Positions 1-50,918 of a DNA stretch of 50,918 nt are shown in pieces (the stretch's first letter is position 1; each line of letters opens with the position of its first letter). The position numbers were made by a program, and so were the translations under genes. The notes under the pieces are model-generated. The model made no database searches. It had not been told where the DNA came from and was given only the letters and a program-made list of their open reading frames with translations. This DNA comes from an uncultured Verrucomicrobiales bacterium. Its GTDB lineage: Bacteria; Verrucomicrobiota; Verrucomicrobiia; Limisphaerales; UBA1100. The stretch is taken from contig CAJWMQ010000003.1 of NCBI GenBank assembly GCA_913042895.1, positions 1 to 50,918 of the forward strand, given 5' to 3'.

Positions 1-26
1 AAACGCCGCAGGTTGGCCGCGCTTTC

Positions 27-1070
27 ATGACGGCGTTTTCACTGTTTCGGCGGGGTATGGTCGCAGGAATTTTCCTGTGTGCGATTTTCTGGACTGCTGC
101 TGCTGCGCCATTTCCTGAGAAACCGATTACGGTGATCGTGCCCTTTGCAGCCGGCGGCGGTAGCGACACGTTCGTCCGCATTTTTCTCAAGGCGATACGC
201 GAGCACGACCTTGCGCCGCAGCCGTTTGTGGTGAAAAACATTGGCGGGGCCGGAGGCACGATCGGCAGTCGGGCGGCATTGGAGTCAAAGCCGGATGGCT
301 ACACGATTCTTTGCCTACACGATGGGATGTACACGGCTCAACATTACGGCAACGCCGATTGGGGGCCGGCGGATTTCACGCCGATCGCGGCCACGGGCAG
401 AAGTGGGGTCGTGGTGGCGGTAGCTGATAACTCGCCTTACAAGGATTTGGCCGAGTTGATGGCGGACGCAGTGGCTCGGCCATACCAATTGGTTTACGGC
501 ACCAACCTGGGGGCGCCGAATCATTACTCAGCGTTGTTTCTGCAAAACGGCAAGCCGGGGGCCAAATTCCGATTTACACAAACGGGCGGCGGGGCCAAGC
601 GGCTGGCTCAGCTCAAAGGTGGCCACGTGGACGTAACCGGGTTTTCGGTGGCGGAGTACGAGCCCTTCAAGGAGGCGGGTATCCGAGCGTTGGCGGTGTT
701 GAGCGAGGAACGGGAAGCGGCTTTGCCGGACCTGCCGACGGCTCGCGAGCAGGAGGTGGATGCGATCCACGGGCTGATGCAGTTTTGGTGGGCGCCGAAA
801 GGGACGCCGCCGGATCGAGTGGCGTATTTGGAAAAGCTTTTACGGCAGGTGATGGAGACGTCAACAGTGCAGGCGCGTTTGGCTCAACTGCACGTGGAAC
901 CGGAATTTCATGTGGGAGTCGATTTACAGGCCGTGATTCAGGAGCGCAGTCGGGATTTGGAGGGTCTTCAATTGGAGAAACCGGCGGCCTTGCCGCCCGT
1001 GCATTGGCTGGTGCTGGGCTTTGTGGGGCTGTGCTCGGTATGGGTTTGGCGGGAGGACAAGCCGGTATGA
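27..1070 (+). CDS. tctC: TctC/Bug-family solute-binding protein of a tripartite tricarboxylate transporter, with C-terminal membrane helix
   Basis: A 347-residue extracytoplasmic binding protein that should capture a carboxylate and deliver it to the TctA permease. A signal peptide covers about residues 1-27, followed by the Bug-family opening PFPEKPITVIVPFAAGGGSD, whose GGGSD loop is the family's ligand-carboxylate binding turn. Ordinary members end after the second lobe at about 320-330 residues. This one continues into a hydrophobic stretch (about residues 322-341, HWLVLGFVGL...) that looks like a transmembrane anchor. The stop overlaps the tctA start by four bases (ATGA at 1067-1070), so the two are translationally coupled. 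The usual small membrane subunit TctB is absent. The ATG at 27 fits the signal peptide; upstream context is cut by the window edge. Confidence 0.88.
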   Translation: MTAFSLFRRGMVAGIFLCAIFWTAAAAPFPEKPITVIVPFAAGGGSDTFVRIFLKAIREHDLAPQPFVVKNIGGAGGTIGSRAALESKPDGYTILCLHDGMYTAQHYGNADWGPADFTPIAATGRSGVVVAVADNSPYKDLAELMADAVARPYQLVYGTNLGAPNHYSALFLQNGKPGAKFRFTQTGGGAKRLAQLKGGHVDVTGFSVAEYEPFKEAGIRALAVLSEEREAALPDLPTAREQEVDAIHGLMQFWWAPKGTPPDRVAYLEKLLRQVMETSTVQARLAQLHVEPEFHVGVDLQAVIQERSRDLEGLQLEKPAALPPVHWLVLGFVGLCSVWVWREDKPV

Positions 1071-2524
1071 TCGAGTTGTTTGCATCTCCTACGTTGTTAG
1101 GGCTGACGTTGCTCGGAGTGTTTCTGGGCATCACGGTTGGGGCCGTGCCGGGGTTGACGGGCACGATGCTGATCGCGCTTGCCTTACCGCTGACGTTCAC
1201 GATGGAGCCGGTGGCGGCGTTGGTGTTGCTGGTGGCCATGTACGTGGGGGCGGTGAGTGGCGGTTTGATCAGCGCCACCTTGTTGCGAATGCCGGGCACG
1301 CCGGCGGCGGTGATGACGACGTTGGATGGTTATCCCATGGCGAGGGCGGGCCGACCGGGCCGGGCGTTGGGACTGGGTATTGGGGCTTCGTTGGTGGGCG
1401 GGTTGGTGTCATGGCTGGCGTTGTGGCAATTGTCCGAGCCGATGGCGGAGTGGTCCACGCGGTTGGGGCCGTTCGAGTATTTTTCGCTGGTGATTCTGGC
1501 GCTGGCGCTGTTGGCGGGCATGGGGGAATCGACGCGGGCGCGAGGTTTGTTAGCGGGTGGACTGGGCGTGCTGGCGGCCATGCCGGGCGTGCATCCAGCC
1601 ACGGGCGAACTGCGCTGGACCTTTGACATGACGGCATTGAATGAAGGCTTTCGGCTGATTCCCGTGCTAATCGGTATGTTCGCCATCGGCAAAATTTTGG
1701 GCGATCTGACGGGCGCCGATGGCAAGGTGGAACAAGCCAAAGGCGAGGACGGCGCGTGGGTGCCGTGGAAAACTTGGAAGACGCAGGCGGTGAACCTTCT
1801 ACGCTCCTCGGGCTTGGGCACGTTGATCGGCGTGTTGCCCGGCGTGGGCGCAAACGTTGGTTCGCTGGCGGCGTACATGACGGCGAAACGGGCCTCGAGG
1901 ACACCGGAACAATTCGGTAAAGGCAGCGAGGAAGGCATTGTGGCTTCCGAGGCGGCGAACAACGCCACGGTGGGCGGGGCGCTGATTCCGCTGATCGCGC
2001 TGGGCGTGCCGGGCAGCGTGATTGGGGCCGTGCTCCTGGGAGCGTTGATCGTGCACGGCCTGCAGCCCGGGCCGTTACTCTTTCGGCAAAACCCCGAGGC
2101 GGTGTACGCAATCATCGGCTCGGTGCTGGTGGCGAACGTGATGATGTCTGCCCTGATGCTCGGCGGCGCCCGCTGGATCGCCCGGCTCTCGGCGGTGCCG
2201 CAACAGGTGATGATGCCTGTGATCACGCTCTGTTGCTTGTGGGGTGCGTACGCCCTGAACGGACAGTTGGTGGACGTGGTGGTGATGCTGGCCTTCGGCG
2301 TGATCGGTTGGCGCATGGAAAAAGCGAAGCTGCCGCTGGCCGCCTTTGTGATCGGCTTCGTGCTGGCGCCGGTGGCCGAGGAAAACCTGTGCGCGGGGTT
2401 GATGGCGAGCGGCGGAAGCTACGCGCCGCTGGTGACGCGGCCTTTGTCCCTGGTGATGCTAATCGGCGCGGCGGTGTTATTGCTTCGCAAGAATAACGTT
2501 TCCGCTCCGGACACATCTTCGTAA
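1067..2524 (+). CDS. tctA: TctA-family large membrane subunit of tripartite tricarboxylate transporter
   Basis: A 485-residue polytopic permease close to the usual 500 residues. Both family signatures are visible: near the start VGAVPGLTGTMLIALALPLT and PGTPAAVMTTLDGYPMA, and in the second half a repeat of the same fold, GVLPGVGANVGS, then EAANNATVGGALIPLIALGVPG and GLQPGPLLF. Many hydrophobic segments place it in the inner membrane, where it would move the TctC-bound carboxylate using an ion gradient. The reading frame is open back to 785, but the ATG at 1067 is chosen because it overlaps the tctC stop (ATGA) and begins exactly where homologues begin. A cytoplasmic-type sulfatase follows after 12 bases. 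Confidence 0.9.
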   Translation: MIELFASPTLLGLTLLGVFLGITVGAVPGLTGTMLIALALPLTFTMEPVAALVLLVAMYVGAVSGGLISATLLRMPGTPAAVMTTLDGYPMARAGRPGRALGLGIGASLVGGLVSWLALWQLSEPMAEWSTRLGPFEYFSLVILALALLAGMGESTRARGLLAGGLGVLAAMPGVHPATGELRWTFDMTALNEGFRLIPVLIGMFAIGKILGDLTGADGKVEQAKGEDGAWVPWKTWKTQAVNLLRSSGLGTLIGVLPGVGANVGSLAAYMTAKRASRTPEQFGKGSEEGIVASEAANNATVGGALIPLIALGVPGSVIGAVLLGALIVHGLQPGPLLFRQNPEAVYAIIGSVLVANVMMSALMLGGARWIARLSAVPQQVMMPVITLCCLWGAYALNGQLVDVVVMLAFGVIGWRMEKAKLPLAAFVIGFVLAPVAEENLCAGLMASGGSYAPLVTRPLSLVMLIGAAVLLLRKNNVSAPDTSS

Positions 2525-2536
2525 GGTCGCCCGCTC

Positions 2537-3934
2537 ATGAGCGAACGGCCCAACATTCTCTGGTACTGCACCGATCAGCAACGCTTCGATACCATTGGCG
2601 CGCTGGGTAACCCGCACGTACGCACGCCGGTGATAGATCAACTGGTGCGCGATGGCGTGGCATTTACGCATACCTACTGCCAAAGCCCGATTTGCACGCC
2701 AAGCCGGGCGAGCTTCATGTCCGGCCTGTACCCCAGCCGCGTGCACAATACGCGCAACGGGAACGCCACCTTTCCCAACTGGCCGCCAGTGATCAGTAAG
2801 CTGATGGCCGATGTCGGCTACGAGTGTGGGTTGATCGGGAAATTTCATCTGCAAAGCTCGGGCCGCCGCACGGAGCCGCGGATTGATGACGGGTTCAGCT
2901 TTTGGAAATTTAGCCACGCTCCGCGCGACGACTGGGAGGAAGGCCACGATTACGCCGAATGGGTTCGCGAACAGGGTGGCGATCTGAATGCCTTGCGCGA
3001 AAGCGACGACCGCGTGCCCACCGAACTGCATCAAACCACCTGGGCTTCCGAGCGGTCGATCGAGTTCATTCGCCAACCACACGCCGGCCCGTGGATGTTG
3101 AACGTGAACATTTACGACCCGCATCCGCCCTTCATTCCACCGCGTTCTTATGCCGAGCAGTTTGATCCCGCGGCCATGCCCGGGCCGCACTTTCTCGAAA
3201 GCGACATGGCGGCGCAGGCGAAGCTGGCCGATTGCGATTTTCAGGACGAGGTGCGCACGCCCGAGGAACACGATGCCCATGCGGTTCAGGCGCGGTACTA
3301 TGCGATGATCGCCCAGATCGACGACCAGTTTGCCCGCATTCTGCAAACTCTCGACGAAACCGGCCAGCGTGACAACACGGTGATTGTCTTTACCAGCGAC
3401 CACGGCGAAGCGCTGGGTGACCACGGGTTGATGTACAAAGGCTGTCGGTTTTACGAAGGGCTGGTGCGGATTCCTCTGATCATTTCCTGGCCGGGCCGGT
3501 TTGTGGCTGATCACCAAAGCGATGCGTTGGTGGAACTGCTCGACCTCTCGGCGACCCTGCTGGATATCGCGGGCGTTGAAATGCCGGATTATTTTCAGGG
3601 CGCGAGCCTGCGGTCGATCCTCGAAGGACGCGATTTGTCCGACGCTCATCGCAACTTCGTGCGCAGTGAATACTTCGACGCTCTGGACCCGCATTTCACC
3701 GGAGGCTCGGGCACCTACGCCACCATGCACCGCACACGCACGCACAAGCTGTGCGTGTACCACGGCAAAGGCGTGGGGGAATTGTTCGATCTGGAAAACG
3801 ATCCGTGGGAACACGAAAACCTCTGGGACGATCCCACGCACGCCGACCTCAAGCACCGTTTGCTGGCCGAAAGTTTTGACGCCCATGTGCTACTGACCAC
3901 CGACGTCGGCTCCGAGCGCATCGCCCCTATGTAG
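2537..3934 (+). CDS. Type I sulfatase, no signal peptide (predicted cytoplasmic)
   Basis: A 465-residue sulfatase that begins directly with MSERPNILWYCTDQQ, leaving no room for a signal peptide, so it should act in the cytoplasm, unlike the other sulfatases here. The formylglycine motif CTPSR is at about residues 53-57. The first metal site reads TDQQ (Asp then Gln), as in choline-sulfatase and phosphonate monoester hydrolase relatives. GKFHL supplies the Lys/His pair, and SDHGEALGDHG followed by the MYKG lysine supplies the C-terminal metal site. It starts 12 bases after tctA, implying co-transcription and a substrate imported by TctCA, perhaps a sulfated sugar acid (inference). The exact substrate cannot be read from sequence. 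Confidence 0.9.
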   Translation: MSERPNILWYCTDQQRFDTIGALGNPHVRTPVIDQLVRDGVAFTHTYCQSPICTPSRASFMSGLYPSRVHNTRNGNATFPNWPPVISKLMADVGYECGLIGKFHLQSSGRRTEPRIDDGFSFWKFSHAPRDDWEEGHDYAEWVREQGGDLNALRESDDRVPTELHQTTWASERSIEFIRQPHAGPWMLNVNIYDPHPPFIPPRSYAEQFDPAAMPGPHFLESDMAAQAKLADCDFQDEVRTPEEHDAHAVQARYYAMIAQIDDQFARILQTLDETGQRDNTVIVFTSDHGEALGDHGLMYKGCRFYEGLVRIPLIISWPGRFVADHQSDALVELLDLSATLLDIAGVEMPDYFQGASLRSILEGRDLSDAHRNFVRSEYFDALDPHFTGGSGTYATMHRTRTHKLCVYHGKGVGELFDLENDPWEHENLWDDPTHADLKHRLLAESFDAHVLLTTDVGSERIAPM

Positions 3935-4167
3935 CGGGCCAGAAAGGATTTTCCCTAGAGTGTGTAGCCAGTGATCGTGGGCGTAGGGTTTTGACCGTTT
4001 CAGCGGTGCTTCAAAAATGAGCATAAACCGGCTCTCCGCAACGTACTGCTCTCGACCATTCAAATTGCCAGATTCGGCATAAGTGTTGGGGCTTAACCGG
4101 TTCGCTCGTGGCACGATATGAAATGGTTGATTCGTTGCGCGTTTGCCCGCAGTCTTGGCCTGTTCCC

Positions 4168-5547
4168 ATGAATATTCGTCCTTGTCTTTGGTTGCTTTGG
4201 TTTTTTGGCATTTTTTCGGTTTCGGCAAGTCAGCCGAACATGGTGTTTATCATCGCGGACGACTGCACGTTTCGGGATATCGGGTGTTATGGTGGGCAGG
4301 CGAAGACGCCGCATATCGACCGGTTGGCCACCGAAGGGATGCGGTTCACCCGTTGCTTTCAGGCGGCACCGATGTGTTCGCCCACGCGGCATAATATTTA
4401 CACGGGCCTGTATCCGGTGAAGAGCGGCGCGTGGCCGAATCACACGCGGACCTATCCGCACGTGAAAAGTATTGTGCATCACCTGCAACCGCTGGGCTAT
4501 CGCGTGACGCAGACGGGCAAGACGCACATTAACCCGCGCACAGTGTTTCCATTTGAGAACATGGGCGGCAAGAACCCGGATATGAAATACATCGACCGGC
4601 TCTTTGCCGAGACGGTCAATGGCGGTAAAGATGGCAAACCGTTTTGTCTGTTCGCCTGTTCCAATGAACCGCACACGCCGTGGGACAAAGGCGATGCCTC
4701 GGCTTATCCGCCGGCTAAGGTGAAGCTGCCGCCGTACATCGTGGACACGCCGCGTGTGCGCGAGGATTTCTCAAAGTACCTTGCGGAGATCACCTATTTC
4801 GATTCACAGGTGGGCGAGATTCTAGCGTTGTTAGAGAAACATCAACTAGCGGATAACACGCTGGTGATGGTTGTGAGCGAACAGGGTAGTGCGTTTCCGT
4901 TTGCCAAATGGACCTGCTACGATCACGGATTGCAATCGGCGATGATCGTGCGCTGGCCCGGCAAGGTGAAGGCCGGCAGTGTGACTGACGCGATGGTGGA
5001 ATATGTGGACGTGACCCCGACTTTCGTGGACGTGGCCAGTGGGCAGCCGGTGGCACCGATGGATGGCCGGAGTTTTCTGCCGGTTTTGGAGGGTCGGACG
5101 CAGAAGCATAAGGAACAGGTTTTCGGTATCATGACCACGCGCGGGATTATCAACGGCACGGATGCGTATGCCATCCGGTCGGTGCGGGAGGAGCGCTACA
5201 AGCTGATCGTGAACCTGAATCACGAAAGTAAATTTACCAATGCTTGCACCAAGATGCCCTTGTTTCTCTCGATGGTGGAAAAGGCCAAGGCTGGCGATGC
5301 AACGGCTCGTCGGTTGGTGGACGCCTATCATCACCGTCCGGCGGTGGAGTTGTATGACCTGAAAACCGACCCTCTGGAGATGACCAACCTCGCTGGGCGT
5401 CCCGGTAGTGAAGCGCACATCAAGCGGCTACGCTCCAAGCTGGAGGCGTGGATGAAGGAGCAGGGTGACAAGGGTGTGGAGACCGAATTAAAAGCCCGAG
5501 AGCGCCAGGGTGGCGGTCGGAAAAAGAATAATCCTAAGAAGAAATAG
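4168..5547 (+). CDS. Secreted sulfatase with Glu-Gln in place of the C-terminal metal-site Asp-Asn/His
   Basis: A 459-residue sulfatase with signal peptide (MNIRPCLWLLWFFGIFSVSA). The frame is open from 4108, but the ATG at 4168 is preferred because it starts the signal peptide. The formylglycine motif CSPTR is at residues 70-74, the IIADD metal site at 28-32, and GKTH gives Lys118/His120. The segment that normally reads S-D-N/H-G reads SEQG (residues 237-240), followed by FAKWTCYDHG. The rest of the active site looks intact, so this is probably a specialised subfamily rather than a dead enzyme. It is followed after one base by the next sulfatase. The 233-bp gap before it shows no convincing promoter. 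Confidence 0.88.
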   Translation: MNIRPCLWLLWFFGIFSVSASQPNMVFIIADDCTFRDIGCYGGQAKTPHIDRLATEGMRFTRCFQAAPMCSPTRHNIYTGLYPVKSGAWPNHTRTYPHVKSIVHHLQPLGYRVTQTGKTHINPRTVFPFENMGGKNPDMKYIDRLFAETVNGGKDGKPFCLFACSNEPHTPWDKGDASAYPPAKVKLPPYIVDTPRVREDFSKYLAEITYFDSQVGEILALLEKHQLADNTLVMVVSEQGSAFPFAKWTCYDHGLQSAMIVRWPGKVKAGSVTDAMVEYVDVTPTFVDVASGQPVAPMDGRSFLPVLEGRTQKHKEQVFGIMTTRGIINGTDAYAIRSVREERYKLIVNLNHESKFTNACTKMPLFLSMVEKAKAGDATARRLVDAYHHRPAVELYDLKTDPLEMTNLAGRPGSEAHIKRLRSKLEAWMKEQGDKGVETELKARERQGGGRKKNNPKKK

Positions 5548-5548
5548 A

Positions 5549-7093
5549 ATGAAACGAATCGTCACAATCCTTGCCTGCTTGTTGGCGCTGCCGTTGGTGG
5601 CGGCGAAGCGGCCGAACATTTTGTTTATCTACACGGACGACCAGTCCACGCGCACGGTTGGCAGCTATGATGAGGCGTTTGATTTTGTGAAGACGCCGAA
5701 CATCGACGCGCTAGCCGCCGCGGGCGTGCGGTTTGAGAAGGCATACATCGGTTCGTGGTGTATGCCTTCGCGCGCGACGATGTTGACCGGTCACCACCAG
5801 CACGGCATTGAGTCCATGCGTATGGAGGGTAAGTATCCGGGTAGCGCATATGATGCAGACAAGTGCCCGTTTTGGCCGTCCGTCTTTCGCAAGCACGGCT
5901 ATGTGACCGCGCAGATCGGCAAGTGGCATACCGGTGTGGATGGCGGTTTCGGGCGCGATTGGGATTACCAGATCATATGGAACCGGCCCAAGTACGTGGA
6001 GAATTCGCCGAATTATTATTACGATCAGCTCACCGAGTTTAACGGCGGCAAACCCCAGATGGTGGAGGGATACACCACCGACAATTACACCGACTGGGCG
6101 ATTGAATTCATCAACGGCAAAGGGCGCGCGGACAAGCAGAAGCCTTGGTATCTCTGGCTCTGCTACGGCGCCGTGCACGGACCATTTACGCCGGCTGACC
6201 GTCACAAGGGCGATTACAAGAACGCCAAGCCGCCCATGCCCAAGGACGTGTATCCGCCGCGCCCGGGCAAGCCGAAGTACGTGCAGAAGATGGAGCATTG
6301 GGAGCCGAAAAACGGCGTGCCGGTAGAGCGCAAGGTGCGTGAGCTGGGGCCGGTAGGCATGAGAGATATTCCCGGTCGGCCGTTGCGTGACTGGATCCAG
6401 CAATACCACGAAGGCGTGCGCGCGATTGACGAGGGTGTGGGCCGAGTGCTGCAGGCGCTGAAGGATTCCGGCCAGGACGAGGACACGTTGATTGTTTTTA
6501 CCTCGGATCAAGGCTTCGCGTGGGGTCAGCATGGGTTCAAGTCCAAGGTGGGCCCTTACCATGCCTCGGTGGCCGCGCCCTTGATCATTCGCGCGCCGGT
6601 CGCCAAGGCAAAGGCGACGGCCGGTCGCGTGGTGTCGGAGCCAGTGAGCGGCGTGGATTTGCCGCCGACCTTTTTTGCGCAGGCCGGCTTGAAGCTGCCG
6701 TGGAACATGCACGGGGAAGATTTGAGCCCGCTGCTGGAGAGCCCCAAGGCCAAACGTCAGTCGCCGGCGATGCTGGTGCACACCGGCAAGTTGTACGGTT
6801 CAGCCACGGAGAAGATTCCGACTGTCGATGATCCGGCGCTGTATCATGGGCCCGGCATACCGTGGTACGTGATGCTCGCCGAGGGTCGCTATAAATATGT
6901 GCGCAACCTAATCGAGGGCGAGGTGGAGGAGCTGTACGATCTCAATAAGGATCCCGAGGAGCTGGACAATCTTGCGCTCAAACCGCGGCACGCCAAGCGA
7001 TTGGCTGGTTTACGCGCGAGGGCGACCGAGGAGCTGCGCCGCACGAAGGCACCGTTTGTTGAAACCATGCCTAAACCATCCACTTTAAAATAA
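5549..7093 (+). CDS. Secreted sulfatase
   Basis: A 514-residue sulfatase with an N-terminal signal peptide (MKRIVTILACLLALPLVAA). The longer frame from 5510 overlaps the previous gene. The ATG at 5549, one base after the preceding stop, gives a clean signal peptide and is preferred. Key residues: YTDDQ (metal), CMPSR at 71-75 (formylglycine), GKWHTG, and FTSDQGFAWGQHGFKSK, where the second metal-site residue is Gln and a Lys follows. An insertion around residues 215-260, rich in Pro and Lys, separates the two halves of the catalytic domain. It lies in the plus-strand sulfatase run and is presumably made from the same transcript. Substrate unknown. Confidence 0.9.
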   Translation: MKRIVTILACLLALPLVAAKRPNILFIYTDDQSTRTVGSYDEAFDFVKTPNIDALAAAGVRFEKAYIGSWCMPSRATMLTGHHQHGIESMRMEGKYPGSAYDADKCPFWPSVFRKHGYVTAQIGKWHTGVDGGFGRDWDYQIIWNRPKYVENSPNYYYDQLTEFNGGKPQMVEGYTTDNYTDWAIEFINGKGRADKQKPWYLWLCYGAVHGPFTPADRHKGDYKNAKPPMPKDVYPPRPGKPKYVQKMEHWEPKNGVPVERKVRELGPVGMRDIPGRPLRDWIQQYHEGVRAIDEGVGRVLQALKDSGQDEDTLIVFTSDQGFAWGQHGFKSKVGPYHASVAAPLIIRAPVAKAKATAGRVVSEPVSGVDLPPTFFAQAGLKLPWNMHGEDLSPLLESPKAKRQSPAMLVHTGKLYGSATEKIPTVDDPALYHGPGIPWYVMLAEGRYKYVRNLIEGEVEELYDLNKDPEELDNLALKPRHAKRLAGLRARATEELRRTKAPFVETMPKPSTLK

Positions 7094-7097
7094 CCCT

Positions 7098-9278
7098 ATG
7101 AAATTGATTCACGCACTGGCCCTCGCGTTGGGCTTCACGGCGGTCGCTAAGGCGGCGCCGCAACCGAATATCGTGTTCTTCTTTGCCGATGACCAAACCT
7201 CCAGCTCGCTGGGGTGCTATGGGCATCCACTGGCGCAGACCCCGTATCTGGATCGATTGGCCAAACAGGGTACGCGATTTTCCAACGCGCATGTCAGCCA
7301 GGCGATTTGTTGGGTGAGCCGCACGACGATTCTCAGTGGGTTGGTTGGACGATCCTTTGGTACAGCGGCCGAGCCGGACCGTGCCACGCCGGAGTCAGTG
7401 CGGGAACTGTATTCTGATCTCCTCCGTGCCAATGGCTATCGCACCGGCTTCTTCGGTAAATGGCACGCCAAGATGCCTCGCGGATTTCAGCCGGCCGATC
7501 ATTTTGATGTGTATCAACCGGTGGGCCGCAATCCGTTTTACAAACGCCAGCCGGACGGTTCGCTGCGGCATGAGACCGAGGTGATCGTCGATCACGGCAT
7601 AGAGTTCATCAAGAACCAGCCGAAGGGGAAGCCGTTTGCCATAAACATGTGGTTTAATGCCTGCCACGCGGAGGATAGTGATCGGCGGCCGGGCATCGGG
7701 CATTTTCCATGGCCGCGCGCGATGGATGGGATGTACGAAAGTGACGAAATCGCGCCGCCGCGCCTGAATGATCCGGAGATTTTCAACAGTCAGCCTGATT
7801 TCCTGAAGACCTCCATCACGCGCGAGCGTTTCTTCTGGCGCTGGAACACCGATGAAAAATATCGGACCAACATGCGCGCTTATCTGCGGATGGTCAGCGG
7901 CATTGACAACGCGATCGGCCGTTTTCTCAAGGCACTGGAGGAGGCTGGTCTGGCGGAGAATACCATCATTGTGTACTCGGCGGACAACGGATTCTTCATG
8001 GGGAACCGTGGCTTTGCCGGCAAATGGTCGCACTACGAGGATGCCCTGCGGGTGCCGCTGATTATTTGTGATCCGCGCGTGCCCGCCAAGCAACGCGGGC
8101 AAGTCACGGATGCCTCGGCGTTGAACTTGGATTTCCCCGCAACATTTCTGGATTGGGCGGGCGTGAAAATTCCAGAACGCTATCAGGGTCGCAGTCTCAA
8201 GCCCGTGATCGAAGGTGGCAAGCCCGCGGGTTGGCGTTCAGAGACGTTTCACGAACATCACGCTGTACGCGGTCGCATTCCTGCCTTTGAGGGGCTGCGT
8301 AATCAACGCTTTAAATATGTGCGTTATACCGATTTTGGAAACCATGAGTTTTTGCATGATCTTAAGAATGATCCTGATGAACTTAAAAATCTCGCCAAAG
8401 ACCCCAAACACAACGATGTGCTCAAGGCCATGCGCTTGCGTACCGATGCTCGCGTCAAAGAGCTTGGTGGGCCGTTGAATCCGTTGGGGAATTTTGGGAA
8501 ATCGACGGATCCTCATCCAACCGCCTCGGCAGCTGTCACCGTGCGACCTGGAGCGGATGGGTTCGTGAACCTGATTGGTGGGGGGCTGCGCGGTTGGGCT
8601 GGGGACGCGAAATACTGGTCTGTGAAGAAAGGAGTGCTCACCGGCATCACTGATGGCACACTCAAGGCCAACTCCTTCCTCACGTGGAAGGGCTCCACCA
8701 TCCGCAACTTTGACCTACGCGTGCAGGTGCGCGTGACCCCCGGCGGCAACAGCGGTATTCAATACCGCAGTCGCATGCGGCCAGATCTTGGCCTGTATGC
8801 GGCGTCTGGATATCAATGCGATGTCGTCACCAAGAACCCCAATTACAACGGCATGTTGTATGAGGAGAAAGGTCGGCGCATTCTGGCGCACACCGGCGAG
8901 AAAGTGACGGTCGATGAGCAAGGTCGTTCCTGGATTACCGGCAAGATGCCCGTGAAGGAATTTTCCGCCGGCGAATGGCATGAGTATCGCGTACTCGTGC
9001 GCGGCAACCATCACCAGCACTGGATCGATGGGCACCCGACTGCGGATCTGATTGATTTCGACGAGAAAGGCCGCTCGCTTGATGGGGTGTTAGCCGTACA
9101 GGTGCACACCGGACCGGCCATGACCATTGAGTACAAGGAATTCCGGATCAAACATCTGCCCGATGATTTGCCGCTGCTGCAGCTGAAGGATCATCCCATC
9201 CCGGCCGGCTCGCTCGGCGTGCGGCCGCAGGGGCGACTACCCAAGAACTGGGAGCCGCCGGTGTACGGCAAGAAATAG
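7098..9278 (+). CDS. Secreted sulfatase fused to a DUF1080 (3-keto-disaccharide hydrolase) domain; CWVSR active-site motif
   Basis: A 726-residue two-domain enzyme. After a signal peptide (about residues 1-20), residues 22 to about 470 form a sulfatase with FADDQ, GKWHAK and YSADNGFFMG plus the GKWSHYED lysine. The residues that should carry formylglycine read CWVSR (residues 71-75, bases 7308-7322), with Val where Pro (or Ala) is normal. After a short linker, residues about 490-686 match the DUF1080 fold: FVNLIGG.LRGW, then YWSVKKGVLTG, NFDLRVQVRV, GNSGIQYRSR and GEWHEYRVLVRG. Pfam names that family 3-keto-disaccharide hydrolase. The fusion suggests that desulfation and glycoside cleavage act on the same substrate. 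It starts 4 bases after the previous stop, with no Shine-Dalgarno. Confidence 0.9.
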   Translation: MKLIHALALALGFTAVAKAAPQPNIVFFFADDQTSSSLGCYGHPLAQTPYLDRLAKQGTRFSNAHVSQAICWVSRTTILSGLVGRSFGTAAEPDRATPESVRELYSDLLRANGYRTGFFGKWHAKMPRGFQPADHFDVYQPVGRNPFYKRQPDGSLRHETEVIVDHGIEFIKNQPKGKPFAINMWFNACHAEDSDRRPGIGHFPWPRAMDGMYESDEIAPPRLNDPEIFNSQPDFLKTSITRERFFWRWNTDEKYRTNMRAYLRMVSGIDNAIGRFLKALEEAGLAENTIIVYSADNGFFMGNRGFAGKWSHYEDALRVPLIICDPRVPAKQRGQVTDASALNLDFPATFLDWAGVKIPERYQGRSLKPVIEGGKPAGWRSETFHEHHAVRGRIPAFEGLRNQRFKYVRYTDFGNHEFLHDLKNDPDELKNLAKDPKHNDVLKAMRLRTDARVKELGGPLNPLGNFGKSTDPHPTASAAVTVRPGADGFVNLIGGGLRGWAGDAKYWSVKKGVLTGITDGTLKANSFLTWKGSTIRNFDLRVQVRVTPGGNSGIQYRSRMRPDLGLYAASGYQCDVVTKNPNYNGMLYEEKGRRILAHTGEKVTVDEQGRSWITGKMPVKEFSAGEWHEYRVLVRGNHHQHWIDGHPTADLIDFDEKGRSLDGVLAVQVHTGPAMTIEYKEFRIKHLPDDLPLLQLKDHPIPAGSLGVRPQGRLPKNWEPPVYGKK

Positions 9279-9286
9279 TACCGATC

Positions 9287-10699
9287 ATGAAACGCTCACT
9301 TTGCCTGTTCCTGTTAAGCGGTCTGCTGTCTTTGGCATCGGCCGAGACGCGCCCCAACATTGTGTTGGTAATGGCCGACGATCATGGCTACGGCGACACG
9401 GGCTTTACCGGCCATCCGTTTGTCCAGACGCCGCACCTCGATGCCATGGCCAAGACGGGCGTGGTGTTCAACCGGTTTTACGCCAGTGCGCCCGTGTGTT
9501 CGCCGACGCGCGCCAGCGTGATGACCGGTCGTCATCCGTTCCGCGTGAACGTGCCCAATCATGGGCATTACCTACGGCCGCACGAAACCACCGTGGCCGA
9601 GGCGCTCGGGAGCGCCGGGTATGTCACCGGTCATTTCGGAAAATGGCACATCGGCTCGGTGCAGAAAGAGAGCCCCACTAGCCCGGGAGGCGCGGGTTTC
9701 GATGAATGGTTGTCGGGCTTGAACTTTTTCGACAATGATCCTTACCTGAGTCGCAACGGCGAATACGGGCAGTTCAAAGGCTCCGGCTCGGTGATTGCCA
9801 TGGATGCCACCATTGAGTTTCTAGGAAAACACGCCAAGGGCGACGAGCCGATTTTTGCCGTAACCTGGTTTCCATCACCGCACGATCCGCAGGCGGAGCT
9901 GCCGCAGGGTCTGCCGAATGCCGCCACGCTTTACAACGATAAGGATACTAAGAAGCCCGGTTACTTTCGTGAGATCACGCTGCTGGATCAGCAGATTGGG
10001 AAACTTCGAAAGAGCCTTCGCCAGTTGGGCATCGCGGAGAACACGCTGTTGTTTTACTGCAGCGACAACGGCGGGCTCGTGGTGGAATCTTCCGGAGGGC
10101 GGGCGAAAAAGGGTAGTATCTACGAGGGTGGCCTGCGTGTGCCCGCGGTGATGGAATGGCCGGCCAAATACAAGGCGAAGACCGTCGACACGCCGGCATT
10201 CACTTCCGATCTGTACCCCACGCTTGTCGCCTTGGCTGGTGCCAAGGTCGCGCATCAGCCATTGCTCGACGGCATCGATTTGGCGCCGGTGATCGCCGGG
10301 AAACGCACCGATCGTCCGCCCATGGGCTTCTGGCATGGACACACCCAGGGGCAAGGCACCTGGAACGACCGCATCATCAAGGCCCTGTTTGAGGCTAAAA
10401 AAGCGGGCCAACCCAACCCGCATCCCACGCGCGTTCTGAAAAACGTGAATGAATTTCCCACTTTCGGCGCAGACGCCCAGCGCGGTCACGCCGCCTGGAA
10501 TGCTTGGCCGTGGAAGCTGCATCGGATTGAAAGAAACCAGAAGGTCACCTTCGAGTTGTATCACTTGATCAACGACCCGATGGAGTCGAACGATCTCAGT
10601 GCCACCGAACCGCAACGCACAGCCCAAATGCGCAAGGCGCTTGAGGCATGGCAGCGATCCGTCTTGTCCAGCTGGTCCGGGGCGGACTATCGCAAGTAG
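9287..10699 (+). CDS. Secreted arylsulfatase-type sulfatase
   Basis: A 470-residue sulfatase with signal peptide (MKRSLCLFLLSGLLSLASA). The canonical active site is complete: MADDHGYGDTG, CSPTR at residues 71-75, GKWHIG, and YCSDNGG with a following Lys in RAKKGSIYEGG. The GYGDTG and YEGGLRVP signatures place it with arylsulfatase A-like and N-acetylgalactosamine-sulfatase-like enzymes. It begins 8 bases after the sulfatase-DUF1080 gene and has no Shine-Dalgarno sequence. It ends a compact run of five sulfatase genes before a 164-bp gap. Substrate unknown. Confidence 0.91.
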   Translation: MKRSLCLFLLSGLLSLASAETRPNIVLVMADDHGYGDTGFTGHPFVQTPHLDAMAKTGVVFNRFYASAPVCSPTRASVMTGRHPFRVNVPNHGHYLRPHETTVAEALGSAGYVTGHFGKWHIGSVQKESPTSPGGAGFDEWLSGLNFFDNDPYLSRNGEYGQFKGSGSVIAMDATIEFLGKHAKGDEPIFAVTWFPSPHDPQAELPQGLPNAATLYNDKDTKKPGYFREITLLDQQIGKLRKSLRQLGIAENTLLFYCSDNGGLVVESSGGRAKKGSIYEGGLRVPAVMEWPAKYKAKTVDTPAFTSDLYPTLVALAGAKVAHQPLLDGIDLAPVIAGKRTDRPPMGFWHGHTQGQGTWNDRIIKALFEAKKAGQPNPHPTRVLKNVNEFPTFGADAQRGHAAWNAWPWKLHRIERNQKVTFELYHLINDPMESNDLSATEPQRTAQMRKALEAWQRSVLSSWSGADYRK

Positions 10700-10863
10700 A
10701 TGTCCATAAATCTTGAATCAGGGTTTGAGTTGGACGCCGGAGGTTGCTCAACGTTGTCGGAGTCGCCAGATTTTCACGTCATCCGCCATCACATTTCTCA
10801 GAACGGAAAGGCGTAGCAGACGAATTTCGAATAACAAATGAAACACCGAGTGATTAATAGAAA

Positions 10864-12450
10864 ATGAATCTGATACGCACTTTTTTTTGGTTGCTGTGTC
10901 TTGGCGGACCGGTGTTGGCAGAGCGCACGACTTCTCCCAATGTGGTTTTTATTCTGACGGATGATCAGAGCTGGGATTCCATTGGTTTTTTGGGAGGTAA
11001 GGTGCATACGCCACGGTTGGATCGCATGGCGAAGGAAGGTATGCAGCTCACCGATTTCAACGTGACTTCCACGGTATGCTCACCGTCACGTTACAGTTTT
11101 CTCACGGGCCGATATGCTGGGCGTTGCAAGGCCCCTCGTTTTATGACTGAACACCCGCCGGGCGATCAGACTCAGGTGGAGAATATTGGTGAACTTGAAT
11201 TAGAAGGCTGGAATCTGGCCAAGCTGTTACAAAAGCACGGCTATCAAACGGGGTTTGTGGGCAAGAGCCATGTGGTGAATCATCATTGGTTTCATGGTCG
11301 CTGGGAGGGTACAGGGCTGGAAAGTTATCCAGTTGATGCGGATCCCCGAGATCCCGTGGTGAATGCCAAAATGCGACGCAATCATCGCCGCTGGTGTGAA
11401 GCGATCAAACCCTATGGATTCGATTATGTCGATGGAGTCTATGCCGCCAACCTCAAGGAACTTCAAAATGCTACCCTTAACGTACACAACCTTGATTGGA
11501 CCGTTAGTAAGGCTCTGCAATTTTTGGAGGCGCAAAAATCTCAGGGTGCGGGCACTAAGCGGGCGCCATTTTTTCTCTACTTCTCCACTACACTCCACCA
11601 CGGGCCGGCACCATGGGCCAATCGCTTCTCACTGGAGTCGGATCCGCGTTTTACTGGAGAAGGGTTCGTGCCTGAAGGGTTCGATGTTCTACCATCACGC
11701 GCAGACGTTTTGCGGCGTAATAAAGACGCCGGTTTTGCGGACAATAAAGCGTTTGCATTATGGCTGGATGACGGCGTGGGGGCGTTGATTGATAAAGTGC
11801 GCGAACTCGGCATGGAACGAGATACCCTCATTCTCTTCACCTCCGACCATGGTTCGTGGCGGCACGGCAAAGCGACGCTGTACGATTTTGGATTGCGTGT
11901 GCCCATGGTCCTTCAATGGCCCGGCCGCATTAAGCCTGGCTCGCAATATAACGGGCTGTTGGCCAATATCGATTTGGCCCCCACGATCCTGGATTTATGC
12001 GGTATTCAACCGCCGAAAGATTATATTATGGATGGCGTTAGTTTTGCTCCGCAAATTTTTGGAGATCGGAGCCCTGTCCGGGAGGTTTTGTTTGGGGAGT
12101 TGGGGCATTCTCGGATGGTGAAAACGCAGGACTGGAAATACATCGCCGTGCGTTATCCAAAGAATTTGCAGGAAAGAATAGATCGCGGAATGACTTTCAA
12201 GGGATTCGATGGCGCCACCCTGAAGCGACCGTACCTCACGCGCAATGGCCATCTAGGTCATTATGCTTCCCGTAAAAATCCACATTACTTCGAGTCGGAT
12301 CAACTGTTCCACCTCAAGAGCGATGTCGAGGAGATACGGAATGTGTACGAGCGCCATCCCATGGTGGTACAGCAAATGAAGGCGCATTTGCTGAATGCCC
12401 TAAAGCAGTTTGAGAACCGCCCCTTTGGGGAATTCGTTCCTACCCCATAA
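10864..12450 (+). CDS. Secreted sulfatase, paralogue of the 39010 sulfatase
   Basis: A 528-residue sulfatase with signal peptide (about residues 1-19). Active-site elements: LTDDQ, CSPSR at residues 72-76, GKSHVV for the Lys/His pair, and FTSDHGSWRHGKATLYD. It resembles the sulfatase at 39010-40599 in length, in the block VTSTVCSPSRYSFLTGRYAG, and in its C-terminal RPFGEFVP ending. The two are therefore paralogues of one uncommon subfamily. The 164-bp gap upstream holds no convincing promoter, so it may still belong to the upstream transcript. The DNA around it is slightly more AT-rich than its neighbours. Confidence 0.9.
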   Translation: MNLIRTFFWLLCLGGPVLAERTTSPNVVFILTDDQSWDSIGFLGGKVHTPRLDRMAKEGMQLTDFNVTSTVCSPSRYSFLTGRYAGRCKAPRFMTEHPPGDQTQVENIGELELEGWNLAKLLQKHGYQTGFVGKSHVVNHHWFHGRWEGTGLESYPVDADPRDPVVNAKMRRNHRRWCEAIKPYGFDYVDGVYAANLKELQNATLNVHNLDWTVSKALQFLEAQKSQGAGTKRAPFFLYFSTTLHHGPAPWANRFSLESDPRFTGEGFVPEGFDVLPSRADVLRRNKDAGFADNKAFALWLDDGVGALIDKVRELGMERDTLILFTSDHGSWRHGKATLYDFGLRVPMVLQWPGRIKPGSQYNGLLANIDLAPTILDLCGIQPPKDYIMDGVSFAPQIFGDRSPVREVLFGELGHSRMVKTQDWKYIAVRYPKNLQERIDRGMTFKGFDGATLKRPYLTRNGHLGHYASRKNPHYFESDQLFHLKSDVEEIRNVYERHPMVVQQMKAHLLNALKQFENRPFGEFVPTP

Positions 12451-12507
12451 AGCTCTGCGCTTGTGGGGGTGCGGCGTTTTTGTAATCCTCCGCTCAATCC
12501 TCTCATC

Positions 12508-13404
12508 ATGAAATTGACGTCAATGATTCTTCTTGCGTGTTGCCTTGGGTTCGCCACACCCGTTTTCGCTCAAGCTACGAATAAGAAACCGCAACCCAAG
12601 CTGCCGGCCTTGGTGGAGGTGTTGAAGGATATCGAGTACGCCAAGCCGAATGGGATTTCGTTGAAGCTGGATTTGTATCGGCCCAAGGCGGCCAAGGAGC
12701 CGTTGCCGGTGATTGTGTTTGTGCACGGCGGCGGCTGGAAAAACGGGAATAAGGACCGCGGCCGGCGCGGGGCCTGGATGGTGCCGTATGGGTTCGCCAT
12801 CGCTTCGATTAATTATCGCCTCACCGATAAGGGCCAGTGGCCGGATCAGATCAATGACTGCTACGCCGCCGTGCGGTGGGTGCGGGAGAACGCCAAGAAA
12901 TATAATCTCGATGACCAACACGTCGGCTGCTGGGGCACCTCGGCTGGAGGACATCTGGTGGCATTGATGGGTACGCGCACGTTTAATGGCAAGGAGAAGA
13001 CCTCTAGCCGGGTGCAGGCGGTAATGGATTGGTATGGTCCGAGCGAATTGTTGACCATGCCGCCGAATAACGTAGGTAACGGCCGCACCGAGGCAGACAT
13101 CGCCCAGTCCAACGGCGCGAAGCTGCTTGGGGCCACGGTACGGGACGTGCCCAAGCTCGCCCGGGACGCCAGTGCGCTGGACAACGTTAGTCGGGGGGAT
13201 GCGCCCTTTCTGATCATGCACGGTACGGCGGATAAAGGGGTGCCGCTGGTACAAAGCGAGAAGCTGGACGCCAAGCTGCGGGCGCACGGAGTGGAGTCCA
13301 CGCTATTGGCATTGGAAGGGGCTGGCCATGGTGGGCCGGAATTTATCACGCCGGAAGCCAAGAAGATCACCCTCAATTTTTTCACGAAACACTTGAAACG
13401 CTAA
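12508..13404 (+). CDS. Secreted alpha/beta-hydrolase (BD-FAE-like esterase)
   Basis: A 298-residue exported esterase or lipase-like enzyme that probably removes acyl (for example acetyl) groups from a glycan. The signal peptide covers about residues 1-22 (MKLTSMILLACCLGFATPVF), which is why the ATG at 12508 is preferred over the open frame from 12463. Catalytic landmarks are the oxyanion HGGGWKNG, the nucleophile elbow GTSAGGH, the acid in HGTADKGVPLVQS and the histidine in GAGHGGPEF. These are typical of the hormone-sensitive-lipase/BD-FAE group often found beside sulfatases in PVC bacteria. It lies 57 bases after a sulfatase on the same strand. Acyl specificity cannot be told from sequence. 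Confidence 0.87.
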   Translation: MKLTSMILLACCLGFATPVFAQATNKKPQPKLPALVEVLKDIEYAKPNGISLKLDLYRPKAAKEPLPVIVFVHGGGWKNGNKDRGRRGAWMVPYGFAIASINYRLTDKGQWPDQINDCYAAVRWVRENAKKYNLDDQHVGCWGTSAGGHLVALMGTRTFNGKEKTSSRVQAVMDWYGPSELLTMPPNNVGNGRTEADIAQSNGAKLLGATVRDVPKLARDASALDNVSRGDAPFLIMHGTADKGVPLVQSEKLDAKLRAHGVESTLLALEGAGHGGPEFITPEAKKITLNFFTKHLKR

Positions 13405-13432
13405 TCTCGTTCATTAACTCCAACACAATCTT

Positions 13433-14515
13433 ATGAAAACAATCTCGTTATTCGTCTCAGTTTTTCTTTTGTCATACATGGCGGAAGCCGCGGGGTTCCG
13501 TGTGTTTGCGCCAAGCTCAAAGTCCGGCACGTTGTGGATCGTGAAGGCAACCCCGGAGGGGAAGGGGCTGCAGTTGCAGGTGGAACGTAAGGTGGCTCTG
13601 GGCCTGGCGGGGCGCGTGATCACCGCACATCCAGCTAAGCCGCTGCTATACGTCACGGCTACCGGCGGAGATCCAGGCAAGGTGCCGGGCACCGTGGTGT
13701 CGCTGTCGGCTAAGGGTGCGTACGAGAAGCACGTGCCCGTGAAGTTCAATGATGGTGCCTGTTACCTGAGCGTGGATCGCGGGCACAAACATCTGTTGGG
13801 CGTGAGCTACGGCAACGGGCGGCTGCATGTGTATCCGCTGGGCAAGGACGGCGTGCCCGGCAAGTCGGTGGCGACGGTGGATGAAGGCATCAACGCGGCG
13901 CATTGCGTGTTGGTGTCGCCGGACAACCGGAATTTGTATATTCCTTATGTGAAGGGGAATCTTGCGTTGTTGCAGTATCACTACAACGGCGACACGGGCG
14001 CGATCACGGCTCTGGAGCCGAAGGATGCTCGCCCGCCAGAAGGTACGGGCCCGCGCCACATGGCTTATCATCCAAAGCTGCCGATGGTGTATTTCACCAA
14101 CGAACAGGGTATCGGACTTTCGACGTACCGACGGCAGGCGAACGGGCAATTGAAGATTGTACAGGACCTCAACGTGCTGCCGCAGGGGATGTCCAAGACC
14201 GGCTTGAGTGCGTCGGATTTGGTGATCACGCCGGACGGCAAGTTTCTCTTCAGCGGCCTGCGCGGGCATCGGCAGGATTTCGATCGGGTCAGCCGCTATC
14301 GCGTGCTGGAGAACGGACACGCAGAATTTCTCGGACTTACGGAGGCGGACAAGATTCCATGGGGCTTCGCGACGTCGCCCGACGGAAAATATCTGTTGGT
14401 GACCGCCACCACCGGCGCGACTCTGACGGCCTACCGTATTTTGTCTACCGGCGATCTCAGCAAGGTGGCCACGCTCAAGTGGGACGCGGGCATATCGGAT
14501 TTGGTGGCCCGTTAA
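13433..14515 (+). CDS. Secreted seven-bladed propeller lactonase (6-phosphogluconolactonase/YbhE-like family)
   Basis: A 360-residue protein with signal peptide (MKTISLFVSVFLLSYMAEAA). It is built of repeating beta-propeller blades with the lactonase-family phrases GTGPRHMAYHP, LPMVYFTNEQ, ASDLVITPDGKFLFSGLRG and WGFATSPDGKYLLV. The family includes cytoplasmic 6-phosphogluconolactonases and many exported sugar-lactone hydrolases. Because it is exported, a free sugar lactone is more likely than a phosphosugar. With L-fuconate dehydratase encoded 12 kb away it could hydrolyse L-fuconolactone, but that is inference. It ends the plus-strand run; a 150-bp convergent gap without a clear hairpin separates it from the opposing operon. 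Confidence 0.83.
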   Translation: MKTISLFVSVFLLSYMAEAAGFRVFAPSSKSGTLWIVKATPEGKGLQLQVERKVALGLAGRVITAHPAKPLLYVTATGGDPGKVPGTVVSLSAKGAYEKHVPVKFNDGACYLSVDRGHKHLLGVSYGNGRLHVYPLGKDGVPGKSVATVDEGINAAHCVLVSPDNRNLYIPYVKGNLALLQYHYNGDTGAITALEPKDARPPEGTGPRHMAYHPKLPMVYFTNEQGIGLSTYRRQANGQLKIVQDLNVLPQGMSKTGLSASDLVITPDGKFLFSGLRGHRQDFDRVSRYRVLENGHAEFLGLTEADKIPWGFATSPDGKYLLVTATTGATLTAYRILSTGDLSKVATLKWDAGISDLVAR

Positions 14516-14665
14516 CTACGCGTGTAGGATTTCGTTTTTGTAGGGCTGCAGCGGCGAAATTCGCTCGGCTTGGACGGACCACAGTTTTCCCAATGTAAAG
14601 CCAAAGAGGCAGACGAAACTCTTAAGCGTGGATAGATAATTGGTGGTGCCAAACCGACAATAAAA

Positions 14666-16159
14666 CTACCGTTTCTTTGAGATAGCTTCAATCTGTTTGC
14701 CGGCAAGAATCTGGCGAAATTCAATGAGACGGTCGTTGAGATGGGGGTTTCCGGCCAGGTTCTGTTTCTCTCGGGGGTCGGAATTAAGGTTATAGAGTTC
14801 CTCTCCATCGGGCCATTTTGCGTAACGCCAGTTTTGATTACGCAATGCGTAGCCCAGCTTGGGGCCGCGTGTGACGATTGTGTAAGCAAATTTCTTTTTA
14901 CCGAGTCGTTCCGGATGCCCAAGGAGAGGCCGAAGCGAGGTGCCTTGTAAATGTGTCGGTTTGGGTAAGCCAGCCAGATCAGCGAGAGTGGGATACAGAT
15001 CGATTAACTCCACCATCGCCTGCGATGTGCTGCCAGCCTGGGTGAGGCCGGGGACGCGGATGATTAACGGAACCTTGGCTCCAATATCAAACAGAGTGAC
15101 CTTGCCCCAGAGAAAATGGTCGCCGAGATGATAGCCGTGATCGGACGTGATGATCACCACGGTATTGTTCCAGTGGCCACTTTGTTTGAGAGCCTCAAGC
15201 ATGATTCCGATCTGCGCGTCGATAAATGAAATGCACGCATGATAGGCTTGCATATATTCGCGGCGTAAGGCGTCGTTTTCCTTGCCCAGCTCGAAACCGA
15301 ACGATTCGTAGCGTTTCACCTTGGCCAATGAGGGGAGCGAATCCCAAAGTTTTGGATGGTCCGGTTTATAGGTGATTTTGTTTAGCGGATAGAGATCGAA
15401 ATACTTGTGAGGTGCCAAGAAGGGCACATGCGGTTTCTGGATGCCGCAGGCGATCAAGAATGGCTGATCTCCATACGTCTTTTGGGTTAGCCATTGGGCG
15501 ACTTGCCGCGCGTTTTTGCCATCCTTATGCTGGGCGTCAGTGAGGCCGCTGGGACCGTGGCCTGGCGGGGATTGGCCACTGAGCTTGGCTGAAACCTGCT
15601 TCTTTAGCGTGCGCCAACGACGACGGTTAGGGCCCGTTTCTACTAAACCGTGCTCTGCCTCAAACTTCTGACGAGCTGCGCGGACATTGGGTAACTCATC
15701 ATTATCGAATCGTAGATTGACATTCCAGGCAGCATCCCCGGGGTCGTGCTTCGGGGTGTGGAACAGTTTGCCCACGCCGCCGGTCCAATAGCCGTGTTGT
15801 TTGAAATGTTGCGGCAAACTCACGGTGTTCGGTCGGGTCTGTCGGATATCGGCTGTGTTATCGAGCACCCCAGTTGATTCAGGATAGAGTCCGCTCATGA
15901 ATGAAGCGCGTGAGGGGCCACAAACGGGATATTGGCAAAACGCCCGCTGAAACGTTTGAGCTTCGGTGGCGAACTGTTTCATCACCGGCGTGTGAATCGG
16001 CTCATAACCGGCGGGGGATACGTGTGTGTTCAAATCATCGCATACGATTAACAGCACGTTTGGCCGGTCCGCAGCTTCAGTTAAGCTGGCAGCCAGTAGA
16101 AAAAGTAGGCCGCCTATGACAGGTAATATAGCGTTTATCGATCTAGTTCTTTTCATCAT
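14666..16159 (-). CDS. Secreted iduronate-2-sulfatase-like sulfatase
   Basis: A 497-residue sulfatase with signal peptide (about residues 1-30). The opening NVLLIVCDDLN and the block AFCQYPVCGPSRASFMSG (formylglycine Cys about residue 80) are the hallmark of iduronate-2-sulfatase-like enzymes. The rest fits: GKLFH for the Lys/His pair and ITSDHGYHLGDHFLWGKVTLFD for the second metal site and lysine. It is the last gene of the ten-gene minus-strand run, 30 bases downstream of a near relative at 16190-17671. Whether it acts on uronate-2-sulfate or another sugar sulfate is not decidable here. Confidence 0.91.
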   Translation of the reverse strand: MMKRTRSINAILPVIGGLLFLLAASLTEAADRPNVLLIVCDDLNTHVSPAGYEPIHTPVMKQFATEAQTFQRAFCQYPVCGPSRASFMSGLYPESTGVLDNTADIRQTRPNTVSLPQHFKQHGYWTGGVGKLFHTPKHDPGDAAWNVNLRFDNDELPNVRAARQKFEAEHGLVETGPNRRRWRTLKKQVSAKLSGQSPPGHGPSGLTDAQHKDGKNARQVAQWLTQKTYGDQPFLIACGIQKPHVPFLAPHKYFDLYPLNKITYKPDHPKLWDSLPSLAKVKRYESFGFELGKENDALRREYMQAYHACISFIDAQIGIMLEALKQSGHWNNTVVIITSDHGYHLGDHFLWGKVTLFDIGAKVPLIIRVPGLTQAGSTSQAMVELIDLYPTLADLAGLPKPTHLQGTSLRPLLGHPERLGKKKFAYTIVTRGPKLGYALRNQNWRYAKWPDGEELYNLNSDPREKQNLAGNPHLNDRLIEFRQILAGKQIEAISKKR

Positions 16160-16189
16160 CAGTTGAGGTGAGGTGAGTGTACCGTAGGA

Positions 16190-17671
16190 TTACTGATACT
16201 CATCGACGCGCTCTTTCAAGCGCTGTAAAAGCTGAATCTTGGTAGCGTTGTGGGCTGGGTCGTAGGCGAGGTTGGTGAATTGTTTCGGATCTTTCTCCAT
16301 ATCGTAGAGCATGAAGCCTTCCGTTTGGGCGCGCTTGGAGGCGGGGTACCACATGAAGGCCCATTTGCCCGAGCGCAGACCATGGCCGCGGGAAACGGTG
16401 GTCATGGCATCTTGCCGATCTAGTTTGGCGACCGGGTTGTTGAGCAAAGGAACGAGGCTTTGCCCTTGTGCTTTGGGTTCGGGCGGCAAGCCCGCGAGTT
16501 CGGCAAGGGTAGGGTATAGGTCGACAAGTTCGACGATGTGATGGGTGCGCACGTCTTGCTTTTTGCCTGGTGCCGAAATGATGAGGGGCACGTGAACGGC
16601 CTCGTTCCAGAGGACTCCTTTTTTCCACATTTGATGTTCGCCGAGCAAGTAACCGTGGTCTGAGACGAAGACGACGATGGTGTTGCCGCGAAGCTTGAGA
16701 TGATCGAGCCCGGCCATGAGACGGCCGAATTGTTCATCCATGTAGGTGACGGCCCCGTAGTAGCCGCGGCGCACTTCGCGCACGGCGGATTTTTTGAGAT
16801 CCATCATGCGTCCCTTGGAGCCGGAAGGCATGTCGGCGTGGTCGTCCTTCGGAAAATCCGGATAAGCCATTCGACGGGCATCATAAGGTTCAAGGCTACC
16901 CTCGGTCGCCACAAACGGAAAGTGCGGGCGCACCAAGCCGACAGCTAGAAAGAAGGGCTTGGCCTGGCCTTGGCGGTCTTTGAGCAGTGCGAGGGCTTTA
17001 TCAATGGCCATGGTGTCGGCGAGTAACCCGGTGTCCTTATCCGCTACTTCGAGCACAGCATAATCGCCGCGGATGGAGGGATGCATTTTGTAGGGAGCCC
17101 CTTCACGATGGGCGGCGGCCCACTTGATGCGTTCGGCGGGGTAATTTTCAGCGGCGTCTGGGTGCGTGTAATCGGCCAGTTTGCCGGGCGTCATTGTTTC
17201 GAGGGCGGTGATATTATGGGCCTCGTGCCAGGAAGCGGCATGATCCGGGCCGGACGTCCCTTGTACAATGTCGATGGGAATACCCATATGATAGATCTTG
17301 CTCACGCGTGCGCTCCAATAGCCGTGGTTGGCAAAGTGCCGGGGAAGGGTCACCCGGTTGGGGTCGACCTTGCCTCCGTTGCGCATCACGCCATTTACCG
17401 ACGGATACTGGCCCGTCATGATGGAGGCTCGCGAGGGCCCGCAAAACGGAAACTGACAATACGCCCGCGTAAAGCTAACGCCCGTCTTGGCAAACCGGTC
17501 GAGGTTAGGTGTCTTGGATTCCGGATGGCCTAGTCCGCCGATGGCATAGTTGAGATCATCAGATATTACAAAGAGCACATTTGGTTTAGTGCTCTCTGGT
17601 GTTGCCCAAAGGGCTCCACCCCCCCCAACACAAAGCGCTATGATGGGAAATATTTTGTTCGTCTTGAACAT
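16190..17671 (-). CDS. Secreted iduronate-2-sulfatase-like sulfatase
   Basis: A 493-residue sulfatase related to its downstream neighbour. It shares the VISDDLN metal site, CQFPFCGPSRAS (formylglycine Cys about residue 77), SKIYH in the Lys/His position and VSDHGYLLGEHQMWKKG. The N-terminus has a hydrophobic export segment (about residues 8-23) with an unusual run of four glycines. No Shine-Dalgarno is present; the start is preceded by an A/T-rich stretch (taattaaaaatacc), as in SD-poor genomes. It starts 11 bases after the stop of the upstream sulfatase, so it is cotranscribed with it. Confidence 0.91.
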   Translation of the reverse strand: MFKTNKIFPIIALCVGGGGALWATPESTKPNVLFVISDDLNYAIGGLGHPESKTPNLDRFAKTGVSFTRAYCQFPFCGPSRASIMTGQYPSVNGVMRNGGKVDPNRVTLPRHFANHGYWSARVSKIYHMGIPIDIVQGTSGPDHAASWHEAHNITALETMTPGKLADYTHPDAAENYPAERIKWAAAHREGAPYKMHPSIRGDYAVLEVADKDTGLLADTMAIDKALALLKDRQGQAKPFFLAVGLVRPHFPFVATEGSLEPYDARRMAYPDFPKDDHADMPSGSKGRMMDLKKSAVREVRRGYYGAVTYMDEQFGRLMAGLDHLKLRGNTIVVFVSDHGYLLGEHQMWKKGVLWNEAVHVPLIISAPGKKQDVRTHHIVELVDLYPTLAELAGLPPEPKAQGQSLVPLLNNPVAKLDRQDAMTTVSRGHGLRSGKWAFMWYPASKRAQTEGFMLYDMEKDPKQFTNLAYDPAHNATKIQLLQRLKERVDEYQ

Positions 17672-17682
17672 GGTATTTTTAA

Positions 17683-19065
17683 TTACCGGTTGGTCTTATT
17701 CTTGAGCCCTTGTTTGCGGCCTTCCTCGCTGGCGGTGGTGAGGCGGGTCTTAGCCAGTTCGGCGATCTTGGCTTCGAACTTCGCTTTCAATGCGCGTTCG
17801 GTTTTGGTGAGTTTATTATCCTTTAGTTGTTTGCCATCAAAGGAATCCTTGTAGCGAGTAAGGGCGGCTCCGGTGCCATCCTGATTGGCGACTAGTGAGT
17901 ATTGTTTGTTTCTCACCATGACTTGTTTTCGATACCAGATGTAAATCCAGTCCTTTGTGCGGGTCTCGGCTTTGTTTTTGAGGATAGGGACGATGCTGGC
18001 ACCGTCATTTGGATGGTCCTTTGGCAGTTTGGCGCCGGTGACTTCGCAGAGGGTCGGAAACATATCGGTGAACTCGACAAGATCGTTTACGACACGCCCC
18101 GGTTTCTGGATGCCGCCCGGCCAACTGGCGATGAGCGGCACGCGTGTGCCCGTGTCGCTCATGGTGCCTTTGCCACCGACAACCTTAGTTCCGTTCCAGG
18201 GGGTAACAATGGGTGTGTCCGTACCATTATCGCCCGTAAAGATGATCAGCGTGTTGTCGCGCACTCCGGATTTTTCGAGCTGCGCGACGATTTGCCCGAC
18301 CGCCTTGTCGGCGTAAGCAACCATGTCGACGAAGTGACGCTGAGGATCTTCGCGGTCGCCCTTGTAGGTGGTGGACCCGAGCCGCTTGGGATCCCAGTCG
18401 GTGGAGTCCGGTGTGGGGTCAAAGGGGCAATGGGTGAGGATCATCGGGTAGTAGACGAGGAACGGCTTCTTCTTATTATTGTCGATGAAGTCACAGATGA
18501 AGTCGGTACAGACCTGCGGACCGTATTCGCCGTTGGTGTAATTCTTCTCTTTGCCGTTGATCTCCAATAGCGGGTTGACGAAACGGCGGTCGATGCGTTT
18601 ATCCCCATCGTTAGACCGACCACTGCGAGTGTGTTGCCAGAGGCAGGATTGTTCGAATCCGAAATGCTGCGGTGAATCCTTGTCCTTGCCCAGTTGCCAT
18701 TTGCCGGCGATGGCGGTCGCATAACCGGCGGCCTTGAGCTGATGGGCGAAGGTGGTTTGCTCGCGATCAAGCCAGCCAAATTTCACGTAGTTCCGGACGT
18801 TGTAATGGCCGGTCATGATCTTTGCGCGTGACGGCGTACAGATTGGGTTGGAGAAACAATTGGTGAAGCGCACGCCTTTGGCTGCCAGCTTGTCGAGGTT
18901 AGGCGATTTGCATGATTCACTGCCGTTTGCGGACAACGCTTCATAGCCCATGTCATCGGCCATGATGAGAATCACATTGGGTCGGGTGCCGTCGGGAGCG
19001 GCTTGCGTGGTGAACGCCCCAAAAAGGATCGCGGTGAGGGTGGTAAGAACAGATTTGAGTTTCAT
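17683..19065 (-). CDS. Secreted sulfatase with Gln replacing the active-site His of GKWH
   Basis: A 460-residue sulfatase with signal peptide (MKLKSVLTTLTAILFGAFTTQAA). Formylglycine motif CTPSR at residues 76-80, metal site MADDMGYEALS, and TGDNGTDTPIV with a lysine in VVGGKGTM. The segment that is GKWH in most sulfatases reads GKWQLG (Lys122, Gln124; bases 18694-18696), so the substrate-sulfate-contacting His is absent. The rest is well preserved, which argues for altered chemistry or binding rather than decay. The tail is Lys-rich (EEGRKQGLKNKTNR). It is embedded between a PhoD-like phosphatase and an iduronate-sulfatase-like gene with gaps of 11-14 bases. Confidence 0.9.
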   Translation of the reverse strand: MKLKSVLTTLTAILFGAFTTQAAPDGTRPNVILIMADDMGYEALSANGSESCKSPNLDKLAAKGVRFTNCFSNPICTPSRAKIMTGHYNVRNYVKFGWLDREQTTFAHQLKAAGYATAIAGKWQLGKDKDSPQHFGFEQSCLWQHTRSGRSNDGDKRIDRRFVNPLLEINGKEKNYTNGEYGPQVCTDFICDFIDNNKKKPFLVYYPMILTHCPFDPTPDSTDWDPKRLGSTTYKGDREDPQRHFVDMVAYADKAVGQIVAQLEKSGVRDNTLIIFTGDNGTDTPIVTPWNGTKVVGGKGTMSDTGTRVPLIASWPGGIQKPGRVVNDLVEFTDMFPTLCEVTGAKLPKDHPNDGASIVPILKNKAETRTKDWIYIWYRKQVMVRNKQYSLVANQDGTGAALTRYKDSFDGKQLKDNKLTKTERALKAKFEAKIAELAKTRLTTASEEGRKQGLKNKTNR

Positions 19066-19079
19066 GATTGGATGGTCGT

Positions 19080-20387
19080 TTATTTGAGCTGCAGTTCGCT
19101 GCGTTTGACGGTGAGTGAGTGGATGGGTTTGCCGTCGATGTTGATGACGGTGTACTTGAAGGTTGGGTCGTTCGCCTTGAGATTGAAGTCAACACGCCCG
19201 AAAGATTGCTTTTCGTTGTAGCCGAAGAGCGAGTGCTTGATCAGGCCGTGTACGTGCTGGTTGGTTAGGCGTGAGGACTGGCATTCGTACAGGGGATACA
19301 TGCCTTTGATATCAGTATCAATCTTGTAGGCGTCGGAACGATGACGGTCGGCGGAAAGTATGATGACACCGGGGATTTTCTGATCAGCGATGTACTGGAA
19401 AATCTTTTGGCGTTCAGCGGGAAAGCCATCCCAAGTATCCTTGGAGCCGGGTTTCACCTTCGGCGTCATGGGTACGTTGGTGCAGAGCACTTTGAAGGTG
19501 GCCGGCTGCTGGAGCGTTTGCTTGAGCCATTTCAACTGAGCTGGGCCAAGCATTGAGGGGTTCTCCTTACTGCGCGGCGATTCGCGATAGTAGCGGCCAT
19601 CGATCATCACGAAGTGGACGTCACCGATCCGAAAATCAAACCAGCAGCCGGGTTGTTTCTCGCCACCTCCGTAGTAGGGGTTGTCGTAATTCTCCTTGAA
19701 GATTTCCCAGACCTTGCGCTTCCACTTGGGCTTTTCGATATCGGGTCCACCCCAACCGTCGTTAGTTGTAAAGTCGTGGTCATCCCAGATGCCGTAGATC
19801 GGTACGGTTTTGGCAAGTTTCATCCACTCGGGTTGGCTCTGGCGGCGGTAGTAGTGGAACAGTTGCATTTCTGGTGTTTCAGGGTCGTCGATATAAACAT
19901 TATCGCCGAGCAACAGGACTGCGCGTGGGTCGAGGGCGCCGATGGTGTTCCACACGCGTTCGTTGGCAGGCACGTAGCCTGAGCCGCCGCCAAAGGCGAT
20001 GGTGAATTTATCCGTCGGCTCGTCCTTCTTCAAAGCCGTGTTGGGCAGTGCGCGCTCCCATGGCCAAGTTGTGGCATCGTACTTCCAAGCGTTAGGCTTA
20101 TCGTTGGCGATGTCCAGTAACAGCTGGGTATGTTTCGGGTTCACCTCAAAGGCAGAGGTCTCCTTCAGATAGGCGATAGCCTCCTTTTTATTCCCTTGCA
20201 GGATCAGCTTGAGTGCATGCGGATGGACCCGTTTTACCTGCCCGCGGTTGCCGGGCTTTTCATTATTCACCCGCGGCTTGTTCGCCTGACCTTCCTGAGC
20301 TTGGATCGGCGTGGCATTAAAGCCGATCGCCATGGCGCCGAGGCAGAGCCAGTTTTTCAATTTAGGATTCGTGAGGGAGTTTTTCAT
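19080..20387 (-). CDS. PhoD-like metallophosphatase, exported
   Basis: A 435-residue secreted metallophosphoesterase. The long frame starting at 20558 runs into the upstream sulfatase. The ATG at 20387 clears it and gives a signal peptide (MKNSLTNPKLKNWLCLGAMA). Motifs of the PhoD/alkaline phosphatase D family are present: LLLGDNVYID, GIWDDHDF, FVMIDGRYYR and ILSADRHRSD, which hold the metal-binding Asp, Asn and His residues. A basic linker precedes the catalytic part. Sitting 14 and 23 bases from sulfatase genes in the operon, it may remove phosphate groups from the same glycan or recover phosphate; the sequence does not decide which. Confidence 0.88.
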   Translation of the reverse strand: MKNSLTNPKLKNWLCLGAMAIGFNATPIQAQEGQANKPRVNNEKPGNRGQVKRVHPHALKLILQGNKKEAIAYLKETSAFEVNPKHTQLLLDIANDKPNAWKYDATTWPWERALPNTALKKDEPTDKFTIAFGGGSGYVPANERVWNTIGALDPRAVLLLGDNVYIDDPETPEMQLFHYYRRQSQPEWMKLAKTVPIYGIWDDHDFTTNDGWGGPDIEKPKWKRKVWEIFKENYDNPYYGGGEKQPGCWFDFRIGDVHFVMIDGRYYRESPRSKENPSMLGPAQLKWLKQTLQQPATFKVLCTNVPMTPKVKPGSKDTWDGFPAERQKIFQYIADQKIPGVIILSADRHRSDAYKIDTDIKGMYPLYECQSSRLTNQHVHGLIKHSLFGYNEKQSFGRVDFNLKANDPTFKYTVINIDGKPIHSLTVKRSELQLK

Positions 20388-20410
20388 GATGTTTGAGATA
20401 TGAGAGTGGG

Positions 20411-21913
20411 TTAAGGGTTTTCGAAATTCTCCACCTGATACTGTTTGCGCAGGCGGTTGAGTTCTTCTTTCAGGGCGGCAATGGTGCGGGTGTATTGCGG
20501 GTCGCCGTAGCGGCTTTGCATCTCGTTGGGATCTTTTTTTAGGTCGAAAAATTCCCAAGCATCAAGGGTGTCGTCGGGAAAACGTATGAGTTTGTGCCGG
20601 CCATCGGTAACGCCGTAGTGCACGGGCACACCGTGTCCGCCGGCTTCGTAGTAGTGATAGTAATGAGTTTTGCGCCAGTTGGCCGGCGTTTTTCCGCGAA
20701 GCAACGGCGTGAGTGCAAGGCCCTGCATGTCGCCGGGTTGTCTGGCACCAGCGATGTCGAGGAAGGTCTGGGCGAAGTCGAGATTGGAAACGAGATCGGT
20801 ATTGGTGGTGTCGGGTTGGATTTGGCCCGGCCAGCGAACGATGAGCGGTGTGTGCAGGCTTTCTTCGTACATCCAGCGCTTGTCGAACCAGCCGTGCTCG
20901 CCGAGCCAGAAGCCTTGGTCGGAGCTATAGATAACCACGGTGTTATTGGCGAGCCCGTTGTCGTCGAGATACTCCAGCAGTCGGCCGACATTTTCATCCA
21001 CTGCCTTTACGCAACGGAGGTAGTTCTTGATGTAGCGTTGGTAATTCCAGCGCGTGCGAGCCTTACCCTGCAGATTGAGTTTCTCGAACGCATCATTGAG
21101 CGGACGGAAATGGCCGTCGAAAATCTTGAATTGTTCTGGGGTGAATTTACTGGAGTACTGGAACATTAAACGATGAGGGCCCATGTGATCGGCAATGCCC
21201 ATCTTATGCTGAGCCGGCGCTGTGGTTCGGCCGTCGTAATTGTCGAAGAGCGTCGGCGGTTCCGGGATTTCCATGTCCTCAAACACCTCCAGATGACGTA
21301 ACGCTGGTTCCCAACGCCCGTGCGGTGCCTTGTGTTGGGTCATGAGAAAAAATGGTTTATCCGCGTTGCGTGTCTCGAGCCATTTCAATGATTGATCCGT
21401 GATAATATCAGTTGTGTAACCGGTGTGCTTCACATTTTTTCCGTTGGTAAACAGTAACGGGTTGTAGTATTGCCCCTGACCTTTAAGAACCTCGAAATGA
21501 TCGAATCCAGTGGGTGTGGATTTAAGGTGCCATTTGCCGACGATGGCAGTTTGGTAACCGGCTTTTTTAAGAAGCTTAGATACGGTCTGTTGCGAACCAT
21601 CAAACATGTCCTTGTTGGTGAGCTGACCGTTCAGGTGCGAATATTTGCCGGTCAATACCACCGCACGCGACGGGGCGCAGATGGAATTACTCACCAGACA
21701 ATGCTTGAAGAGCATGCCCTCTCTGGCGATGCGATCCAGATGCGGTGTGGGTGCAATTTTCGCCAACGGCCCCTCATACGCGGAAATGGCGTTCAGCGCG
21801 TGATCATCCGTGAAGATGAACAAGATATTCGGGGGTTTTTCATTGGTGGCATGTGTCATGCCACTCATCAATATTAGAACAGTAACAAGCTTCTGGAGGG
21901 AGACAGATTTCAT
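20411..21913 (-). CDS. Secreted sulfatase, relative of the right-edge sulfatase
   Basis: A 500-residue sulfatase with signal peptide (about residues 1-22). Active site: IFTDDHALNAISAYEG, CAPSR at residues 79-83 in the block NSICAPSRAVVLTGKYSH, GKWHLKS, and YSSDQGFWLGEHGWFDKRWMYEE, with Gln as second metal-site residue. It is clearly homologous to the incomplete sulfatase at 50032 (shared PTGFD, PFFLM, KAPH and IPEPPTLFD/IPEPDTLFD blocks). Such GKxSHxNG enzymes are often annotated N-acetylglucosamine-6-sulfatase or mucin/heparin-sulfatase-like. It starts 3 bases after the upstream sulfatase stop, so it is cotranscribed. Confidence 0.91.
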   Translation of the reverse strand: MKSVSLQKLVTVLILMSGMTHATNEKPPNILFIFTDDHALNAISAYEGPLAKIAPTPHLDRIAREGMLFKHCLVSNSICAPSRAVVLTGKYSHLNGQLTNKDMFDGSQQTVSKLLKKAGYQTAIVGKWHLKSTPTGFDHFEVLKGQGQYYNPLLFTNGKNVKHTGYTTDIITDQSLKWLETRNADKPFFLMTQHKAPHGRWEPALRHLEVFEDMEIPEPPTLFDNYDGRTTAPAQHKMGIADHMGPHRLMFQYSSKFTPEQFKIFDGHFRPLNDAFEKLNLQGKARTRWNYQRYIKNYLRCVKAVDENVGRLLEYLDDNGLANNTVVIYSSDQGFWLGEHGWFDKRWMYEESLHTPLIVRWPGQIQPDTTNTDLVSNLDFAQTFLDIAGARQPGDMQGLALTPLLRGKTPANWRKTHYYHYYEAGGHGVPVHYGVTDGRHKLIRFPDDTLDAWEFFDLKKDPNEMQSRYGDPQYTRTIAALKEELNRLRKQYQVENFENP

Positions 21914-21916
21914 GTG

Positions 21917-23308
21917 TTATTTCGAAAGGGGTTGGGCGTTTTTTACAAAAGCGGCCGGCCGACTGTTTTTTGAGATATCGTTGGTGAATGTCTTAAGATG
22001 GTTTTGAAGACGACGCACAATGTCAGGGTTTGCCTTTAGCACATTTTGTTTTTCACCGATATCGGTTTCCAGATTGTATAGTTGGGTGGGTTTGCCCTTG
22101 TTAACGTGAAGCTTCCAATTGCCCGAGCGCACGGCGTTGAGGTTGGTTCGGCTGTGGTAGAAAAAGGCTTCATGCGGAGTGCTCGCCTTGCCGGTGAGTA
22201 CCGGCCAGACGTCTTTGCCGTCGATGACGCGGTCATTCGGGAGCTTGGCGCCGGCGAGTTTGGAGAAGGTCGGGAGTAGATCCATGGTAGTCATGAGTTC
22301 GGGATTGGTTTTACCGGCCGGGATTTTTCCAGGCCAACGGATCACTGTGGCTTCGCGCATACCACCTTCGAAGGTGCTGCCTTTGCGGCCTTTTAGCGGG
22401 CCGGCGCTACCAATAGCTGGACCATTATCGGAGGTGAAGATCACCATCGTGCTGTCGTCAAGGCCGTGCTTTTTGAGGGTATCTAGGATGCGTCCCACGG
22501 ACCAGTCGATCTCGTTAATGGCCTGACGAAAGAGACGGTCGCGGGTCTTGTAGTCGACCGTGCCATTCTCGAGTTTTAGTTTCTCAGTGATTTCCTTCGC
22601 CACACCTTTCATGAACGGTGGTGCCACATGGAGTGGCTTGTGTGGAATCGGGTGGGGGACGTAGAGAAAGAATGGCTCGTTCTTGTTTCGCTCAATAAAT
22701 GACACGGCATGTTCGGTGATGCGTTTGGTCAGGTAATCTGCGTTGGGATCCATTTCGGTGACCGTTTCGTTTTCGAGCAAGGCCAGAGGTGGGAATTGGA
22801 AGTGACTTTGCCGCGGGTGGAACGGATGAATGTCGTGGCTGTACGGGATGCCGAAGAACTCGTCGAACCCTTGGCGCGTTGGCAAGAACTCGGGCTGGTC
22901 CCCCAAGTGCCACTTGCCGTAGATGGCGGTTTTGTAACCGACGCTTTTGAGGACCTCGGCGATTGTGACTTCTTTGGGGTTGAGCCCCTTGGGATCACCT
23001 GACAAGAGGACACCGAACTTGGAGCCGGTGGCCATGTCGATGCGGGTCGGGTAACAGCCGGTCATCAAGGCCGCGCGCGAGGGCGTGCAGACCGGAGCCG
23101 CTACGTAAAAGCTGGTGAGCTTGGCTCCTTCCTTGGCCATCTGATCGATGCGTGGGGTGTGAACATGTTTACCGCCGAAGCAACTGAGATCACCATAGCC
23201 TTGGTCGTCCGTGAAGATCACCACGAAGTTGGGGCGGTTGGCTCGCTCCGCTTGTGCGTGTAGACCGATCCACAGCGTAGTCAGGATTGTAATTAAACGT
23301 AATGACAT
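21917..23308 (-). CDS. Secreted arylsulfatase A-like sulfatase
   Basis: A 463-residue classical arylsulfatase. Signal peptide about residues 1-20, FTDDQGYGDLSCFGG, CTPSR at residues 74-78 followed by AALMTGCYPTRIDM, GKWHLGDQPEFLPTRQGFDEFFGIPYSHD, and FTSDNGPAIGS with GRKGSTFEGGMRE. All standard catalytic residues are present. It belongs to the same subfamily as the 43696-45561 enzyme and as the gene fossil at about 48474-48553. It is separated from its neighbours by 3 and 12 bases. Natural substrates of this subfamily are commonly galactose, GalNAc or fucose sulfates, but no single choice is supported here. Confidence 0.92.
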   Translation of the reverse strand: MSLRLITILTTLWIGLHAQAERANRPNFVVIFTDDQGYGDLSCFGGKHVHTPRIDQMAKEGAKLTSFYVAAPVCTPSRAALMTGCYPTRIDMATGSKFGVLLSGDPKGLNPKEVTIAEVLKSVGYKTAIYGKWHLGDQPEFLPTRQGFDEFFGIPYSHDIHPFHPRQSHFQFPPLALLENETVTEMDPNADYLTKRITEHAVSFIERNKNEPFFLYVPHPIPHKPLHVAPPFMKGVAKEITEKLKLENGTVDYKTRDRLFRQAINEIDWSVGRILDTLKKHGLDDSTMVIFTSDNGPAIGSAGPLKGRKGSTFEGGMREATVIRWPGKIPAGKTNPELMTTMDLLPTFSKLAGAKLPNDRVIDGKDVWPVLTGKASTPHEAFFYHSRTNLNAVRSGNWKLHVNKGKPTQLYNLETDIGEKQNVLKANPDIVRRLQNHLKTFTNDISKNSRPAAFVKNAQPLSK

Positions 23309-23320
23309 AGCAGCACGCGG

Positions 23321-24811
23321 TTAGTTGAGTTCTAGCTTCAGGCTCTCAAGAATGGGCTTGGACTTATTGGCGGTGGAGTCGGTGATCTTCAGCTCGATCT
23401 GGAAGGCGAAGCCAGCGGGGAGCTTGGAGAGATCAAGCGCGGCGGGCGTGCGCTGGATTTGTTTGGAGAAGTTCTTGATGTAGTCGTAGGTCTCTTTGAC
23501 CTCGGTCCAGTCGGTCCACTGGTTAATCTTGCCGTCGTTGTCGATATCGACGCCGACACGGGCAGTAACGGTCTCGACCCACGGGCCGGGGCTGACGTAG
23601 TCGGTGCGCTGTTGGGTGGCAAGATAGAATTGTCCATTGGCGAAGGCGACGTCCGGATCGGGATGGCCATTACCAATTTTGTCACACCACTCGAACGGCT
23701 CATCGATGGAGGCTGAGGTGAACCAGCCGACGCTCATCTGGTGACCACCAGCGGGATCATAATCGCCGAACAAGTAATACTGGCCACCGATGCAGATGGC
23801 CGCCCAGTCGCCGTAGGCTTCCTGCTCGGGCTTGTGTATCTCGTATTTGGCTACGTTGGTCTTGAACCGCTTCGGATCCTCCTTGAGCCAGTGCGGATGG
23901 TTGTAGCTGGCGATTTTGCCGGTGGGCTTCGTGCGGTTGTCGACGGCGGGTTTTTTGAACTTAAAATTGTTCAGGCCGTTCGGGCTCACGGCGTGTCCGG
24001 CGAGAGGGGAATCCCACGATCGTTTACTGGCGTTGATCGGGCTCCAGTCTTCGATTATCACGTGCATGTTGCCTTTGAGATCGCGGATGAAACCAGCGTC
24101 TGAACCGTGTGACGGATCTTCCACGGCGATGCCCATGTTCTTGCCGGGCGCGCCGTCGAAGAGGTTGTCGTCCACATAAACGTGCGGGTCCTGATCATTC
24201 GGGAAATCGTAGTAGATGTACGCCTTACCATCGACCCACTCTGCGCTGGTGACCCAGCGGGAAAAGCCCTCGGTGACCGGCCCATGATGGACCCAGTTTT
24301 TCATGTCGCGGCTTTGCCAAGCGTGATATCCGCCTTTTCCGGGCTTTAGCCCGCCGGGTGCGTCGAATTGGTTGGGATAACGGGTCGTCAACAGTGGCAC
24401 GTCGAATCCCTCCAACTTGGCCTTCTTGGGTTCGAACACCGGTTGTTGTTTGCCGCGCCGACCACCATACCGGCCGAACATCCAATAGTTGTCCGGTCCC
24501 ACGGTGAGCAGTACCGGCGCATCGCTAAGGTTGGCTGGGCCAAGGTTTTCGATCGGGTTCCAGTTTTGCCACACGGCGGATTGAGTGAGGGTAAGCGCCT
24601 TGGCCTTTTGTTTGTGATCAAACTTTTGGAGGTGAGTGCGTATCTGTCCTGCCTGACCGGTGGGTGACACCGTGCCATCTTTGATGGCTACTCCTTTGGA
24701 ATAGGTCACGACCTTTTCCCATTCGGCTTGGGTGCGAATGGTCACTGATTCGCCAGCCCAAATGGATCCGGCCCAGAGTTGTAAAGAGAGAATGAGCGCG
24801 CAGTTTTTCAT
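23321..24811 (-). CDS. Secreted beta-propeller glycosidase-like protein (GH43/GH117-like)
   Basis: A 496-residue exported protein and the only glycosidase-like gene in the window. The signal peptide (MKNCALILSLQLWAGSIWAG) is nearly the same as that of the adjacent sulfatase. The body has propeller-glycosidase phrases: DAPVLLTVGPDNYWMFGR, YHAWQSRDMKNWVHHGPV, AEWVDGKAYIYYD, GDWAAICIGGQYYLFGDYD and GHPDPDVAFANGQFYLATQQ. These resemble five-bladed GH43/GH117 folds, whose catalytic acids sit in such strands. A calcium-loop-like DIDNDGKI lies near the C-terminal third. The family is not fixed from sequence alone; it may be an uncharacterised glycosidase acting after desulfation. It starts 69 bases after the upstream sulfatase stop. 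Confidence 0.7.
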   Translation of the reverse strand: MKNCALILSLQLWAGSIWAGESVTIRTQAEWEKVVTYSKGVAIKDGTVSPTGQAGQIRTHLQKFDHKQKAKALTLTQSAVWQNWNPIENLGPANLSDAPVLLTVGPDNYWMFGRYGGRRGKQQPVFEPKKAKLEGFDVPLLTTRYPNQFDAPGGLKPGKGGYHAWQSRDMKNWVHHGPVTEGFSRWVTSAEWVDGKAYIYYDFPNDQDPHVYVDDNLFDGAPGKNMGIAVEDPSHGSDAGFIRDLKGNMHVIIEDWSPINASKRSWDSPLAGHAVSPNGLNNFKFKKPAVDNRTKPTGKIASYNHPHWLKEDPKRFKTNVAKYEIHKPEQEAYGDWAAICIGGQYYLFGDYDPAGGHQMSVGWFTSASIDEPFEWCDKIGNGHPDPDVAFANGQFYLATQQRTDYVSPGPWVETVTARVGVDIDNDGKINQWTDWTEVKETYDYIKNFSKQIQRTPAALDLSKLPAGFAFQIELKITDSTANKSKPILESLKLELN

Positions 24812-24838
24812 TGGATCAACAGAGCATTAGACAAAACC
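24754..24838 (-). repeat. Copy 1 of an 85-bp duplicated leader and signal-peptide module
   Basis: Aligns with 26767-26851 over 85 bases with no gaps, about 69 identical (by eye, about 81%). Read on the minus strand it covers the upstream leader (ggttttg...), the ATG and the first 19 or so codons of the propeller glycosidase-like gene, that is, its signal peptide. The two genes carrying the module are unrelated past this point. Confidence 0.8.
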
Positions 24839-24880
24839 GGCTACGTGACAATCCGTTTCAGAGTTTGTTAAATTGTTAGC

Positions 24881-26824
24881 TTACCGATTTAGCGGCTTGA
24901 TTGAAATGATGTGAACCATGAGCATCGCCTTCCCGCCCTTAGCTTTTTTGACGCGGGCGAGGACGTTGACCTGTTTGCCAAGATTCGGGGTAATCTTTGT
25001 AGTAAGCGAATCAATGGGGTAGTAGAGCTCACCGTCTAAGCTGGTGAAGATGAGGTCTTTGCCGTTTGGATGCGAAAACGTGCCCGTGCCTCGGAAGCTT
25101 TTGTTGGCTGGGGCGCTGGGAGTCGGTTCGGTTTTGGGTTTCTTCCGATGAGCCTGTAATTCCGGCCAGGAAAGTTTGCCGTCGCTGTTGGCGTCCGCCA
25201 GCGGGAATTCCCTGAAATAATTAGCTTTCCATAATTCAGCGTTCGTAACGGTGGGCTCCGGCTTGGGTCGGGAAGGAATCATGGCGAGCAATTCTTTGCG
25301 GAAGGACTCCAGTTGGGGACGATGGGTTGAATTGTGGGCGATATTCTTCCACTCGTGGGGATCTTTGACAGTGTGGTACAGTTCCTCTTTACCATTGCTG
25401 TAGCGGATGTAGCGCCAGTCTTTTGCGCGCAGGCTGTAGCTCTGTTTAGCCGGGTCGTAATGGTTAGCCCATTTGTAGAGCGCGGTCAGGGCGGTGTCCG
25501 GTCCCGTCCACCGGCCGCTTGCCGGTTGGGTTAGCAACGGTTTCAGGCTGTGACCATCGAGGGGTCTGCCTTTCTCATTCTTCATGGTGTTCGAGGGTAG
25601 GTCACACAGATCGATAAGGGTGGGGTAGAGATCAATTAGGCTGACCGGCAGATCGGAAACTCCACCGGCTTTCGAAATCCCGGGCGCGCGCAGGATTAGC
25701 GGTACACGTGTGCTCTCCTGCCAGAGTGAGTTCTTGTAGAGATGATTTTTCTCGCCCATGCCCCAGCCGTGGTCGCTAGTGAAGATGACAATGGTGTTGT
25801 CTTTGAGTCGGGAATTGTCGAGTGCGTCGAGGACTTCGCCGACAAGGTCATCCACCGATGCCACACTTGCGAGATAGGCTTGGATGAACTTCTTCAAGGC
25901 CAGCTCGCCATGGCCGTCAAAGGACTTCAAGAGGCTTTGATACATCTTATCGCCTCGGTCACCGTCGGCGGGGTCCACGGTGTGCTTGTAGGTATCCTTC
26001 GTATCATCGGGCAGGATGTCTGGCAGTTCGATGGATTCGAGGGGGAACCGGTCGAAATATTTCTGCGGGACAATCAATGGCGTGTGTGGACGCACAAAAC
26101 CAACGCCCATGAAAAACGGTTTCGCCTGTGGGTCAGCGGCGATTTCTTTGAGGCGTTTCACCGCCCATTGGGCGTTGAGTTCGTCCCCTGTGGAATCACG
26201 GTCATCGTCGGATTCGTAGCGCATTTCACGTTGTTTACGCCAACCACCCGTGCGCCAGGTTAGTTTTTCTTCGGGTAGAAGTTTTCGCAAAGGACCGAAG
26301 GAACCATCGATGGCGCCGAAATCATCACGAAATGGGGCAGGCACGTCGGGATGCGGAAGGTTTTCCTTACCGCCGGCGAAGGCGAAGGGGCCGTAATCCG
26401 ACGGATGCCCAATCTCATTCCATTCCTTTTCGTCGCGATTGTGCATCACCTTGCCCGTGCCTAAGGCGTGGTAACCCTGCGCCCGAAAATGCGCCATCAT
26501 CATGCGGGAATTCTTCAACACCTCGTTTGCATCCCAATGTTCAAACCCGAACACTCCGGAGGTGTGTGGGTAAAGTCCACTCATCAGGCTGGCTCGCGAG
26601 GGATTGCAGATGGGTATGTTGCAGTGCGCTTGAGTGAAGGAAACGCCCGTCTTGGCCAAGCGCGCGATGTGGGGCGTCTTCGCCTGCGGATGTCCGCCAA
26701 AGCCTGTCACGTAATCATTCAAATCATCGCAAATGATGAAGAGTACATTTGGCTTTTCGGTTGTATCGGCCCAAATGGATCCAATCCAGAGGAGTGAAGA
26801 CAGAATGAGTGCGCAGTGTTTCAT
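24881..26824 (-). CDS. Secreted sulfatase with C-terminal EF-hand and extra beta domain
   Basis: A 647-residue sulfatase. The frame is open from 27013, but that start overlaps the fuconate dehydratase gene; the ATG at 26824 opens a proper signal peptide (MKHCALILSSLLWIGSIWA). Catalytic elements: IICDDLN, CNPSR at about residues 73-77, GKVMH, and FTSDHGWGMGEKNHLYKNSL, the iduronate-2-sulfatase-like pattern. Beyond the catalytic domain come an EF-hand loop DANSDGKLSWPE (about residues 544-555), a Pro/Thr/Lys linker, and about 75 residues of probable beta structure ending the protein. The EF-hand would bind calcium and may be a dockerin-like or structural element. Promoter-proximal DNA is duplicated at 24754-24838. 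Confidence 0.9.
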   Translation of the reverse strand: MKHCALILSSLLWIGSIWADTTEKPNVLFIICDDLNDYVTGFGGHPQAKTPHIARLAKTGVSFTQAHCNIPICNPSRASLMSGLYPHTSGVFGFEHWDANEVLKNSRMMMAHFRAQGYHALGTGKVMHNRDEKEWNEIGHPSDYGPFAFAGGKENLPHPDVPAPFRDDFGAIDGSFGPLRKLLPEEKLTWRTGGWRKQREMRYESDDDRDSTGDELNAQWAVKRLKEIAADPQAKPFFMGVGFVRPHTPLIVPQKYFDRFPLESIELPDILPDDTKDTYKHTVDPADGDRGDKMYQSLLKSFDGHGELALKKFIQAYLASVASVDDLVGEVLDALDNSRLKDNTIVIFTSDHGWGMGEKNHLYKNSLWQESTRVPLILRAPGISKAGGVSDLPVSLIDLYPTLIDLCDLPSNTMKNEKGRPLDGHSLKPLLTQPASGRWTGPDTALTALYKWANHYDPAKQSYSLRAKDWRYIRYSNGKEELYHTVKDPHEWKNIAHNSTHRPQLESFRKELLAMIPSRPKPEPTVTNAELWKANYFREFPLADANSDGKLSWPELQAHRKKPKTEPTPSAPANKSFRGTGTFSHPNGKDLIFTSLDGELYYPIDSLTTKITPNLGKQVNVLARVKKAKGGKAMLMVHIISIKPLNR

Positions 26825-26851
26825 TGGATCGGCAGAGAATCGGTCAAAACC
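26767..26851 (-). repeat. Copy 2 of the 85-bp duplicated leader and signal-peptide module
   Basis: Partner of the copy at 24754-24838. Here it covers the leader, ATG and signal peptide of the EF-hand sulfatase. Both copies have the same orientation and the same position relative to their start codon, which suggests transfer of a ready-made export leader between genes. The similarity stops abruptly where the mature proteins begin. Confidence 0.8.
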
Positions 26852-26879
26852 TCCGCCGGCGCGAGCATAAGATGCGCGT

Positions 26880-28220
26880 TTAGTTCGCCTCGAACTGAAC
26901 ACCTTTTTTTTGGGTCGGCCGATCTTTCCATTGGACTCCCTCGGGGTAACGGTGTTGGGCGATGAATTCCGGGCGGAATTCCAGACCCCAGCCGGGAGCG
27001 GTGGGTGTGACATAGCAGCCCCCGCGGACCTCCACGGGATGCTCGACGGCGTCCTGCAGAAAATCGATGTACTCCACCAGTTGTGTGTCGGAATTGCCGG
27101 TCACGGCGATCTGATCCCACATGCCGTAATGTTGGATCATGTTGCAGAGGGCGATGCCACCGCCGTGCGGGCAGACGGGCACGCCGTATTTGGCGGCCAG
27201 AAGAATGATTGCCATTACGTCATTTACGCCGGCGACGCGGACGGCATCAATTTGGCAGTATCGAATCGCGCCACTCTTCAGCAATTGCTTGAAGATCACG
27301 GGCGACGCCGCCTGTTCGCCGCAGGCAAAATCAAAGGAGGCATCGGCGAAGGCCTCGGCCAATTCCACATAACCGAGTACATCGTCGCGGGCGATGGGTT
27401 CCTCGATCCACTTGAGGCCAAACGGCCGGTATTGCTCGATGTGTTGCTTGGCCTCGGCTAATCCCCAGAATTGGTTGGCATCAACCATCAGTTGCGAGTC
27501 CTGCCCGATGGAATCGCGCATGAAACGAATGCGCGCCACGTCTTGGGTAGAGTCCTGACCGACCTTGAGCTTAAATGCATCGAACCCTTCCGCCTGCAAT
27601 TTGCGGATCGTGGCGAGGATTTCTTCATTGCTCAGGCCTAGCCAGCCGGCGGTGCAGTAGGCCTTGGGGCCGCGCGTTGCCATGGCGGCTTCGCGTTGGG
27701 GCACCTCGGCGCGGCGCGCTTGCAGGAGGGTGATAGCTTCCTCGCGAGTGAGGGCATCGCCAAGGTTGCGCCAGTCGATGCAGTCGGCGACAAATTCCGG
27801 TTCCAAATCAACGAGCAATTTCCAAAGCGGTTGATTGAGGGATTTGGCCCAGAGATCCCACATGGCATTCAACACGGCGCCGGCGGCCATACGAAACACG
27901 CCGTCGTGCAGCCAGCGCAGTTGATGATGATCAATCAGGCGCTTGTACAGCTTGAACGGAGAATCGGTAAACTCATCCAGGGTGGTGCCGATCACTAATT
28001 GGCAGAGGTCGCGGATGCCGTGGCACATCCAGTCCGTGCCCGCGCCGATGGTAAACACCACTGACACGCCCCGCAGGCCGGCATTGGTTTCCAGATGCAA
28101 TACCGCCGATGAATAATCCGGTGCCACATGAAACGGATCGGAACCCAGCATCTGATCCGAAGTCGGCACGCGAAGATCGATGACTTCGGCGGCCGTAATA
28201 GCGATGGGTTGCTGGGGCAT
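26880..28220 (-). CDS. L-fuconate dehydratase (enolase superfamily)
   Basis: A 446-residue cytoplasmic enzyme of the mandelate-racemase branch of the enolase superfamily; the closest recognisable type is L-fuconate dehydratase, which converts L-fuconate to 2-keto-3-deoxy-L-fuconate. Visible landmarks: FKLKVG (catalytic Lys217/Lys219), metal ligands in LMVDANQFW (Asp247), KWIEEP (Glu273/274) and CGEQ (Glu302), and VCPHGGG, whose His352 matches the catalytic His of FucD. QIDAVRVAGVNDVMAIILLAAKYGVPVCPH is characteristic of FucD/ENOSF1. It is the second gene of the minus-strand operon, 63 bases from the Gfo/Idh gene. It is the best clue that the sulfated polymer contains fucose. Another acid-sugar dehydratase specificity is possible. 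Confidence 0.85.
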   Translation of the reverse strand: MPQQPIAITAAEVIDLRVPTSDQMLGSDPFHVAPDYSSAVLHLETNAGLRGVSVVFTIGAGTDWMCHGIRDLCQLVIGTTLDEFTDSPFKLYKRLIDHHQLRWLHDGVFRMAAGAVLNAMWDLWAKSLNQPLWKLLVDLEPEFVADCIDWRNLGDALTREEAITLLQARRAEVPQREAAMATRGPKAYCTAGWLGLSNEEILATIRKLQAEGFDAFKLKVGQDSTQDVARIRFMRDSIGQDSQLMVDANQFWGLAEAKQHIEQYRPFGLKWIEEPIARDDVLGYVELAEAFADASFDFACGEQAASPVIFKQLLKSGAIRYCQIDAVRVAGVNDVMAIILLAAKYGVPVCPHGGGIALCNMIQHYGMWDQIAVTGNSDTQLVEYIDFLQDAVEHPVEVRGGCYVTPTAPGWGLEFRPEFIAQHRYPEGVQWKDRPTQKKGVQFEAN

Positions 28221-28283
28221 GGTTTTGGTCAGAACACCCGGTCAAACGCGTTCCACCAACGGACAAGCGGTTTGGGTGAGCGA

Positions 28284-29606
28284 CTAAAACTTCCGGTACT
28301 TGCCTTTGAGCAGCGGGTTGGCTTGGGCGAGGTTGGTCACGCGCATTTTCTTGGCGTCCCACTTCAGGCGTTTGCCGGGAAATTGGCAGGCAACCACACC
28401 GAGGCATAAGGACTCGGCCAGCGGTCCGGCGTAGTCGAATCCGGCGAGGGTCTTGTCTTTGCCCTCGATAGCGTCGAGGAATTGTGTGTAGTGGTTGACG
28501 TCATTGAATTCCTTCTTGTTAACGCCATCCAGAACGGAGTCGGGATAAAAGGTGGGGATGGGGTACCCATTACCATGGGGCAGCACCATCCTGCCTGCTT
28601 CGCCCACATAGAGCGCGCCCTGTCTGGGAAGTTTGCCGCCGTTGGGTAGTTGAAGGTCGGGGTTGCCGTTGTGGCGGGGAGCCCCTTCACCGTCCCACCA
28701 AGTGAAGGTGAAATTGTCGGTGGTATATTTGGTGGGGGCAAAACCGTAGTGCACCTTATTTGTCTCGGCATGGCCAAAGCCATTAGGCGCGCGGCATTCC
28801 GCCTCGACCCACAGTGGATCTATGAGATCCAGCGATTTAAAGGGAGTATCAAAGATATGAATTCCCATGTCACCCAACGTGCCGCAACCGAAATCAAGAA
28901 TTTTCCGCCACTGACCGGGGTGATAAACTTTCTCGGTGAAGTGTCGAACCGGCGCCGTGCCGAGCCAGAGATTCCAGTCGAGCGACTCAGGCACGACAGA
29001 TTTTTCGGCGAATGGCTTGCCATCATATCCCCAGTTCTTGAAGCTCCATACGTAGACCTTCTTGATTTTACCGATGATACCCGCCTTGATGTGGTGTCGA
29101 GTGAAGCGGTAAGCAGCGCGGGACTGGTTTTGGATACCCATCTGTGTGGTGAGTTTTTTCTCCGCGGCAAATTCAGCAAGCTCTCGTGCCTCACTAAGCT
29201 TGTGCGTTAAGGGCTTCTGCGTGAAGACGTGTTTGCCAAGTTTCATTGCGGCCATTGTGGCCGGATAATGGGTATGGTCCGGTGTAGAGATCGAAACCAC
29301 GTCGACCTTGTCTCCAAGGGTCGCCAGCATCTCTCGGTAGTCTTGGAAAAACTTGGCACTTTTGTGCTTTGAAAGCCACGAATCGATCATACCGCGTTCT
29401 CGGTCTACGTCGCAGAATCCAACTGCCTGCACACGCTCGTGTTTAACTAACTCGCCGGTATCTACTCTACCTTTGCCGCCGGTGCCAATGTGGGCGGTAC
29501 AAACCCGGCTGTTGGGCGAGTTGGCCCGCAACCCGGATGGCAGCACGAAAAAGCTGCTGACGGCGGCGGATGTTTTAACGAAATTTCTGCGGGATAATTT
29601 GTTCAT
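28284..29606 (-). CDS. Tat-exported Gfo/Idh/MocA family oxidoreductase
   Basis: A 440-residue NAD(P)-dependent sugar oxidoreductase with a Tat signal (NKLSRRNFVKTSAA, about residues 2-28), so it is exported folded with its cofactor. The ATG at 29606 is used because it begins this signal. The Rossmann part shows AHIGTGGKG and VGFCDVDRE. The family motif EKP appears as TQKPLTH, a variant common in exported PVC members. The C-terminal substrate domain includes DFGCGTLGDMGIHIFDTPF. It heads the ten-gene operon, with a good promoter at 29629-29657. Possible roles are oxidation of a sugar to a 3-keto or lactone form, or GH109-like NAD-dependent hydrolysis. Confidence 0.85.
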   Translation of the reverse strand: MNKLSRRNFVKTSAAVSSFFVLPSGLRANSPNSRVCTAHIGTGGKGRVDTGELVKHERVQAVGFCDVDRERGMIDSWLSKHKSAKFFQDYREMLATLGDKVDVVSISTPDHTHYPATMAAMKLGKHVFTQKPLTHKLSEARELAEFAAEKKLTTQMGIQNQSRAAYRFTRHHIKAGIIGKIKKVYVWSFKNWGYDGKPFAEKSVVPESLDWNLWLGTAPVRHFTEKVYHPGQWRKILDFGCGTLGDMGIHIFDTPFKSLDLIDPLWVEAECRAPNGFGHAETNKVHYGFAPTKYTTDNFTFTWWDGEGAPRHNGNPDLQLPNGGKLPRQGALYVGEAGRMVLPHGNGYPIPTFYPDSVLDGVNKKEFNDVNHYTQFLDAIEGKDKTLAGFDYAGPLAESLCLGVVACQFPGKRLKWDAKKMRVTNLAQANPLLKGKYRKF

Positions 29607-29628
29607 GGCGTGAGTCAATGGATGGCGG

Positions 29629-29657
29629 AGTATAGGGTGGTGGTTTGGACTTGTCGA
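29629..29657 (-). promoter_or_regulatory. Promoter of the ten-gene minus-strand operon
   Basis: On the minus strand: -35 TCGACA (29652-29657, 5 of 6 to TTGACA), 17-base spacer, -10 TATACT (29629-29634, 5 of 6 to TATAAT). The Gfo/Idh start lies 22 bases further. It is the best sigma-70-like match in the window and stands before the longest run of same-strand genes. Confidence 0.55.
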
Positions 29658-29736
29658 TGGGATTGGCATATTACCACGAAGACAATGTTACTTGATCGTA
29701 ACGACATGCCAGATGTTTTCTCTAAGTTATTCTAAA

Positions 29737-31140
29737 TTACTTTTCAGGATTTAGGTTTCCGCGTTCTGCAGAGAAAACTTTTCCAGTAGGTTGCGTCGGA
29801 AGAGTGGCTTCCCAGTTTTTAATTTGTTTAATGAGTTGTTGGGTTATTTCTGGGTTTTTTGAGGTAAGGTCGTTTTTCTCAAAGGGGTTTGCTGTGATGT
29901 CGTAGAGTTCTGTGTGGGTGAATTCATTGTTGGATAGGAGTTTCCAGTTTTTGTATACGACTGCGAAAGACACCCAATGGTGAGGTCGGCCTTTGGGTGC
30001 AGGCCATCGGGATTGTGCTTTCCAGAAAAGTGGTTTTTCGCGGGTGGGTGATTTCCGGCCTTTGAGTGTTTCGAGTTGGCTGACCCCGTCGGGGCGGTAG
30101 TCTGCTGGAAACTTAGCTCCGGCAAGCTCGCAGAAGGTGGGGAGAAGATCGATTGCAGAGATAAGAGACTGATTATCCACTTTTCCTGCTCCAATTTTTC
30201 CAGGCCATCGGGCAATAAATGGAACACCAATGCCGCCCTCAAATAAAGCTGCTTTGTAGCCCTTGCGACCTCCGGTTATACCCTTTGCAGCACCAATACC
30301 GTATCCTGCTCCTGTGGCAGTATCGTGCATTAGTGTTAGCTCGGTAGGGGAAGCTGCTCGAGCGGGTCCATTGTCTGAACTGAAAATTACGAGGGTGTTT
30401 TTTGTGAGTTTCAACCTGTCTAGAGCGTTAAGGACTTCGCCAATTCGATCGTCTGCGTGGGAAAGGACTGAGGCGTAGATATTATCCGGCTCGGGAAGTT
30501 CACGGAAACGCCAACGATATTTTGGGACGGTGTGGAAAGGTGTGTGGGGTTCATGTATCCAGAGGTTTATGAAGAAGGGTTTTTTCTCGTTGTTGCACTT
30601 TTCAATGAAAGCGATCGTGTGCTTGGCGTCCTCGTGCACCGGCATTTGTTCTCCGGCGCAATTGAATGCTCCATACGCATCATAACCGTATTCACTTGGG
30701 AGCGGTGAATCGGTGATCATGTTATTTGCCAGGTGCCATTTCCCAAAATGAGCGGTGCGGTATCCAGCTTTTTGCAGCATGCGTGGAAGCAGGGGGGCTT
30801 TGGGGTTTAGCCAATCGGGCATACCGCGCTTTGCATTGCTGGGTACCCAGGCAAAGTGGCCGTTGATGTTATAGCGAGCGGGAAAATGACCGGTCATTAC
30901 TGCAGTACGACTTGGGGAACAAACCCCACTTGCCACAGTGAATCGAGTAAAGTCCGTACCTTCTTTGGCAAGCCTATCGATGTGAGGGGTCTTCACATAG
31001 GGATGACCATGGCAACTGAGGTCACCCCAGCCCCAGTCGTCGGCAAAAATGAAGATGATGTTTGGTTTGGTTGCCCAAACATTAATTGTAATCACCATGC
31101 TGAAAAACATGGTAAGCAGGGCTTTTTTGTTAAAGTTCAT
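29737..31140 (-). CDS. Secreted sulfatase
   Basis: A 467-residue sulfatase. The frame opens at 31170, but the ATG at 31140 starts a normal signal peptide (MNFNKKALLTMFFSMVITIN). Active site complete: FADDWGWGDLSCHG, CSPSR at residues 74-78, GKWHLA, and FSSDNGPARAA followed by the lysines of GGRKGYKAALFEGG. The WGWGDL opening is typical of one arylsulfatase-type subfamily. Its DNA is visibly more AT-rich than the genes on either side. It has its own 154-bp upstream gap containing a perfect 7-bp inverted repeat (31259-31278), so it may be a separate transcription unit. Confidence 0.91.
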   Translation of the reverse strand: MNFNKKALLTMFFSMVITINVWATKPNIIFIFADDWGWGDLSCHGHPYVKTPHIDRLAKEGTDFTRFTVASGVCSPSRTAVMTGHFPARYNINGHFAWVPSNAKRGMPDWLNPKAPLLPRMLQKAGYRTAHFGKWHLANNMITDSPLPSEYGYDAYGAFNCAGEQMPVHEDAKHTIAFIEKCNNEKKPFFINLWIHEPHTPFHTVPKYRWRFRELPEPDNIYASVLSHADDRIGEVLNALDRLKLTKNTLVIFSSDNGPARAASPTELTLMHDTATGAGYGIGAAKGITGGRKGYKAALFEGGIGVPFIARWPGKIGAGKVDNQSLISAIDLLPTFCELAGAKFPADYRPDGVSQLETLKGRKSPTREKPLFWKAQSRWPAPKGRPHHWVSFAVVYKNWKLLSNNEFTHTELYDITANPFEKNDLTSKNPEITQQLIKQIKNWEATLPTQPTGKVFSAERGNLNPEK

Positions 31141-31258
31141 GGTTAAAATTTTTCGATTTTCATGACCCACCCCTTGGTGAGTAAACGTGGCGTGTGCTCC
31201 CTGTTTGATTTTACCATCATTATCTTGCGGATGGGTCTTAGCCTTGAAGCGATCGCCC

Positions 31259-31278
31259 GATCAATCCTGTAATTGATC
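31259..31278. promoter_or_regulatory. Perfect 7-bp inverted repeat, possible operator
   Basis: GATCAAT, six bases (cctgta), then ATTGATC, an exact palindrome of 20 bases. It lies between the stop of the hydrolase gene (31295) and the sulfatase start (31140), both on the minus strand. No T-run follows on either strand, so an operator upstream of the sulfatase is more likely than a terminator. Which regulator binds is unknown. Confidence 0.35.
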
Positions 31279-31294
31279 AAGACCGCCATAGTCT

Positions 31295-32620
31295 TTATTT
31301 TGATCGCAACCCTGCCGTGTTTACGGTCATCACTTTGAAGCCTCTTTTACTGAGAGTGACGGTGTCTTTCAGGGTGTATTCCATTTTTGCCAGCGGCACG
31401 GTCGGGGTGTCGCTGTATTGTAGGCCTTGAAAGAGCGGGCGGCCGAAGCGGTTGCTCGGCTGCTCGGGCACGGTGGCGATAGTGCGGCTGCCCTGAACAA
31501 TGATGAAATGAGAAATGCCGCTTTCCAAATCAGCTTCAGCGGTCCAAGTCAGCGTGCGGCCGGTCCATTTCACGTCCTTGGGTGCAGGCGGCGGGGTGGT
31601 ATCGATCACCTTGGTATCCGTCACGTACTGCATCCATTTTTGGGCAATGGCCTTGTTGGGAAGCCAGGTGCCCTTATGGTTGTCGCCATTAAACGCCGCA
31701 GCGGGTACAGCCGTAACATCGAGTAACGGAGCGAGCCAAGCGCCCTGTGTGGGCATGGGCTTGAGCGGTTGACCGGGCTGGGCGGGCAGGCGGGCGGTAA
31801 GGCAGGTGTCGAGCCACGGGATGGCGAGGTAGCGTTGGTTGCCGCATTCATGGGCGGAAAGCGGATCAATCGCCATGCCGAGCAGACCTCCGTGACTGCG
31901 GACGGTGTTGAAAAAAGTTTCATTCATGGGCCACACGCGGGCGAAGCGGCCGGTCTTGACGGTGACGCCTTCCTTGGTGCCGGGGTTGCACATCATCGGC
32001 ACGCCGAGCGCCGCCTTGGGCAGGGTGTGCGGCTTGATGGTAGGCCGATCGGGATTAGCCGCGAGGAAAGGCACGCCGGAGCGCAGCCAGGCGGCGGCCA
32101 CGCGCTTGGGGTGCAGCATTACCATGCCGCCGGCCCAATGTCCGCCGCCGCTGTGGCCCCAGAGCGCCCACGGTACGGTGGCCAGTTCGTCGTGTCCGCT
32201 AAGTTTGCCCAGCTCAACGAGCGCCTCCTGAAAAGCCTTGCTGGAGCCATTGCGCGGATCGCACCACATTTGGCAATCGGCCTTTTGCGGTTGCTCGTAT
32301 GAAGGGGCCAGCAGGGCGCAGTCGTGTTTTTTGGCGAGCGCTTGCCAATGCAGATCGAACGCGCCGGTCTGGCCGGACTTACACGAGCCTTCCCCGCAAC
32401 CATGTTGATGTACCACCACACCCCGTAGGGTTTTAACGTCATTGGGAATCCAAACCGTGTATTGCACTGGATAAATCAATTCGCCCGGTTTGGTGGAAGC
32501 CTCGAACCGCATGCGATAGTACGGCGGCTTCACATCCGGCGGATTATCGTACGGCGCCTTTTGGGCGGGGAGCGTGACCGTAAGGGCGAGCAGAATCAGG
32601 ATGGCGTGGCGCAGGTTCAT
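31295..32620 (-). CDS. Secreted alpha/beta-hydrolase-like protein with C-terminal Ig/Fn3-like domain
   Basis: A 441-residue exported protein. The ATG at 32620 opens the signal peptide ([20 protein letters not shown]); the longer frame from 32707 overlaps the divergent promoter. Hydrolase-fold landmarks: [12 protein letters not shown] (oxyanion region), [13 protein letters not shown] (nucleophile elbow G-H-S-G-G) and [10 protein letters not shown] as the likely His. From about residue 340, [22 protein letters not shown]... looks like a fibronectin/Ig-like domain. It is most like PVC secreted esterases of unknown substrate. It is divergent from the DUF1080 gene, and a promoter with perfect 17-bp spacing sits at 32633-32661. 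Confidence 0.75.
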
Positions 32621-32632
32621 GATGAGGGCACC

Positions 32633-32661
32633 AGTGTCAGGCGGGTGTGAGGTGGGGTCAA
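32633..32661 (-). promoter_or_regulatory. Promoter of the secreted hydrolase gene
   Basis: Minus strand: -35 TTGACC (32656-32661), 17-base spacer, -10 GACACT (32633-32638). The ATG at 32620 follows 12 bases later. The same GACACT hexamer occurs before the EEP gene at 38906. Confidence 0.45.
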
Positions 32662-32682
32662 TGGGGAAAACCGCCTGCGGGC

Positions 32683-32710
32683 TTGATTCACGGAAGGGAT
32701 CGGGCACACT
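32683..32710 (+). promoter_or_regulatory. Promoter of the DUF1080-ThuA pair, leaderless geometry
   Basis: TTGATT (32683-32688), 16-base spacer, CACACT (32705-32710), then only 6 bases to the ATG at 32717. It lies back to back with the hydrolase promoter, the two -35 boxes being 21 bases apart. The -10 box is weak (3 of 6), so the call rests on the shared geometry. Confidence 0.35.
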
Positions 32711-32716
32711 GCGCGC

Positions 32717-33316
32717 ATGTACTCCAAGCTTTTGGGTGTGTTGTTGTGGGCCGGGTTGGCCGGCGGGACTATGGCGGAGCCGATTTTAAAACCGCTGTTT
32801 AACGGCAAGGATCTTTCCGGCTGGAAGGTGCCCACGGGCAATGACGCGGCCGGCTGGTATAAGGCGGTTGATGGCGTCTTGAAAATTCAAAGCGGACCGA
32901 AGAAGAAGGGCTCAGTGCTGTGGACGGAAAAGGCGTACGGTAATTTTATGATGGAGCTGGAGTTCCGCTTTGGTGAAGGCGTGGTGGACAGTGGCGTGCA
33001 CGTGCGTAACAAAGACCAGATTCAGATCGGCATCAGCGGCTCACTAAAGCGGGACATGACCTGCTCGCCTTACATCCCCGGTAAGGGCTATCCGGTGGAG
33101 GCCAAAAATATCAAGAAGCTGCTGAAGGCAAAGGACTGGAACCACATGCGCATTCAGGCCATCGGCAAGGAATACACCGTGTGGTTGCAGGGCGAAAAGG
33201 TGATGACCTACCAGAGCGACTCGGCCATCCCGGAAGGCCCCATCGGCATTCAACTGCACGGCAACCGCAACATGGCGATCGACTTCCGCAAGCTAGGCAT
33301 TCTCCAACTCAAATAA
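32717..33316 (+). CDS. Secreted single-domain DUF1080 (3-keto-disaccharide hydrolase family) protein
   Basis: A 199-residue protein: signal peptide (about residues 1-20), then one DUF1080 domain with the family phrases [78 protein letters not shown] and [10 protein letters not shown]. The fold is concanavalin-like. Members are reported to act on 3-keto-glycosides made by Gfo/Idh oxidoreductases. It is followed after 13 bases by a ThuA-like gene, a partnership that fits keto-sugar metabolism. Its start lies only 6 bases after a -10-like hexamer, implying a leaderless message. Confidence 0.87.
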
Positions 33317-33329
33317 TCTGGTTTAAAAA

Positions 33330-34382
33330 ATGAAAACTATCCATATCGCACTCGCTCTCTTCTTGCAATTGGCCGCCTTCGCCGTGGCCGGTCCGCTGGT
33401 TTATGAGGGCACCGAAGGGCCCGGCAAGGGCAAACACATCGTCTTCATCGCCAGCGACCACGAATATCGCGGCGAGGAAACCTGCCCGGCCATCGCGCGC
33501 ATCCTGGCCAAGCGCTATGGCTTCAAGTGCACCGTGCTCTTTGGGCTCGATGAAAACGGCCACATCAAGGCGGGTTCCTCTGATGTCCCCGGCATCGAGT
33601 CGCTCAGGGATGCGGACATGATGTTTCTCTTCCTGCGTTTCTTGGCACCGAGCGATGCATGGATGAAGCAATTCACCGCATATCTCGATCGCGGTGGTCC
33701 CGTGCTTGGCTTGCGCACCACCACGCATGCCTTCAACGGCCTTAAGGGCAAGTACGCTTATTACAACTTCAATTCGCGCGACGAGAAGTATGACTGGGGT
33801 TTTGGGCGTCAGGTACTCGGTGAAACGTGGCGGCCGCGTGAAGGAGCAGGCCATTACGGGAAAAATCACAAGTTCAGCACACGCATGTTTGTGGTGCCGG
33901 AACATAAGAAGCATCCGGTGATGCGCGGTGTGAAAGATATGCACGCCCTGGCCGGTGCCTATAGCGCGGTACCGATTGAAGGCTCGGTGATCCTCGGTAA
34001 AAATCAGGTGCTCGATTCCATGAAGCCTGATGGTAAACCGTTGGCCGACAAGCCGCCCAGCCCGAGCATTTGGGTGCGCGAATACACATCGGCCAAAGGC
34101 AAGAAAGGCCGCGTGTTTTGTAGTACGCAGGGTGGTTCGGAAGATATCATCAGCGAAGGCGTGCGCCGCTGCATCATCAATGGCGTCTTTTGGTGCATGG
34201 GCATGGAAAAGGAAATACAGGCGACCATGAATGTTGACTTCGTTGGGGCTTATCAGCCAACTCCTTTTACCAATGGTGGCGAAGCGCAAAACGTTAAGCC
34301 CGCCGACCTTGCCGGTTGGGAAAGCCCCATTATGCCCAAGGGCGAGAAACATGCGCCGAAGCGGACCGTGAAACGCAACTAG
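33330..34382 (+). CDS. Secreted ThuA-like domain protein
   Basis: A 350-residue protein with signal peptide (MKTIHIALALFLQLAAFAVA) and a ThuA (trehalose utilisation) domain of glutamine-amidotransferase-like fold: KHIVFIASDHEYRGEET, DADMMFLFLRF, GGPVLGLRTTTHAF, and later HPVMRGV and GRVFCSTQGGSEDI. ThuA proteins of alphaproteobacteria take part in keto-disaccharide metabolism; exported PVC versions are mostly uncharacterised. It is cotranscribed with the DUF1080 gene 13 bases upstream. The start is preceded by an A-rich stretch (tttaaaaaATG) and no Shine-Dalgarno. The end lies 30 bases from a convergent small ORF. Confidence 0.83.
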   Translation: MKTIHIALALFLQLAAFAVAGPLVYEGTEGPGKGKHIVFIASDHEYRGEETCPAIARILAKRYGFKCTVLFGLDENGHIKAGSSDVPGIESLRDADMMFLFLRFLAPSDAWMKQFTAYLDRGGPVLGLRTTTHAFNGLKGKYAYYNFNSRDEKYDWGFGRQVLGETWRPREGAGHYGKNHKFSTRMFVVPEHKKHPVMRGVKDMHALAGAYSAVPIEGSVILGKNQVLDSMKPDGKPLADKPPSPSIWVREYTSAKGKKGRVFCSTQGGSEDIISEGVRRCIINGVFWCMGMEKEIQATMNVDFVGAYQPTPFTNGGEAQNVKPADLAGWESPIMPKGEKHAPKRTVKRN

Positions 34383-34412
34383 TTCCTTTTTTATTTGATC
34401 CGGTGGCGAAGT

Positions 34413-34505
34413 TCAGGCCGCGTTGCCCATGGTCTGCATGAGCGCAAATCCCCATAGGGCAAGGCCGAGCAGAGACAGAGTTTGAGGGCACTGGAGGTAA
34501 GTCAA
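34413..34505 (-). CDS. Possible 30-residue single-span membrane peptide coupled to the upstream oxidoreductase gene
   Basis: An open frame of 30 codons plus TGA. Its TTG start (34503-34505) overlaps the TGA stop of the molybdopterin oxidoreductase gene (34502-34504), a layout typical of translational coupling. The predicted peptide begins MTYLQCPQTL and continues with a strongly hydrophobic stretch (LSLLGLALWGFALM) ending in a short tail, so it would be one membrane helix. Third codon positions are mostly G or C. I do not recognise a family. It could equally be the C-terminal remnant of a lost gene or chance, so confidence is low. Confidence 0.3.
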   Translation of the reverse strand: MTYLQCPQTLSLLGLALWGFALMQTMGNAA

Positions 34506-36784
34506 TTGGCCGCTTCCACTGTGATAATGATGGATTTGGAGGTGGGCGTGTTGCTAACGCGTGCGGTGCTTTCGAGTGGGACGAGGACGTTGGTCTCGGG
34601 GAAATAGGCCGCCGCACAGCCGCGGGGCAGTTCGTAGGGCAGGGCGAGGAAGAGCTTGGCTTCGCGGGTTTCGCCCTGCCAATGGCTGGTGAGGTTCACG
34701 GGCTGCTCGGGCTCCAGTCCGCGCGCGGTCATGTCCTCACGATTGAGAAACACCACCCGGCGTTCGCCACGGACACCGCGGTATCGGTCGTCCATGCCGT
34801 AGATGGTGGTGTTGAATTGGTCATGGCTTCGGATGGTCATGAGCACCAGTTGATCGTCCGTAAGCTCCAGAGGTTCCAGCGGATGAATGCTGAAAGGCGC
34901 TTTGTCCTCTTGCGCAAAGCGGCGTTCCTTGGCGTTGTTGGGTAAGTAAAATCCGCCGGGCTCGGTTGCGCGTTGTTCAAAATTATCAAACCCGGCAACG
35001 GTTTTTTCGATGCGTTTTCGGATCAGGGTGTAGTCCTCGGCAAAATCAGCCCAAGGTGTGTCATCCTCGGTCAATACCGCCTTCGCCATGCCAGCGACAA
35101 TGGCGGGTTCACTACGCACAGTGAGGCTGATTGGTTCCAGTTTGCCGTGCGAGGCGTGCACGATACTCATGGAGTTTTCCACCGTTACAAATTGGTCACC
35201 ATCCTTTTCACTACGGCCGAGGCAGGGTAGGATCAGTGCTTGTTGGCCGGTGATGAGATGACTGCGATTAAGTTTGGTGGACACCTGCACGGTCAGTCGG
35301 CATCGGCGCAGACCTTCGGCGACGACTTTTACATCCGGGGTGGCCGAGAGAAAATTGCCGCCAAGGGCAATAAACACTTTGCCGCGGCCATCGCGCATGG
35401 CGCGGATGGATTGCACCACGTCCAGACCGGGTTCGGTTGGCGGGGTAAAACGGAACTCCCTACCCAGCGCCTTCAGAAATGCTGGAGGGGCGTTGGTGGT
35501 GATGCCCATGGTGCGGTCGCCTTGCACGTTACTGTGCCCGCGTATAGGGCAGAGGCCGGCGCCGGGTTTGCCGATATTGCCGCGTAGAAGATGGAGATTC
35601 ACCAATTCTTGAATGCAGGCCACCGCGGTGGTGTGTTGGGTCAGGCCCATGGCCCAGCAGGAGATCACCGATCGGGCCCGGCGATAGGTGTCAGCAGCGG
35701 CTTCAATTTCCTTGCGGTTGAGACCACTTTGTTCCGTGAGTTCATCCCACTCCACCGCCTCGACCGCGGTACGCCATTCGTCGAAGCCAGTGGTGTGTTG
35801 ATCGATAAATTCCTGATCCAGCACGGTGCCGGGCGCCTCGGCTTCGGCGGCGAGCAAGGCCTTTTGCATTCCCTTTAGCAGCGCCATGTCACCATTAATT
35901 TTCACCTGCAGATATTGCTCGGTCAACGGCGTGGCCATGCCGAGCATGCCGCTCACTTCCTGCGGATGCGCGAAGCCGAGCAGGCCTGCTTCCTTCAGGG
36001 GATTCACCGCCACGATTTCGGCGCCGTTACGCTTGGCGGCCTGCAGCGAACTCAGCATGCGTGGATGATTGGTGCCGGGGTTTTGGCCGAAAATGAAAAT
36101 AGCACCAGCTTCCTCGAAATCCTGCAGGCTTACGGTGCCTTTGCCGATGCCGATGGTGGCCTTGAGCGCGGCGCCACTGGATTCGTGGCACATGTTCGAG
36201 CAGTCGGGCAGGTTGTTGGTGCCAAACCGGCGGGCCATGAGCTGGTACAGATACGCGGCCTCATTCACCGTGCGGCCGGATGTGTAAAAGATCGCTTCGT
36301 TGGGCGACGACAGTGCGTGCAGTTCCTCAGCGATCAGGCTGAAGGCGTCGTCCCAAGCGATCGGTTCATAATGCGTGGCGCCCTTGCGCAAGACCATCGG
36401 TTCGGTGAGGCGGCCCTGCAGTTCGTGCCAGTGATCGGTTTGTGCGGCCAGCTCGGCGACTGAATGGGTTTTGAAAAACGCGGCGTCGCAACGGTTGCGA
36501 TTGGCGGCTTCGGAGGCCAGTGCCTTGGCGCCGTTCTCACAAAACTCCGTGGCGGCCCGGTGCCCATCGGGATCCGGCCAGGCGCAGCTGGGGCAATCGA
36601 AGCCGTCCTTCTGGTTCAGGCCCAGCCAGGACTTTAGCGCACGGCCGGCACCTGATTCCCGCAGTGCATGCTTCATGGAGCTGGTCACCGCTGGCAGGCC
36701 CGCAGCGGACTGTGCCGGCGTGCTCCGTTGCAGGTCGGTAAATTCCTCGGGATTTTCCGCGGCCGGTTGTGTGGCTTTCGCCAT
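34502..36784 (-). CDS. FdhF/YdeP-type molybdopterin oxidoreductase
   Basis: A 760-residue cytoplasmic molybdenum-cofactor enzyme resembling YdeP-like formate dehydrogenase alpha-subunit homologues. Near the N-terminus GFDCPSCAWPDP and a further Cys (EFCENGAK) give the incomplete iron-sulfur cysteine set of this subgroup. SNMCHESSGAAL holds the residue next to molybdenum. Later blocks FIFGQNPGTNHPRML, ISCWAMGLTQHT, LRGNIGKPGAGLCPIRGHSNVQGDRTMGI and the dinucleotide-binding C-terminal domain (LMTIRSHDQFNTTIYG, DRYRGVRGERRVVF) are standard. No signal peptide. The electron partner and substrate are unknown. It does not look connected to the sulfatases. A promoter with an 8-base leader is proposed at 36793-36820. 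Confidence 0.9.
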   Translation of the reverse strand: MAKATQPAAENPEEFTDLQRSTPAQSAAGLPAVTSSMKHALRESGAGRALKSWLGLNQKDGFDCPSCAWPDPDGHRAATEFCENGAKALASEAANRNRCDAAFFKTHSVAELAAQTDHWHELQGRLTEPMVLRKGATHYEPIAWDDAFSLIAEELHALSSPNEAIFYTSGRTVNEAAYLYQLMARRFGTNNLPDCSNMCHESSGAALKATIGIGKGTVSLQDFEEAGAIFIFGQNPGTNHPRMLSSLQAAKRNGAEIVAVNPLKEAGLLGFAHPQEVSGMLGMATPLTEQYLQVKINGDMALLKGMQKALLAAEAEAPGTVLDQEFIDQHTTGFDEWRTAVEAVEWDELTEQSGLNRKEIEAAADTYRRARSVISCWAMGLTQHTTAVACIQELVNLHLLRGNIGKPGAGLCPIRGHSNVQGDRTMGITTNAPPAFLKALGREFRFTPPTEPGLDVVQSIRAMRDGRGKVFIALGGNFLSATPDVKVVAEGLRRCRLTVQVSTKLNRSHLITGQQALILPCLGRSEKDGDQFVTVENSMSIVHASHGKLEPISLTVRSEPAIVAGMAKAVLTEDDTPWADFAEDYTLIRKRIEKTVAGFDNFEQRATEPGGFYLPNNAKERRFAQEDKAPFSIHPLEPLELTDDQLVLMTIRSHDQFNTTIYGMDDRYRGVRGERRVVFLNREDMTARGLEPEQPVNLTSHWQGETREAKLFLALPYELPRGCAAAYFPETNVLVPLESTARVSNTPTSKSIIITVEAAN

Positions 36785-36792
36785 GTACGGGC

Positions 36793-36820
36793 ATCATCCA
36801 AAAATCCGCCGTTTATTCAA
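36793..36820 (-). promoter_or_regulatory. Promoter of the molybdopterin oxidoreductase gene, very short leader
   Basis: Minus strand: TTGAAT (36815-36820), 16-base spacer, GATGAT (36793-36798), then 8 bases to the ATG at 36784. Its -35 lies 16 bases from that of the divergent DUF3472 promoter. Confidence 0.4.
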
Positions 36821-36836
36821 TCCTCAACCGCCTGCT

Positions 36837-36865
36837 TTGACATGCCCAAATCAGCTGCCTAGACT
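36837..36865 (+). promoter_or_regulatory. Promoter of the DUF3472 gene, leaderless geometry
   Basis: Perfect -35 TTGACA (36837-36842), 17-base spacer, -10 TAGACT (36860-36865), then 6 bases to the GTG start at 36872. Transcription starting 7 bases after the -10 would begin at the start codon itself. Confidence 0.55.
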
Positions 36866-36871
36866 GGTCGC

Positions 36872-37972
36872 GTGAAATTTACTGCACTCTTAATCGCGCT
36901 CAGCTTTAGTTTGCAGGCCGGCCAAAACGCTGCGCCGTCATCGCATCTGGTGTTTGATGATAACTTTCCCGGCGATATTTTGATTAACGAAGTGCGCGTG
37001 CCGAAGGCGGGCGAGGCGATGTACACCTATTACGAAACGCTCGGTTGGCGCGGCCGCGCGGCGGGGTATGCGGGCATTCAAGCGCATCCTAAGGCGCACA
37101 ATTACATTTTCTCGATCTGGGATCACAAAGGTCACACCGCGCCGATTCGCGCCGTGCATCGCGGGCCGGGGACGTTGACCGAGAAATTTGGCGGCGAGGG
37201 CACTGGGCTCAAGTCGTGGAACTTCACGCTCGGGTGGGAGGTGGACACTTGGTACACGCTTGTCTCGCGTTGCTGGGTGATGGGTGATCACACTTACTAC
37301 GGGTTCTGGAGTCGCTCGGGCAAGACCGGGCATTGGACGCATTTGGTCACCATGGATGTCGCCGCCAAGGAGGCTTTTTTCGAGGGCGGAACGGATGCCT
37401 TTATCGAGGATTGGCTGGAGACTGGCAAAAACGCGCGCACTTCCCATTTGCGCGGCGGCTGGAAACGCCAGCTTAACGGCCAGTGGCACGCCTTTGGCCG
37501 CGCGCAGTACTCGGTGAACTATTGGGACCTCGATCCCGGTAAACGGTCGTTCAACTTCAAAACCAACTGGAACGGCGGCGTGGCCAAGGATGCCACCGGT
37601 GAATATTATTTCATGATCGCCGGCGGCAAGGCAACCCAGCCCACCACCAAGAATCCATCTCAACACGCCATCAAACGCACCGCCACCAAGCCCGGCTATG
37701 CGCCCATAAAAATTAAATCCGCCAAGGTCAAGAGGGACGGCAAGACGCTCGTGGTCGAGTGGGAAAACGATCCGGCTACGCTGCCGCAGTTTTCGTACAA
37801 GATATTTTACGACGGCATCAAGCCCCGCGTCGCCTCCGGTATGGTCCCTTCCACGCGACGGGTCGAGCTGCCCATCAAGCAACTCGGCCGCGCCACCGTG
37901 CACTTGATCTGCGAGGATATTCTCGGCAACAAATCGAAGATGTACACCCTCAATCTAGCGGGCGGGCGTTGA
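36872..37972 (+). CDS. Secreted DUF3472 protein
   Basis: A 366-residue exported protein of unknown function. GTG start; signal peptide about residues 1-17. The body shows DUF3472 features: AMYTYYETLGWRGRAAGYAGIQ, NYIFSIWDHKG, GWEVDTWYTLVSRCWVMGDHTYYGFWSR and HLVTMDVAAKEAFF. It ends in a probable Ig/Fn3-like strand-rich domain (about residues 275-366). Proteins with this domain occur in PVC and Bacteroidetes glycan loci and may bind carbohydrate, but no activity is known to me. A strong promoter (TTGACA, 17 bases, TAGACT) ends 6 bases before the GTG, so the message should be leaderless. Confidence 0.78.
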   Translation: MKFTALLIALSFSLQAGQNAAPSSHLVFDDNFPGDILINEVRVPKAGEAMYTYYETLGWRGRAAGYAGIQAHPKAHNYIFSIWDHKGHTAPIRAVHRGPGTLTEKFGGEGTGLKSWNFTLGWEVDTWYTLVSRCWVMGDHTYYGFWSRSGKTGHWTHLVTMDVAAKEAFFEGGTDAFIEDWLETGKNARTSHLRGGWKRQLNGQWHAFGRAQYSVNYWDLDPGKRSFNFKTNWNGGVAKDATGEYYFMIAGGKATQPTTKNPSQHAIKRTATKPGYAPIKIKSAKVKRDGKTLVVEWENDPATLPQFSYKIFYDGIKPRVASGMVPSTRRVELPIKQLGRATVHLICEDILGNKSKMYTLNLAGGR

Positions 37973-38042
37973 CGCCTTGGGCTGCCGTTCGTACTTTTGA
38001 TCGAGTTGTGCCGAGTGGCCGTCACCGTCAAATTCGACTTAA

Positions 38043-38906
38043 CTACTGTAAGCGCAGGCGGGCGGTCACGGGTTGATGGTCACTGGGGATTTGGAGGAAA
38101 TCCTTGAAGAGCACAATTTCCGTGCGGTCCACCAGCACCGGGCCACGGGTTAGAACCCAGTCGATGCGGCGGTTGCCGCGCTGGGTTTGGCCAAAGCCGT
38201 TAAAGGTGTTCCAGCCGGCGTTAACTTTTTCCTTGGCGACCTCAAATGAATCGTGAAAGGCCCCCTCGGAGGTAAGCGTGGTATAGGCGCGGTTGGCCTT
38301 TGCGAGCGCGTTGAAGTCGCCCACGAGGATGACTGGTAGCTGGGCCTTCAAAGCGTTCACTCGCTGCAGAATCAGTTGGGCCGATTTCTCGCGCGATGGC
38401 TGTGACCGGTGATCGAAGTGCGTGTTCCAGAAATAAAACTCTTTTTTCGTTCGGCGATCGAGAAAGCGTACCCAAGTGACCATGCGTTTCACCGTGTTGC
38501 CCCAACTGGCGGAGCCGACTTTCTCCGGCGTGTCCGACAACCAAAAATGTTTCGTCTCCAATGGTTCAAACCGCGCGTGCCGATAAAAGATGGCCATGAA
38601 TTCTCCGCGCTGGCCACCTTCGCGCCCAGTACCGATCCATTTGTGGTTCGGTAACGACTTGTCCATGAATACCAGTTGATGATGCAGTCCTTCTTGCGTG
38701 CCGATGAGGTCGGCCTTTTGATCGGCGATCACTTTGACCACACCGCCTCGCCGCTTCGGCCAGGCATTTGCTCCTGTGGCACTGGCGTACCGAATATTGA
38801 AAGCCATCACGTTGAGGGGCTCGGTAGTTTTAGACTGTTGTGCCTGAACTTCAGCACCAATCAATAGGACTAACACCAAGACAGTGTGCGTAAAAATAAA
38901 TGGCAT
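38043..38906 (-). CDS. Secreted endonuclease/exonuclease/phosphatase (EEP) family protein
   Basis: A 287-residue exported phosphodiesterase-fold enzyme with signal peptide (about residues 1-22). EEP landmarks: LNVMAFNIRY (Asn), LIGTQEG (Glu), FWNTHFDHRS, VILVGDFNAL (Asp, Asn), RRIDWVLT and PSDHQPVTA (Asp-His pair). All catalytic positions are present. Related PVC proteins are often annotated as secreted phosphodiesterases or nucleases; the substrate could be a phosphodiester or a phosphorylated glycan. It is divergent from the sulfatase at 39010, and the two promoters share geometry. A second EEP domain lies at 40601-42055. Confidence 0.85.
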   Translation of the reverse strand: MPFIFTHTVLVLVLLIGAEVQAQQSKTTEPLNVMAFNIRYASATGANAWPKRRGGVVKVIADQKADLIGTQEGLHHQLVFMDKSLPNHKWIGTGREGGQRGEFMAIFYRHARFEPLETKHFWLSDTPEKVGSASWGNTVKRMVTWVRFLDRRTKKEFYFWNTHFDHRSQPSREKSAQLILQRVNALKAQLPVILVGDFNALAKANRAYTTLTSEGAFHDSFEVAKEKVNAGWNTFNGFGQTQRGNRRIDWVLTRGPVLVDRTEIVLFKDFLQIPSDHQPVTARLRLQ

Positions 38907-38913
38907 GGGGCTG

Positions 38914-38942
38914 AGTGTCTGATCCTACGGAGTTTTCTTCAA
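38914..38942 (-). promoter_or_regulatory. Promoter of the EEP gene, leaderless geometry
   Basis: Minus strand: TTGAAG (38937-38942), 17-base spacer, GACACT (38914-38919), then 7 bases to the ATG at 38906. It has the same -10 hexamer as the hydrolase promoter at 32633. Confidence 0.45.
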
Positions 38943-38974
38943 GCGGGAAACATCGAGTTGCAGCCGGTTGAGGT

Positions 38975-39003
38975 TTGACCTCCATTCGCGACTGCCCAAT
39001 GCT
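38975..39003 (+). promoter_or_regulatory. Promoter of the sulfatase/propeller-EEP pair, leaderless geometry
   Basis: TTGACC (38975-38980), 17-base spacer, AATGCT (38998-39003), then 6 bases to the ATG at 39010. The -10 is a weak match; spacing is identical to the DUF3472 promoter. It also supports the ATG at 39010 over an upstream start at 38968. Confidence 0.38.
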
Positions 39004-39009
39004 TCACCC

Positions 39010-40599
39010 ATGACACGTTGGTTTCTCGTATGGTTGCTGGGCGGTGCCGGACTGTTGAGCGCGGCGCAGCCGAACATCATCGTATTCATGGTCGATGATT
39101 ACGACAAATACGAGGCGAGCGTGTACGGCGGCAAGGTGCTCACGCCACATCTTGACCGGTTGGCCCGGGAGGGGATCACGTTTGAAAATGCGCACGTGAC
39201 CTCGACCGTGTGTACCCCGTCACGTTACACATTCCTGACTGGCCGATATGCGGGGTCGGCCTACTCAGCGGAATTTTTGGAGCTGTTCCCTAAGGGGCAG
39301 CAAAGCCTGCCGGGCTTCAACGTAGAACTGGAACCGGATAATCAAAACGTTGCGGCGCTGCTGGCTAAGGCTGGGTACGCCACGGGCATGGTGGGCAAAT
39401 TTCATGTAGGGCCGTCGCTCAGTGATGCGGAGTTTCGGCAGAAATACGGCCTGCACGAGATTGAGAAAAACGTGCCCTTCACGCCGGCGCTCAACCGTAA
39501 AAAATTTGAAAATGAGAAGGGGTATCGGAAGGCCGTGAAGGATTTCGGGTTTACGTGGGCCAAGAATATTTATTGGGACAATACTAAGGCGCCGTTCCAA
39601 AGTCATAATCCGGAATGGACGGCCGCGGCCGCGGTGGAGTTTATCGAGCGCCACCATCAGGAGCCGTTTTATCTGCACTACTGCACTACACTGTTACATG
39701 GGCCGAATGGTTCCTGGCACAAGTCGCTGGACAAGCCGAGGGTCACCGGCGAAGGCATCATCGATGCGGATTTAAACGTGCTGCCGTCTCGAGGTTCGGT
39801 CATGAAACGAATCGAGCAAGCTGGATTAACCTCGAATCAAGCCGGGTACCTATGGATGGATGATTCTCTCGGATTGATCCTCAACAAGCTGGATGAATTG
39901 AAACTGGCGCATAATACGATCGTGTTGTTTGTGGCCGATCATGGCTCGGGCCACAAGGGGTCGTTGTACAAGGCCAAGGGCACGGAGGTGCCTTGCATCA
40001 TGCGCTGGCCGGCGGGGATGAAGGCGGGCGTGCGCAGTGAGGAGTTGATTCAAAACACCGATTTTGTGCCCACATGGTTTGAGCTGGCCGGTGTAAAAAA
40101 GCCCGCCGCCTACCGGATGGATGGCGTGAGCTTAGCTCCGCTCTTCCAGGCACCGCACGAGCCAGTGCGTGAGTACGTTTACGGCGAGATTGGCGCTGCG
40201 CGTTCCATCAAGACCAAAACACACAGTTACATCGCCCTGCGGTATACACGGGAACAGGTAGCTGGCGTGCAGGAGCGCCAGCGGCGGGAACTTAAGGCGT
40301 TGACCGGCTTGAGCGGCGGTGTTTCACGTTCCATTGCCACACATCCGCACGCGTACACCGGCGATCAATTGTACGATTTGAACCGGGATCCGGATGCGCA
40401 GAATAATCTGGCTGACCACAAACGCCATGCCGGGACATTGGCTCAAATGAAACAAAAACTTGCTGCGGAGCTCAAACGGTTTACAGCCCGGCCCTATGGT
40501 GAATTTGTTCCGGGCGGAAATGCGCTGGCCGGTGGCGGATACGACAAGGTGTTCGAAACCCTCCGCCAAGCGGCGGTCGACAAGAAACCTAAGAAATAA
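39010..40599 (+). CDS. Secreted sulfatase, paralogue of the 10864 sulfatase
   Basis: A 529-residue sulfatase. The ATG at 39010, not the frame start at 38968, opens the signal peptide (MTRWFLVWLLGGAGLLSA). Motifs: MVDDYDKYEAS, CTPSR at residues 68-72 in VTSTVCTPSRYTFLTGRYAG, GKFHVG, and VADHGSGHKGSLYKAKG. It is the same subfamily as the 10864 sulfatase, including the RPYGEFVPGG near the end, but is extended by a short Lys-rich tail. It is followed after one base by the propeller-EEP gene, so the two are cotranscribed. A short-leader promoter is proposed at 38975-39003. Confidence 0.91.
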   Translation: MTRWFLVWLLGGAGLLSAAQPNIIVFMVDDYDKYEASVYGGKVLTPHLDRLAREGITFENAHVTSTVCTPSRYTFLTGRYAGSAYSAEFLELFPKGQQSLPGFNVELEPDNQNVAALLAKAGYATGMVGKFHVGPSLSDAEFRQKYGLHEIEKNVPFTPALNRKKFENEKGYRKAVKDFGFTWAKNIYWDNTKAPFQSHNPEWTAAAAVEFIERHHQEPFYLHYCTTLLHGPNGSWHKSLDKPRVTGEGIIDADLNVLPSRGSVMKRIEQAGLTSNQAGYLWMDDSLGLILNKLDELKLAHNTIVLFVADHGSGHKGSLYKAKGTEVPCIMRWPAGMKAGVRSEELIQNTDFVPTWFELAGVKKPAAYRMDGVSLAPLFQAPHEPVREYVYGEIGAARSIKTKTHSYIALRYTREQVAGVQERQRRELKALTGLSGGVSRSIATHPHAYTGDQLYDLNRDPDAQNNLADHKRHAGTLAQMKQKLAAELKRFTARPYGEFVPGGNALAGGGYDKVFETLRQAAVDKKPKK

Positions 40600-40600
40600 C

Positions 40601-42055
40601 ATGCGCTTTGTTTTCCTCATTTTCCTGTTTGTGCAGGTAGTGCGGGGAACGGACTGGGCGCCGGTACGCCAGTGGCCCGCGCCGGAGGCACATCAGGCAG
40701 CGGCGGCGGACGCCAAATTCTTTTATGCCATCACGAGTCGCGCGGTGGCGAAATATGACCGGACGACGGGTAAGCGCGTGGCGTTGAGTACGGGCGCGGT
40801 GCGGCATTTGAACAGCGGATTTTTCTGGAAGGGTAAGTTGCTGTGCGCGCATTCGAATTATCCTTTCAAGCCCGAGCGCAGCGAGATCATGGCGCTCGAT
40901 GTCGATACCATGAAGCTGTCGACCTTCAAGGCCTTTGGCAATGCCGGCGGCTCACTGGTGTGGGTGTTGCGCAAGGACGATCATTGGTGGTGCAACTTCG
41001 CCCACTACGGCGCGAGCAACGCCAAGACTTTTCTCGCCAAGTACGACGATCAATGGCGCGAGGTGGCGCGCTGGACATATCCGAAGAAAGTCATCAACCA
41101 GCTGGGGCGTTATAGTTTGTCCGGCGGCATTTGGCACGGAGACGAAATATGGGTGACAGGGCATGATGATCCGGTGGCCTTTCGGTTGGCGCTCCCCAAG
41201 CAGGGCGACGAGCTTCAGTACCTCGGCCAACACGCGGTGCCGTTTACCGGACAGGGCTTGGCAAATGATCCGGTCACCGGCGGGTTGATCGGCATCCATC
41301 GCGCTCAGCGGCAGGTGATTGTTGCCGGGCGCAAGGGGGCGCCGGTGCGGTTGCGGGTGTTGTGCTACAACATCCATCATGCGGCGGGCGTGGACGGTAA
41401 ACTGGATGTGCCGCGCATTGCGCGCGTGATCCAATCGGTGAAGCCGGACTTGGTGGCGTTGCAGGAGGTGGATCGGAACACGACGCGCACGGGCAAGGTG
41501 GATCAGGCCGCCGAACTGGCGCGGCTAACCAAAATGCATCATGTCTTCGGCGCCAACATCGCGTTTCAGGGCGGTCAATACGGCAACGCCATTCTGTCGC
41601 GGTTTCCGATTACGGAGCATCGAAATCATCTGTTGCCCAATGTGGATGCCGGCGAACAACGTGGCGTGTTGGCGGCGACAATTCATATGTCCAAGGATCG
41701 AAGCCTGCGTTTATTGGCGACGCATTTTGATCATCGACGGCCCGATGCGGAGCGGTTGGCCTCGGCGAAGTTCGTCAATCAATTGACCGTCAAACAACCG
41801 GAAATGCCGACGATCTTCGCGGGGGATTTGAACGACGTGCCGGCTAGCCGGACCTTGCAGGAAATCGGTCGAACTTGGACACGGACCAACGCGCGCATCA
41901 TGCCGACGATCCCAGTCGGTCAACCGGCCCGACAAATCGATTATATTTTTGTGCGCCCGAAAGAGCGCTGGACACTCTTGGAAACGCGTGTGTTAGCCGA
42001 AGCTGTGGCGTCCGATCACCGCGCCATCTTCGCGATCATTGAATTGCGCGAGTAG
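40601..42055 (+). CDS. Exported two-domain protein: propeller-like N-terminal half fused to an EEP phosphodiesterase
   Basis: A 484-residue protein whose ATG at 40601 follows the sulfatase stop by one base and opens a signal peptide (MRFVFLIFLFVQVVRG). The frame open from 40460 overlaps the sulfatase and is not used. Residues about 20-245 look like a small propeller (repeated blades such as FFYAITSRAVAKYDRTTGKR, GSLVWVLRKDDHWWCNF, GGIWHGDEIWVTGHDD). Residues about 252-484 are a full EEP domain: RVLCYNIHHA, LVALQEVDRNTTR, ATHFDHRRPD, FAGDLNDVPA, QIDYIFVRPK and SDHRAIFA. The propeller may bind the substrate for the phosphodiesterase. Its coupling to a sulfatase is unusual. Confidence 0.84.
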   Translation: MRFVFLIFLFVQVVRGTDWAPVRQWPAPEAHQAAAADAKFFYAITSRAVAKYDRTTGKRVALSTGAVRHLNSGFFWKGKLLCAHSNYPFKPERSEIMALDVDTMKLSTFKAFGNAGGSLVWVLRKDDHWWCNFAHYGASNAKTFLAKYDDQWREVARWTYPKKVINQLGRYSLSGGIWHGDEIWVTGHDDPVAFRLALPKQGDELQYLGQHAVPFTGQGLANDPVTGGLIGIHRAQRQVIVAGRKGAPVRLRVLCYNIHHAAGVDGKLDVPRIARVIQSVKPDLVALQEVDRNTTRTGKVDQAAELARLTKMHHVFGANIAFQGGQYGNAILSRFPITEHRNHLLPNVDAGEQRGVLAATIHMSKDRSLRLLATHFDHRRPDAERLASAKFVNQLTVKQPEMPTIFAGDLNDVPASRTLQEIGRTWTRTNARIMPTIPVGQPARQIDYIFVRPKERWTLLETRVLAEAVASDHRAIFAIIELRE

Positions 42056-42067
42056 CCTCGCTCGTCC

Positions 42068-43687
42068 TCACTTTTTCGGCGGATTCTTTTTCCGGATGAC
42101 GCTGACTTCGTCCCACGGTTTGGCACCCACACGGTGAGCCCAAGCTTCGTAGAGTTTTTTGAGTTCAGCGGCTTTTTGCGGCATAGACCGGGAGAGGTCG
42201 TGGAGTTCGTTGCGATCCTTACGCATGTTGTAAAGCTCCCACGGGGTGTTGTGTTGGGCGACGAGTTTATAATCACCCTGCCGCACGGCGCGGTTGCCTT
42301 CGTGTTCCCAAAAGAGTGTGCGTGGCTGGGTGCTGTCCTTGGTAAACACCGGCAGCAAGGTCTGGCCTTCCATACCTTTAGTAGATAGGCCGGCGGCATT
42401 GAGGCAGGTGGGGGCGATGTCGATGATGTGGCCGGGGGAATGGCGCAATTTGTTCTGGTCCTTCAACCCGTCGGGCCAATGGACGATGAGTGGGGTAGCG
42501 ACCCCTCCTTCATGGGTGTAGCGCTTATACATGCGAAAAGGAGCGTTACTAAGGTTGGCCCAACCTCGACCGGAACTGGAGGACCAGCCGCCACGTCGAC
42601 CCCATTCGGAGTAGTTGTCCACGCGTGTCTCAGGGTGACGACCGTTTTTAGCAAAGAGTCCTCGCCAATCGTGCACACCCGTGCCGGGTACGCCGTTGTC
42701 CACCATGAAGAGGAATAGGGTGTTATCCAGTCGGCCGGCGGTGCGGAGTTTCTCGATCACGCGGCCGATGTTTTGGTCCATGCGATCAATGATCGCGGAG
42801 TAGAGCGCCATTTTTAGGTCGAGTTCATCGCGCAGCTTGGCGTCGTAGGTGTCCCACTTGGGCACGTCGGCTGGCGAGAGGGCCCATTCTTTTTTTATTA
42901 GGCCAAGCTCTATCATCCGTTCGTAGCGTTGCTGGCGGAGCTTGTCCCAGCCGGTGTCGCGAAAGCGGCCGCGATATTTTTTAGTGTCCTCCTCGCGAGC
43001 GTGCAGCGGGAAATGCGGCGCGTTATGGGCGATGTACAGGAAGATCGGCTGATTGCTGTGTTTCTTAAACGCTTCGTCCATGAAATGCAGTGCGTAATCG
43101 GTGAAGACATCCGTGGTGTACCATTCCTGGTTGGGATGCAGATGGTTCACGGGTGTCTCGGTGCCGGGTAGCACAATCTTGTCGTCGAGAAAGACCGGGC
43201 AATGCTCGAGCACGGTGAAGTAGGAATCGATGAAGTTGCGCGTGCCATAAAAGCGATCGAACCCGCGCGCGATCGGCGATTGCTTCGGTTCTGTGCCGAG
43301 ATGCCATTTGCCTGTCATCATCGTGCGATAGCCGCCTCGGCGCAGCCGTTCGGCGAGCGTTGGTACGTTAGGCAGAATGGTGCCACTGTAGCTGGGCAGG
43401 CCGCGATCTTTTGTCATGTGCCCCATCCCCGCTTGATGTTGATAGACGCCGGTTAGCAACGCCGCCCGCGACGGACAGCATCGGCCGGTATTATAAAACT
43501 GCGAGAAGCGCAGGCCGTTGGCCGCGAGTTTGTCCAACGCCGGCGTTTCAATCTCGCCACCATAACAGCCGAAGTCTGAGTAGCCGGCATCATCGGCCAT
43601 GATCACTACAATATCCGGTTTCCGTCGCTCGTCGCCATAGGTTGCGAGACCAAGGAGGAGAATGCAAATTGTGAGGAGTGTTTTCAT
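42068..43687 (-). CDS. Secreted arylsulfatase (CCPSR type)
   Basis: A 539-residue sulfatase with signal peptide (MKTLLTICILLLGLATYG). Motifs: IMADDAGYSDFGCYGG, CCPSR at about residues 70-74 (Cys70 is the formylglycine site, Cys71 the variable residue), ALLTGVYQHQAGMGHM, GKWHLGTEPKQSPIARGFDRFYG, and MVDNGVPGTG. This combination is typical of the arylsulfatase group found with alkyl- and aryl-sulfatases of marine PVC bacteria. The central region (about residues 220-290) carries an insertion with RFRDTGWDKLRQQRYERM. It starts 8 bases after the stop of the 43696 sulfatase on the same strand, so it is the second gene of a two-sulfatase operon. Confidence 0.92.
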   Translation of the reverse strand: MKTLLTICILLLGLATYGDERRKPDIVVIMADDAGYSDFGCYGGEIETPALDKLAANGLRFSQFYNTGRCCPSRAALLTGVYQHQAGMGHMTKDRGLPSYSGTILPNVPTLAERLRRGGYRTMMTGKWHLGTEPKQSPIARGFDRFYGTRNFIDSYFTVLEHCPVFLDDKIVLPGTETPVNHLHPNQEWYTTDVFTDYALHFMDEAFKKHSNQPIFLYIAHNAPHFPLHAREEDTKKYRGRFRDTGWDKLRQQRYERMIELGLIKKEWALSPADVPKWDTYDAKLRDELDLKMALYSAIIDRMDQNIGRVIEKLRTAGRLDNTLFLFMVDNGVPGTGVHDWRGLFAKNGRHPETRVDNYSEWGRRGGWSSSSGRGWANLSNAPFRMYKRYTHEGGVATPLIVHWPDGLKDQNKLRHSPGHIIDIAPTCLNAAGLSTKGMEGQTLLPVFTKDSTQPRTLFWEHEGNRAVRQGDYKLVAQHNTPWELYNMRKDRNELHDLSRSMPQKAAELKKLYEAWAHRVGAKPWDEVSVIRKKNPPKK

Positions 43688-43695
43688 AAAAAAGA

Positions 43696-45561
43696 TTAAG
43701 GAAGGGTGACTTTCAGGTTTGTGAGCTTCCCGTTGATCTGGGCGCGCGGGGCTTCGGAGTCCACGGGGTTTTTGGCGTCGTGGCCGATTCCGAGATCTTC
43801 CTGCGGATGCCGACGCAAGAGATCGACGGCCTTGGCCGTCATGCCGCGGCCGTTGATGGTAAGGGAGAGTTGGGCGGCGGTCAGCTTGGCGGTGATGGCA
43901 AACGGCGCCTCGGCCGGCCGTAGCGTGACGCGCTGGAGGCGGTTGGTGGAGTGCCGAACGGCGAACACGATCTCACCATCTTTGGCGTACAACACATAAC
44001 CGACCGCCGACCCGCCATGAGCGAGGATCACGCCGTTGGGTTTCTTGGTATCCAGGGTGCATTGGATGGTGAAAGGTTTGCCGGCAATGGCCGGGGCGCC
44101 GGCACTGGCGATGGAGTCGCCGAGCTTGGCCTTGGCCCAGTCCATCGGTTTGCCGGTGGGCCGGACAGAGCCGGGTCGGCGGTTGGGAGCGGTGGGGTAC
44201 AGCGTGACTGGATTGGTTACGGAACCAGCCGGACGTTTGTTGGCGGCGAGATCGGCGGTCATGGTTTCAGCCAGCTGCGTCAGGCGCGCGACAATGTCCG
44301 GACGTTGCGCGGCGAGGTCGGTTTGTTCGCCGATTTCATTTTTCAGATTGTAGAGGCGCCCGCCCTTGGCCAGATCGGCATCGCGCTGGCGGATGCCCAT
44401 GCCGAGTGATTGGCCGGTCAGGGCGAGTTTCCATGGGCCCTGTCGCACAGCCTGCAGTTGGGTGCCGCGGAAGTAATGCCAGATGTCGCGCGGGGACTGT
44501 TCTGCTTTGCCGAGGAGCCAATCGGAGACATCGAGGCCGTCAATTTTCACGTCCTGTTTGATTTTACCGCCAGCCAAGGAAATGAAGGTGGGCAACACAT
44601 CGGTGGTGCCGGCGATGCCGGCGGATTCCGTACCGGGCGCGATGGTGCCCGGCCACCAGGCGAGGGTCGGTTCGCGCACGCCGCCTTCCAGCGTGCAGCC
44701 TTTGCTACCGCGCAACGGCCCTGACACACCTCCGGCTTTACCCTTAGACGCCCACGGGCCGTTGTCGCTCGTGAACAGTACGAGCGTGTTCTCGGCGAGC
44801 TTCAGCTTTTTTAAGGCCTCCAACACCTGCCCGACGCTCCAATCGACTTCCTCAACCCAATCGCCGTACACGCCGTTCTTTGATTTACCGGCAAAATCCG
44901 GGTGCGGATACAGCGGCACATGCATGGCGGTGTGGGGCAGGTAGAGGAAAAAGTTTTTGTCCGCCTTGGCGCTGGCTTCGATGAATTTCACGGCCTCCTC
45001 GGTATACTCCCGGGTGATGCGTCGCTGGCCTTCATCCTCCAGAAGCTCGGCCACCTTGTCATCGCGCAGCAACGGATGCACGCGCTTGCCCGTGGCGGCG
45101 GCAGTGCGTCCCATGTCGTTGGAGTAGGGGATGCCGAAGTAGCCGTCGAACCCATGCCGCGTGGGCAGGAACTCGGGTTGATCGCCTAGATGCCATTTGC
45201 CTACGCACATGGTGGCATAGCCCAGCTCGCGAAGATATTCGGCCACGGTGTGTTCCTGCGGGTTGAGCCCGTTTCGGCCAGCGGGGAAAAACACGCCCGG
45301 CACACCCACGCGCGGCGCGTAGCAACCGGTCAACAGTTGCGCCCGCGATGCGGAGCAAACCGGCGCGGCATAAAAGCTCGTGAGCTTACGCCCTTCTTTC
45401 GCCATGCGATCCAGATGCGGCGTGCGGTTGAGCTGGGAGCCGAACGGGCCAATATCGCCGTAGCCCATGTCGTCGATGAAAATCAAAACCAGATTCGGAC
45501 GGGCCGACATCGATTCGGTAAGCGACATCCAAACCAGCAGAAAGAGAAGCAGTTGTTTCAT
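43696..45561 (-). CDS. Secreted sulfatase with CSASR motif and C-terminal beta-sandwich domain
   Basis: A 621-residue sulfatase. The ATG at 45561 begins the signal peptide (MKQLLLFLLVWMSLTESMS); the longer frame to 45672 runs into the divergent promoter region. The catalytic domain is arylsulfatase A-like: FIDDMGYGDIGPFGS, GKWHLGDQPEFLPTRHGFDGYFG and FTSDNGPWASKGKAGG. The formylglycine motif is CSASR (residues 69-73), with Ala for Pro. From about residue 470 a second domain (KPFTIQCTLDTKKPNGVILAH, GYVLYAKDGEIVFAVR, QLSLTINGRGM) looks like a LamG/concanavalin-type sandwich, possibly carbohydrate-binding. A relic on the opposite side of the next gene block matches this gene at 76% over 80 bases. 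Confidence 0.91.
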   Translation of the reverse strand: MKQLLLFLLVWMSLTESMSARPNLVLIFIDDMGYGDIGPFGSQLNRTPHLDRMAKEGRKLTSFYAAPVCSASRAQLLTGCYAPRVGVPGVFFPAGRNGLNPQEHTVAEYLRELGYATMCVGKWHLGDQPEFLPTRHGFDGYFGIPYSNDMGRTAAATGKRVHPLLRDDKVAELLEDEGQRRITREYTEEAVKFIEASAKADKNFFLYLPHTAMHVPLYPHPDFAGKSKNGVYGDWVEEVDWSVGQVLEALKKLKLAENTLVLFTSDNGPWASKGKAGGVSGPLRGSKGCTLEGGVREPTLAWWPGTIAPGTESAGIAGTTDVLPTFISLAGGKIKQDVKIDGLDVSDWLLGKAEQSPRDIWHYFRGTQLQAVRQGPWKLALTGQSLGMGIRQRDADLAKGGRLYNLKNEIGEQTDLAAQRPDIVARLTQLAETMTADLAANKRPAGSVTNPVTLYPTAPNRRPGSVRPTGKPMDWAKAKLGDSIASAGAPAIAGKPFTIQCTLDTKKPNGVILAHGGSAVGYVLYAKDGEIVFAVRHSTNRLQRVTLRPAEAPFAITAKLTAAQLSLTINGRGMTAKAVDLLRRHPQEDLGIGHDAKNPVDSEAPRAQINGKLTNLKVTLP

Positions 45562-45639
45562 GCGAAACCGGAGGCTAGTGCGATGCAGTGCTTGGATCAA
45601 ATCATTATCCTTTGGTGGAACGCTGAGTACAACTGGAGT

Positions 45640-45669
45640 TTGGCCAATTCCCTCTGCTTCGGTTAGATT
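45640..45669 (+). promoter_or_regulatory. Possible promoter of lhgO, short leader before a TTG start
   Basis: TTGGCC (45640-45645), 18-base spacer, TAGATT (45664-45669), then 8 bases to the TTG at 45678. If real it fixes the TTG as the start codon, since no room is left for an upstream one. Confidence 0.33.
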
Positions 45670-45677
45670 CACGGCCC

Positions 45678-46892
45678 TTGGGAAACAGAAAAAAATCTTT
45701 GATCATTGTGGGAGGCGGAATCGTGGGGTTGGCTACCGCTCGTCAGCTCCTGCATACCCGCCCCGGTTTGAAGGTAACCGTTCTGGAGAAGGAACAAACA
45801 CTGGGACAACATCAAACCAGCCACAATAGTGGAGTGCTTCACTGTGGTCTCTACTACAAGCCCGGCTCACTAAAGGCTCGATTGGCGGTGGATGGAATTC
45901 GGCAAATGGTAGAGTTTTGCCAGAAGCATAATGTTCCGCACGAGATTTGCGGTAAACTTGTGGTCGCGACCGATTCTGAGGAGCTAAGCCGTATGGAAAC
46001 TCTCATGGAACGAGGGATGGCTAATGGCTTGGAGGGAATCCGAAAATTGTCCGGCGATGAATTGCGTGAAATTGAACCGAACTGTGGCGGGATCGGTGCA
46101 TTACAAGTGCCTCAGGAGGGGATTGTGGATTATCCGGCTGTGGTACAGGCCATGGCTTCGGATATAAAGCAGCGGGGAGGGCGAATTGTTACTAACGCTC
46201 ATGTGGCTGATTTGATTCAACGAGATCAGTGGGTTGCTACCACCTCGGCTGGCGATTTCACAGGTGATCTCTTAATTAACTGCGCGGGGCTTCACTGTGA
46301 CCGAGTGAGTCAGCTTGCCGGACACAAAAGATCGGTTCGAATCGTTCCCTTTCGAGGGGAGTATTATCAACTCAAACCATCCAGTCGCCATCTGGTTCGT
46401 CACCTCATCTATCCTGTGCCCGATCCAAAGTTTCCTTTTCTGGGTGTCCACTTTACCCGAATGATTCATGGAGGCATAGAGGCCGGACCCAATGCTGTTC
46501 TGGCTTTTGCCCGCGAAGGTTACACCAATACTCAGGTCAACCTCCGTGATCTGGCTGACGCCCTTACATTCCCGGGGTTGTGGAAGTTTTTGTGGAAACA
46601 TCCAGGAATGGCGGCTCAGGAATTACGGGGGTCTTTCAGTAAGAAATATTTTTGTCGCCTGCTGCAAAAGCTTGTCCCTAAAATTACCGTGGACGACCTG
46701 GAGACAGGTGGCGCCGGGGTACGCGCGCAAGCCATGGCCCCGGTGGGTGCACTTGTCCAAGACTTTCACTTTGTGCGGGGGCATCAGTCTCTCCATGTCT
46801 TGAATGCGCCTTCTCCGGCGGCCACCGCTTCATTGGCAATTGGTGATGAAATAATCCAGCAACTTAATGCAATCTTAGAACCACCCAATTAG
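45678..46892 (+). CDS. lhgO: L-2-hydroxyglutarate oxidase/dehydrogenase (FAD-dependent)
   Basis: A 404-residue FAD enzyme that oxidises L-2-hydroxyglutarate to 2-oxoglutarate. It starts with the dinucleotide fold SLIIVGGGIVGLATARQLL and shows the family phrases LGQHQTSHNSGVLHCGLYYKPGSLKA, QVPQEGIVDYPAVVQAMA, LINCAGLHCDRVSQLAG, RIVPFRGEYYQLKP, GVHFTRMIHGGIEAGPNAVLA and NAPSPAATASLAIG. No ATG is available at the N-terminus; TTG at 45678 is the likely start and sits 8 bases after a plausible -10. It looks like a core-metabolism gene inside sulfatase territory and has no clear link to them. Confidence 0.9.
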   Translation: MGNRKKSLIIVGGGIVGLATARQLLHTRPGLKVTVLEKEQTLGQHQTSHNSGVLHCGLYYKPGSLKARLAVDGIRQMVEFCQKHNVPHEICGKLVVATDSEELSRMETLMERGMANGLEGIRKLSGDELREIEPNCGGIGALQVPQEGIVDYPAVVQAMASDIKQRGGRIVTNAHVADLIQRDQWVATTSAGDFTGDLLINCAGLHCDRVSQLAGHKRSVRIVPFRGEYYQLKPSSRHLVRHLIYPVPDPKFPFLGVHFTRMIHGGIEAGPNAVLAFAREGYTNTQVNLRDLADALTFPGLWKFLWKHPGMAAQELRGSFSKKYFCRLLQKLVPKITVDDLETGGAGVRAQAMAPVGALVQDFHFVRGHQSLHVLNAPSPAATASLAIGDEIIQQLNAILEPPN

Positions 46893-46933
46893 TTTTTTGA
46901 GAATAAGAGATTAAACTGGCGTATCACTCTTAC

Positions 46934-46961
46934 GAGGAGTATCTGAATGATTCGGTCATGA
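46934..46961 (+). promoter_or_regulatory. Strong ribosome binding site and 4-codon leader ORF overlapping a sulfatase start
   Basis: GAGGAG at 46934-46939 lies 7 bases before an ATG at 46947 that reads Met-Ile-Arg-Ser-stop. Its TGA (46959-46961) overlaps the sulfatase ATG (46958). Ribosomes ending the mini-ORF could restart on the sulfatase, whose own first codons are also Met-Ile-Arg. Most genes here have no Shine-Dalgarno, which makes this one stand out. Confidence 0.4.
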
Positions 46962-48445
46962 TTCGCACTATAGTATCGGTATTTTATTTGGTGACGATGA
47001 CTGTGTTTTCGGCAGAGAAGCCGAACATTATTTTCATCATGGCAGATGATATGGGGTATGGGGATGTGGGCTGTTACAACGCAGGCTCGAAAATCCCGAC
47101 GCCGCACATGGATCGGCTGGCACGGGAGGGAATGCGATTTACCGATGCGCATAGTTCGGCGGCATTTTGTACACCCTCCAGATACGCGCTGCTTACCGGG
47201 CGGTATTGCTGGCGTACCCGCCTGCAGAAAAGTGTGCTATTCAATTTCGAGCCACCCTTGATCGAGCGCGACCGCATGACTCTGGCGTCGTTACTCCAGC
47301 AAAACGGCTATCGCACGGGCCTGTTCGGCAAATGGCATTTGGGCCTCGGCTTCACGGCCAAGCCGGGGCAGCAGGTGGATTTTAAGAAACCGCTTCCGTG
47401 GTATCACGGGCCGGATCCGGGCCGCGCGATGAGCGAGAGTATCGACTTTACCAAGGCGGTCTTTGGTGGACCGGAAGTGTTGGGGTTTGAGGAGACTTTT
47501 TACACGACTGGTTGTTCTACGGATCAGCAACCGTTTTGCTTTATCGCCAACGGCAAATTCCTCGGGATGGAAGGCACGACCTATCGTAATCCGGCCGGCA
47601 GTTGGCGCTCGGGCATGGCGGCGCGCGTGTGGGATAACGCGACGGTGGATGTGCGCTTCACCGACGCAGCTGTGCGCTTCATCGCCGCAGCCGATGCTAC
47701 GCCAAAGCAGCAGCAAAGGCGGCCGTTCTTTCTCTATCTTCCACTGTCCGCGCCGCATTCACCGCACTTGGTTCCCCAGTTTGCCGCGGGCAAAAGCCAG
47801 GCCGGCGTGCGGGGCGATATGGTGTGGCTGGTGGATCAATGTGTGGGCCGCGTGTTAGCGGCGCTGGAGAAACACGGGCTGTCGAAAAGTACATTGCTGA
47901 TTGTCACGAGCGACAACGGACCCTTGATTGGTTCGGTCAAGATCGGCGAACGCGAAGGCACCGCACAGATCAGTAATGAACATCAATCCGCCGGCAACCT
48001 GCGCGGCTACAAGGGGCGACCGTTTGAAGGCGGGCATCGCGTGCCGTTTATCGTGCGCTGGCCCGGCCGCATCGCGAAGGGCGCGGTGAATGACGACACC
48101 TTTTGCCACGTGGACATGATGGCGAGCACCGCGGCGTTGATCGGCTTGACGTTGCCCGAGGGCGCGGGTGAAGACAGTGAAAATCTGTTGCCGGCATTTT
48201 TCGGCCAACCCACCCGGCGCGGGCCGATGGTCAATCAGGCCGGCAACGGCGTGAAGACGCTGCGCGATGGCCCGTGGAAAATTATCTTCGGCCAAGGCGC
48301 CAACCGTGTGCGTCCGGATCAAGGCAAGGGGATGTTGTTTAATCTGAAAACGGATCCCTACGAAACCACCGACCTGTGGGACCTCCATCCGGATCGCGTG
48401 CAGGCCATGCGGCAGTTGTTCGCAACCATTCAGGCCGGCCGGTAA
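46958..48445 (+). CDS. Secreted sulfatase
   Basis: A 495-residue sulfatase with signal peptide (MIRTIVSVFYLVTMTVFSA). Complete active site: FIMADDMGYGDVGCYN, CTPSR at residues 71-75 (AFCTPSRYALLTGRYCWRT), GKWHLGLG, and VTSDNGPLIGS followed by GYKGRPFEGGHRVP. The ALLTGRYCWRTRLQ block places it with arylsulfatase A-like enzymes common in PVC genomes. Its ATG overlaps the stop of a 4-codon leader ORF (46947-46961) that has the only strong Shine-Dalgarno in the neighbourhood. Downstream lies a 179-bp gap holding a fossil sulfatase fragment on the opposite strand. Confidence 0.92.
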   Translation: MIRTIVSVFYLVTMTVFSAEKPNIIFIMADDMGYGDVGCYNAGSKIPTPHMDRLAREGMRFTDAHSSAAFCTPSRYALLTGRYCWRTRLQKSVLFNFEPPLIERDRMTLASLLQQNGYRTGLFGKWHLGLGFTAKPGQQVDFKKPLPWYHGPDPGRAMSESIDFTKAVFGGPEVLGFEETFYTTGCSTDQQPFCFIANGKFLGMEGTTYRNPAGSWRSGMAARVWDNATVDVRFTDAAVRFIAAADATPKQQQRRPFFLYLPLSAPHSPHLVPQFAAGKSQAGVRGDMVWLVDQCVGRVLAALEKHGLSKSTLLIVTSDNGPLIGSVKIGEREGTAQISNEHQSAGNLRGYKGRPFEGGHRVPFIVRWPGRIAKGAVNDDTFCHVDMMASTAALIGLTLPEGAGEDSENLLPAFFGQPTRRGPMVNQAGNGVKTLRDGPWKIIFGQGANRVRPDQGKGMLFNLKTDPYETTDLWDLHPDRVQAMRQLFATIQAGR

Positions 48446-48459
48446 AGAGTTGTTTGCGT

Positions 48460-48560
48460 TTTCGCGCATCAGAGGATGTACCCGCATGCCAGGGGCGGTG
48501 GCAGTGCGGATCATGTCATTGGGGTAAGGGATACCAAGGTAACCATCAAAACCCTAACGC
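48460..48560 (-). pseudogene. Fossil fragment of an arylsulfatase gene between two intact sulfatases
   Basis: Read on the minus strand, this gap encodes GFDGYLGIPYPNDMIRTA followed by TAPGMRVHPLMRE, matching GFDGYFGIPYSNDMGRTA and ATGKRVHPLLRD in the sulfatase at 43696-45561. At DNA level bases 48474-48553 align with 45074-45153 without gaps and about 61 of 80 bases agree (counted by eye). Just before GFDG the codon is TAG, where homologues have CAG or CAT, so the frame is closed. The match ends at both sides near the flanking genes. It is therefore the middle piece of a lost sulfatase of opposite orientation to both neighbours. Confidence 0.75.
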
Positions 48561-48624
48561 CCTGATTTTGCTTAAAAAAGCGAGTAAGGTTGACCTCGCG
48601 AACACTCTGAGAAATGCTGGAGAC

Positions 48625-49986
48625 GTGAACCGGATTTCCACTCTTCTTTTCCTATTATGTATTAACGGACTGCAGGCCAAACAACCGAATGTGGTCATTC
48701 TTTTTACTGATGATCAGGGGACGCTGGATGCGAATTGTTATGGTTCCAAGGATTTGATTACCCCCAATATCGACAAACTGGCTGCCACTGGGGTGCGGTT
48801 TACTCAAGCCTATGCACACACGGTGTGTTGTCCTGCGCGCGCGGCCCTGATGACCGGGCGACACCCGCAGCGCGGTGGGGTGCGTCACTGGACACAGGGT
48901 GACATGAATTCGGCCAAGGGAATTAATATGGCCCTGGAGGAGGTTACTCTGGCTGAGGCATTGAAACCGGCAGGCTACCGCACGGCCTTGTTCGGAAAAT
49001 GGCATCTGGGCGCGCACCGCGATTACGGTCCCCAAAAGCAGGGCTTCGATGAATTCTTCGGGATTCGTGATGGATTCATTGATAACTATAACCATTACTT
49101 CCTGCACGGTACCGGCTTTCATGATCTGTACGAGGGCACCACGCCGGTGAAGGCGCCCGGAAAATATTTTCCGGAAATGATGGTACAACGTTCCTTGAAT
49201 TTTATTGATCAAAACAAAGACCGCCCCTTTTTCCTCTATGTGCCTTTCAATATTCCGCATTACCCGGAGCAGGCACTCAAAAAACATGAGGCGCTCTACA
49301 AGGATATGAAAGACCCCGCCCGCCGTTCCTATGGTGCGATTGTGACTACGACCGATCATTACATCGGTCAGGTGATTGATAAACTGGAGGAACATGGCCT
49401 CCGGGAAAACACGATTGTTATCTACATGAGCGACAACGGGCACTCCGAGGAAACCGGCAACCATATCCGGACTGGTAACCATAAGAGTGGCTACCCCGAG
49501 GGACATTTTTATGGCGCTAGTGGCGGAGGTTCTACCGGTAAGTGGATTGGCCAAAAGGGCAGCTTCCTTGAGGGAGGCGTTCGTGTGCCGGCTGTAATCA
49601 GTTACCCGTCCAAGTTGCCTAAAGGAGCAGTGCGAAATCAGGCAGTGACTGCCATGGACTGGTTTCCCACCGTGCTTGGTCTTTGTGGGGTAAAGCAACC
49701 GGCGAAAGCACCTAAGCTGGATGGGTTCAATATTTTACCTCTTATTCATGATGCCAGGGAGAAATCGAAATACAAAACCCTGCACTTTGCCTGGGGTAAC
49801 AAATGGGCGGTGCGTGAAGGGAACTGGAAACTGATTGGGATGGAAGGTCGACCCAAGGCCACACTTCACAACCTTGCTGATGCCAAGCCTGAAGTGAAGG
49901 ATTACGCGGTGGAAAAACCGGAGGTTGTTGGGCGCCTGCGGGCCCTGCACACGGCTTGGGCGAAGGATGTGAAACCAAAATGGTAA
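48625..49986 (+). CDS. Secreted sulfatase (CCPAR type), GTG start
   Basis: A 453-residue sulfatase. The frame is open from 48376, but the upstream part crosses the end of the previous gene and the sulfatase fossil. GTG at 48625 opens a good signal peptide (MNRISTLLFLLCINGLQA) with GGAG just upstream. Motifs: LFTDDQGTLDANCYGS, CCPAR at residues 68-72 (Cys68 is the formylglycine site), GKWHLGAHRDYGPQKQGFDEFFG, and YMSDNGHSEETGNH. Its active-site block HTVCCPARAALMTGRHPQRGG is of the arylsulfatase type. It is followed by a 45-bp AT-rich gap with its own promoter-like signal before the next sulfatase. Confidence 0.9.
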   Translation: MNRISTLLFLLCINGLQAKQPNVVILFTDDQGTLDANCYGSKDLITPNIDKLAATGVRFTQAYAHTVCCPARAALMTGRHPQRGGVRHWTQGDMNSAKGINMALEEVTLAEALKPAGYRTALFGKWHLGAHRDYGPQKQGFDEFFGIRDGFIDNYNHYFLHGTGFHDLYEGTTPVKAPGKYFPEMMVQRSLNFIDQNKDRPFFLYVPFNIPHYPEQALKKHEALYKDMKDPARRSYGAIVTTTDHYIGQVIDKLEEHGLRENTIVIYMSDNGHSEETGNHIRTGNHKSGYPEGHFYGASGGGSTGKWIGQKGSFLEGGVRVPAVISYPSKLPKGAVRNQAVTAMDWFPTVLGLCGVKQPAKAPKLDGFNILPLIHDAREKSKYKTLHFAWGNKWAVREGNWKLIGMEGRPKATLHNLADAKPEVKDYAVEKPEVVGRLRALHTAWAKDVKPKW

Positions 49987-49987
49987 T

Positions 49988-50015
49988 TTTTCAATCGATT
50001 GGTTGTGTATATAAT
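49988..50015 (+). promoter_or_regulatory. Promoter of the right-edge sulfatase
   Basis: Within the AT-rich 45-bp gap, TTTTCA (49988-49993), 16-base spacer and a perfect TATAAT (50010-50015) precede the ATG at 50032 by 16 bases. The -35 begins immediately after the previous gene's stop. Confidence 0.4.
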
Positions 50016-50031
50016 TGAAAGCATTAATCTA

Positions 50032-50918
50032 ATGAAAAATAGTAAACAGAAAGCACGAGGCCTCCGTTGGCTGTTGGCATGCGGATTCATTTTGCAGGCC
50101 GTAAATCTGCAAGCGGCCAAGCCCAACGTTGTATTCATCTTCTCGGACGATCACGCCACCCAGGCCATTTCTGCCTACGGTTCCAAGATCAACCAAACCC
50201 CGAACATCGACCGGATCGCCGAGGAAGGAGCCTTGTTCGAGGCGAACTTTTGCACCAACTCGATCTGCGGTCCAAGCCGGGCCAGTATCCTGACGGGCAA
50301 ACACAGCCACAAGAATGGTTTTAAAAGAAACGGGAACCGTTTCGATCCCGAGCAAATGACTTTTCCCAAGCTCCTTCAAAAGGTCGGCTACCGGACGGCG
50401 GTCTTCGGGAAATGGCACCTCGGCACCAACCCGACGGGTTTTGATCAATGGATGGTCTATCCGGGGCAGGGCAGCTATTACAAACCCGATTACATAACGC
50501 CCGAGGGCAAGAAGGCCATCCCCGGATACTCGGTCGAAGTCACCACCGACCTGGCCCTCGATTTCCTTTCCAAGCAAAAAAAGGATAAACCCTTTTTCCT
50601 CATGTGCCAGTACAAGGCGCCGCACCGCAACTGGATGCCGGGACCCAAGTATCTCACCAAGTACGACGACGTCTCCATCCCCGAGCCCGACACCCTCTTC
50701 GACGACTATTCGAAACGCGCATCCGTACTGGGTAAGCACAAGATGGGAATCGATGCCCACATGTCCTTCTTCTACGACCTCAAGGTCGAGGGTCATGAGG
50801 ACAAGCGTTATGCAAAATACATGAACTCCTTCCTCGGGCGGATGAGCAAGGATCAACGACAAGCTTGGGATGCCGCCTACGGCCCGAAGAACGAAGCTTT
50901 TCGTAAGTCCAACTTGCA
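50032..50918 (+). CDS. Secreted sulfatase, N-terminal part (cut by window edge)
   Basis: A plus-strand frame open from the ATG at 50032 to the end of the window (295 codons, no stop), read directly from the bases. Signal peptide about residues 1-29 (MKNSKQKARGLRWLLACGFI...), then FIFSDDHATQAISAYGS, CGPSR at about residues 79-83 (NSICGPSRASILTGKHSHKNG), GKWHLGTNPTGFDQW and PFFLMCQYKAPHRNW. It is homologous to the 20411 sulfatase and belongs to the same GKxSHxNG group. The C-terminal metal site lies beyond the window. Codons here favour C endings (ATC, GAC, TTC, CTC) more than in its neighbours, hinting at a different recent history. Confidence 0.9.
   Translation, partial: MKNSKQKARGLRWLLACGFILQAVNLQAAKPNVVFIFSDDHATQAISAYGSKINQTPNIDRIAEEGALFEANFCTNSICGPSRASILTGKHSHKNGFKRNGNRFDPEQMTFPKLLQKVGYRTAVFGKWHLGTNPTGFDQWMVYPGQGSYYKPDYITPEGKKAIPGYSVEVTTDLALDFLSKQKKDKPFFLMCQYKAPHRNWMPGPKYLTKYDDVSIPEPDTLFDDYSKRASVLGKHKMGIDAHMSFFYDLKVEGHEDKRYAKYMNSFLGRMSKDQRQAWDAAYGPKNEAFRKSNL

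Follow-up and report, generated by a model that had tools for sequence, protein, structure and literature searches.

A sulfatase fused to a DUF1080 domain in Verrucomicrobiota and Planctomycetota: a candidate two-step enzyme for 3-O-sulfated sugars

A single gene of an uncultured Verrucomicrobiales bacterium encodes a putatively secreted protein in which a sulfatase is followed, in the same reading frame, by a DUF1080 (3-keto-disaccharide hydrolase) domain. We propose, with a confidence that falls just short of even, that this fused protein is secreted and processes a 3-O-sulfated sugar residue in two steps, the DUF1080 module acting after separate oxidation of C3. Sulfatases, DUF1080 domains and the 3-keto route are each already known. 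The pairing of sulfatase and DUF1080 was not found in a partial literature search but may be on record in protein databases. What is new here is the placement of the sulfatase half in the clade of P36_S1_25, which gives the proposal a specific chemical logic.

The fused gene and its domains

The gene lies in the window, that is, the whole stretch of 50,918 nucleotides that was analyzed. Its features are the following.

7098..9278, forward strand: complete fused gene, 726 aa, with signal peptide, S1_25-like sulfatase, linker and DUF1080 (open reading frame, Pfam, orthologues)
7098..7157, forward strand: putative Sec signal peptide, residues 1-20 (inspection; not conserved in the family alignment)
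7161..8447, forward strand: FGly sulfatase module, residues 22-450 (PF00884, 3e-48; PF16347, 2e-26; Foldseek match to 6hr5; tree)
7308..7322, forward strand: FGly motif CWVSR, residues 71-75, with unusual Trp and Val (family alignment)
8448..8555, forward strand: variable linker, residues 451-486, about 35 aa (57% mean pairwise identity; low pLDDT)
8556..9167, forward strand: DUF1080 / 3keto-disac_hyd domain, residues 487-690 (PF06439; AF2; Foldseek matches to 4jqt, 8rr2 and 8tda)
9105..9107, forward strand: His670, equivalent of the His-to-Asn site in 9fbe, H275N of BT2157 (alignment; PMC13273386)
9168..9275, forward strand: conserved C-terminal extension, residues 691-726 (family alignment; present too in the standalone relatives L167-L169)

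The open reading frame starts with ATG and continues as a single 726-aa frame without internal stops. Its N-terminus, MKLIHALALALGFTAVAKA, resembles a Sec signal peptide on inspection. All three Pfam matches of the protein exceed their curated cut-offs: PF00884 (Sulfatase) at residues 23-356, covering profile positions 1-301 of 301 (E 3e-48), PF16347 (SGSH_C) at residues 302-448 (E 2e-26), and PF06439 (3keto-disac_hyd, DUF1080) at residues 489-685, covering profile positions 2-187 of 187 (E 2.8e-30). The DUF1080 domain is complete, and scores 106.2 bits against a cut-off of 26.8. In the structure model, pLDDT drops below 50 within the linker, at residues 470-481. The preliminary description of one frame with complete sulfatase and DUF1080 parts behind a signal peptide was therefore borne out by the open reading frame, by Pfam and, for the putative signal peptide, by inspection.

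Conservation and origin of the fusion

A check for the same architecture in other PVC genomes, suggested in the preliminary description, recovered 80 further loci in two phyla with the same full-length protein and nearly identical ends (kept from 253 stretches confirmed by tblastn). These full-length orthologues are about 66-100% identical, and the 80 further contigs that carry them come from Verrucomicrobiota and Planctomycetota; 87 open reading frames of the fetched loci align across more than 600 residues. A close genome is that of a Verrucomicrobiales MAG, UBA8010 (locus L051), at 99.6-100% identity. Because full-length orthologues recur in so many contigs, the joining of sulfatase and DUF1080 did not occur by chance. 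In the family alignment, mean pairwise identity was 76% for the sulfatase, 74% for DUF1080, 65% for the C-terminal tail and 57% for the linker, and both halves are intact and under equal constraint.

Phylogenetic trees, which were quick trees built without bootstrap, provide a view of the history of the fusion. When 83 members were placed in a tree, Planctomycetota and Verrucomicrobiota were strongly clustered, with 6 changes of phylum label, at least 4 of which were forced, and the fusion is on this basis old, with few moves from one phylum to the other. Fused proteins formed one fully supported group in the sulfatase tree, and the DUF1080 tree was consistent with it except for the tail of L166 (genome G269). 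Given this agreement, a single fusion event is the simplest reading. The exceptional gene (L166:547-2262, reverse strand) carries a tail lineage that nests inside the sulfatase-fused tails and now precedes an SMP-30/gluconolactonase domain.

Two candidates for other forms of the protein were rejected. The short, tail-less sulfatase of L050 (L050:1412-2857, reverse strand; genome G003), considered as an ancestral unfused form, is a chimera with the C-terminus of another sulfatase: its first ~370 residues belong to the fused family, pointing to recombination with a neighbouring gene or to an assembly chimera. A frame of 1424 aa in L075, considered as a further fusion, is an open reading frame that merely runs upstream in GC-rich DNA.

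The sulfatase half

The sulfatase half combines the PF00884 domain with the catalytic set by which S1 membership is recognized (nucleophile Cys, Arg, Ca ligands, Lys and His). Alignment gaps aside, D31, D32, C71, R75, K121, H123, H190, D296, N297 and K309 are invariant in the 83 members, and these residues correspond to the S1 catalytic set as described (PMC5066984). The canonical C-x-[PA]-x-R motif is absent from these members and CWVSR is found instead, with C, W, S and R in 82 of 83 (the remaining one is a gap), Val in 81 and Ile in one. Pro or Ala is usual but not strict at position +2, and the nearest unfused relatives have CAASR, while a more distant unfused clade has CGVSR. The clade of unfused relatives at L038-L046 is mostly CGVSR, Val likewise replacing Pro/Ala.

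It could be argued that CWVSR is left unconverted to formylglycine, and that the sulfatase half is non-functional as a sulfatase, either using the unmodified Cys or serving another esterase function. The motif departs from the updated consensus at two positions, since +2 residues other than Pro/Ala each account for less than 1% of S1 and Trp lies outside the +1 consensus (PMC5066984), and the CAASR of the nearest unfused relatives points the same way. We nevertheless consider this very improbable: the remaining catalytic residues are all invariant, Val at +2 recurs in the related unfused clade, and the genome holds an FGE-like gene (PF03781, E 1.8e-69).

The best solved relative of this half is 6hr5, with 357 bits compared to 254 for the next chain, 34.6% identity over 437 aa and a Foldseek TMt of 0.88. 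In a quick tree, one starred clade of 19 rows contained fused and unfused PVC sulfatases together with 6hr5 (100% SH-aLRT). Both tree and bit scores group the half with this characterized S1_25 enzyme, which is P36_S1_25, an exo-3-sulfo-L-rhamnose sulfatase; SWF4, the other S1_25 enzyme in the review table, is an exo-3-sulfo-L-fucose sulfatase (PMC9096561). Judging from this grouping, the sulfatase half belongs to a clade whose characterized members remove 3-O-sulfate, and it is from the clade that we infer the 3-O position of sulfate removal.

The DUF1080 half

The isolated tail produced a confident AF2 model (pLDDT 93.5). Its best Foldseek match was 4jqt (BT3469), followed by other DUF1080 structures that included 8rr2, 8tda and 9fbe. 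These last three represent BT2157 of Bacteroides thetaiotaomicron, a 3-keto-glycoside eliminase/hydratase whose active site we took from PDB sequences and from PMC13273386. Alignment of PDB chains showed that 9fbe is BT2157 (8rr2) with a His-to-Asn change in MQD[H]GDD, which we infer to be the H275N mutation because positions agree (chain index 250, offset 25). The H275N lyase is deficient in hydration and retains elimination (PMC13273386).

The tail has the PF06439 family and fold in common with BT2157, along with residues W500 and W507, the NSG motif at 551-553 (invariant in 28 of 28), W627 and H641 (each conserved in 83 of 83), Q668 and the catalytic H670, which aligns to the catalytic His of BT2157 (QxH motif, H275) and is present in all 83 members. 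Since the H275N enzyme still eliminates, the conserved His supports hydration most directly. BT2157 differs in being single-domain and free of any sulfatase fusion, in having E-x-Q where the tail has Q573-x-D575, and in lacking a counterpart of an extra block, Y588-x-E590-x2-R593; both the pair and the block are invariant in the fused family. The expectation that DUF1080 catalytic residues would align consequently held for His670, with no sign of active-site loss, but not for the ExQ pair, and it is this replacement by QxD that keeps us from classing the tail as a BT2157-type member. The tail is instead a different DUF1080 subtype, one also seen in the N-terminal DUF1080 domain of BT3469 (GYQxE/D and Y-x-E..R), its best match in both sequence and structure. 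BT3469 itself has two tandem DUF1080 domains and no sulfatase. The literature searched yielded no activity for BT3469 and no described activity for the subtype.

The QxD pair and the Y-x-E-x2-R block imply that the reaction of the tail could differ from that of BT2157. Both are subtype-specific and missing from BT2157, and together with THTE_1561, a DUF1080 protein from a planctomycete for which hydrolysis of xanthan and lichenan has been reported (PMC10881899, PMC5673643), they would fit a glycosidase-like or lyase reaction on a desulfated or still sulfated sugar, without 3-oxidation. Such a reaction seems unlikely to us, given that the tail retains the histidine associated with 3-keto chemistry, that inspection of the tail reveals no GH16-type ExDxE motif, and that one standalone tail relative (L190, genome G275) is directly followed, 47 bp downstream, by a Gfo/Idh gene.

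Standalone relatives also bear on whether the tail is an enzyme at all. Those at 56-62% identity stand as proteins of their own, putatively secreted, and most consist of one domain (L167-L169, with L170 being longer); they show that the DUF1080 domain can apparently work alone. Their existence weighs against the tail being a carbohydrate-binding module, in which the DUF1080 fold, akin to CBM66 and to laminin-G-like folds, would just anchor the sulfatase on its glycan. CBM66 structures do match the tail model (4b1m, TMt 0.75). Non-enzymatic uses are suggested by planctomycete Ser/Thr kinases, among whose exclusively periplasmic partner domains DUF1080 is the most common (PMC11032199), and the same genome has an 890-aa sulfatase (L195) whose terminal DUF1080-like domain is degenerate and lacks the catalytic His. 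However, the tail keeps its catalytic-type residues, with H670, H641, Q573, D575, E590 and R593 invariant in 83 of 83 members, a full set unexpected in binding modules, and its top structural match is the DUF1080 protein 4jqt and not CBM66. A purely binding role is in our judgment rather unlikely.

The L195 gene (L195:4872-7541, reverse strand, contig C139) was considered as an independent sulfatase-DUF1080 fusion and set aside as binding-type because its domain has neither NSG nor the QxH His; it may be a natural binding-only counterpart. Elsewhere in the same genome (contig C31, L196), a ThuA gene overlaps the standalone relative that is closest to the tail among those found there. Sulfatase genes occur within two genes of DUF1080 tail relatives in L197, L198 and L200, and an alpha-L-rhamnosidase gene (Bac_rhamnosid6H) directly adjoins a standalone tail relative in L202.

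Genomic surroundings

The fused gene is part of a sulfatase run, and the window holds further genes of potential relevance.

2537..12450, forward strand: six sulfatase genes in one co-directional run, the fused gene among them (open reading frames, Pfam)
28284..29669, reverse strand: Gfo/Idh oxidoreductase with twin-arginine (Tat) signal, BT_2158-like; candidate C3 dehydrogenase (profile matches)
32717..33316, forward strand: second, standalone DUF1080 gene, distant from the tail (profile match)
33330..34382, forward strand: ThuA-like gene immediately downstream of the second DUF1080 (PF06283, 5e-6, below cut-off)

Within the run, the fused gene begins 4 bp after the preceding sulfatase and ends 8 bp before the following one. 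The Gfo/Idh, second DUF1080 and ThuA genes named in the preliminary description were all located, the ThuA match being weak (27.4 bits against a curated cut-off of 33.4). The best NCBIfam match of the Gfo/Idh protein is BT_2158_fam, 'glycoside 3-dehydrogenase', at 260 bits, far under the 750-bit cut-off. Its gene lies about 19 kb from the fused gene, a distance that makes for weak evidence because the genome (a 2.96-Mb draft, 82% complete) has 34 Gfo/Idh and 31 DUF1080 matches.

Sulfatase matches number 19 within the 51-kb window and 127 genome-wide. The window also encodes an enolase-family relative of sugar-acid dehydratases, a lactonase-fold protein and TctA/TctC transport genes, and is, over positions 1-50918, a sulfatase island with genes of sugar-acid type. 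No classical glycosidase was seen among the window open reading frames scanned. Three long frames on the reverse strand (23321-24811, 31295-32707 and 33309-34352) had zero Pfam matches; the third lies over the ThuA frame of the opposite strand and is probably no gene.

No conserved neighbourhood emerged among the orthologues from clustering at 40% identity, from comparison with window genes or from a Pfam tally of 109 neighbours. Among 148 direct neighbours a single one is similar to the window Gfo/Idh, and the commonest neighbour families include no Gfo/Idh. Rhamnose as the substrate found no backing in the genome itself: RhaA and GH78 were undetected at 82% completeness, nothing independent therefore indicating this sugar, and there was one weak match to a fucosidase family.

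Proposed mechanism and known systems

In the mechanism we favor, the S1_25-like FGly sulfatase would act first on a sugar at the non-reducing end, probably a 6-deoxyhexose (rhamnose or fucose, for example), and take off a sulfate that most likely sits at 3-O. As a reaction type this step is well supported, its position being read from the clade. Both S1_25 enzymes listed in the review are exo-3-O-sulfatases, and desulfation would therefore free the very hydroxyl that is oxidized in the 3-keto route. A separate protein, an exported glycoside 3-dehydrogenase of Gfo/Idh type, would then oxidize the freed 3-OH to a ketone. Finally, the DUF1080 module would beta-eliminate the 3-keto sugar and/or hydrate the resulting 2-hydroxy-3-keto-glycal, making a classical glycosidase unnecessary. 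Both modules would presumably act on the same sugar residue.

The preliminary description suggested that sulfate removal and 3-keto cleavage may be performed by one polypeptide. In favor of that idea are the ancient and conserved architecture, the catalytic His in 83 of 83 members, the 3-O-sulfatase clade, the Gfo/Idh gene after one standalone relative, and the Tat-type, BT_2158-like nature of the window Gfo/Idh. However, no Gfo/Idh is linked to the orthologues, and one protein cannot carry out the whole route because C3 oxidation requires a separate enzyme. A more specific reading, which we advance tentatively, is that of a single conserved enzyme of Planctomycetota and Verrucomicrobiota performing 3-O-desulfation and, once C3 is oxidized, cleavage or hydration of the same residue, which would make it the oxidative equivalent of the sulfatase-rhamnosidase P36. 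In this reading the tail is an uncharacterized DUF1080 subtype that may be specific for 6-deoxy sugars, and CWVSR is an unrecognized formylglycine motif.

The fusion would join the unblocking of C3 to an enzyme whose substrate must be oxidized at C3, much as P36 of Formosa agariphila (PDB 6HR5), in which an S1_25-type sulfatase likewise has a sugar-releasing module as its fusion partner, couples its sulfatase with a GH78 rhamnosidase. The GH78 and S1_25 modules of P36 act consecutively on one residue (PMC8511951). In the fused protein DUF1080 takes the place of GH78, the FGly motif is CWVSR instead of CAASR, and the hosts are Verrucomicrobiota and Planctomycetota, whereas P36 belongs to an ulvan PUL of Bacteroidota. 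The lactose route of Caulobacter (LacABC and CCNA_01705), which is backed by fitness data (PMC9007349), likewise combines 3-oxidation in the periplasm with a subsequent DUF1080 enzyme, as proposed here. That route differs in its use of separate proteins, an unsulfated disaccharide and a LacABC-type dehydrogenase.

Significance

PVC genomes can carry more than 100 sulfatases and dozens of DUF1080 genes, as does this one. The fusion offers a concrete reason for their joint work, in that a 3-O-sulfate stands in the way of the oxidation on which the non-hydrolytic pathway depends. The fused gene, a single testable gene, is present in cultured strains, and the cultured genera with an orthologue include Rhodopirellula, Stieleria and Thalassoglobus. 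Overall, the architecture suggests a possible route for dismantling sulfated algal sugars without an ordinary glycosidase and, if this is true, the recently described 3-keto route for glycans would be linked to the breakdown of sulfated algal glycans.
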